Shown here: piece by piece, positions 1-36,681 of the stretch
How positions within the stretch are numbered: position 1 is the first letter of the stretch
How the letters are laid out: the number at the start of each line of letters is the position of its first letter
Assembly (NCBI GenBank): GCA_902535365.1
Contig: CACATF010000006.1
Span: forward strand, 1 to 36,681
From: an uncultured SAR86 cluster bacterium
Lineage (GTDB): Bacteria; Pseudomonadota; Gammaproteobacteria; Magnimaribacterales; TMED112
Length of the DNA stretch: 36,681 nucleotides
Direction of reading: 5' to 3'
Made by a program: the position numbers and the translations under genes
Notes under the pieces: generated by a model
The model's database searches: none
What the model was told of the DNA's origin: nothing
What the model saw: only the letters and a program-made list of their open reading frames with translations

Positions 1-50
1 GATAAAATTATTGCTAATAAAAGAAGAATTTTGGGTGTATTGATAAAATT

Positions 51-1211
51 ATGGAATTTCATTGTTGGGGCATAAGTCATAAGTCTACCTCATTAGAGGT
101 TAGAGAAAAATTTGCGTTTAATAAAGACGAAATAGATCAAATAATCACAAAATTAATTGCAGAAACTCCTTTTTCAAATGGAATTTTTCTTTCGACCTGC
201 AATAGAACAGAATTTTATTCATTTTGCTCAAGAACAGACATTAAAAAATTTGATTTATATGTTGAGAAGGTTATTGATAAGAAATTGGGGGTAAGGAAAA
301 ATGATCAATTCCTTTTTGCTGGCCATGAGGCATTCAAACATCTTTTAAGGGTGATGACAGGAATTGATTCTATGATTGTGGGAGAGCCAGATATTTTTGG
401 GCAGGTGAAGAAATCACTTAAAAATTCCCAAAAACATAACTTTGTTAATTCTGAATTAGATGATGTTTTTTCAAAAGGAATTCATTTATCAAAAGATATT
501 AGAACTGAAACGAACCTTTCAAAAAATCCTTTATCAATTGCATCATTAGTTGAAAGTGAGATTCAAAAAAACAATTTAAAAGAGGTAATGGTTATTGGTG
601 CAGGTGAGGTTGGTAAAACCTTGATCAAAAGATTGGTTGAAAAAGACTATAAAATCGATCTTTTTAATAGGTCTTCTGTTTCCATAGAAGGGATAGTAAG
701 TAAACCACTAGACCAACTTAAGGAATATTTAAATCAAAATAAAGTAATAGTTGTTGCAGCTTCAGGGGATGCGCCTTTTATAACGTCTGAGGACATGATA
801 GGCATGGATACCAAACTCATTTTTGATTTAGCCATACCTCGTAACTTAGATGAAAAGATTAAAGAATTGCCATCTGTTGAGTTATTGATACTTGATGAAA
901 TCAGTCGTATGGTTGAATTCAATCTCAAAGGTAGAAAAAACGCTGTCACTAGAGCTGAATCTATAATTTCTGAATCTGCAGAAACAGAGTTCTTAAGATT
1001 AAAAAATAAAAAAATTCTTAATAAAGAGCAAAAACGTGTAAGAGCTAGCTTAAGCAAAACTAAACATGATGCACTAGATAAAGCAAAACTTAGAATTGCT
1101 AAAGGGGATAGTGTTGAAGACATCATCGATGATTTAGCAAATGAAATATCATCAAAAAATGCGTTTCATGTTTCTAAAATTCTTGATCAATCAATATCTA
1201 AAAAAAGATAA
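51..1211 (+). CDS. hemA: Glutamyl-tRNA reductase
   Basis: It reduces glutamyl-tRNA(Glu) with NADPH to glutamate-1-semialdehyde, the first committed step of C5-pathway tetrapyrrole synthesis, in the cytoplasm. The 386-residue protein opens with the family pattern GISHKST and carries the catalytic cysteine at residue 50 in STCNRTE. A substrate-domain segment GIDSMIVGEPDIFGQVK follows at about 105-121, then an NADPH-binding glycine-rich strand VIGAGEVGKT near 180-190, and a C-terminal helical dimerisation region. The length is slightly short of the usual 410-420. It heads a same-strand run with prfA 8 bases downstream, the usual gammaproteobacterial order. No clear Shine-Dalgarno precedes the ATG. 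The identity is certain; the start is likely because the conserved N-terminus begins at once. Confidence 0.97.
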   Translation: MEFHCWGISHKSTSLEVREKFAFNKDEIDQIITKLIAETPFSNGIFLSTCNRTEFYSFCSRTDIKKFDLYVEKVIDKKLGVRKNDQFLFAGHEAFKHLLRVMTGIDSMIVGEPDIFGQVKKSLKNSQKHNFVNSELDDVFSKGIHLSKDIRTETNLSKNPLSIASLVESEIQKNNLKEVMVIGAGEVGKTLIKRLVEKDYKIDLFNRSSVSIEGIVSKPLDQLKEYLNQNKVIVVAASGDAPFITSEDMIGMDTKLIFDLAIPRNLDEKIKELPSVELLILDEISRMVEFNLKGRKNAVTRAESIISESAETEFLRLKNKKILNKEQKRVRASLSKTKHDALDKAKLRIAKGDSVEDIIDDLANEISSKNAFHVSKILDQSISKKR

Positions 1212-1219
1212 ATTAACTT

Positions 1220-2299
1220 ATGAAGCAAGCAATACGAGATTCCTTAGATAATTTGTTAAAAATTTCACAAGATTTGAGCAAAAAGCTCTCAGATCCAGAA
1301 ATTACAAAAGATATTGATAAGCTCACTAAATTAAATAAAGAATTTTCTGACATTAAAGATGTGGTGGAAAATTGGTCACGCTACCAAGAGCTTGAAAAAT
1401 CCTTAATCGATCTTGAAGCTATGTTAAAAGATGATGAAATGAAAGAGCTTGCATCGGAGGAGAAAGCATCTTGCGAAGAAGAGCTTGAATCTCTTGAATC
1501 TACAATAATGATTCAGCTTTTACCTAAAGATAGGGATGATGAGAGGAATGTCTTTTTAGAGCTGAGAGCTGGTGCTGGTGGGGATGAAGCTGCTATTTTT
1601 GTAGGCGATTTATACAGAATGTATTCCCGCTTTGCTGAGCGAAGCAATTGGAAGATTGAAAAGATAAAAGAAATAGCATCTGGTCCTGGCGGCTATAAAG
1701 AAGTAGTGATTAAAGTGATGGGGAGTGATGCTTATGGAAAACTTAAATTTGAATCTGGTGTGCATAGAGTTCAGAGAGTGCCTCTGACAGAATCACAAGG
1801 CAGAATTCATACCTCCACAATTACAGTAGCTGTGCTGCCAGAAATGGACGACATTCAAGAAAAGGATGTAGATATGTCTGAAATAAGGGTTGATACATAC
1901 AGAGCCTCCGGTGCTGGAGGACAACATGTAAATAAGACTGATTCAGCTGTAAGGTTAACGCACATTCCCACAGGCATTGTTGTCGAGTGTCAGGATGATA
2001 GAAGCCAACATAAAAATAAAGCTAAGGCTTTAGCTCTTCTATCGTCAAAAATTTATGATATCGAAAAGCAAAAAATGGAACAAGAAAAAGCCAGTGAACG
2101 CAAATCCCTTGTTGGCACAGGCGATAGAAGTGAAAAAATTAGAACTTATAATTTTCCGCAGGGCAGAATTACAGATCATCGACTTAAGCTAACTCTATAC
2201 AACATAGATAACTTTCTAGATGGTGACATCATCGAGATGCTTGATTCGTTAATGGCTCAAAGTAATGCAGAAAAGCTTAGTGAAATCGAAAATAAATAA
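1220..2299 (+). CDS. prfA: Peptide chain release factor 1
   Basis: Release factor 1 recognises UAA and UAG in the ribosomal A site and triggers hydrolysis of peptidyl-tRNA. The 359 residues match the usual length. The catalytic GGQ lies at residues 233-235 (GAGGQHVNKTD), and the codon-recognition tripeptide reads PLT at 188-190, a PxT motif typical of RF1 rather than the SPF of RF2. The acidic block RAGAGGDEA at about 116-124 is also present. The next gene, prmC, encodes the enzyme that methylates the glutamine of GGQ, and its start lies inside the last codons of prfA, so the two are probably translationally coupled. Nothing appears broken. Confidence 0.98.
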   Translation: MKQAIRDSLDNLLKISQDLSKKLSDPEITKDIDKLTKLNKEFSDIKDVVENWSRYQELEKSLIDLEAMLKDDEMKELASEEKASCEEELESLESTIMIQLLPKDRDDERNVFLELRAGAGGDEAAIFVGDLYRMYSRFAERSNWKIEKIKEIASGPGGYKEVVIKVMGSDAYGKLKFESGVHRVQRVPLTESQGRIHTSTITVAVLPEMDDIQEKDVDMSEIRVDTYRASGAGGQHVNKTDSAVRLTHIPTGIVVECQDDRSQHKNKAKALALLSSKIYDIEKQKMEQEKASERKSLVGTGDRSEKIRTYNFPQGRITDHRLKLTLYNIDNFLDGDIIEMLDSLMAQSNAEKLSEIENK

Positions 2300-3056
2300 T
2301 TTAAATAAGCCTGAAATCAAGCAAGCTTGGTATTCAACTTATGGTGATAGCTATGAAGAGGGGTTAAGGTTCCTTTTAAAAAGCATAGATAGCAATTCAT
2401 TTATCTCGGAAAACCTTCTCGAAGACATAAAGAATAAAAAGCCAATTCAATATATCTTAGGTGAATGGGATTTTTACACTGGAACCTATAAAATCACGCC
2501 AGCAGTACTGATACCAAGACCAGAAACAGAAGTTTTAGTCGATTACATAAAGAATAACATCGTAGATATAAAGTCTATTTTAGACTTAGGCACCGGGTCT
2601 GGTTGTATCGCAATAGAACTCGCTAAGATATTTAAAGATGCGCATGTACTTGGGGTTGATATATCTACAAAGGCTTTAGAGATTGCCCATAAAAATAACT
2701 GGCAAAGCAACTATAAAGTAAAATTTATGGAATCGAATTGGTTTGAGAGTGTTAAAAATAAATTTGATCTAATTGTGGCGAACCCACCATATGTTCCTGA
2801 AAAAGAAAGCAAAAATAGTTCTCTTGTGCATGAACCAAAAAACGCACTGTTTTCTGAACAAAATGGTTTAGCGGATCCTCTTAAAATTATAAGCGGTGCA
2901 AAAAAGCACCTTAATCCAAATGGCCATTTTTTTATAGAGCATGGTGAGGGTCAGTCTGAAATCATTCAAGAAGCCATGCATAAGGAAAAATTTTCTTCTG
3001 TAACCGTTATTAAAGATTTAGTAGAAAGAGAACGCTTTGTGTATGGAAATGCATAA
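2265..3056 (+). CDS. prmC: Release factor glutamine N5-methyltransferase
   Basis: PrmC (HemK) uses S-adenosylmethionine to methylate the GGQ glutamine of release factors. The protein has a small N-terminal helical domain, the linker QYILGEWDFYTG, then a Rossmann methyltransferase domain with LDLGTGSGCIAIELA at about 106-120 and the substrate-amide motif NPPY at 173-176. At 263 residues from this ATG it is slightly shorter than E. coli PrmC. The chosen ATG at 2265 overlaps prfA by 35 bases; an in-frame GTG at 2280 would remove five residues and reduce the overlap, and neither has a strong ribosome-binding site. The position after prfA is the standard context. Confidence 0.95.
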   Translation: MQKSLVKSKINNLNKPEIKQAWYSTYGDSYEEGLRFLLKSIDSNSFISENLLEDIKNKKPIQYILGEWDFYTGTYKITPAVLIPRPETEVLVDYIKNNIVDIKSILDLGTGSGCIAIELAKIFKDAHVLGVDISTKALEIAHKNNWQSNYKVKFMESNWFESVKNKFDLIVANPPYVPEKESKNSSLVHEPKNALFSEQNGLADPLKIISGAKKHLNPNGHFFIEHGEGQSEIIQEAMHKEKFSSVTVIKDLVERERFVYGNA

Positions 3057-3074
3057 TTCATGTAGACTAAAAAT

Positions 3075-4058
3075 ATGAAATATAGAGGAATTGTAGAAGG
3101 TTATTACGGAAAGCTTGTAAGCTTCGAAGACAGAAAAATCCACATTGATTTGATGTCTGAAAACCAATTAAATTTCTATCTTTATGCCCCAAAAGAAGAC
3201 CCATTTTTAAGATCTGATTTAAATTTGGATCATCCAAAGGGCTGGTTAGAAGATTTTTCTGAATTTGTGAACTATGCAAAGATTAAGGAAGTAACTATTG
3301 GTGTGGGTCTGGCCCCAATCAGCAACAACAAAGAACACATCTATAATAAAATTGAGCTTTTTTATAAATCTGGAGTCAGCGACTTTTCAATTCTTTTTGA
3401 TGACATTGAGAATCACTTCAGCCTTGAAAGCCAACTCGATATATTTCAAAGCTGCGTCTTAACGTTCCCAGACTGTAGCTTTAATTTCTGCCCAACAGTC
3501 TATTCTGATGAGCTCATAAACAAAGGTGAAAGACACTTAGCCTATTTTTCTGATTTCACTGCAAATTTTCCAAAGGATATTAATTTTTTTTGGACAGGGA
3601 AAAATGTAATTTCAACGAGCCAATCACAAGCTAATGACAATGTTCTTTCTAATTTTGCAGAGGAGCAAATATGTATCTGGGACAATTTCTTTACTGTTGA
3701 CTCTAATCCAGAAAAGCTAAATTTAACTGATTGTCATTACATAGATAAAAGCTATCTAGCCAGCAAGCATCTCTACCTTATAAATCTCACAGGACTGGTA
3801 AGAACTGACAGCCTAATAATTGAAATTTTTGGCAATTTTGTGAGCAACTCAAACATTGCTTTTGAAAAAATCCTTTTAAAACATGGCGTTAATGAAGGCT
3901 TGATTGATATGAAAGATCTATTTAACCCCGCAGTAGACATTAATCTTTCTGAAAAGGAAATGAATAAAATCCATAATATTATGTTTTCATGGTTTCATCC
4001 TCTGAAGAATGAATGGTATCCTTATCTTCACAATCTAAAAAACTGGGGGAAAAAATGA
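3075..4058 (+). CDS. GH84 beta-N-acetylglucosaminidase, O-GlcNAcase-like, cytoplasmic
   Basis: I assign this to glycoside hydrolase family 84, whose members remove beta-linked N-acetylglucosamine from proteins or glycans by substrate-assisted catalysis. The 327 residues hold the family signatures in order: GIVEGYYG (5-12), YLYAPKEDP (35-43, with the sugar-binding lysine at 40), the paired catalytic aspartates D109-D110 in LFDDIE, FCPTVY (138-143), WTGKNVIS (173-180) and WDN at 202-204 followed by D209. These positions line up with human OGA residues K98, D174/D175, Y219, N280 and D285 as I recall them. The OGA asparagine near N313 appears to be glycine here. There is no signal peptide, unlike the secreted bacterial enzymes, so the site of action should be cytoplasmic. 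The acetyltransferase-like tail of animal OGA is absent. The stop overlaps the start of the acyl-CoA ligase (ATGA). Confidence 0.88.
   Translation: MKYRGIVEGYYGKLVSFEDRKIHIDLMSENQLNFYLYAPKEDPFLRSDLNLDHPKGWLEDFSEFVNYAKIKEVTIGVGLAPISNNKEHIYNKIELFYKSGVSDFSILFDDIENHFSLESQLDIFQSCVLTFPDCSFNFCPTVYSDELINKGERHLAYFSDFTANFPKDINFFWTGKNVISTSQSQANDNVLSNFAEEQICIWDNFFTVDSNPEKLNLTDCHYIDKSYLASKHLYLINLTGLVRTDSLIIEIFGNFVSNSNIAFEKILLKHGVNEGLIDMKDLFNPAVDINLSEKEMNKIHNIMFSWFHPLKNEWYPYLHNLKNWGKK
4045..4050 (+). promoter_or_regulatory. Ribosome binding site of the acyl-CoA ligase
   Basis: A GGGGGA run ends four bases before the ATG at 4055. It supports this start over the longer in-frame reading from 4013, whose extra residues are low-complexity and would overlap the GH84 gene by 46 bases. 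Confidence 0.6.
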
Positions 4059-5668
4059 GCAACATGCAATCATGGAAACAGAACGTTGGAAGCATTATTG
4101 ACTATGCAGAAAGAATTTTCCCAGAGGTTGAGATCGTCACAAGATCACTCTCTGGAGAAATAGTTAAATCGAATTATGGTCAAGTAGCCAAAAGGGCAAA
4201 GAAACTTGGGTCAGCACTAGAATCGTATGGGATTAAGCACGGACAGAATGTTGGATCTCTTGCGCTAAATACTTATAGAAATATGGAAATGTATTATGGC
4301 ATTTCAGGTATGGGCGCAGTAATGCATACAATTAACTTTCGTCTGCATCCAGAGCAAGTTGTCTATATTATTAATCATGCAGAAAACAGAATAATTTTTT
4401 TAGAGACAGTCTTTGCTCCACTTCTTGAAGCCATACAAGCTAACTGTCCAACTGTAGAGCAATATGTTCTTCTTTGCTCAAAAGAAGAAATGCCTGAGAC
4501 ACAGCTAAAAAATGCAATTTCTTATGAAGAGTTCATTGCAGATGGAAATGAGGAATATGAATGGCCAGAATTAGGCGAAGATGCTCCATGTGGCCTTTGT
4601 TATACATCAGGAACAACTGGTAATCCAAAAGGTGTTCTGTATTCCCACAAGTCAACCTTATTGCATGCCTGGGCTGGCTCTTCAGCAAATGGTCTTGGCC
4701 TTGATAAAGATGATTCAATACTTATGGTTGTGCCAATGTTCCATGTCATGGGTTGGGGTTTGCCATATATAGGCGCAATGAATGGTATCAAATTAGTCTT
4801 GCCAGGTATGGGCATGGATGGTGCAGCATTAGTTGAGCTAATAGAGAAAGAAAAGGTAACGCTTGCCTTTGGTGTTCCTACAATATGGTTAGGCTTACTA
4901 AACTATTGTAAAGAAAATAATATAACTCTCGATACAGTGAAACAAACTGTTATTGGTGGGTCAGCAGTTCCATACGCAATGATTAAACAATTTGATGAAG
5001 AACATGGTGTGAATGTTGTTCAGGGTTGGGGAATGACAGAAACTAGCCCACTAGCTACCGCTAATATTAAAACTAAAGAAATGGAAGCGATGCCAAAAGA
5101 GGAGCTTTACAAACTTCAAACTAAGCAAGGAAAGCCTGTCTTTGGGGTTGAACTTAAAATTGTTGATGATGATGGAAATAAGCTTCCTGAGGATGGCGAA
5201 GCTTATGGAAAGCTATTAATAAGAGGCCCATGGGTGAATAAAAGATATTACAAACACGAGGAAGATGCTATTGATGCAGATGGCTGGTTTGATACCGGTG
5301 ATATTTCAAGCATTGACCCTGATGGTTATATGACAATCGTTGATAGGGCTAAGGATGTTATCAAATCAGGTGGAGAATGGATTAGTTCAGTTGATCTTGA
5401 AAATGCAGCACAGAGTCATCCGGATGTAATGCAGGCATGTGTTATTGGCGTTGCACATCCAAAATGGGATGAAAGACCAGTGCTTTTGGTAGTGCCAGCA
5501 AATGATAAGAAAGATAAAGAATCAATATATGCTTTCCTAGAGGATAAGATTGCAAAATGGTGGAAGCCTGATGATATTGTTTTCGTGGATGAGTTGCCAA
5601 TTGGAGCAACAGGTAAAGTACTGAAAATAGAACTAAGAGAACAGTTCAAAGACCATTTAATGAAATAG
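4055..5668 (+). CDS. Medium/long-chain fatty acid--CoA ligase (AMP-forming)
   Basis: This adenylate-forming enzyme activates a carboxylic acid, probably a medium- or long-chain fatty acid, with ATP and then CoA. From the ATG at 4055 it is 537 residues. Diagnostic elements are the P-loop YTSGTTGNPKG at about 183-193, GWGMTETSP, the GWFDTGDI signature with DRAKDVIKSGGEWIS, and the C-terminal PIGATGKVLK containing the catalytic lysine. The overall pattern resembles AlkK-type medium-chain ligases. DmdB (3-methylmercaptopropionate-CoA ligase) is in the same family and cannot be excluded, but no other DMSP gene is present. It overlaps the GH84 stop by four bases, and a MaoC-like hydratase follows nine bases downstream, which fits fatty-acyl-CoA metabolism. 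Confidence 0.93.
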   Translation: MSNMQSWKQNVGSIIDYAERIFPEVEIVTRSLSGEIVKSNYGQVAKRAKKLGSALESYGIKHGQNVGSLALNTYRNMEMYYGISGMGAVMHTINFRLHPEQVVYIINHAENRIIFLETVFAPLLEAIQANCPTVEQYVLLCSKEEMPETQLKNAISYEEFIADGNEEYEWPELGEDAPCGLCYTSGTTGNPKGVLYSHKSTLLHAWAGSSANGLGLDKDDSILMVVPMFHVMGWGLPYIGAMNGIKLVLPGMGMDGAALVELIEKEKVTLAFGVPTIWLGLLNYCKENNITLDTVKQTVIGGSAVPYAMIKQFDEEHGVNVVQGWGMTETSPLATANIKTKEMEAMPKEELYKLQTKQGKPVFGVELKIVDDDGNKLPEDGEAYGKLLIRGPWVNKRYYKHEEDAIDADGWFDTGDISSIDPDGYMTIVDRAKDVIKSGGEWISSVDLENAAQSHPDVMQACVIGVAHPKWDERPVLLVVPANDKKDKESIYAFLEDKIAKWWKPDDIVFVDELPIGATGKVLKIELREQFKDHLMK

Positions 5669-5677
5669 GGAGGAAAA

Positions 5678-6127
5678 ATGGAAGCAATTAAACCAGAAGA
5701 TCTAAATAATCATATTGGTGCTGTGAGAAGCACATCATGGTTTACCGTTACACAAGAAATGATAAACCAATTTGCTGATGTTTCAGATGACCATCAGTTT
5801 ATTCACGTAGATCCTGAACAAGCAACACCAATATTTGGGAGCACAATTGCACACGGCGCTTTAATGCTTTCTTTATCTATTGGAAAGGGATACGAAACAG
5901 CACTTGTTGTTGAAGGAACTAAGATGGCCATGAACTATGGCTATGATAAGGTTCGTTTTATCAACCCTGTGCCTGTTGACTCAAAATGCAGATTTAACTC
6001 AAGCTTACTAGAAGTCAATGATAAGGGCGGAGGCCGCTTATTATTAAAATTTAACATTGAATTGGAAGTTGAGGGATCTGATAAACCAGGATTTGTTGCA
6101 GAAAACCTCGCAATGATCTTTGTATAA
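5678..6127 (+). CDS. MaoC-like (R)-specific enoyl-CoA hydratase
   Basis: A single-hotdog-domain protein of 149 residues of the MaoC/PhaJ/NodN type, which interconverts trans-2-enoyl-CoA and (R)-3-hydroxyacyl-CoA. The hydratase motif is visible as DDHQFIHVD with the likely catalytic pair D38 and H43, followed by the conserved IAHGALMLSLS segment at about 57-67. The sequence most resembles the NodN-like subgroup. A very good ribosome-binding site, GGGAGGA, lies five bases before the ATG. It follows the acyl-CoA ligase closely, so the two probably handle the same acyl substrate; the actual substrate is not evident from sequence. Its last codons overlap the next gene by eight bases. Confidence 0.88.
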   Translation: MEAIKPEDLNNHIGAVRSTSWFTVTQEMINQFADVSDDHQFIHVDPEQATPIFGSTIAHGALMLSLSIGKGYETALVVEGTKMAMNYGYDKVRFINPVPVDSKCRFNSSLLEVNDKGGGRLLLKFNIELEVEGSDKPGFVAENLAMIFV

Positions 6128-7250
6128 GAAGCTTTATTTAATGCTTGCTGCCATTTTTTTGGCAGCTTGCTCTTACAATTACTCTAATATCGATGAGTGT
6201 AGAAGCCTTGGCACTCTTGATCTAATTTGCGGCCTACAAAATCCTGAAGATTTTGCAAAAATTCCTGAAGAGGAATCTTTAATAATTTCGCAGTTCCCAG
6301 GTTTACCTGAACTTAATAATGGAATCACTTTATCAGGGAAATTGTCAAAATTATCTCTTTTATCTAATAAGGTAACGGACTATGAAATAAGCTATTTAGA
6401 GAATAATGACTTAGGTATTGGAGAAGAGGATTGCTTGCCTAGTAAAGGACCAATCTATCCTCATGGTATAGATATCTATGAGGAGTTTTCTGCTGATGGG
6501 AATGCATTAAGCCCTTTTATAAAAGAATCATCACTACTTGCAGTAGTTAATCATTTAGAAATAAGCAGAATAGAATTTTTCTTAGTTTTTCCAGAATATG
6601 TCGAGTTTAGCGATATAAGTAAACCAACTCTTTTTTGGATTGGTTGTGTGAAAGCTCCAGAAAAAAAAACGTATTTTAATGATGTAGTGATTGCAAATGA
6701 AAAAGGAGATTTTTTTGTTACTCACCAATATGACAAGGATTTAGGCTTCAACAAATTATTGATTAAAAATCTAACACAGCAAGAAACAGGCCATGTGTAT
6801 CAATGGTCTAGAGACTATGGCTATAAAATTTTAAATAATTCAGGCGGGTCATGGCCAAATGGAATTGAGATGATTGGGGATAGACTCTTTGTTAGCTACA
6901 GAATGAATGGCAGTATTGGCATCTTTGAAAACGGAGAAAGACAAAACCTTAAATTAAGAAATTATTTACATGGTGGGCCAGATAACTTGCTTGTGGTTGA
7001 TGGTTTTTTATGGGCCATAGGCCAAAATACTGATCTTGGAGCTATTGAATGTATAGATCCAGAATTAATACAATGCCCCACACCATTTTTTGCAATGAAA
7101 TTTGATTCAGATATGGAAATATTAGAGGAGTATAATTTAGCAAATGTCTCTTATGGAGCTGCATCAGTGGCATATCCATATGCTGATTTAATTTATTTTG
7201 GATCATATAAATCAGATAGGATAGCTATTTTGAATGTAGGCAATGATTAG
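6120..7250 (+). CDS. Paraoxonase/SMP-30-like beta-propeller lipoprotein
   Basis: A 376-residue predicted lipoprotein: charged start, hydrophobic stretch, then lipobox LAAC with Cys17. The rest looks like a six-bladed propeller of the paraoxonase/gluconolactonase superfamily. Recognisable pieces are YPHGIDIY, LLAVVNHLE, FNDVVIANEKGDFFVTHQY, WPNGIEMIGDRLFVSYR and GGPDNLLVVDGFLWAIG; these match the spacing of the calcium-binding asparagines in PON enzymes, which hydrolyse lactones and aryl esters. The start is a TTG at 6120 that gives MYKKLYLM; the first ATG (6141) would lose the positively charged n-region. It overlaps the MaoC gene by eight bases and the MBL-fold gene by eight. Substrate unknown; a lactonase or esterase is the best guess. 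Confidence 0.72.
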   Translation: MYKKLYLMLAAIFLAACSYNYSNIDECRSLGTLDLICGLQNPEDFAKIPEEESLIISQFPGLPELNNGITLSGKLSKLSLLSNKVTDYEISYLENNDLGIGEEDCLPSKGPIYPHGIDIYEEFSADGNALSPFIKESSLLAVVNHLEISRIEFFLVFPEYVEFSDISKPTLFWIGCVKAPEKKTYFNDVVIANEKGDFFVTHQYDKDLGFNKLLIKNLTQQETGHVYQWSRDYGYKILNNSGGSWPNGIEMIGDRLFVSYRMNGSIGIFENGERQNLKLRNYLHGGPDNLLVVDGFLWAIGQNTDLGAIECIDPELIQCPTPFFAMKFDSDMEILEEYNLANVSYGAASVAYPYADLIYFGSYKSDRIAILNVGND

Positions 7251-8130
7251 GCTCTTTTATATTCTTCTTTTGTGTTTACCAATCTTAAGTGACACAAAAT
7301 TTTATGTACTGGGTACGGGCACTCCTAATCCAAATCCAGATAGAGCTGGATCAGCATATTTATTGGTTGTTAATGATGAGCCATACCTATTTGATTTTGG
7401 AGCTAATGTTATAAGAAGAGCAGCAAAGGTTTCAAAAACTTGGGGTGGTGAGAACAATTTTGATGTAGAGGATATCGAGCATGCTTTTCTTACTCACATG
7501 CATTCAGATCATACCCTCGGTCTTTCAGATCTTATTATCACACCATGGGTAATGGGTAGGGAAAGTAAATTGAGCTTGTATGGCCCACCAAAACTAAAAC
7601 AAATGGCAGAGAATATAATCAAGGCATATGAGTTTGATATTAATTACCGAATTACTGGCACACAGCCACAGAATAACACAGGGTACAAAATTAATTTTGA
7701 GCCTATTTTTGATGGTTATGTCTACAAAGATAAAAATATACACGTTTTAGCCTTTAAAAATGATCATGGTGATCTGGATGAATCTTACGGTTTTGTAATA
7801 ACCACAAATGATAAAAAAATTCTTATCTCAGGAGATACAGCTCCATCGCAAAATCTCATTAAATACGGCGAAGACTTAGATATTTTGGTGCATGAAGTAT
7901 ATTCATCAAGCGGATTTAAGAAGAAAGAGCCTGATTGGAAAATTTATCATAAAGGACACCATACTAGTCCACAGGAATTAGCTAAGATAGCTGCTTTGCT
8001 CGAACCAAAAACTCTTGTTTTGTCTCACGTACTCATATGGGGGGCAACATCGGATGAAATAGTATCAGATATAACAAAAAGTTATGATGGGAAGGTTATT
8101 TTCCCTGATGATGTGACTTTGATTAACTGA
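7243..8130 (+). CDS. Exported metallo-beta-lactamase-fold hydrolase (RNase Z/AtsA-like)
   Basis: A 295-residue MBL-fold protein with a hydrophobic N-terminus (residues 1-15), suggesting export to the periplasm. Metal ligands are clear: HMHSDH (H85, H87, D89, H90), H175 in NDHGDL, D198 in ISGDTAPS and H262 in LSHV. The segment HHTSPQELAKIAALLEPKTLVLSH is typical of the RNase Z/arylsulfatase-like branch rather than of true beta-lactamases. Exported members of this branch are usually annotated as ribonuclease Z-like but are more likely small-molecule ester or phosphodiester hydrolases. It is the last gene of the plus-strand run and overlaps the PON-like gene by eight bases (ATGATTAG junction), and its 3' end overlaps gatB by eight. 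Confidence 0.82.
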   Translation: MIRLFYILLLCLPILSDTKFYVLGTGTPNPNPDRAGSAYLLVVNDEPYLFDFGANVIRRAAKVSKTWGGENNFDVEDIEHAFLTHMHSDHTLGLSDLIITPWVMGRESKLSLYGPPKLKQMAENIIKAYEFDINYRITGTQPQNNTGYKINFEPIFDGYVYKDKNIHVLAFKNDHGDLDESYGFVITTNDKKILISGDTAPSQNLIKYGEDLDILVHEVYSSSGFKKKEPDWKIYHKGHHTSPQELAKIAALLEPKTLVLSHVLIWGATSDEIVSDITKSYDGKVIFPDDVTLIN

Positions 8131-9559
8131 GCTTATCTTTAAGAAGCTGATTAACCATGCCAGGGTTTGCTTTGCCTTGAGTTGCCTTCATAACCTGTCC
8201 AACAAAAAAGCCAAATAACTTATCTTTTCCAGACTTATAAGCCTCAACTTGTGATTTGTTGTTTTCAAGTATCTCATCAATGACTTTTTCTATTTCCCCA
8301 GTATCAGAGATCTGTTTTAGACCTTTTGAGTCAATTATGTCGCTAACAGCATTACCGCTTTCCCAAATATCTTCCAGAATATCTTTAGCTATCTTCCCAG
8401 AGATCGTTCCATCAGATATTTTTAAGATAAGTGCAGCAAAATTAGAAGATGTAATTTTTGAATCTGCAAGTGATAGCTCATTTTTGTTTAATAGCGCATT
8501 TAGTTCGCCAATAATCCATTTAGCTGCAATTTGTGGATCACAGTTTTGCACCACTTCCTCATAGAATTTCGCTGTTTCTTTTTCAGCACAAAGTACTTTT
8601 GAATCATAATCATCAAGCTTATATTGATCTTTAAATCTTTTTTCCTTCTCTTCTGGCAACTCATCCATTGTATTTTTTACATGCTCTATTTGCTCTTTAC
8701 TTATGTGTGTTGGGACTAAATCAGGGCATGGAAAGTATCTATAGTCATTTGCAAATTCTTTTGTTCGCATGGATCTTGTTTCATCTTTAACTGCGTCATA
8801 AAGCCTTGTTTCTTGCTCAATCTCTCCACCAGCCTCAAGGATTTTCATTTGTCTTTTTATTTCATGATTAATAGCTTTTTCAACAAACTTAAAAGAATTG
8901 ATATTTTTTATTTCTGCTCTTGTCCCATATTCTTTACTATCTGGGCGCATAATAGATACATTTGCATCACAGCGCATAGAGCCCTGAGACATATTTCCAT
9001 CTGAAATATCTAAATAAGTAATTATTTGATGAATTTTCTTTAGATAATCGACTGCTTCCTGTGCTGAGCGTAAGTCTGGCTCAGAAACTATTTCTAACAA
9101 AGGCACTCCTGATCTATTTAGATCGATTACTGAATTTGAATCATACTGATCATGCATTGATTTGCCTGCATCTTCTTCAAGATGCGCTTGGTGAATCCTA
9201 ACCTTCTTGTATCCAAGATCAACTATTCCATCTTTAACAATTGGATAATGTAATTGAGTTATTTGATAGCCTTTAGGAAGATCTGGATAAAAATAATTTT
9301 TTCTGTCAAAAATCATGGTTTCAGCAATTTTTGCTGAAGTTGCAAGGCCAAATTTTATGCCTTGATTCATCGCACCTTCATTTAAGACAGGCAGAACCCC
9401 GGGCAACCCCATATCTATTAAATCAACAAGACTGTTTGCGTCTTCGCCAAATTTATTTTTTGCTGGTGAAAAAAGTTTTGTATTTGTCAAAAGCTGGACA
9501 TGTACTTCAAGACCAATTACAGGCTGCCAACCATTTATTACGGTGTCATTTTGTGCCAA
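8123..9559 (-). CDS. gatB: Asp/Glu-tRNA amidotransferase subunit B
   Basis: GatB phosphorylates the misacylated Glu-tRNA(Gln) or Asp-tRNA(Asn) and, with GatA and GatC, converts it to the amide. The 478 residues begin with the family motif VIGLEVHVQL and contain DLNRSGVPLLEIVSEPD, GSMRCDANVS and TRAEIKNINSFKF in the cradle domain, then the C-terminal YqeY-like domain ending GMVNQLLKDKLS. The start is TTG at 9559, supported by an excellent ribosome-binding site seven bases away; the next ATG lies inside the sequence and lacks one. It overlaps the end of gatA by 22 bases. It is third in the gatC-gatA-gatB run. Confidence 0.97.
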   Translation of the reverse strand: MAQNDTVINGWQPVIGLEVHVQLLTNTKLFSPAKNKFGEDANSLVDLIDMGLPGVLPVLNEGAMNQGIKFGLATSAKIAETMIFDRKNYFYPDLPKGYQITQLHYPIVKDGIVDLGYKKVRIHQAHLEEDAGKSMHDQYDSNSVIDLNRSGVPLLEIVSEPDLRSAQEAVDYLKKIHQIITYLDISDGNMSQGSMRCDANVSIMRPDSKEYGTRAEIKNINSFKFVEKAINHEIKRQMKILEAGGEIEQETRLYDAVKDETRSMRTKEFANDYRYFPCPDLVPTHISKEQIEHVKNTMDELPEEKEKRFKDQYKLDDYDSKVLCAEKETAKFYEEVVQNCDPQIAAKWIIGELNALLNKNELSLADSKITSSNFAALILKISDGTISGKIAKDILEDIWESGNAVSDIIDSKGLKQISDTGEIEKVIDEILENNKSQVEAYKSGKDKLFGFFVGQVMKATQGKANPGMVNQLLKDKLS

Positions 9560-10962
9560 TCTGTCACCTCCTGTATTTTGTTTGCCGTATTAAGCAATAA
9601 ATCCTCTTTAAAATAATTTCCAACAAACTGACCGCCAACTGGTAAGTTATTTTTAAAGCCATTTGGAAAAGATATTGCAGGTAATCCAGCCAAATTGGCA
9701 GGAATTGTTAACAAATCTTCTTTGTACATTCTATTTGGATCTGAATCTTGTCTATTTTTTTCAAAAGCCTGATCAAGTGTAGTTGGCATGAAAATTAGAT
9801 CTACATCTTTGAATATATCTTCAAATTTATTTTTCATCATTCTTCTTACCTGTTGAGCTTTTAAGTAATATGCATCGTAAAACCCAGCAGATAATACATG
9901 TGTTCCAATAAGTATTCTTTTTTTAACTTCATCTCCAAAACCCTCAGAGCGAGTTTTCATATACAGCTCTGAAATATTATTTTGGTCTGATCTATAACCA
10001 TATTTAACTCCATCAAACCTTGAAAGGTTGGAAGAACACTCTGCTGGAGCAATTACATAATATGAGCAAATCCCAGATGATAATTCAGAAAAATCAATTT
10101 CTTTTAATGTGTGACCAAGTTGTTGCAAAACGCTTTTTGAGTGCTCATATGCCTCGAGTACATCATTATTTATGCCTAAGTCCTCAATATTTTTAATTAT
10201 TCCAATATTCAGAGCTCCAAAATCTTCAGCTAATGCATTTTCAAAGTTAACTACATCACGTTTTGAACATGTAGAATCTTTTCCATCATATGATGCCATT
10301 GCATCAAGCAATGCAGCACAACCAAAAGCATCTCTTGCAAAAGGTCCTGCCTGATCCATGCTTGAACAGAAAGCGATCATGCCCCATCTCGAAACTAATC
10401 CATAGGTAGGCTTCATACCTGTGATACCACACAGCGCTGCTGGTTGTCTTATTGAACCACCAGTATCTGTTCCTGTTGAAATTGAAGTAATATTTGCAGC
10501 AACGCATGCTGCAGAGCCTCCAGAACTTCCTCCCGGAACAAGACTGTCATTCCAAGGATTACCAACTGGTCCAAAAAAGCTCGTTTCATTTGATGAGCCC
10601 ATCGCGAATTCATCCATATTTGTCTTTGCAATCATTACAGAGCCAGCTTCATCACAATTTCTTGTGACTGTAGAACTATATGGCGGAATAAAGTTTGAAA
10701 GCATCTTTGATCCGCAGGTTGTTTGAATATTTTCAGTACAGAAAATATCTTTATGAGCTATAGGTACACCTGAAAGAGGCCTATCTTTATATTTTTCAAA
10801 ATTATTATCAATTTCTTCAGCTCTTTTTTCTGCAGAATCCCTTAGATTAGAAATAAAAATATTTAATTTATCATTTTCAACTTTGCATAAAGCTTCTTGT
10901 ACAGCTTCTTTAGCTGATATTTTTTTATTCCTAAAGTTTTCTCTTTGCTCTCTAAAATTCAT
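9538..10962 (-). CDS. gatA: Asp/Glu-tRNA amidotransferase subunit A
   Basis: GatA is the amidase subunit that frees ammonia from glutamine for the transamidation done by GatB. The 474-residue protein is of normal length. The Ser-cisSer-Lys amidase triad can be placed in AHKDIF (lysine near residue 70), GGSSGGSAA and TDTGGSIRQPA. The start ATG overlaps the gatC stop as ATGA. The gene lies in gatC-gatA-gatB order directly divergent from mreB, an arrangement shared with Pseudomonas-type genomes. Presence of the three-gene set suggests that the organism makes Gln-tRNA or Asn-tRNA, or both, indirectly. Confidence 0.98.
   Translation of the reverse strand: MNFREQRENFRNKKISAKEAVQEALCKVENDKLNIFISNLRDSAEKRAEEIDNNFEKYKDRPLSGVPIAHKDIFCTENIQTTCGSKMLSNFIPPYSSTVTRNCDEAGSVMIAKTNMDEFAMGSSNETSFFGPVGNPWNDSLVPGGSSGGSAACVAANITSISTGTDTGGSIRQPAALCGITGMKPTYGLVSRWGMIAFCSSMDQAGPFARDAFGCAALLDAMASYDGKDSTCSKRDVVNFENALAEDFGALNIGIIKNIEDLGINNDVLEAYEHSKSVLQQLGHTLKEIDFSELSSGICSYYVIAPAECSSNLSRFDGVKYGYRSDQNNISELYMKTRSEGFGDEVKKRILIGTHVLSAGFYDAYYLKAQQVRRMMKNKFEDIFKDVDLIFMPTTLDQAFEKNRQDSDPNRMYKEDLLTIPANLAGLPAISFPNGFKNNLPVGGQFVGNYFKEDLLLNTANKIQEVTDWHKMTP
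9567..9572 (-). promoter_or_regulatory. Strong ribosome binding site for gatB TTG start
   Basis: On the minus strand the bases read AGGAGG, extended to AGGAGGTGA, seven bases before TTG at 9559. It sits inside the 3' end of gatA, is the strongest ribosome-binding site I saw in the window, and fixes the non-ATG start. Confidence 0.75.
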
Positions 10963-11243
10963 TCTATTATCTTTGGTACCATGAAGTGGTCATCATCTGA
11001 CTCTGGTGATTGGTCTAGGAATTTGTCCTTTTGATTTCTATTTTTTTCCTCGTCTTCTCTACTTACATTGTTTAGTTCAAGAGGGTTGTTTAATGGTTCA
11101 AGGCCCTGAAGATCAAGGTTATTCATTTCATCAATAAGATTAAAAGTGTTTGTTAATTTTTTAGTTATTTCTGGGTATTCCCTCTCTTCAGCATGTATTC
11201 TTGCTAAAAATAAAAGATTTTTTAACTCGATTTTATCCATCAA
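10959..11243 (-). CDS. gatC: Asp/Glu-tRNA amidotransferase subunit C
   Basis: A 94-residue GatC, the small belt-like subunit that wraps the GatA-GatB interface. The N-terminal helix pattern LLFLARIHAEEREYPEITKKL and the following LIDEMNNLDLQGLEPLNNP are typical of the family. It is first of the minus-strand run. An AAGG lies eight bases before the ATG. The 46-base gap to mreB contains a perfect TATAAT on this strand (11270-11275) that could serve gatC. Confidence 0.93.
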   Translation of the reverse strand: MMDKIELKNLLFLARIHAEEREYPEITKKLTNTFNLIDEMNNLDLQGLEPLNNPLELNNVSREDEEKNRNQKDKFLDQSPESDDDHFMVPKIIE

Positions 11244-11269
11244 AAGCCTTATTCTATAAGATTCTGAAT

Positions 11270-11275
11270 ATTATA
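11270..11275 (-). promoter_or_regulatory. Candidate -10 element for gatCAB
   Basis: Minus-strand TATAAT lies 26 bases before the gatC ATG in the 46-base divergent gap. No good -35 hexamer is visible at normal spacing. The overlapping plus-strand bases 11269-11274 read TATTAT and could serve as a weak -10 for mreB, so the two promoters may share this spot. Confidence 0.35.
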
Positions 11276-11289
11276 GAGATATATTAGAA

Positions 11290-12330
11290 ATGTTTAAGTT
11301 TTTACGCAGTCTTTTTTCAAACGACATATCCATTGACTTGGGTACTGCTAATACGTTGATTTATACAAAAGAAGATGGAATTGTTCTTGATGAGCCTTCA
11401 GTGGTCGCCATAAAGGAAAGAATTGGTCAAAAAACTGTTGTAGCAGTTGGTCACGATGCTAAAAAAATGCTTGGTAGAACTCCTGGTCAAATGGAAGCAA
11501 TTAGACCACTAAGAGATGGTGTTATAGCAGATTTCAATGTCACAGAAAAAATGCTTCAACACTTCATCAAAAAAGTTTCGAATAATTCAATTTTATCTCC
11601 AAGTCCAAGAGTGCTTATTTGTGTACCTTCTAAGGCAACTCAAGTTGAAAAGAAAGCAATAAGAGAGTCAGCATTATCTGCTGGCGCAAGTGTAGTTAAG
11701 CTAATTGAAGAACCTATTGCTGCTGCCTTAGGTGCTGGAGTTCAAATCGATAAACCAAGAGGAAGCATGGTTATTGATATTGGTGGAGGCACTTCCGAAG
11801 TAGCAATATTATCTCTTAATGGAATTGTATATTCTGAATCATTAAAAGTTGGTGGCGATAAATTTGATGAAGCCATTCAAGCTTATGTAAGAAGAAAATT
11901 TGGAGTTGTCATTGGGGAGTCAACTGCAGAACTTATTAAACTTCAGGTAGGCTGTGCAACATTAAACTGTAAAAAAGATTTTGAACCATATGAGTTTAGA
12001 GGGCGAAACCTTGCTGAAGGCATTCCTGAATTAGTTGTTTTCCAGAAAGAAGACGGGTTTAGAGCCCTAGAAAATCAGACTTCTGCAATTGTGAGGTCTG
12101 TTAGAACTGCGCTTGAGCTTTCACCACCAGAACTTGCAGCCGATATTTCACAAGATGGAATAGTTTTAACAGGAGGGGGTGCTTTATTACATTGCCTTGA
12201 TACTCTAATTGAACAATCTACAGGAATACCAACCAGAGTTGCTGAAGATCCTTTAACTTGTGTTGCTAGAGGTGGTGGTATTGCACTAGGCTTGATGGAT
12301 AAAGACTTCGATCTATTTGCTGAAGAGTAA
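11290..12330 (+). CDS. mreB: Rod shape-determining protein MreB
   Basis: The actin-like ATPase MreB polymerises under the membrane and guides side-wall peptidoglycan synthesis. At 346 residues it is full length. It starts with an amphipathic membrane-binding stretch MFKFLRSLF, followed by phosphate loop 1 [10 protein letters not shown], the interdomain [11 protein letters not shown], phosphate loop 2 [11 protein letters not shown] and the adenosine motif LTGGGALL. The stop and the mreC start share one base (TAATG). It is divergent from gatC across 46 bases, and no clear ribosome-binding site precedes its ATG. Confidence 0.98.
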
Positions 12331-13121
12331 TGTCAAGAGATATTCTTCCATCAAAGAAGAAAATTCAAACCTTTATTTTTGGTAGTCTTTTAATATTAAT
12401 TCTTAATCTAATTTCTGATTCAATACAGCTAAATGAAAAAGCAAATAAAGCATTAACTAATCTATTGAATATACCAAGTAATTTTCTCTCTCAAGTTTTA
12501 CGCGATTATCAGGAATTTGAAAATGAAAGAATTGCAAAATTAGAAAATGATATTCTTGATTTGCAAAATACCATCTATGAGAAAGACTTAGAGATACAAT
12601 CTTTAGAAAATTCAAAGTCATACAACCCTGTTGTAAGGTCAAATAAAGATGAGAGTAACTCAAGCATCATTTCTTTTGACCAGTTAAATTTTAATTGTTG
12701 TAAAAAGCATAGAGTATATGTATCAAATCCAAATAATATTGTTGGAGATATACTCTCTGTTTCACAAGGAGATTTTGTTATTGGTAAGACTCGGACTATT
12801 TCTGACGAAGTAGAGGTTCGGTTGTTAAGTGATCCAGAGGAATATATATCAATAAAAAATACAAAAAACTTTTTTTGTATTGCCAATGGAAATGGTGAGC
12901 CCATGACTATCATTTGTAAAAATGAGTCAAAAGCAGTTGATTATGAGATTGGAGATACATTTTTCACTACTGGATTTGATGGTATCCATCCAGAAGGTTT
13001 AATTGTTGGAAGATTAACAAAAATTACCACAGAGGATGATTTTTTTAATGAAACACTAGAGATTGAATTATTTTTTAACCCATTTAAATCAATGAACAAG
13101 AGGGTGATTCTTCATGATTGA
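12330..13121 (+). CDS. mreC: Rod shape-determining protein MreC
   Basis: MreC is a single-pass inner-membrane protein whose periplasmic part scaffolds the elongasome (PBP2, RodA). The 263 residues contain a membrane segment at about 13-30, a coiled coil with repeated hydrophobic spacing at about 55-95 (FENERIAKLENDILDLQ), and a C-terminal beta-barrel domain with GDFVIGKTR and PEGLIVGRL. Sequence is divergent from model MreC, so identity leans partly on position between mreB and mreD. It ends in an 8-base ATGATTGA overlap with mreD. Confidence 0.92.
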   Translation: MSRDILPSKKKIQTFIFGSLLILILNLISDSIQLNEKANKALTNLLNIPSNFLSQVLRDYQEFENERIAKLENDILDLQNTIYEKDLEIQSLENSKSYNPVVRSNKDESNSSIISFDQLNFNCCKKHRVYVSNPNNIVGDILSVSQGDFVIGKTRTISDEVEVRLLSDPEEYISIKNTKNFFCIANGNGEPMTIICKNESKAVDYEIGDTFFTTGFDGIHPEGLIVGRLTKITTEDDFFNETLEIELFFNPFKSMNKRVILHD

Positions 13122-13572
13122 ACCTATTAGATTCCTGGCACTCTTTGGTCTTATTTGTATAAACTACATTTTTCTATCAACAAGCATCTGGGTTTGGACT
13201 CCAGATTTATTTGTTGTTTTTATCCTATTTCTAACAACACTGAAATCGAAACTACCAAATACTTACTCGTTTATTTTATATGGGTTCGCCATCGATTTAT
13301 TTTTTAGCAACCAGTCTCTTCCTTACACGATTACGTTTTTTTTAATTGGTGCTTACTTAAGTTTTTCCAATATCAAATGGATACAAAGGTCATTACTTGA
13401 ACAACTATTGATGATCATGTTGGTAAGCTTTTTCTTAAACATCCTTCTTAACCTTACAAATGATTATTACTTAAACATTGAAGCAAGGATAATCATAAAT
13501 CCATTAATGAATGCATTGATTTGGGCTGGAATATTCATGACACAGAGGCACAAATGGTTAAAGAATTTTTAA
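13114..13572 (+). CDS. mreD: Rod shape-determining protein MreD
   Basis: A 152-residue, very hydrophobic protein with about five membrane segments, matching MreD in size and topology; MreD helps MreC control the elongation synthase complex. Typical elements are TPDLFVVFILFLTT in the first half and the GFAIDLFFSNQSLP loop (compare G-x-x-xDL in MreD). Position directly after mreC is the strongest argument. Its first codons overlap mreC by eight bases, and its last 19 bases overlap the start of the next gene. Confidence 0.9.
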   Translation: MIEPIRFLALFGLICINYIFLSTSIWVWTPDLFVVFILFLTTLKSKLPNTYSFILYGFAIDLFFSNQSLPYTITFFLIGAYLSFSNIKWIQRSLLEQLLMIMLVSFFLNILLNLTNDYYLNIEARIIINPLMNALIWAGIFMTQRHKWLKNF

Positions 13573-15578
13573 TTTGGCCAATCAGGATTTTTTTATACTT
13601 GGTGGCAATAGCCATCATTATTTTCTATTCAATCGCTCTTTTCATTAGCACAAGCTACGGAACAGAAAAAATCAAAGAATATTTTTTTGATGACTCTCTA
13701 ACATATCAGTCTGCAAAAGTTGAACCAAGTCTTTTGGGCGTAAGTGTAAAGCTTGAAAACTTTAGCTACTCAAGTGCATTATTGTTTGAAGGGGAAGAGA
13801 TTGAGTTAGAGCTAAACCTTTTAAACTCCGTAATTTCTCAAAGGCTTCATTTAGAGATGCTTGCTTTCAAAAATGGTGAAGTTACATCCAATGAGAATTT
13901 TGAAAGTAATCAAGAAAACTCTTCAGATATTTTTATAAAAGATTTGCTGATAAGAAACCTAAAGCTAGGGAACACAAGCTTTGAAAATATCAATTTAGAT
14001 AATTTTTTATCGCAAAGCGGAAAATTTGGTTTTAATTTTTCAGACTTAAACATTCAATTACCAGGTTCATTAAAATCAATCACAAATCTTGAGGGATTCG
14101 GCTTATTTAAATCAGATAAATTAAACCTTCAAATTAGATCAGAATCGAGCCAGCTTGAACTATCCTTTTTAGAGGAATTAACTCTACTCGATTTTTTTGA
14201 AGGATTTTTAATATTAAATTTTTCCGATGGTTTTTCTATTGATAAAGGAATATTTCGATCTTCTGGAAAAGATATGTCAACCAAAATCAATCTTGAGTAT
14301 GCGGATGATTTTCAGATCAATCTCAACATTAATGCTCCTTCTGATAAATTGATGAAGTTAATTCCTAAAACCGCAGTTCAAGTAAGCAATTTCTTGGAAA
14401 AAAATTCTTTTTATTCACCTGAGGCTAACGTTTTGATTAATTTCTCTTCAATTGATCAATCTGATTATTATTCCTTAATAATGGGTGCGCAAAACTCTGA
14501 AATAAAATTCAATAACTTGCAATTCATTTCACCCTCATCAAATATTTATGCTGATAACGCCAGGCTGGTCATATATGGCAATGAATTGGAAGCCAATGAT
14601 ACATTGTTCAGTGATTACATAATTTCATCAAATCAATTAAATCAGGGAACATATAACTTTTTTACCAATTTACCTAACAAAATTCCCCTTAATTTCAGCA
14701 TTAACTCAGATGGTGAGCTTACATCTGTGAATGGTCTTTTTATAGATGAAGAAAACTTTTTCAAAGTTACTTTAAGCAATCAAAAATTATTTTTTGGAAT
14801 ATCTGATGTTGGTATTGAAGTTGATTTTATAAGTAACTTATCGTTTCAGGGAGGAGTTTTTAGAATTATTCCTACAGACTTTAAATCAAATATTTTTTCT
14901 TTAAATGGTGGCTCGGAAAACTTTTTTGATTTTGATTTGAATTCAATGAGTATAAGAAATATAAATTTAGATTTAGCGCTTAAAGAAAGACCAAGCCAAA
15001 CCGTTGATTTTGCAAATCTTAATTACGAAGATCTTAATATTAAGGCCTCTGATGGGTATTTATCATTCAGAGACATTGCATCGTATGGTGCTCAGCTTAC
15101 ACTTTCAGGAAAAAATTTAAGCTATAACGACTCATCATTTAATATCCCAGCATTGCGTGTACTTTCTCTTATTGATATTCAGTCTAATCTAACAAATTTC
15201 TTATCAGCAGATTTTGAAAGACTAAATCAAGATAGCTTTGTAGTCGACAATTTTGATGGTGAGCTTTACTTTGATAGTGAGGGATACGTCAATATCAAAG
15301 AAATCAATTTAAATTTTGATGTTGGTGATGCAAAAATAAATGGAATTATTACTTCTGACCTGGAGGAATTTGATACCTTTAACTTAGATTTAGATTTTTT
15401 CTCAACAATATCTGAAAACATCCCATGGTACGTTGCCATAATTGGGGGAATTCCTGCAGCAGCAGGTGCAGTGGTAGTGACAGACATTCTAGAAGAAGAC
15501 CTAATTCAGATTTCAAAATCTAGCTATAAGATAAATGGGAATATTGATAATTTAGCAATAACGCCTAAAGAGCAATAA
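13554..15578 (+). CDS. YhdP/AsmA-like envelope protein, about half normal length
   Basis: YhdP-type AsmA-like proteins are inner-membrane-anchored bridges that carry phospholipid toward the outer membrane. The protein has one N-terminal membrane segment (about residues 5-32) and then a long beta-rich body of repeated hydrophobic strands. The C-terminus resembles the YhdP end: a glycine/alanine-rich hydrophobic segment IIGGIPAAAGAVVVTDIL followed by a short domain ending SSYKINGNIDNLAI. I take ATG 13554 as start because AGAGG lies five bases before it; an upstream TTG at 13521 lacks this. At 674 residues it is roughly half of E. coli YhdP (about 1,270). Its place after mreBCD matches the mreBCD-maf-rng-yhdP order, with maf and rng missing. 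Confidence 0.78.
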   Translation: MVKEFLIWPIRIFLYLVAIAIIIFYSIALFISTSYGTEKIKEYFFDDSLTYQSAKVEPSLLGVSVKLENFSYSSALLFEGEEIELELNLLNSVISQRLHLEMLAFKNGEVTSNENFESNQENSSDIFIKDLLIRNLKLGNTSFENINLDNFLSQSGKFGFNFSDLNIQLPGSLKSITNLEGFGLFKSDKLNLQIRSESSQLELSFLEELTLLDFFEGFLILNFSDGFSIDKGIFRSSGKDMSTKINLEYADDFQINLNINAPSDKLMKLIPKTAVQVSNFLEKNSFYSPEANVLINFSSIDQSDYYSLIMGAQNSEIKFNNLQFISPSSNIYADNARLVIYGNELEANDTLFSDYIISSNQLNQGTYNFFTNLPNKIPLNFSINSDGELTSVNGLFIDEENFFKVTLSNQKLFFGISDVGIEVDFISNLSFQGGVFRIIPTDFKSNIFSLNGGSENFFDFDLNSMSIRNINLDLALKERPSQTVDFANLNYEDLNIKASDGYLSFRDIASYGAQLTLSGKNLSYNDSSFNIPALRVLSLIDIQSNLTNFLSADFERLNQDSFVVDNFDGELYFDSEGYVNIKEINLNFDVGDAKINGIITSDLEEFDTFNLDLDFFSTISENIPWYVAIIGGIPAAAGAVVVTDILEEDLIQISKSSYKINGNIDNLAITPKEQ

Positions 15579-16908
15579 AGCTTACTATTCCAAGAAAACT
15601 TACAAACCCTAGAATATCAGTAACAGTGGTAATTACTACACTCCCTGCAATAGCTGGATCGTAACCAAACTTTCTTAAGAGGTGCGGTAAAGAAAAACCA
15701 AAAATAGCTGCCGCTAATAGATTAAAAATCATCGCTGCTGATATTGCAAATGAAAGAAGGGAATTGCCGAACCAAAACACAGTAATTAGATATATAGCAA
15801 TTGAAAAAACAAAACAATTAGCCAATGCAACGATAAACTCTCGTCTAAATAAGTATCTAATATTTTTTCTATTTAATTGTCTCATGGCCTCGGCTCTAAT
15901 ATATATGCCAAGTGTTTGAGTAGCAGCTATTCCCCCCATGCTAGCTACAATTGGCATTAGAATTGCTGCATATACAATCTCTTCAAGTACATTTTCAAAT
16001 ACACTTATAGATGCTGCTGCTGCTATTGCTGTAATAAGGTTTATTGAAAGCCACAATAATCTGTTTTCTATAGATTTTCTTGGTGATGCAAAGATATCTT
16101 CTTCAATTTGAGCTAAGCCTCTAAAATCTTGCTCAACCTCATCAGCTGCAATTTCAATTATGTCATCAACAGTGATTCTTCCAACCAACATATTCTCTTC
16201 ATTGACAACAGGCGCTGTAAGCAGGTCATTGGTTTTAAATAAATTGAATACTTCAATTTGATTAGTATTGGATTGGATAGGCTGAAATTCAGTATCCATT
16301 ACTTCTCTAACTGTCATATTTGTATCAGATGTAAGAATTTTTGTTATTGGTAAAATGCCTAGATATTCATCATTTTTACTTACAACATAGATATCATCGG
16401 TATTTTTAGGCAGGTTTCTTAAAAACCTGAGATACCTCATTACCAGCTCAATTGAATTCTCTGCTCTTACTGTAATTACATCAGTATTCATTAATCCTCC
16501 AGCTGATTCTTCAGGAAAATCCAGGACATTCTCAACTCTGCCTCTATCTCGAGAGTTCATTAATGACAAAACTTCATTTGTCATTTTGTCAGGTAGTGTT
16601 TGCAGGATATCAGCAAGATCATCAACTTCTAGATCACTAATTGCAACTTTGATTTCCTCTGGATCCATCCCTTTTAAAAGATCTTCACGAAGATTTTCAT
16701 CAAGCTCACCAAGTACTTCACCTTCAGAATCAAGCTGGATAAGATCCCAAATAATTTTTCTTTCTTGTGGGGGAGAAGATTCAATCACATAGGCTAGCTC
16801 ACTCGGAGTCATTTCATTAATGATATTTCCAAGTTTCGATTTAAATTCAGGATTCGAAATTGTATTTTGTATTAATTCAAACTTTGAATCCAAGTTTTTA
16901 ATAGCCAT
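15565..16908 (-). CDS. mgtE: MgtE-family magnesium transporter
   Basis: MgtE is a dimeric Mg2+ channel of the inner membrane, gated by intracellular magnesium. The 447 residues show the expected order: an N-terminal superhelical domain (about 1-130), two CBS domains (about 135-255) and five membrane segments in the last 170 residues. Pore-region motifs are MPIVASMGGIAATQTLG and the final DPAIAGSVVITTVTDILGF, both slightly different from the common GGNxGTQ and SGPFVTT forms. The gene lies 25 bases after lptB on the same strand, so it is probably the last gene of kdsD-lptA-lptB-mgtE. Its 3' end overlaps the convergent YhdP-like gene by 14 bases. Confidence 0.95.
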   Translation of the reverse strand: MAIKNLDSKFELIQNTISNPEFKSKLGNIINEMTPSELAYVIESSPPQERKIIWDLIQLDSEGEVLGELDENLREDLLKGMDPEEIKVAISDLEVDDLADILQTLPDKMTNEVLSLMNSRDRGRVENVLDFPEESAGGLMNTDVITVRAENSIELVMRYLRFLRNLPKNTDDIYVVSKNDEYLGILPITKILTSDTNMTVREVMDTEFQPIQSNTNQIEVFNLFKTNDLLTAPVVNEENMLVGRITVDDIIEIAADEVEQDFRGLAQIEEDIFASPRKSIENRLLWLSINLITAIAAAASISVFENVLEEIVYAAILMPIVASMGGIAATQTLGIYIRAEAMRQLNRKNIRYLFRREFIVALANCFVFSIAIYLITVFWFGNSLLSFAISAAMIFNLLAAAIFGFSLPHLLRKFGYDPAIAGSVVITTVTDILGFVSFLGIVSFIAL

Positions 16909-16933
16909 GGGGCTATTCTACAAGATAAATCTC

Positions 16934-17644
16934 TTAATTTAGATCGCCAAAGTAGAATTTTTTTGCAAGAGAATCGTTCTTAACATCTTTAGGATTGCCC
17001 TTTAAAAGAACTTCTCCTTGATTTAATAAGATAATCTCATCACAGACATTAATCACATCTCTAAAGTTGTGATCACTAATGAAAATACCAACGTTGGCAC
17101 TAAGTTCCTTTAATACTTTTATAATTTCTTCAACAGATATTGGATCAACCCCAGCAAATGGCTCATCCAGAAGAATATATTTTGCTTCGAGCAATACTGC
17201 TCTGAGGATTTCAGTTTTTCTCTTTTCACCTCCTGATAAAAATTTAGCTGGTGTTTCCTTCTTATCATTAAGATTCGTCAGATTTATCAAATCAGCCATT
17301 TGTTCAATTTTTTTAGAATCTATTTTAGAAAACTTTAATTCGAGAACAGATTTTAAGTTGTCTTCTAAACTTAAATCTTCAAAAAGTGAATTTTCTTGCG
17401 GTACATAACTAAGACCAAGATTTGAACGTTTTTCAAGATTGATATTTGTAACATTTGTTTCAAAGAAAGTTATTTTGCCTGAGTCAATTTTAGATAATCC
17501 TGCTATTGCTCTAAAAAGACTTGTTTTTCCAGCTCCATTAGCACCAAGAAGCCCGGTAATTTTTTTATTTTCAAGTTCAAAATCTATATTTTTGAAAAGA
17601 ACTTTAGATTCAATTGATTTATTAGCAGAATGTATCTTTATCAT
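16934..17644 (-). CDS. lptB: LPS export ABC transporter ATP-binding protein
   Basis: LptB powers extraction of lipopolysaccharide from the inner membrane together with LptF and LptG. The 236-residue ATPase has Walker A GANGAGKTS (the common final TT is TS here), the Q-loop at SYVPQENSLF, the signature LSGGEKRKTEI and Walker B YILLDEPFAGVDP. The PFAGVDP form and the position after lptA point to LptB rather than to a branched amino acid transporter ATPase. The start overlaps the lptA stop as ATGA, indicating coupled translation. Confidence 0.96.
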   Translation of the reverse strand: MIKIHSANKSIESKVLFKNIDFELENKKITGLLGANGAGKTSLFRAIAGLSKIDSGKITFFETNVTNINLEKRSNLGLSYVPQENSLFEDLSLEDNLKSVLELKFSKIDSKKIEQMADLINLTNLNDKKETPAKFLSGGEKRKTEILRAVLLEAKYILLDEPFAGVDPISVEEIIKVLKELSANVGIFISDHNFRDVINVCDEIILLNQGEVLLKGNPKDVKNDSLAKKFYFGDLN

Positions 17645-18024
17645 CTCTTAAGCTTTATGACTAATGACTCTGATTTAATTTTATTGCCACTTTTAATAAT
17701 TGATACTGATTCAGACAAAATTAAATCATCGTTTTTAATTTCGACCTTTGCAGCTTCACCTTCTATATATTCATACCCGTCAAAAAAACTAATCTTAATC
17801 GGATTTCCAGTTGCATAAAATTCGTCTGTAGACTCAATAACGATCAGCTTATCTGCTTTAAAAGTTACATTTTCGGACTCAAACGAAACATTATCTTCAT
17901 AAATGATCCTATCAATATCGGTATTTATTTCTATTTTATCGGAAGTGATTGAGTACTCTTGTGCTTCAATTAGCCCATTTAAAGAGAAAAGCAATAAAAA
18001 AAATAGATTGAATTTATAAAACAT
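17641..18024 (-). CDS. lptA: LPS transport periplasmic protein LptA
   Basis: LptA forms the periplasmic beta-jellyroll bridge that carries lipopolysaccharide to the outer membrane. From ATG at 18024 it is 127 residues with a signal peptide ending near LIEA, followed by repeated beta-strands typical of the OstA/LptA fold (YSITSDKIEI, VTFKADKLIVIES, YIEGEAAKVEI, IKSESLVIKLK). E. coli LptA is about 185 residues, so this is a short form. Another ATG at 18042 adds six residues; neither has a strong ribosome-binding site and both overlap kdsD. The lptC and kdsC genes that usually sit upstream are missing here. Confidence 0.88.
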   Translation of the reverse strand: MFYKFNLFFLLLFSLNGLIEAQEYSITSDKIEINTDIDRIIYEDNVSFESENVTFKADKLIVIESTDEFYATGNPIKISFFDGYEYIEGEAAKVEIKNDDLILSESVSIIKSGNKIKSESLVIKLKR

Positions 18025-18979
18025 TTGCTTCAAGAATATCATGCATAGATATTATGCCTTTGATCTTTTCTGAATCCTTAACCAACAGATTAAATATTTT
18101 TAGCTCACTCATCATATTGGCAGCCTGTATAACAAGTTTGTCCGAGCTAATGGTCTTAAATTTCCTTGTCATTACTTCCCCAACTAAAACCTTTTTAATA
18201 TCTGTATTTTTCTGAAGACACCTTCTTAAGTCCCCGTCTGAAAATACTCCAATAACATTTTTCTTATCTGTAACTACCGCTAAACCTTGTTTTTTTGACG
18301 AAACTTCTACTATTAAATCAGATAAAGTATCAGTTTTTTTAACACTTGCAGTTTTTGAAATAGGGGTCATCAGATCTTTAACTCTAAGAGTTAATTTCTT
18401 ACCAAGTTTTCCGCCTGGATGTGACTTTGCAAAATCTTCAGCTGTGAATCCTCTAGCTTTTAAAAGTGAAATTGCTATTGCATCACCCAAAGCCAAAGTA
18501 ACAGTAGTGCTTGATGTTGGAGCCAGATCATTCGGACAAGCCTCTTTAGTGACCTTAACCCTTAAATGAACATCTGAAGCTGCTGCAATGGTAGATTTAT
18601 CATCTTCTGTTATTGAGCATAGTTTAATTTTTGAAAATTTAATTGCAGGAATAAGGTCGCAAACTTCTTTACTCTCTCCAGATTTTGAGATTGCCAAGAT
18701 AAGATCTTTTTTTTGTATCATTCCCAGATCACCATGAAGCGCTTCTGCTGGATGAATAAAGAATGAAGGTGTGCCAGTGCTAGAAAGTGTGGCCGAGATT
18801 TTATTTGCTATGTGTCCTGACTTGCCAACTCCCGTTAAAAATATTTTTCCTTTACATTGAAAAATTGCATCACATATTTCTTGAACATTGAAATCTTTCG
18901 AGCTCGAGAAAGACCTCATTTCTTCTAATTCTAATAAAAAAGCTTTTTTTGCTTCTTTTTGGAAATTAATTTTTTTCAT
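18014..18979 (-). CDS. kdsD: D-arabinose 5-phosphate isomerase
   Basis: KdsD converts ribulose 5-phosphate to arabinose 5-phosphate, the first step toward KDO, the inner-core sugar of lipopolysaccharide. The 321 residues hold a SIS domain with GVGKSGHIANKISATLSSTG and the HPAEALHGDLGM motif, then two CBS domains (about 200-320). It is the first gene of the minus-strand kdsD-lptA-lptB-mgtE run and is divergent from mlaC with only 19 bases between start codons. The usual next gene, kdsC (KDO-8-phosphate phosphatase), is absent. Confidence 0.97.
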   Translation of the reverse strand: MKKINFQKEAKKAFLLELEEMRSFSSSKDFNVQEICDAIFQCKGKIFLTGVGKSGHIANKISATLSSTGTPSFFIHPAEALHGDLGMIQKKDLILAISKSGESKEVCDLIPAIKFSKIKLCSITEDDKSTIAAASDVHLRVKVTKEACPNDLAPTSSTTVTLALGDAIAISLLKARGFTAEDFAKSHPGGKLGKKLTLRVKDLMTPISKTASVKKTDTLSDLIVEVSSKKQGLAVVTDKKNVIGVFSDGDLRRCLQKNTDIKKVLVGEVMTRKFKTISSDKLVIQAANMMSELKIFNLLVKDSEKIKGIISMHDILEANVL

Positions 18980-18986
18980 TTCAAAC

Positions 18987-18992
18987 TATAAT
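18987..18992 (+). promoter_or_regulatory. Candidate -10 element for mlaC
   Basis: A perfect TATAAT ends six bases before the mlaC ATG at 18999. If used, transcription would start at or next to the ATG, giving a leaderless message. No convincing -35 hexamer is seen at normal spacing. Confidence 0.4.
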
Positions 18993-18998
18993 CTACAC

Positions 18999-19604
18999 AT
19001 GATACGATTTTTTTTAACCAAATTTTTATTTGTTCTATCTTTTTCATCATTTCTTTATTCTGAAAAAATTCCAGAAATCCATGAATTTATTGATAAGAAT
19101 GCACAATATTTTTTGACAGTAATTAAAGAAGAAGGTTCAACTTATGATAATGAGCCTGAGAAATTTAAAACAAGGTTAAAAAATATTTGGGAACCAATGG
19201 TTGATGTTGGCTTGGTATCCAGGTTAATTCTTTCAAAAGCTTACGCAGGCGCTACACCAGAGCAGATTGTTGCATTTGAAGAGCAGACAAAAAAATTATT
19301 ATTAGATACATACGTTACAACCCTACTTGAATTTGAGGATTACAATCTAGAGACAAATGATGAAATTAAAATTAATAAACGGACATATGAAGTTTCAGTC
19401 AAATTCTTATCTAGCTCTGATTCTTTCATAACAAAATTTAGTGTTTATAAAAATAAGCTAGGAGAATACAAAATAATCAATATAATTATCGATGGAATAA
19501 ACTTAGGGTTAACGTTTCGCAATCAATTTCAAGATAATCTTGCGAATAATAATATGGATTTAGATAAGGCCATAGAAACGTGGGAACCTCTTTACATAAA
19601 TTAA
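18999..19604 (+). CDS. mlaC: MlaC-family phospholipid-binding periplasmic protein
   Basis: MlaC shuttles phospholipid between the outer-membrane MlaA complex and the inner-membrane MlaFEDB transporter. The 201 residues begin with a signal peptide ending near FLYS, followed by family patterns: DVGLVSRLILSKAYAGATPEQIVAFEEQ, the LLLDTYVTTLLEFEDY segment, and the C-terminal YKIINIIIDGINLGLTFRNQF. The start at 18999 is chosen because it begins the signal peptide; the open frame extends upstream into kdsD antisense. The partners mlaF, mlaE, mlaD and mlaB are not here, although in many gammaproteobacteria they lie exactly at this spot. murA follows three bases after the stop. Confidence 0.88.
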   Translation: MIRFFLTKFLFVLSFSSFLYSEKIPEIHEFIDKNAQYFLTVIKEEGSTYDNEPEKFKTRLKNIWEPMVDVGLVSRLILSKAYAGATPEQIVAFEEQTKKLLLDTYVTTLLEFEDYNLETNDEIKINKRTYEVSVKFLSSSDSFITKFSVYKNKLGEYKIINIIIDGINLGLTFRNQFQDNLANNNMDLDKAIETWEPLYIN

Positions 19605-19607
19605 TCA

Positions 19608-20873
19608 ATGGAAAGACTAATTATTAAAGGTGGTAATCAGCTTCATGGGGAAGTGGATTGCTCAGGAGCAAAGAATGCTGGTTTGCCAATTTTGGCATCA
19701 ACAATCTTATTGGATGGTGTTGCTAAGATAGGAAATCTTCCGCATCTTCAAGATATTACTACTATGCTTGAATTGTTGAACTCCATGGGTTCTCACATAA
19801 ATTTTGATGAGAATGGATACATAGAGATCAACTCATCAAATATTGATTTACCAGAAGCAAGATATGAGCTTGTCAAAACTATGAGAGCATCAATTCTGGT
19901 GATGGGCCCATTGGTTGCGAAATATGGAAAAGCAAAGATTTCTCAACCCGGTGGTTGTGATATTGGTTCAAGACCAATTGATTTTCACTTAAGTGGTTTA
20001 GAGAAAATGGGTGCTGAAATTAAATCAGATTCAAAGTACATTTATCTAAAGGCAGATAAGCTTAAGCCAATTGAATTTGAATTTCCGAAAATCTCTGTAA
20101 CAGGCACAGAAAACCTAATGATGGCAGCAGTTTTTACTAAGGGTAAAACAACACTTAAAAATTGTGCAAAAGAACCAGAGGTAGTCGAGCTTGCAAATTT
20201 TCTAAATAAATGTGGTGCTTCAATTCATGGGGCAGGGGAATCCACAATTGAAATTACAGGTGTTGATTCACTAGGAAGTGTGGAATGGGATGTACTTTTT
20301 GACAGGATAGAAGCAGGAACTTACCTGGTTGCAGGAGCTATTACAAATGGCCACATTACAGTCAAAAAAATTGAGCCAAAAACAATACAAGTCCTAACAA
20401 ATAAATTAATTGAGATGGGTGTTCATGTAAGTTACGGAGAAAACTGGGTTGAGGCAGATGCTACATCATCTGAGATCACTTGTGTTGATATAGGTACTGA
20501 ACCCTTTCCTGGCTTTCCAACTGATATGCAAGCTCAGTTCATGGCGCTTAATACCATTGCTACAGGATCGTGCACAATCGAAGAAACAGTTTTTGAAAAT
20601 AGATTTCAACATGTTAGTCAGTTAAGAAAAATGGGAGCTGATATTGTTTTAAGTAAGAACAAAGCTTTTGTAAAAGGTGTTCCAAATCTTGTCGGTTCAG
20701 AAGTAAAAGCTTCTGATCTAAGAGCTTCAGCAAGTCTTGTTTTGGCAGGACTTGTAGGCAAAAACAGAACCCAAATTGATAATATCTATCATATTGACAG
20801 AGGTTATGAATGCATTGAGGAAAAACTTAATAAGCTTGGTGCAGACATAATTAGAGAGCCTGTGGTGTATTAG
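19608..20873 (+). CDS. murA: UDP-GlcNAc 1-carboxyvinyltransferase
   Basis: MurA transfers enolpyruvate from PEP to UDP-GlcNAc, the first committed step in peptidoglycan precursor synthesis. The 421 residues are standard length. The N-terminus GGNQLHGEVDCSGAKNAGLPILA is typical, and the active-site cysteine that fosfomycin alkylates is C117 in QPGGCDIGSRP, so the Cys form rather than the Asp-resistant form is present. It follows mlaC by three bases; ibaG, which often lies between them, is missing. The 3' end overlaps the convergent degS-like gene by 23 bases. Confidence 0.98.
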   Translation: MERLIIKGGNQLHGEVDCSGAKNAGLPILASTILLDGVAKIGNLPHLQDITTMLELLNSMGSHINFDENGYIEINSSNIDLPEARYELVKTMRASILVMGPLVAKYGKAKISQPGGCDIGSRPIDFHLSGLEKMGAEIKSDSKYIYLKADKLKPIEFEFPKISVTGTENLMMAAVFTKGKTTLKNCAKEPEVVELANFLNKCGASIHGAGESTIEITGVDSLGSVEWDVLFDRIEAGTYLVAGAITNGHITVKKIEPKTIQVLTNKLIEMGVHVSYGENWVEADATSSEITCVDIGTEPFPGFPTDMQAQFMALNTIATGSCTIEETVFENRFQHVSQLRKMGADIVLSKNKAFVKGVPNLVGSEVKASDLRASASLVLAGLVGKNRTQIDNIYHIDRGYECIEEKLNKLGADIIREPVVY

Positions 20874-21825
20874 GCCTCTCTTTGGTAACAATTTCTAGCT
20901 TCTTTTCTTCTCCATCTCTAATCACTATAAGCTCAAGAACTTCACCGGGAGATATGCTGTTAACAGAAGCTCTTAGGGTCGACCATCTAGCTTGAGCACC
21001 TTTTATATCAACGATAATATCTCCATCAATTAGTCCACCATCAATTGGTTGCGAGGAAAGAGGCAACTGATTTTGGAAAACATAAATTGCTGGGACTCTC
21101 TCTCCATTCAGATTGAAAAAGCTTCTTCTAAAACTAAAATCACCAATCCACGCTCTACTTACATCTCCATATTTAATTATTTCGTTAGCAATTGATAAAA
21201 CTCTGCTTGATGGTAACGCAAAACCAACACCATCAGATCCCCCTGAGCCAGAGGCAATTAGAGTGCTTAAACCTATTAATTCACCTGCTTCATTAATGAT
21301 TGCACCACCTGAACTACCCAGATTAATTGCTGCATCTGTCTGAATAATATCTAAGTAAGGGTTACCAAAATTTCTACCTGTAGCACTAAGTATTCCTTTA
21401 GAAACAGATATTCCTAGATTGAAGGGATTACCGATAGCATAAACAGTATCACCAATTTTCAAATCATCTGTTGCGGAAAATATTATCGGCCTAAGATTAT
21501 CACCATTAACTTTTAGAACTGCTAGATCAGCATACTCGTCAAAACCAATTAAATTCGCAGTATAAGATTGATCATCAATCTTAATCGAGCTCAAAGACCC
21601 TGATAGCAAATGAAATGCCGTAATTATGTATCCATCTGATGAAATGATTACCCCAGAACCAAACCTTTGGTTTGGATTGTTTGGCTGTGATTCAATTGAA
21701 ACAATTGAGTTGGAAATTTGATCAAAATCAAGAACTTTTTCTGATTTTGCAAAGTTTTGAAAATATACCACTTGAGCGCCAAAAAAAGCACCTAACAATA
21801 ATATTAGAAAAAACAGTTTTTTCAT
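20851..21825 (-). CDS. degS: DegS/AlgW-like trypsin-type serine protease with PDZ domain
   Basis: This is a membrane-tethered HtrA-family protease of the type that starts the envelope stress response by cutting an anti-sigma factor. The 324 residues have an N-terminal membrane anchor (about 3-22), a trypsin-like domain with triad H72 (TAFHLL), D100 (YADLAV) and S172 (GSSGGA), and a single PDZ domain in the last 95 residues. One PDZ and an uncleaved anchor favour DegS over DegP/DegQ. The motif around the catalytic serine is NLGSSGGA rather than the usual NPGNSGGA. It lies beside rplM-rpsI, a common place for degS/algW. No anti-sigma partner is in the window. Confidence 0.9.
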   Translation of the reverse strand: MKKLFFLILLLGAFFGAQVVYFQNFAKSEKVLDFDQISNSIVSIESQPNNPNQRFGSGVIISSDGYIITAFHLLSGSLSSIKIDDQSYTANLIGFDEYADLAVLKVNGDNLRPIIFSATDDLKIGDTVYAIGNPFNLGISVSKGILSATGRNFGNPYLDIIQTDAAINLGSSGGAIINEAGELIGLSTLIASGSGGSDGVGFALPSSRVLSIANEIIKYGDVSRAWIGDFSFRRSFFNLNGERVPAIYVFQNQLPLSSQPIDGGLIDGDIIVDIKGAQARWSTLRASVNSISPGEVLELIVIRDGEEKKLEIVTKERPNTPQAL

Positions 21826-21834
21826 GTTTCAAAT

Positions 21835-21862
21835 CCGCTACCTTTATATTAATATATAGCGG
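21835..21862. promoter_or_regulatory. Inverted repeat between degS and rplM start codons
   Basis: CCGCTA (21835-21840) and TAGCGG (21857-21862) form a 6-base inverted repeat enclosing an AT-rich, itself nearly palindromic centre (TATATTAATATA). It fills the middle of the only 55-base divergent gap here. It could be a protein-binding operator for both promoters, or an RNA hairpin in an rplM leader; sequence alone does not decide. Confidence 0.4.
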
Positions 21863-21880
21863 GTCAACTTTGAGCAAAAC

Positions 21881-22306
21881 ATGAAAACAACAGCAGTAAG
21901 AACTCAAGATATTGAGCAAAAGTGGTACATTATGGATTGTTCTGGAAAAACTCTGGGACGATTATCAGTACAAGTTGCAAATATTTTAAGAGGAAAAAAT
22001 AAACCTGAGTACACACCAAACGCGGATGTTGGTGACTTTGTAGTTTTAGTAAACGCAAAGGATATCAAAGTAACGGGTAAAAAAACTGAAGATAAAATCT
22101 ACTATAGACATAGTGGTTACCCTGGAGGAATAAAGCAGATTTCCTTTAAAGACCAACTTGCCAAAGATCCAGAGAAGATAATTAGAGATTCAGTTAAAGG
22201 AATGTTGCCTAAAAATAGGTTGAATCGACAGATTATCAAGAAACTTAAAGTCTACAGCGATGAGAATCATCCGCATGAGGCACAAAATCCAAAGGAACTT
22301 AAATAA
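21881..22306 (+). CDS. rplM: 50S ribosomal protein L13
   Basis: L13 is an early-binding 23S rRNA protein of the large subunit. The 141 residues match the bacterial family: KWYIMDCSGKTLGRLSVQVA near the start, GDFVVLVNAKDIKVTGKK, YYRHSGYPGG and MLPKNRLNRQIIKKLKVY. It shares one base with rpsI (TAATG), the universal bacterial partnership. A short inverted repeat lies upstream and might be part of its control. Confidence 0.98.
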   Translation: MKTTAVRTQDIEQKWYIMDCSGKTLGRLSVQVANILRGKNKPEYTPNADVGDFVVLVNAKDIKVTGKKTEDKIYYRHSGYPGGIKQISFKDQLAKDPEKIIRDSVKGMLPKNRLNRQIIKKLKVYSDENHPHEAQNPKELK

Positions 22307-22686
22307 TGAGCACAATTTCAGGAAGACGTAAAGAAGCAACTGCAGTAGTCAAGCTATCTAAAGGAAAAGGCATAGTTACAGTTAATAAAAAGAGTATTGA
22401 CGATTACTTTGGCAGAGATGTTGCCAAAATGATAATTAGACAGCCTCTTGTCTTAACTAAACTAGAAGCAAATTATGATATCGATGTTAAAGTCAATGGT
22501 GGTGGTTCTTTTGGTCAAGCTGGAGCGATTAGATTAGCAATTTCAAAAGCATTAGTTGCAGAAAATCCTGATTTAAGAGCAGACCTAAAGAAAGCAGGTT
22601 ACCTAACAAGGGACTCAAGAGTTAAAGAAAGAAAGAAAGTTGGCTTGAAAAAGGCGAGAAAGAGCCCACAATTTTCTAAGAGATAA
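22306..22686 (+). CDS. rpsI: 30S ribosomal protein S9
   Basis: S9 contacts the P-site tRNA through its basic C-terminal tail. The 126-residue protein has GRRKEATAVVKLSKGKG at the start, the GGGSFGQAGAIRLAISKAL helix region and the conserved terminal tail RKSPQFSKR. It directly follows rplM with one shared base. The cytochrome bc1 genes start ten bases later, the order seen in many proteobacteria. Confidence 0.98.
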   Translation: MSTISGRRKEATAVVKLSKGKGIVTVNKKSIDDYFGRDVAKMIIRQPLVLTKLEANYDIDVKVNGGGSFGQAGAIRLAISKALVAENPDLRADLKKAGYLTRDSRVKERKKVGLKKARKSPQFSKR

Positions 22687-22696
22687 AAATATATTA

Positions 22697-23251
22697 ATGT
22701 CTGAAAAAGTAGACCCAAAGAGACGTAAAGCTCTTCTCATAACTTCTGGTGTTATGGGAGCTGTTACCGTTGCAGGCTTCGCCGTTCCTTTCTTGAGTGC
22801 ATGGAATCCAAGTGAAAAAGCAAAAGCAATGGGAGCGTCTGTGAAGTTTGATCTAACAAAACTCGATGCAGGTGCAATGGCAGTTGTAGAGTGGAGACGA
22901 ACACCTATCTTTATTGTTCATCAAACTGAACAAGCTAAGCAAAATTTACCAAAACTTAACGAAAAGATGGTAGATCCAGCTCTTGAAGAAGGTTTACTGC
23001 GTTCATCTAACGATAAATTTTCTGTTCTTAAAGGCGTATGTACTCATCTATCTTGTGCACCTAAATATTACCCAGAAATAGAGCCTAAAGCTTGGGATCA
23101 AGAGTGGCTTGGTGGTTTCTTTTGTCCATGCCATGGTTCTAAGTTTGACTTAGCTGGCAGAGTTTATAAGGGTGTTCCTGCACCAGTTAACCTTGAAGTA
23201 CCTCCGCATACTTTTGAAGGAGATACATTAATTATAGGAGACGCTGTTTAA
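22697..23251 (+). CDS. petA: Ubiquinol-cytochrome c reductase Rieske iron-sulfur subunit
   Basis: This subunit of the bc1 complex accepts an electron from ubiquinol through a 2Fe-2S centre. The 184 residues begin with a twin-arginine-like sequence (KRRKALL at 8-14) and one membrane anchor (about 12-34). The cluster ligands are C115 and H117 in CTHLSC, and C143 and H146 in CPCHGS, with disulfide cysteines C120 and C145. First of petA-petB-petC; petB begins two bases after the stop. Confidence 0.97.
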   Translation: MSEKVDPKRRKALLITSGVMGAVTVAGFAVPFLSAWNPSEKAKAMGASVKFDLTKLDAGAMAVVEWRRTPIFIVHQTEQAKQNLPKLNEKMVDPALEEGLLRSSNDKFSVLKGVCTHLSCAPKYYPEIEPKAWDQEWLGGFFCPCHGSKFDLAGRVYKGVPAPVNLEVPPHTFEGDTLIIGDAV

Positions 23252-23253
23252 TA

Positions 23254-24498
23254 ATGAGTGACAAAAAAAATTCGTTTATGAGCTGGCTAGATAGAAGACT
23301 ACCAGTTACTGAAAATTTAGAAAGACATTTAACAAAACATCCTGTTCCAAAAAAAGTAAATTTCTTTTACATCTTTGGGGCATTGTTAATGGTTGTATTT
23401 ATGGTTCAGGTAGTAACTGGAATATGGCTAATGATGTTTTATACGAACACAGAGGAGGGAGCTTTTGCTAGTGTTGAGTACATCATGCGTGATGTTGATT
23501 ACGGCTGGTTAATGAGATACATGCATAGCACTGGAGCAAGTGCCTTCTTCCTACTAATGTATTTTCATATGTTTAGGGGCTTATTGTATGGCTCTTACCA
23601 AAAACCTAAAGAACTAGTTTGGTTGTTTGGTTGTTTTCTATTGTTCTTATTAATGGCAGAGGGTTTCCTAGGATATGTTCTTCCATGGGGGCAAATGTCA
23701 TATTGGGCTGCAAATGTCATTTTGTCACTTTTTGGAGCTATACCTTTCATTGGTCCTGATTTGCAGGTTTGGATTCAAGGGGATTATGTTTTATCCGGAA
23801 TAACACTATCAAGGTTTTTTGCCTTACACGTTGTTGTAGTGCCACTTCTGATGATAGCACTCGTTGTGTTTCACATTTTCGCACTTCATGAAGTAGGTGC
23901 AGGTAATCCAGAAGGAGTTGATATTGAAAAGCATAGAGATGAGAAAGGAATGCCCTTAGATGGAGCACCATTTCACCCATACAAAACATTTAGTGCATTA
24001 CCTGCAATAGGTATATTTTTTATAGTTTTCTTTGCAATAGTTTTCTTTGCTCCAACTGGAGGTGGATACTTCATCGAAAAACCTAATTTTGAAGAAGCAG
24101 ATTTTTTGAAAACACCTGAACATATTGCACCTGTCTGGTATTACGCACCTTTTTATTCAATATTAAGAGCAGTAACTTTTGGAATACCTTTCTTGGGAAT
24201 AACAAGTAAGTTCTTAGGCTTTATAATTTTTGCAGCAAGTATTGCAATTCTTTTTGTGGTGCCATGGCTTGATAGATCGAATGTTCAAAGCATTAGGTAC
24301 AAAGGGATCTACAGTAAAGTTGCAATGGTTTTATTCGCTGCATCATTTGTGACGCTAGGTTATCTTGGAACGAAGCCAGTTAATGAACTGAGAACCCTAA
24401 TTGCACAAATTTGCACAGTATTCTATTTTGCTCCATTTATTTTGATGCCAATTTATACCAAATATGAAAAAACAAAAGAGGTGCCTGAGAGATTATGA
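23254..24498 (+). CDS. petB: Ubiquinol-cytochrome c reductase cytochrome b subunit
   Basis: Cytochrome b is the integral membrane core of the bc1 complex, carrying two hemes and both quinone sites. The 414-residue protein has about eight membrane segments. The heme-ligand histidines are visible in the second segment (RYMHSTGASAFFLLMYFHMFRG) and fourth (ALHVVVVPLLMIALVVFHIFALHE). The PEWY quinol-site motif reads PVWY here (HIAPVWYYAPFYSILR), a variant of the last steps of the Qo loop. The start has no strong ribosome-binding site; the stop overlaps petC as ATGA. Confidence 0.97.
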   Translation: MSDKKNSFMSWLDRRLPVTENLERHLTKHPVPKKVNFFYIFGALLMVVFMVQVVTGIWLMMFYTNTEEGAFASVEYIMRDVDYGWLMRYMHSTGASAFFLLMYFHMFRGLLYGSYQKPKELVWLFGCFLLFLLMAEGFLGYVLPWGQMSYWAANVILSLFGAIPFIGPDLQVWIQGDYVLSGITLSRFFALHVVVVPLLMIALVVFHIFALHEVGAGNPEGVDIEKHRDEKGMPLDGAPFHPYKTFSALPAIGIFFIVFFAIVFFAPTGGGYFIEKPNFEEADFLKTPEHIAPVWYYAPFYSILRAVTFGIPFLGITSKFLGFIIFAASIAILFVVPWLDRSNVQSIRYKGIYSKVAMVLFAASFVTLGYLGTKPVNELRTLIAQICTVFYFAPFILMPIYTKYEKTKEVPERL

Positions 24499-25193
24499 GA
24501 TTCTTAACAACCTTATTAATTTTTATTACGCTTGATTCTTTTGCTGCAGGTGAGAACAAGTGTGGCAGTCTTGAAAAATGTGACGAATATTCTGCAACAG
24601 TGCATGATACTTATTCACTGCAAAGAGGCTTAGGAATTTACATGAACTATTGCTCCAGCTGTCACACATTGAAAATGCAAAGATGGAATAGGTTGCAAAG
24701 AGATCTTGATATCCCTGAAACAATCCTTCTTGAGGATTTAATTACAACACCAGATACAAAAGCTTCAGACTTTATGTCATTTGGTTTACCAGAAGTGTCG
24801 CCTATAGGTGCACCGGATCTAACACTTAGAACAAGAGTTAGGGGGGAAGATTGGATTTATACTTATCTAAGGACGTTCTATAATGACCCAAATCAACCAT
24901 CTGGAACCAATAACCTGGTTTATGAAGGCACATCAATGCCTAATGTTCTTGCTGGGCTTCAAGGCAGCCAAGAACTTGTTGGGAAGGGAAAATTAAAACA
25001 AACAACACAAGGAACTCAAACAAAAGAAGAATTTGATGAATCTATGAGAGATCTTGTTAACTTTTTAGCTTACGTAGCTGAGCCAGCAAGAGTAACAAGA
25101 GAAAAAAATGGCTTTTTTGTAATTCTATTTTTTATAGTTTTTACAGCAGTAATGTGGTTACTGTATAGAGAATACGCAAAGGAGATTAAATGA
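24495..25193 (+). CDS. petC: Ubiquinol-cytochrome c reductase cytochrome c1 subunit
   Basis: Cytochrome c1 passes electrons from the Rieske centre to soluble cytochrome c in the periplasm. The 232 residues include a signal peptide (about 1-18, ending FAA), the heme-binding CSSCH near residue 53, and a C-terminal membrane anchor (about 205-225, FFVILFFIVFTAVMWLLY). It overlaps both petB and sspA by four bases (ATGA), so all three are likely translated in a coupled way. Confidence 0.95.
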   Translation: MRFLTTLLIFITLDSFAAGENKCGSLEKCDEYSATVHDTYSLQRGLGIYMNYCSSCHTLKMQRWNRLQRDLDIPETILLEDLITTPDTKASDFMSFGLPEVSPIGAPDLTLRTRVRGEDWIYTYLRTFYNDPNQPSGTNNLVYEGTSMPNVLAGLQGSQELVGKGKLKQTTQGTQTKEEFDESMRDLVNFLAYVAEPARVTREKNGFFVILFFIVFTAVMWLLYREYAKEIK

Positions 25194-25810
25194 TTTTTTA
25201 TTCTGAAGAAAAAGGCCATTATAGCCATATGGTTAGATTAGTATTGGCTGAGAAAGATATTTCATGTGAGATTAAGGAATTTGATCCAACTGAAAAACTC
25301 CCAGAGGAATTGCCAACTTTAAACCCTTATAACAAGCTTCCTGTTCTTGTTGATAGGGAAGTCACAATTTATGAGCCAAGAGTAATTCTAGAATATCTGG
25401 ATGAAAGATTTCCTCACCCACCTCTTCTACCAATATACCCAAACAATAAAGCGGAGTGCAGGCTCTTAATTCACAGAATAGAAAAAGATTGGCTACCAGT
25501 AATTGATAAAATGATGAGCCCAAAAATTAGTCAAAAGGAGTTTGATGCACAAAAAAAAGAATTGGTTTCTTTAGTTTCAGGCATTGTTCTTGTTTTAAAA
25601 GAAAAACCATACTTTATGAGCGATGAATTTACACTTGTGGATTGTTATATGAGTGCAATCTTATATAGGCTTCCATACTTAGGTGTCACAACTCCTAATT
25701 CAAAATCATTTGAAAGTTTAAGAAAGTATCAGGAAAAACTGTTTTCTCGACCTAGTTTTGACCTGTCACTAACTGATGCAGAAAGAGATTTAAAGTATTC
25801 TTTTAATTAA
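25190..25810 (+). CDS. sspA: Stringent starvation protein A
   Basis: SspA is a glutathione-S-transferase-like protein that binds RNA polymerase and modifies transcription in starvation and acid stress. The 206 residues show the thioredoxin-like N-domain (SHMVRLVLAEKDI, NPYNKLPVLVDR, YEPRVILEYLDERFPHPPLLP) and the helical C-domain. The place after petABC is the usual gammaproteobacterial one. Its common partner sspB, which delivers ssrA-tagged proteins to ClpXP, is not next to it: the following gene is convergent lpoA, overlapping by eight bases. Confidence 0.94.
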   Translation: MIFYSEEKGHYSHMVRLVLAEKDISCEIKEFDPTEKLPEELPTLNPYNKLPVLVDREVTIYEPRVILEYLDERFPHPPLLPIYPNNKAECRLLIHRIEKDWLPVIDKMMSPKISQKEFDAQKKELVSLVSGIVLVLKEKPYFMSDEFTLVDCYMSAILYRLPYLGVTTPNSKSFESLRKYQEKLFSRPSFDLSLTDAERDLKYSFN

Positions 25811-26867
25811 AATAAGAGCTGGCTTTAAGTTGCCCATCAACTAACTCATAAGTTGCTAGGTACCCCTTAAATTTACCCTCAAGGTTATTGCTTATTGCAA
25901 AAGCTATCATCATTGAATCAAAGCCCAAACTAAAACTTCTGCTTTTAGCTAAATCGTACCCATATTTATTTGTATAAGTGTGATCAACAAGCTTGATATC
26001 GTGTAGCTCAATCTCGTTTGGATCTAAAGATTCCTGAAGATTAGATGTTAATGAGATGATTTCATAATTAAGCCCGTAATTAAACCTTACCAAAGATGCA
26101 AGCCGATACAGTTCTGTGGAGTTTTCTGGGAAAACAATAATATGATTGAAATCATTACGCGCCCTTGGAACAAAATTTACCTTTGCAAAACTTGCTTTAT
26201 CTATTTTGTTAAATCTCTGTTTGCTTTCTGAGACATCAAGAAAATTTTCAATTCTGCTTTCAGAGTCAGATGAAGCATCAATTGTAATTGCATCACGATC
26301 TTCGCTGAACCATGATTTTTTGAACAATTGTTCACCTTCACCCCCACTTGATTTACCACTTATTATTCCAACTCTATTAATTTCAGTTTCTTCTAGGTAA
26401 TTTGTTAAAGCAGATATTTGTGGCTCATTATTTAGCGAAAGATAATAATTTTCTTGCGCTTCATTTAACATCAATGCTCTATCCTTAACGAGCAGACCAT
26501 CTGTCTTTGAAACAATTTTTTTATTTATTGGGCCAATAAGAAAATTTTTATTTGCCTTCCTCATATTTAGTTCATTTTGGTTTGTAAACTCAATTTTGTT
26601 ACCTATGCCAAAATGTTTTATTGCTGAAAAGACTCCAATTTGAAAGTAATTATTAAATTCTTGATAGTCCTTATAATCTGGTAGTGCAAATATATATGAA
26701 TTGCTAAATGATAGATCCTCAGAATCAAAATTTATCTCAGTTAGGCCTGTAAACAAAAAGCTTTCTTCTTCAACAAATATTACCTCAGATTTTTTTATCT
26801 CCACAGGAGATGCACAGCTAATAATTACTAGTAAATAAATTACAATATAAAGTATTCTTGAAATCAT
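25803..26867 (-). CDS. lpoA: LpoA-like penicillin-binding protein activator lipoprotein, short form
   Basis: LpoA is an outer-membrane lipoprotein that activates the peptidoglycan synthase PBP1a. The protein has a lipoprotein signal with lipobox IISC (Cys18). The rest resembles the C-terminal, periplasmic-binding-protein-like domain of LpoA: a segment near INRVGIISG, then RFNKIDKASFAKVNFVPRARND followed by FNHIIVFPEN, and the final GYDLAKSRSFSLGFDSMMIA. At 354 residues it is about half of E. coli LpoA (about 680), as if the N-terminal TPR domain were absent. The family assignment leans on context: in gammaproteobacteria lpoA is divergent from rsmI, as here. Its ATG overlaps the rsmI ATG on the other strand. 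Confidence 0.72.
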   Translation of the reverse strand: MISRILYIVIYLLVIISCASPVEIKKSEVIFVEEESFLFTGLTEINFDSEDLSFSNSYIFALPDYKDYQEFNNYFQIGVFSAIKHFGIGNKIEFTNQNELNMRKANKNFLIGPINKKIVSKTDGLLVKDRALMLNEAQENYYLSLNNEPQISALTNYLEETEINRVGIISGKSSGGEGEQLFKKSWFSEDRDAITIDASSDSESRIENFLDVSESKQRFNKIDKASFAKVNFVPRARNDFNHIIVFPENSTELYRLASLVRFNYGLNYEIISLTSNLQESLDPNEIELHDIKLVDHTYTNKYGYDLAKSRSFSLGFDSMMIAFAISNNLEGKFKGYLATYELVDGQLKASSYFN

Positions 26868-27696
26868 GACTTTCTATATTATACCTTCTCCAATTGGCAA
26901 TCTTGATGATATTACCATCAGAGCAAAAAAAATTTTGAAGGACATAGATTTTCTGATTGTAGAAAATAAAAAAGTTACAAGTAAGCTCTTAAGCGCTCTT
27001 GATATCAAGAAGAAGAAAATAATTACTTACAACGATACATCGTCAGCTAAAGACAGAACTAAAATAATCGAGCTTATTAAAAAAGGTTTAACGGGTGGTT
27101 TGGTCTCTGATTCTGGGACGCCTCTTATATCAGATCCTGGCTTCAAGCTAATATCAGAAATAATTAAGAACGATTTCAGATTGATATCGTTGCCTGGCCC
27201 AACATCTGTAATTACTGCTTTAGCAGGCAGTGGCCTAAGTACAGATAATTTTCAGTTTTTAGGTTTTTTCCCTAGAAAAAAAATTGAACAGAGCAAGATA
27301 TTAAAAAAAATAAAAATGTATGAGGGCACTTCCATATTTTTTGAGTCTCCAAAACGTCTCTTAGCAACATTAGAGGTAATGCAGGCAAACCTTAATAACC
27401 AAACAAAGATTTGTGTAGCCAAAGAGCTAACAAAAATACATGAAAGCTATATACGTGGAACTTTTTCAGAGGTTTTAAGTTTTTTTTCTAAAAACCAAGA
27501 AAAAATAAAAGGTGAATTCATTCTGCTGATTGATGTAGTTCCTGATTCAATTGACATAAATACTGCAGATGAAATTTTTGAAATATTAAAAAATGATTTA
27601 AGTATCAAGATGATATCAAAATTGGCATCTGGCATAACTGGACTGAGCAAAAATGATCTATACAAAAGATTCTTGTCATTATCTAAAAAGAACTGA
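26866..27696 (+). CDS. rsmI: 16S rRNA (cytidine-1402-2'-O)-methyltransferase
   Basis: RsmI methylates the ribose of C1402 in the decoding centre of 16S rRNA. The 276 residues match the tetrapyrrole-methylase-like family: IPSPIGNLDDITIRA at the N-terminus, VSDSGTPLISDPGFKLI, LPGPTSVITALAGSGLSTDNFQFLGFFPRK, and the KELTKIHES segment. The conserved N-terminus starts immediately after the ATG, so the start is firm even though it overlaps the start codon of lpoA. rnpB begins about a dozen bases after the stop, and its promoter seems to lie in the last codons of this gene. Confidence 0.97.
   Translation: MTFYIIPSPIGNLDDITIRAKKILKDIDFLIVENKKVTSKLLSALDIKKKKIITYNDTSSAKDRTKIIELIKKGLTGGLVSDSGTPLISDPGFKLISEIIKNDFRLISLPGPTSVITALAGSGLSTDNFQFLGFFPRKKIEQSKILKKIKMYEGTSIFFESPKRLLATLEVMQANLNNQTKICVAKELTKIHESYIRGTFSEVLSFFSKNQEKIKGEFILLIDVVPDSIDINTADEIFEILKNDLSIKMISKLASGITGLSKNDLYKRFLSLSKKN
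26878..26883 (-). promoter_or_regulatory. Candidate -10 element for lpoA inside rsmI
   Basis: Minus-strand TATAAT lies ten bases before the lpoA ATG, within codons 5-6 of rsmI. A start site about seven bases on would leave a leader of only a few bases. The best -35 at 17-base spacing (TCAAGA) is poor. Confidence 0.35.
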
Positions 27697-27702
27697 TAGT
27701 AT
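27673..27702 (+). promoter_or_regulatory. Probable rnpB promoter inside the 3' end of rsmI
   Basis: TTGTCA (27673-27678, five of six to consensus) is followed after 18 bases by TAGTAT (27697-27702, four of six). Transcription would start near 27709, where the RNase P RNA 5' strand of helix P1 begins. Confidence 0.6.
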
Positions 27703-27708
27703 ATGCAA

Positions 27709-28036
27709 CTGAGTTGGTCGAGCTATCGCTTAATTTTAAGAGGAAAGTCCGGACTTCAAAGAGCAGAGTGCCAGTTAACAACTGGGGGACGTGAGTCTAC
27801 GGCTAGTGCAACAGAAAGTATACCGCCTCATTGAGGTAAGGGTGAAATGGTGAGGTAAGAGCTCACCGCCTAATTTAGTTTAGGGCAGTGTAAACCCCAC
27901 TCGAAGCAATGCCAAATAGAGATTGAATTATGTTGCTCGCATACAATCTGGGTAGGCAGCATGAGTGTCTTGGCAACAAGGCACCTAGATAAATGATGGC
28001 TAAAACAGAATCCGGCTTATAGACCAACTCACACCT
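27709..28036 (+). ncRNA. rnpB: RNase P RNA, bacterial class A
   Basis: The catalytic RNA of RNase P, which matures tRNA 5' ends. Helix P1 is closed by GAGTTGGTC (27711-27719) and GACCAACTC (28022-28030). The universally conserved core is present: GAGGAAAGTCC at 27740-27750, AGTGCAACAGAAAG, the TAAGGGTGAAATGGTGAGGTAAGAG block, GCCAAATAGAG, the L15 segment GGGTAGGC that pairs with tRNA CCA, and the P4 partner ACAGAATCCGGCTTATAG at 28005-28022. The P3 region appears reduced to a tiny CTTA/TAAG hairpin, and the whole RNA is about 328 bases against 377 in E. coli. Ends are estimated from P1 and the trailing ACACCT. I see no terminator; ftsZ begins 20 bases later. Confidence 0.96.
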
Positions 28037-28040
28037 GTCC

Positions 28041-28046
28041 TATAAA
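28041..28046 (+). promoter_or_regulatory. Candidate -10 element for ftsZ
   Basis: TATAAA lies nine bases before the ftsZ ATG, between rnpB and ftsZ. There is no ribosome-binding site and no clear -35. If active it would produce a nearly leaderless ftsZ message; otherwise ftsZ is read through from rnpB. Confidence 0.3.
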
Positions 28047-28055
28047 ATTCTATTT

Positions 28056-29156
28056 ATGACATGGCAAATTCTTGACCAAGAATATGAGCAGGCAAAAATT
28101 GCCGTAATTGGCATTGGCGGAGGCGGAGGCAATATGGTTAACCATATGATTAACTCTGGGATACGTGGAGTTGATTTTATTTGTGCAAATACTGACTCAC
28201 AAGACTTAAGTAAAATTCAAAAAGCAAAATTAATTAAACTCGGCAATGATCAAACAAGAGGTCTGGGAGCTGGAAATGATCCATTGCAAGGAAAGTTGGC
28301 AGCAGAATTAAGTTTGGATGAGATTGAAGAATGTCTTAAAAATACTGAAATGGTATTTATTACAGCTGGAATGGGTGGTGGAACAGGAACAGGTGCAGCC
28401 CCTGTTATTGCAAAATTAGCAAAAGATATGGGAATACTTACCATTGGGGTAGTAACCACTCCATTTAAATATGAAAAACAAAAAAGAGCTGATCAAGCTG
28501 AAGCAGGAATTCAGCAGCTATGGAACCATGTGGATTCAATTATTGAAATAAATAACGAAAAGATTTTTGAAACATTCCCTAGAAACACACCTTTTAAAGA
28601 AGGCTTGAATGCTGTTAATAATGTTCTTGTAAATGCTGTAAGAGCTGTTACTGAAGTAATACTAAATCCAGCAACGATGAATGTAGATTTTGCTGATGTA
28701 GAAGCAGCAATGTCACAAGGCGGGAAAGCAATAATGGGCTATGGGCAAGGAAGTGGTGTTAATAGAGCAAAAGAGGCAGTTGATAATGCACTTAACAGCC
28801 CATTTTTTGATAAAGCTGAAGTTAGGAATGCAAAAGGTTTAATAATAAATATATGTGGCTCTTCCTCCATAGGAAATGAGGAAGTTAAAGAGATCATGGA
28901 ACATGCAGGAAGCATTGGTGTTGATGGCGTGGAAGCTATTCCTGGTTTGACCATTGATGAGTCATGTGAAAATGATATCTTTGTAACAATTATAGCAACT
29001 GGCTTAAGGAGATTTGATTTAGATGGTTTTCAGGAGCGAGTTCTGAGGCCAGTAAGTCCAATTTCAGCAACAAGACCAGTATCAGATGGGTATGTTGATA
29101 TAGGAAGCATCGAAACTATCAACATTAAAGATACTTTTAGGAGACTGAATAATTAA
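28056..29156 (+). CDS. ftsZ: Cell division protein FtsZ
   Basis: FtsZ is the tubulin-like GTPase that forms the division ring. The 366 residues include the N-terminal GTP-binding region (KIAVIGIGGGGGN), the tubulin signature GGGTGTGAAP at 107-116 and the T7 catalytic loop NVDFAD at 209-214. The globular part ends near residue 318; the linker is only about 35 residues, and the C-terminal peptide reads INIKDTFRRLNN instead of the usual LDIPAFLRKQAD type that binds FtsA and ZipA. The gene lies directly after rnpB and before rsmH, in the place of mraZ, rather than at the end of the dcw cluster after ftsA. Confidence 0.97.
   Translation: MTWQILDQEYEQAKIAVIGIGGGGGNMVNHMINSGIRGVDFICANTDSQDLSKIQKAKLIKLGNDQTRGLGAGNDPLQGKLAAELSLDEIEECLKNTEMVFITAGMGGGTGTGAAPVIAKLAKDMGILTIGVVTTPFKYEKQKRADQAEAGIQQLWNHVDSIIEINNEKIFETFPRNTPFKEGLNAVNNVLVNAVRAVTEVILNPATMNVDFADVEAAMSQGGKAIMGYGQGSGVNRAKEAVDNALNSPFFDKAEVRNAKGLIINICGSSSIGNEEVKEIMEHAGSIGVDGVEAIPGLTIDESCENDIFVTIIATGLRRFDLDGFQERVLRPVSPISATRPVSDGYVDIGSIETINIKDTFRRLNN
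29139..29143 (+). promoter_or_regulatory. Ribosome binding site for rsmH non-ATG start
   Basis: AGGAG inside the last codons of ftsZ lies eight bases before an ATT at 29152 (and five before an ATA at 29149), but 26 bases before the first conventional codon, TTG at 29170. It supports a start at ATT. Confidence 0.55.
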
Positions 29157-30042
29157 ACATTTTCCAGTTTTGCTTGAGGAGTCCATATCTTCCTTAATTA
29201 CCAATCAAAATGGTATCTATGTAGATGGAACATTTGGTAGAGGCGGTCACTCTAGAAAAATTCTTGAACGCATATCATTAAAAGGGTCACTATTTTCATA
29301 TGACTTAGATCCAGAAGCAAAACTAGAAGCTGCAAACATAAATCATTCAAATTTTCACTTCATTCATGATAACTATAGAAACATACATCTAAATTTTTCT
29401 GACAATTCTATTGATGGCGTACTCTTAGATTGCGGCGTGTCTTCACCACAACTTGATAACCCTGCAAGAGGTTTTAGTTTTAAGGATAATGGTCCATTAG
29501 ATATGAGATTTAACCCTAAGGTTGGTGTTTCCTGTGCTGAAATAGTAAATACATTTGATGAAAAAGATATTTCAAAAATATTGTGGGATTATGGGGAAGA
29601 GAAAGAGTCAAGACGTATTGCAAAAGCAATTGTAGATCGAAGAACTGTGAAAGGTTTTACAGATACCAAGGATCTTTCAGAACTTATATGCTCAGTTAAA
29701 AAAAGAAAAACTAAAAAACACCCAGCAACAAAGTCATTTCAAGCTCTACGTATTGCAGTAAATGATGAGATAGAGAGCTTACAAGACTGTTTGGTAAATT
29801 TGAAAACAAAACTAAAAAAAGGAGGAAGAATAGTCATTATTTCATTTCATTCTCTTGAAGATAGGATTGCAAAAATTTCATTTAAAGAAGAAGTTAGTTT
29901 TATTGAAAAGAAGATCCCCTTAATTGATGATGAGCCTATGAAAGAATTTAAAGTCTCTAAAATCATCTATCCTGATGAACAAGAATTAAGTAATAATATA
30001 CGATCAAGAAGTGCAAAAATGAGAGTTATAGAGAAATTATGA
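29152..30042 (+). CDS. rsmH: 16S rRNA (cytosine-1402-N4)-methyltransferase
   Basis: RsmH (MraW) methylates N4 of C1402 in 16S rRNA, the same nucleotide that RsmI modifies on its ribose. The domain starts with HFPVLLEES, the hallmark N-terminus of the family, then GIYVDGTFGRGGHSRKIL for S-adenosylmethionine binding, LLDCGVSSPQLDNPARGFSF, GPLDMRF, and near the C-terminus RIVIISFHSLEDRI. There is no ATG, GTG or TTG upstream of HFPV within the open frame; the frame opens after a TGA at 29146. I therefore place the start at ATT 29152 (296 residues), eight bases after AGGAG. A TTG at 29170 would delete the conserved HxPVL. The start overlaps the ftsZ stop; the stop overlaps ftsL (ATGA). Confidence 0.93.
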   Translation: MKHFPVLLEESISSLITNQNGIYVDGTFGRGGHSRKILERISLKGSLFSYDLDPEAKLEAANINHSNFHFIHDNYRNIHLNFSDNSIDGVLLDCGVSSPQLDNPARGFSFKDNGPLDMRFNPKVGVSCAEIVNTFDEKDISKILWDYGEEKESRRIAKAIVDRRTVKGFTDTKDLSELICSVKKRKTKKHPATKSFQALRIAVNDEIESLQDCLVNLKTKLKKGGRIVIISFHSLEDRIAKISFKEEVSFIEKKIPLIDDEPMKEFKVSKIIYPDEQELSNNIRSRSAKMRVIEKL

Positions 30043-30290
30043 AAATTATAGATGCAGTAATTATTTTTTTATCCTTAATTTTTTTAATTTTAAGTTTTTT
30101 GAAAGTTTTTTTAGTCTTTGATTACAAAAGAAATTACGTTTATTTAGACGAAGTTCAAACACAAATTAATCTTCTCAGCAGTCAAAATACAAAACTTAAG
30201 GTTGAGATTTCATTAATACAGTCATCTCCATATATTTATGAAAAAGCGCTCGAAATTGGGATGATAGAACCAGAAATTAATAATGATTAA
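30039..30290 (+). CDS. ftsL: Cell division protein FtsL
   Basis: FtsL is a small bitopic protein that forms the FtsQLB complex and helps activate FtsWI at the septum. The 83 residues consist of a short cytoplasmic start, one membrane segment (about 6-27), then a coiled coil (VQTQINLLSSQNTKLKVEISLIQ) and a short periplasmic end. Sequence is poorly conserved in this family, so position between rsmH and ftsI carries much of the weight. It starts in an ATGA overlap with rsmH and ends in an 8-base ATGATTAA overlap with ftsI. Confidence 0.9.
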   Translation: MKIIDAVIIFLSLIFLILSFLKVFLVFDYKRNYVYLDEVQTQINLLSSQNTKLKVEISLIQSSPYIYEKALEIGMIEPEINND

Positions 30291-31863
30291 ACTAAGGTTT
30301 GTATTTTTAATTGTATTCGTATTTGTAATTCTTATTCCCATCCAGCAATATTTAAATCTAAGTGAGCAAAGAGATTTGTTTGTCGAAGCAAGCCAGATCA
30401 GGAGCCAAAGTAGTGAAAAAATTATAGCTCCAAGAAAGACCATTGTTGATAGAAACCAGAATGATCTAGCAATTAGCATTCAAAGACCAACTTTAATTTT
30501 TAAAACGGATGCTGACAAAGAAAAAATTATAAATTTTGCGAACGATAATTCTAAAATTATCTTTTTAAATGCAAATAAAAGGCTTTATTTTGAATCAAAT
30601 ATTGATCAAAAATTTATCTCAGAAGCCCGGGAATTTTGTGGCTGCACAATAATTAGAGAGGATTTGTTCAGGAGATATTACCCATATGGCTCAATTGCGG
30701 GGACAGTAGTAGGTTTTGCAGGAGCAGATGGAGGGCTTGATGGAGTTGAGGAGCTATTTAATTCTTCTTTAGATGCTGAAATTAAAGAGGATTTCTTTAT
30801 TAGAAGTGCAAAAGGTCAAAAAACATTTGGGAATTTGGAATCATTTAACTTAGAAAAAGAAAAACTAACTTTAACTCTCGATATTACCTTGCAGTACAAA
30901 CTTTTTGAGGAGCTTAAAAAAGCGATTGTAGACTCAAAAGCTGCGGGAGGTTTTGCTTTAATAATGGATTCAAAAAATGGTGATATTTTAGCTATGGCTA
31001 GTTACCCATCCTTTAACCCTAACAATTCGTCTAGAGTCTTGAAAAGGAATAGATTAATGGAAGATTTCTATGAGCCAGGGTCATTAATAAAGCCATTTAC
31101 AATAGCTGGTGCTTTAGAAATGAAGCTTATAGAAAAAGATACAGTTATAGATACAAATCCAGGTTATGTAACTCTTTCAAACATTAGAAGAAGTGAAGCT
31201 GGAGGCAAAAACTTTGGTGAAATTATGCCTGATGAAATTATTTATCATTCTTCTCAGGTTGGAACAGCAAAAGTAGCTATTAAGTTTTCTGATGAACAAT
31301 TAAAAAATAACTTAAGAAGGTTTGGATTTGGGGAATTCTTAGAGATGGATTTATCTCTATCTAATCCAGGCACTATTCTAGATGCACCTAAGCTTTATGA
31401 AATTGATAAAGCATCAATGGGATACGGCTATAGTCTTGAAGTAAATTCATTACAAATAGCTAGAGCCTATAGTGTCTTTGCAAACAAAGGATTATTGATT
31501 GAGCCTAGAATATCTGTTGATGATAGCTTCCAACCACAAAAAGTCTTAGATGCTGAAATTGCAGACTATGTATTAAAAGCTTTGCGAGACACTGTTTTAA
31601 TTGGCACAGCATCAGATTTAAGTAAAAACTCAGTGGAAATTGCAGGAAAAACAGGAACAACAAATAAATATATTCAAGGCGAAGGGTATGCGCAAGGAAG
31701 GTATCAATCAAGCTTTGCTTCAATATTTCCTTATTCTGATCCGAAATACATAATGATAGTGACTATAGACGAACCTGATCCAAATAAATATTTTGGAGGA
31801 GACGTTTCAGCACCAGTAGTAAATGTGATGGCAGAATTTTTAGAAAGATTAAAATATTTATGA
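30283..31863 (+). CDS. ftsI: Septal peptidoglycan transpeptidase FtsI (PBP3)
   Basis: FtsI crosslinks septal peptidoglycan together with the glycosyltransferase FtsW. The 526 residues comprise one membrane segment (about 3-22), a pedestal domain with RRYYPYGSIAGTVVGFAG and the transpeptidase domain. The nucleophile motif SxxK is SLIK at 267-270 and KTG is at 456-458 (AGKTGTTNKY). The second motif, normally SxN, reads SSQ at 323-325 (YHSSQVGTAK), a glutamine in place of the conserved asparagine. Length is a little below E. coli PBP3 (588). It overlaps ftsL by eight bases and murE by four. Confidence 0.97.
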   Translation: MIKLRFVFLIVFVFVILIPIQQYLNLSEQRDLFVEASQIRSQSSEKIIAPRKTIVDRNQNDLAISIQRPTLIFKTDADKEKIINFANDNSKIIFLNANKRLYFESNIDQKFISEAREFCGCTIIREDLFRRYYPYGSIAGTVVGFAGADGGLDGVEELFNSSLDAEIKEDFFIRSAKGQKTFGNLESFNLEKEKLTLTLDITLQYKLFEELKKAIVDSKAAGGFALIMDSKNGDILAMASYPSFNPNNSSRVLKRNRLMEDFYEPGSLIKPFTIAGALEMKLIEKDTVIDTNPGYVTLSNIRRSEAGGKNFGEIMPDEIIYHSSQVGTAKVAIKFSDEQLKNNLRRFGFGEFLEMDLSLSNPGTILDAPKLYEIDKASMGYGYSLEVNSLQIARAYSVFANKGLLIEPRISVDDSFQPQKVLDAEIADYVLKALRDTVLIGTASDLSKNSVEIAGKTGTTNKYIQGEGYAQGRYQSSFASIFPYSDPKYIMIVTIDEPDPNKYFGGDVSAPVVNVMAEFLERLKYL

Positions 31864-33257
31864 AAAACCCATTGAAGCAAGATTTCCTTCAAAACAAAAA
31901 ATTTACTTGTAATACAAAGTATTTGCAAAATGATGATGTTTTCATTTCTATAAATGGAGGCTTCAAGTATCTTGATGAAGAGACATTAAAAAAAGCCTCA
32001 TGCATTATTTTAGATGAGCATGATGATTTTGAAGGTCATGGCAAAATAATAAAGTGTTCTAAACTTAATGATAATTATTTGCAATGGTTGGACGAGTTAT
32101 TTTCAATTGATCATAGTCAGTTTAATAATTTTTTTGTAACTGGAACCAATGGCAAAACAACAGCTACCCATTTTTTGAGTGACATATTATCAGCAAATAA
32201 TATAGATCATGGTTCAGTTGGAACATTGGGAACATTTATAAATAACGAATTGGTCTTTCAAAACCAGTTAACAACAGAAGAGCCTACTTACATTCGAAGC
32301 TTTCTTGATGTCTGCAATAAAAAAAATATTTATAAAGTTCTTTTTGAGGCCTCATCAATAGGCATTGACCAAGGCAGACTTGATGGTATGCCAATAAAGC
32401 ATGCGGTTTACCTAAATCTTTCTAGAGATCATCTTGATTACCATCGAAATTATGAAAGTTATTTGCAGGCAAAGAGGAGGCTAATTGAAAATGAAGAACT
32501 AGAGACTTTGGTTTTCAATGCTGATCAGCCTGAATTTATCGATTCTTTAAGTAACTCAAATGCAAAAGATGTTTTTCAGATTTCGAATAGGAATAAATCA
32601 GCAGATATCTTTTACGAAATTAAAAACTGTGATCTGGCTGGAAATATGAAATTCATAGCTCGAACACCATGGGGTGAATTCGATGCAGAAGCGAAAATAT
32701 TAACAGAATATAATATTTTTAATCTCTTGGCTTCTCTCCCTTATTTCTATTCAGTAGGTGGCGATGTGCCAAGTTTTTTTCAGTCTTTATCTTCTTTATC
32801 GCTGCCTGAGGGTAGGCTTCAAAAAATTAATGAAAAGCCAATTTATATTGATTATGCGCATACACCCCATGCTCTTGAACAGGCGTGTAAATCATTAAAA
32901 AATCATGAAAATAAATTAATTTTAGTGTTTGGAGCAGGTGGAGATAGAGATACTGGCAAAAGAAAGCAAATGGGCGAAGTAGCTGATAAATATGCAGATG
33001 AAATTATTGTAACAAGCGATAATCCTAGAAACGAAGATCCTGCAAAAATAGCAGATATGATCATTGACGGCATTTCAAATGAATCAAAAATACATATTGA
33101 GCTTGATAGATCTAAAGCAATCAGTCGAGCAATTGATAAAATGGACGGAACAAGCACGCTATTAGTGTGTGGCAAAGGCCATGAAAAAAATCAGATTATT
33201 GGAAATAATAAATTCTTTTTTTCAGACAAAGAGGAAATCATCAAATGTATAAATTAA
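31860..33257 (+). CDS. murE: UDP-MurNAc-tripeptide synthetase MurE
   Basis: MurE adds the third amino acid to the peptidoglycan stem peptide using ATP. The 465 residues contain the P-loop TGTNGKTTATHFL near 95-107, the central motif LNLSRDHLDYHRNYESYLQAK with the lysine that becomes carbamylated, YNIFNLLASL, the IDYAHTPHALE motif and DNPR in TSDNPRNEDP. DNPR indicates use of meso-diaminopimelate rather than lysine. All three domains seem complete, unlike MurF and MurD below. ATGA overlap with ftsI; 13-base overlap with murF. Confidence 0.97.
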   Translation: MKNPLKQDFLQNKKFTCNTKYLQNDDVFISINGGFKYLDEETLKKASCIILDEHDDFEGHGKIIKCSKLNDNYLQWLDELFSIDHSQFNNFFVTGTNGKTTATHFLSDILSANNIDHGSVGTLGTFINNELVFQNQLTTEEPTYIRSFLDVCNKKNIYKVLFEASSIGIDQGRLDGMPIKHAVYLNLSRDHLDYHRNYESYLQAKRRLIENEELETLVFNADQPEFIDSLSNSNAKDVFQISNRNKSADIFYEIKNCDLAGNMKFIARTPWGEFDAEAKILTEYNIFNLLASLPYFYSVGGDVPSFFQSLSSLSLPEGRLQKINEKPIYIDYAHTPHALEQACKSLKNHENKLILVFGAGGDRDTGKRKQMGEVADKYADEIIVTSDNPRNEDPAKIADMIIDGISNESKIHIELDRSKAISRAIDKMDGTSTLLVCGKGHEKNQIIGNNKFFFSDKEEIIKCIN

Positions 33258-34399
33258 ATGGTTTTAGAGATTTAGAGCAAATAGCAAAATTTTTAGGATC
33301 AAGTGCAACAAATAATATGGTCATAAATGAAGTTGTATTTGATTCTAGACAGGCAAAAAAAAATTCATTATTTATCCCGCTTAAGGGAGAACAATTCGAT
33401 GGCGAGGAGTTTGTACAAGACTGTTTGAATCGTGGAGCTGCATGCTTGTCTATGAATTCTCATGAAGGGGCAGTTATTCAAGTCCCAAATGTTTATACAG
33501 CACTTTTAAAATTAGCTCAGCAAAAAATTGAAAATCTCTCTCCAGTAACTTTTTTCATAACTGGAAGTTATGGAAAGACAACAATTAAAGATATGTTGAA
33601 ATTTTTTATCGGAGCGGATTGTCATGCTACTAGCTCGAATGAAAATAATGAATTTGGTATTCCATTTACTATCTTAAGTATGCCAGAAAGCGCAAAGTTT
33701 TTGGTTGTTGAGTGTGGAGCAAGAAAGCAATGGGACTTCGAGGAGATATCTAGTATCTTAAAATGCGATGTCTTCATTTTGACAGGCATTGCAGGCAATC
33801 ACTTGGAAACGTTTGGTTCTATAAAAGAAATAGAAAATACTAAATTACAACTTAGGCATTCGTTAAGAAATCAAGCTAACTTTATTGATGGAAGAATTAT
33901 TCAAGAAACTAATTATGAAAGGTTTAATAAATTACTTGTCGAACAAGCCTTATCATTAATCAACTTAGAAAAAGAGATTCATAATGATGATTTTGTTCCA
34001 TCTTCAGGAAGAGGAAATGAAATTCAACTATATGAAGGAAAAATTATTGATCACACATATAATGCCAGTCCTCATACTATGGTCTCAACTGCTAGCAAGT
34101 ATGATCCTAAAGAAACAATCTTAATTTTAGGAGATATGGCAGAACTTGGTGATACAGAGGATAAACTTCATCTTTCAACTTTAAATGAGCTGAAGGAATA
34201 TCAAATATTTGTTACAGGGAATATATTTAAAAAGGTATTTTCAAAAGCTGACTCTAAACAACTAACTTATTTTCAAGGTATTACAGATTTTCCAAAAGAT
34301 ATTTTTGTGAAATTACTCAAAGAAGGCAAAAACTTATACTTTAAAGGTTCAAGGTCGAGTAAAATGGAAAACTACATCGAAGCTTTAATAAATGATTGA
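33245..34399 (+). CDS. murF: UDP-MurNAc-pentapeptide synthetase MurF, compact form
   Basis: MurF attaches D-Ala-D-Ala to the UDP-MurNAc tripeptide. The ATP loop is GSYGKTT (107-113), followed by NNEFGIPFTIL, ECGARKQWDF, the GNHLETFGSIKEIENTKLQL segment and the C-terminal domain start IIDHTYNASPHTM (267-279), ending with GSRSSKMENYIEAL. The protein has 384 residues against about 450 in E. coli. The missing part lies between about 203 and 253: the usual NADD and GRHNxxNALAA elements of the central domain are not visible. The catalytic frame is otherwise intact. It overlaps murE by 13 bases and mraY by eight (ATGATTGA). Confidence 0.93.
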   Translation: MYKLNGFRDLEQIAKFLGSSATNNMVINEVVFDSRQAKKNSLFIPLKGEQFDGEEFVQDCLNRGAACLSMNSHEGAVIQVPNVYTALLKLAQQKIENLSPVTFFITGSYGKTTIKDMLKFFIGADCHATSSNENNEFGIPFTILSMPESAKFLVVECGARKQWDFEEISSILKCDVFILTGIAGNHLETFGSIKEIENTKLQLRHSLRNQANFIDGRIIQETNYERFNKLLVEQALSLINLEKEIHNDDFVPSSGRGNEIQLYEGKIIDHTYNASPHTMVSTASKYDPKETILILGDMAELGDTEDKLHLSTLNELKEYQIFVTGNIFKKVFSKADSKQLTYFQGITDFPKDIFVKLLKEGKNLYFKGSRSSKMENYIEALIND

Positions 34400-35474
34400 A
34401 TTTTTTTTAAACTTTCTTCCTGAAAAGTCGCCATTCCTCAATCTTTTCTCATACTTGAGTACACGAACTATTCTTGCAACACTCACCGGGTTAATAATTG
34501 TAATTTTTTGTGGAGATTATTTCATAAACAAGATTAGATCTTTGCAATTCAAGCAATCAATAGGTGATAGGGGGCCAGAAAGCCACAAAGCAAAAGATGG
34601 AACACCAACAATGGGAGGTTTGCTTGTAGTAGGTGCTGTTATATTCTCAGGATTGCTTTGGGGTGACTTAAATAGCAAATATATTTTAATTTCTCTTTTT
34701 TGCTTAATATCTTTTGGCTTAATTGGCTTTGTTGATGACTACAAAAAGATACAAGAAAAAAACTCCAAGGGAATCTCATCACAAACAAAACTTTTTTATC
34801 AGTTCATAGCAGCATGTGCTATTTCAATAGCATTATTCATGACAGCTTCAAGTGAAGCAGAGTACTCCTACATTGTTCCTTTCTTTAAGGATGTATTTTT
34901 AGATTTTGGTTTTTGGTTTGTATTTATTTCTATATTTATTCTTGTTGGTAGCTCAAATGCAGTTAATTTAACAGATGGCTTAGATGGTTTGGCTATATTG
35001 CCTGTAATTATAATCACAGCAGCTTTGGGAGTTATTGCTTGGGCTTCAGGCAATGTTATTGCAGCAGATTATCTTTACATACCATTTGTTGAAGGAACTG
35101 GTGAATTGCTTGTTTTATGTGGAGCAATGGTTGGAGCAGGTATTGGTTTTCTATGGTTTAATACTTACCCAGCGCAAATATTTATGGGGGATGTTGGGTC
35201 TTTATCTATGGGTGCATTTATTGCATTAGTAGCCATTATAGTTCGACATGAGATTGTTTTTGCCGTGATGTCTATGGTATTTATCATGGAAGCAATGAGC
35301 GTCATTTTGCAAGTCTCATCCTTTAAATTACGAAAGAAAAGAATTTTTAAAATGGCACCTATTCATCATCATTTTGAATTAATTGGCTGGAAGGAACCAA
35401 AAATTATTGTTAGGTTTTGGATATTAACTTTTATTTTTGTTCTGATAGGCCTCTCTCTGTTAAAAATAAGATGA
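34392..35474 (+). CDS. mraY: Phospho-N-acetylmuramoyl-pentapeptide-transferase
   Basis: MraY transfers phospho-MurNAc-pentapeptide to undecaprenyl phosphate to make lipid I, in the inner membrane. The 360 residues form about ten membrane helices. Conserved pieces are IGDRGPESHKAKDGTPTMGGLL near the start, the GFVDDYKKI aspartate pair, NAVNLTDGLDGLA, FMGDVGSLSMGA and the MAPIHHHFEL histidine motif near the C-terminus. Full length and normal. The stop overlaps the murD start as ATGA. Confidence 0.98.
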   Translation: MIEFFLNFLPEKSPFLNLFSYLSTRTILATLTGLIIVIFCGDYFINKIRSLQFKQSIGDRGPESHKAKDGTPTMGGLLVVGAVIFSGLLWGDLNSKYILISLFCLISFGLIGFVDDYKKIQEKNSKGISSQTKLFYQFIAACAISIALFMTASSEAEYSYIVPFFKDVFLDFGFWFVFISIFILVGSSNAVNLTDGLDGLAILPVIIITAALGVIAWASGNVIAADYLYIPFVEGTGELLVLCGAMVGAGIGFLWFNTYPAQIFMGDVGSLSMGAFIALVAIIVRHEIVFAVMSMVFIMEAMSVILQVSSFKLRKKRIFKMAPIHHHFELIGWKEPKIIVRFWILTFIFVLIGLSLLKIR

Positions 35475-36538
35475 AAAAATCACTTATCCTTGGTTATGGT
35501 ATAACGGGGAAATCTTTTGAGGCGTACCTCTCTAAAAGAAATATAAATTTTGATATTTTGGATGAACAAAAAGGTTTTATTCCTGATAATTTTATCAACA
35601 CCCAAAGTTTTTTTGATATCTATGATTCAGTCTATATCTCTCCAGGCATAAATTTTAAAAAATTATTTCCTGAAGTTGCATTAGAGCAAATTAATTTTAT
35701 AAGTGACCTAGATATTTTTTTTAAAAAAAATAGTTCCTTCAAAATAGGCATTACAGGAACAAATGGAAAAAGTTCTCTTGCATATTATCTAGAGCAGTTG
35801 CTAAACAAAGCTTCATCAGCGATAGTCTTGGGCAATTATGGGAATGCCTTGCTTGATAACTTAGAACATACTAAAAAATACTCTGTTATTGAGGTTTCAA
35901 GTTTTCAATTAGATAAGATGAAGGAAAATAACTTTGATCTCACGGTTATTACAAATATTCAAAGAGACCACATTGATTATCATGGCAGTTTTGAAGCTTA
36001 CAGAGAATGTAAGCTAAAAATATGTCGTGATGGAATAAAAAATTTAATAAGCGATGATGAAACTGATTTATCTAATTTAGCTTTTCAAGTTTTTGAATAT
36101 TTAGAGCCCAAAGCCAACCTAGATAGCTTTGAGCTTAAAGATCTTCCACATAGATTAGAAGAATTTAGAACAGGATTCATAAATGATTCTAAATCAACTA
36201 ACCTTGCCTCACTTGAGTATGCATTAAAAAAAATAGATTTTATGGGGAATTTAATTATGTGTGGGGATCCTGCAAAAGAGAGTTACTCAAACCACAATAT
36301 TGAAGGCCCAAAAAAAGTTTTAATCTTTGGTAGGCATGCTAGAGAAATCGAAAAATTAATTCTCCATGATCATAAATTAGTATTTGAGACCCTAGATTCG
36401 TTGTTAAGATATCTTTTAGAAGAGAAAGTTGAAGGAGATGTTTTATTTTCTCCTGGGCATCCAAGCGGAGAAGACTTTCAAAACTTTGAAATACGAGGAA
36501 ATTCCTTTAAAGAAAAAGTAAATGAATACTTTAGCTAA
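35471..36538 (+). CDS. murD: UDP-MurNAc-L-Ala--D-Glu ligase MurD, compact form
   Basis: MurD adds D-glutamate to UDP-MurNAc-L-alanine. The start is ATG 35471 (MKKSLILGYGITGKS), overlapping the mraY stop; a longer frame from 35417 lies within mraY and adds nothing conserved. The ATP loop GTNGKSS is at 96-102, the NIQRDHIDYHGSFEAYRECK segment at about 162-181, LPHRLEEF near 225-232, NDSKSTN at 238-244, and the C-terminal FSPGHPSGEDFQNFEIRG at about 326-343. At 355 residues it is about 80 shorter than E. coli MurD (438). As in MurF, the NxDD-to-GxHN stretch of the central domain seems reduced to about 35 residues. Confidence 0.93.
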   Translation: MKKSLILGYGITGKSFEAYLSKRNINFDILDEQKGFIPDNFINTQSFFDIYDSVYISPGINFKKLFPEVALEQINFISDLDIFFKKNSSFKIGITGTNGKSSLAYYLEQLLNKASSAIVLGNYGNALLDNLEHTKKYSVIEVSSFQLDKMKENNFDLTVITNIQRDHIDYHGSFEAYRECKLKICRDGIKNLISDDETDLSNLAFQVFEYLEPKANLDSFELKDLPHRLEEFRTGFINDSKSTNLASLEYALKKIDFMGNLIMCGDPAKESYSNHNIEGPKKVLIFGRHAREIEKLILHDHKLVFETLDSLLRYLLEEKVEGDVLFSPGHPSGEDFQNFEIRGNSFKEKVNEYFS

Positions 36539-36681
36539 ACCAAAAGAAAATTTAATTGACCCTCTAATTCTTATTCCAATTCTTTTACTGACATCAATAA
36601 GCGCACTTTTTATTTTTTCTGCATCAAATGTTATTGCCTCTGAAAACTTCAATAACCCATTTTTTTTTATTGAACGACAAG
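36522..36681 (+). CDS. ftsW: Lipid II polymerase FtsW, 5' part only
   Basis: The last 160 bases open a frame starting ATG 36522 that overlaps the murD end by 17 bases and runs off the window. The 53 visible residues begin MNTLAKPKENLIDPLIL, then a membrane segment IPILLLTSISALFIFSASNVIA, followed by NPFFFIERQ. The SAS after the first helix and the (D/N)PFFFxxRQ motif are hallmarks of FtsW/RodA-type SEDS glycosyltransferases, and ftsW normally follows murD. The gene is cut by the window edge, not truncated biologically. Confidence 0.88.
   Translation, partial: MNTLAKPKENLIDPLILIPILLLTSISALFIFSASNVIASENFNNPFFFIERQ

Follow-up and report, generated by a model that had tools for sequence, protein, structure and literature searches.

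Leaderless genes have been surveyed by Zheng et al. 2011 (PMC3160421), who report them in 15 of 239 gamma-proteobacterial genomes at a mean of 4.5%, mostly in the Xanthomonadales and Legionellales. In Deinococcus radiodurans, a -10 element directly before the open reading frame drives leaderless messages from about a third of genes, as established by experiment (PMC12340547). Warman et al. 2026 (PMC12825309) describe bidirectional promoters of Escherichia coli in which start-to-start distances of 18, 10 and 23 bp are common. As far as these accounts go, two arrangements are already known separately: a leaderless gene whose -10 adjoins it, and a bidirectional promoter whose two directions share one -10. 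The two combined in one intergenic region of 19-20 bp, or leaderless use across SAR86, did not turn up among the titles and abstract openings of the open-licence literature.

SAR86 bacteria are widespread, uncultivated inhabitants of the surface ocean. The stretch of DNA analysed here (the window, 36,681 nucleotides) comes from a SAR86 genome of 927,839 bases in 16 contigs that is 86.6% complete. We propose, with a probability of roughly three in four, that leaderless transcription is a habit of the whole SAR86 order, that the 19-bp gap between two divergent genes of the window is a minimal promoter, and that one such box may sometimes serve two divergent genes.

The kdsD/mlaC gap and its relatives

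The features of the locus are as follows.
18014 to 18979, minus strand: kdsD-like gene with SIS and CBS domains (Pfam), possibly leaderless from the shared -10
18980 to 18998, no strand: 19-bp gap separating the ATGs of kdsD and mlaC, which point away from each other (18 bp in three relatives)
18985 to 18990, minus strand: candidate -10 TATAGT of kdsD, five bases before its ATG; TATAGT is present in 13 of 19 genus loci, at five bases in 11 and at four in 2
18987 to 18992, plus strand: -10 hexamer TATAAT of mlaC, invariant in all 19 readable genus loci
18999 to 19604, plus strand: mlaC, predicted leaderless (Pfam MlaC PF05494, 101 bits)

The complete gap reads ttcaaactataatctacac. TATAAT is followed by six bases (ctacac) and then by the mlaC ATG at 18999, just as an earlier note on this DNA had described it. 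The kdsD start codon is the ATG at 18979 on the minus strand, and at 18 of the 19 genus loci the tblastn match to the protein takes in its very first residue; the TATA core is common to the TATAAT of mlaC and the opposite TATAGT of kdsD. In sigma70 promoters transcription usually begins seven bases past the -10, and counting seven from the last base of the hexamer gives a predicted mlaC start at the first base of its ATG. None of mlaC, kdsD, lpoA and ftsZ has a Shine-Dalgarno (SD) motif (GGAG, GAGG or AGGA) 5-20 nt upstream, which agrees with the absence of ribosome-binding sites claimed earlier for mlaC, lpoA and ftsZ, and reading by eye revealed no suitably spaced -35 consensus ahead of the mlaC box.

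The genus set comprises 21 genomes, 19 of them with a readable mlaC start; of the other two, one yielded nothing and one matched at the end of the gene only. The mlaC proteins of the genus are 62-71% identical to that of the window, four-fold third positions of the gene agree pairwise in 3033 of 6613 comparisons (46%), and one of 15 such columns is invariant. Beside these positions, TATAAT and its six-base spacing are identical in 19 of 19 loci. The gap measures 19 bp in 16 loci and 18 bp in 3, and is never longer than 19 bp; its 19-bp version, CAT-N7-TATAAT-N6-ATG, occurs at the locus in 16 of the 21 genomes. The kdsD side is more variable, with TATAGT in 13 of 19 loci (five bases from the ATG in 11, four in 2) and, in the remaining 6, a TATA whose sixth base is not T. 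The candidate pair of overlapping -10 hexamers at this locus consists of an invariant TATAAT and a less constant opposite TATAGT, the latter in 13 of 19 loci.

Across the order, 58 of the 61 genomes searched have an MlaC. In family f3, TATAAT lies 6-7 nt before an in-frame mlaC ATG in all six fetched loci, two of which have a second in-frame ATG nine bases earlier; TG stands one base before TATAAT in some of them, which is the extended -10 form. The kdsD match in this family begins about 60-85 bases before the mlaC match, with the kdsD start further from mlaC. TATAAT was found near the mlaC start in none of five loci of family f2, and it lies 21 nt before the first mlaC ATG in the f4 genome G023.

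We propose that RNA polymerase with the housekeeping sigma factor would recognise TATAAT at 18987-18992 and initiate transcription of mlaC some seven bases further on, with the A of the start codon as the first base. A message of this kind would carry neither leader nor SD, and so would have to be started by ribosomes binding the 5'-terminal AUG. The TATA core is identical in either direction, so this box, as a minus-strand TATAGT, probably initiates kdsD as well, no more than about a base away from the kdsD ATG; it would offer room for one polymerase at a time. The two-way part of this proposal is less sure at kdsD than in the symmetric pairs of other SAR86 families described below, where we regard it as likely. 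At six of the 19 loci the minus-strand hexamer has lost its final T, and its distance from the kdsD ATG varies between four and five bases, so kdsD may use another promoter. According to the strongest competing explanation, which we rate somewhat below even odds, only mlaC is leaderless from the box, and kdsD has a promoter of its own within the mlaC coding sequence, giving a short leader that lacks an SD. A kdsD side that shifts by one base while the mlaC side never varies, and the greater distance of the kdsD start from mlaC in f3, would fit such a promoter; a TATAGT that most of the genus retains at five bases from the kdsD start codon, a gap that never exceeds 19 bp in 19 loci and the perfect symmetry of other SAR86 pairs speak against it.

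ftsZ, lpoA and other genes of the window

Three further features concern the other genes for which the earlier note had suspected leaderless starts.
25803 to 26867, minus strand: lpoA-like gene, a weak case, named by its position beside rsmI, with TATAAT ten bases before its ATG
28043 to 28048, plus strand: -10-like TAAAAT of ftsZ, seven bases before its ATG, in the register kept by relatives
28056 to 29156, plus strand: ftsZ, predicted to be leaderless and separated by 20 bp from the RNase P RNA gene before it

For ftsZ, the earlier note had pointed to TATAAA nine bases before the ATG. This hexamer is present, but seven named relatives (FtsZ identity 64-71%) all keep TAAAAT or TAGAAT exactly six bases before the ATG, and the relative G012 has TAAAAT at the same distance; we accordingly preferred TAAAAT at seven bases, whose register is conserved, to the TATAAA at nine. 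Purine-rich, SD-like stretches stand there instead in G043 of family f3 (ggggaaaat) and in G023 of family f4 (aggaggaaatt). Within one order, ftsZ seems to have switched between an SD start (f3 and f4) and a leaderless-type start (the window's genus).

The RNase P RNA gene occupies 27710-28035 (RF00010, 310.8 bits). Its end 20 bp before the ftsZ ATG suggests another origin of the ftsZ message, namely read-through from the RNase P RNA gene with 3' processing that leaves a short leader. This is unlikely in our judgement, given that all seven named relatives maintain the hexamer at a distance of exactly six bases and the window has it at seven. We continue to favour a leaderless start of ftsZ from its own -10. 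As a separate observation, the interval between the RNase P RNA gene and ftsZ appears to leave little room for a terminator.

The rsmH gene apparently starts with ATT at 29152-29154, overlapping the ftsZ stop, and if this is its start, the gene has GGAG upstream, in line with the strong site ascribed to it earlier. ATT occupies the same position in the six named relatives whose sequence covers the end of ftsZ (L211-L215 and L217) and in G012, while the start codon is ATG in G043 and TTG in G023. RsmH methylates C1402 of 16S rRNA, a site tied to start-codon fidelity, and infC is subject to feedback through its AUU start; an AUU start of rsmH could therefore give feedback like that of infC.

The case of lpoA is weaker than the earlier note had assumed. 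TATAAT is present within the beginning of rsmI, ten bases ahead of the lpoA ATG, but this spacing would leave a leader of 3-4 nt, and in G012 (the one relative checked, by eye) the hexamer reads TTATGT and is not kept. A Pfam search with the lpoA-like protein gave no family at E 0.001. The gene and its divergent neighbour rsmI have start codons that overlap by two bases (CATG, 26865-26868) and abut in G012 (CATATG), so that each promoter must lie within the other gene. The strong SDs reported at gatB (AGGAGGTGACAGATTG) and the maoC-like gene (GGGAGGAAAAATG) are indeed there. The window has eight divergent first genes; for two of these, degS and rplM, the interval 4-11 nt from the ATG contains no -10-like hexamer. 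The gap between these two genes (55 bp, 21826-21880) holds a palindrome, TATATTAATATA, which is kept in G012 and is possibly a bidirectional promoter with longer leaders.

Spacing and Shine-Dalgarno counts across the order

The sample of the source genome covers 436,681 bases with crude gene calls, giving 204 first genes and 212 internal operon genes; that of G012 includes 60,000 N in its 400 kb. Hexamers were scored with a fixed matrix built on E. coli frequencies, and expected values were taken from spacings 15-45. A free motif search by expectation-maximisation was dropped, as it did not converge on the same motif across samples.

The tendency that the earlier note had suspected from three genes is borne out by a scan of -10-to-ATG distances in the sample of the source genome. 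At 5-9 nt before the start codon, first genes of the source genome have 46 -10-like hexamers against 13.4 expected (Poisson P 2.6e-12), 20 of them at spacing 6, and internal genes show a smaller excess (26 against 14.0, P 2.7e-3). The corresponding counts in G012 are 23 against 10.3 for first and 25 against 12.4 for internal genes. First genes give 23 against 14.4 (P 0.02) in G023 and 22 against 15.8 in G043 (P 0.08, not significant), and no excess is seen at the first genes of the two outgroups, with 24 against 27.1 in G098 and 15 against 24.4 in G112. The excess amounts to about 16% of first genes in the source genome, a rough lower bound, since the gene caller mis-set starts (within the window, for example, genes 23278, 24675 and 34542) and also missed the open reading frame 13114-13572. 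The bare pattern TATAATN{4,8}ATG is unremarkable in the whole source genome, at 64 occurrences against 58 of the reversed pattern; what carries the signal is the precise distance to the ATG and the placement of the hexamers ahead of genes.

SD motifs are counted below at first and at internal genes, with control stretches in brackets.
Source genome: first 17/204 (14), internal 42/212 (16), Fisher P 1.1e-3
G012: first 13/145 (6), internal 50/176 (28), P 9.5e-6
G043: first 29/192 (16), internal 60/191 (26), P 1.7e-4
G023: first 33/188 (11), internal 40/205 (22), P 0.70
Outgroup G098: first 40/225 (6), internal 39/154 (9), P 0.09
Outgroup G112: first 76/222 (9), internal 44/116 (7), P 0.55

First genes are thus poorer in SD motifs than internal genes in three of the four SAR86 samples, with a significant difference in neither outgroup. 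The division proposed earlier, between leaderless first genes and SD-dependent downstream genes, holds as a statistical tendency in the source genome, G012 and G043 and is absent in G023. It is not strict: first genes of the source genome have almost no SD excess over the control, but about 80% of its internal genes also lack an SD. The usual 16S tail is matched over 12 bases (GATCACCTCCTT) at two places in this genome, and these putative 16S-tail matches are consistent with an intact anti-SD.

At the scale of the order, TATAAT-N6-ATG was compared with TATAAT-N15-ATG, which has the same codon phase and needs no gene calls. The counts at N6 and N15 were 411 and 184 in family f1 (21 genomes, ratio 2.23), 439 and 282 in f2 (20 genomes, 1.56), 699 and 387 in f3 (20 genomes, 1.81) and 424 and 210 in f4 (20 genomes, 2.02). 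N6 exceeds N15 in 78 of 81 SAR86-order genomes, which are related and so are not independent trials. Among 69 non-SAR86 gammaproteobacteria, one per family, the totals were 1182 and 1098 (ratio 1.08), with N6 ahead in 41, and the reversed patterns gave ratios of 0.87-1.03. A Markov estimate predicts 20-31 N15 matches per Mb in SAR86; the 184 observed in the 21 f1 genomes fall below this prediction, which indicates that the estimate overstates chance. A -10-like hexamer about 10-12 bp before the start codon was found above chance at mlaC, at first genes and order-wide. In our reading, many first genes of SAR86 have a -10 box some six bases ahead of the ATG. The leaderless transcription suspected earlier is well supported by conservation at mlaC and ftsZ, and as a tendency of genome and order, with lpoA left as its weak member.

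That mlaC is transcribed from promoters further upstream in kdsD, its TATAAT near the ATG being an AT-rich accident or an aid to ribosome binding, seems very improbable: a genome of about 65% A+T (in the sample) and the bare count of 64 against 58 would allow it, but all 19 loci keep the six bases and their distance unchanged where synonymous sites are saturated, the spacing peak before first genes is sharp, and the AT-richer outgroup G098 (29% GC) has no excess.

Divergent pairs elsewhere in SAR86 and comparison with known systems

Two overlapping matches in G050 and G023 yielded the symmetric pattern CAT-N6-ATTATAAT-N6-ATG, in which the ATGs are 20 bp apart and -10 hexamers overlap on both strands. 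It occurs in 41 of 151 genomes of the order, at 42 places, and in 5 of 182 other gammaproteobacterial genomes. The reversed pattern was found in 0 of 151 order genomes, a weak control, since by the Markov estimate (four SAR86 samples) it is 4-6 times rarer; in the scan of other gammaproteobacteria it was found in 2 of all 185 genomes. By genus, the pattern is present in 6 of 7 genomes of g4, 8 of 8 of g14, 11 of 16 of g3, 6 of 7 of g10, 7 of 19 of g5 and 3 of 16 of g7; the window's genus has a perfect copy in 0 of 21. In 14 of the 15 genomes of g4 and g14, which are all 14 with the pattern, fdxA begins exactly at one of its two ATGs, and the gene opposite is cinA in G023, the one genome in which the flanking genes were read. 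In the other genera with the pattern, fdxA is either at another place or was not detected. The distinct symmetric loci number about 6, close to the 3-7 or so expected by chance (Markov, 0.019-0.040 per Mb over roughly 175 Mb), so the argument is carried by conservation across several species and not by the count.

Close divergent pairs are also more frequent in the SAR86 samples than in the outgroups. Gaps of at most 30 bp make up 25 of 182 divergent pairs in the four SAR86 samples and 4 of 95 in the two outgroups (P 0.013), and gaps of at most 60 bp make up 83 of 182 and 16 of 95 (P 1.5e-6). Examples, named from the proteins as read and without a family search, are purE/def (gap 23) and a peptidase gene with tyrS (gap 25) in the source genome, ispB/rplU (gap 16) in G012, and rraA with an RNase II-like gene in G023 (gap 22), the last also around ATTATAAT.

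A bolder generalisation, which we put forward tentatively and at a little less than even odds, is that divergent pairs of SAR86 act as "two-way leaderless switches". One palindromic -10, six bases from each start codon, would then be the whole intergenic region, the orientation of the polymerase would pick which leaderless protein is made, and the arrangement would have arisen several times (kdsD/mlaC, fdxA/cinA and others). If so, a leaderless pair on one 20-bp symmetric -10 would be near the smallest possible regulated intergenic region, and polymerase orientation would be a testable switch. Should a good share of SAR86 first genes be leaderless, start-codon annotation, promoter prediction and the reading of metatranscriptomes would need another model, and a gammaproteobacterial lineage would join the Actinobacteria and Deinococcus-Thermus for the study of leaderless initiation.

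The SAR86 signature resembles the TA-led leaderless genes of PMC3160421, in which a -10-like TANNNT about 12 bp upstream of the start codon replaces the SD; unlike in that survey, whose passages used here do not name SAR86, it spans one gammaproteobacterial order. It likewise recalls Deinococcus-Thermus (PMC12340547) in having a -10 motif that adjoins the open reading frame; that group belongs to another phylum, and the main text of the paper contains neither "bidirectional" nor "divergent". With the shared symmetric -10 promoters of PMC12825309, whose main text does not use the word "leaderless", the SAR86 pairs would have in common divergent starts on either side of, or within, one -10. They would differ in distance from the common E. 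coli spacings: if both genes are leaderless, the ATGs would set the start points 20 bp apart at kdsD/mlaC and 21 bp apart in the pairs with a 20-bp gap.
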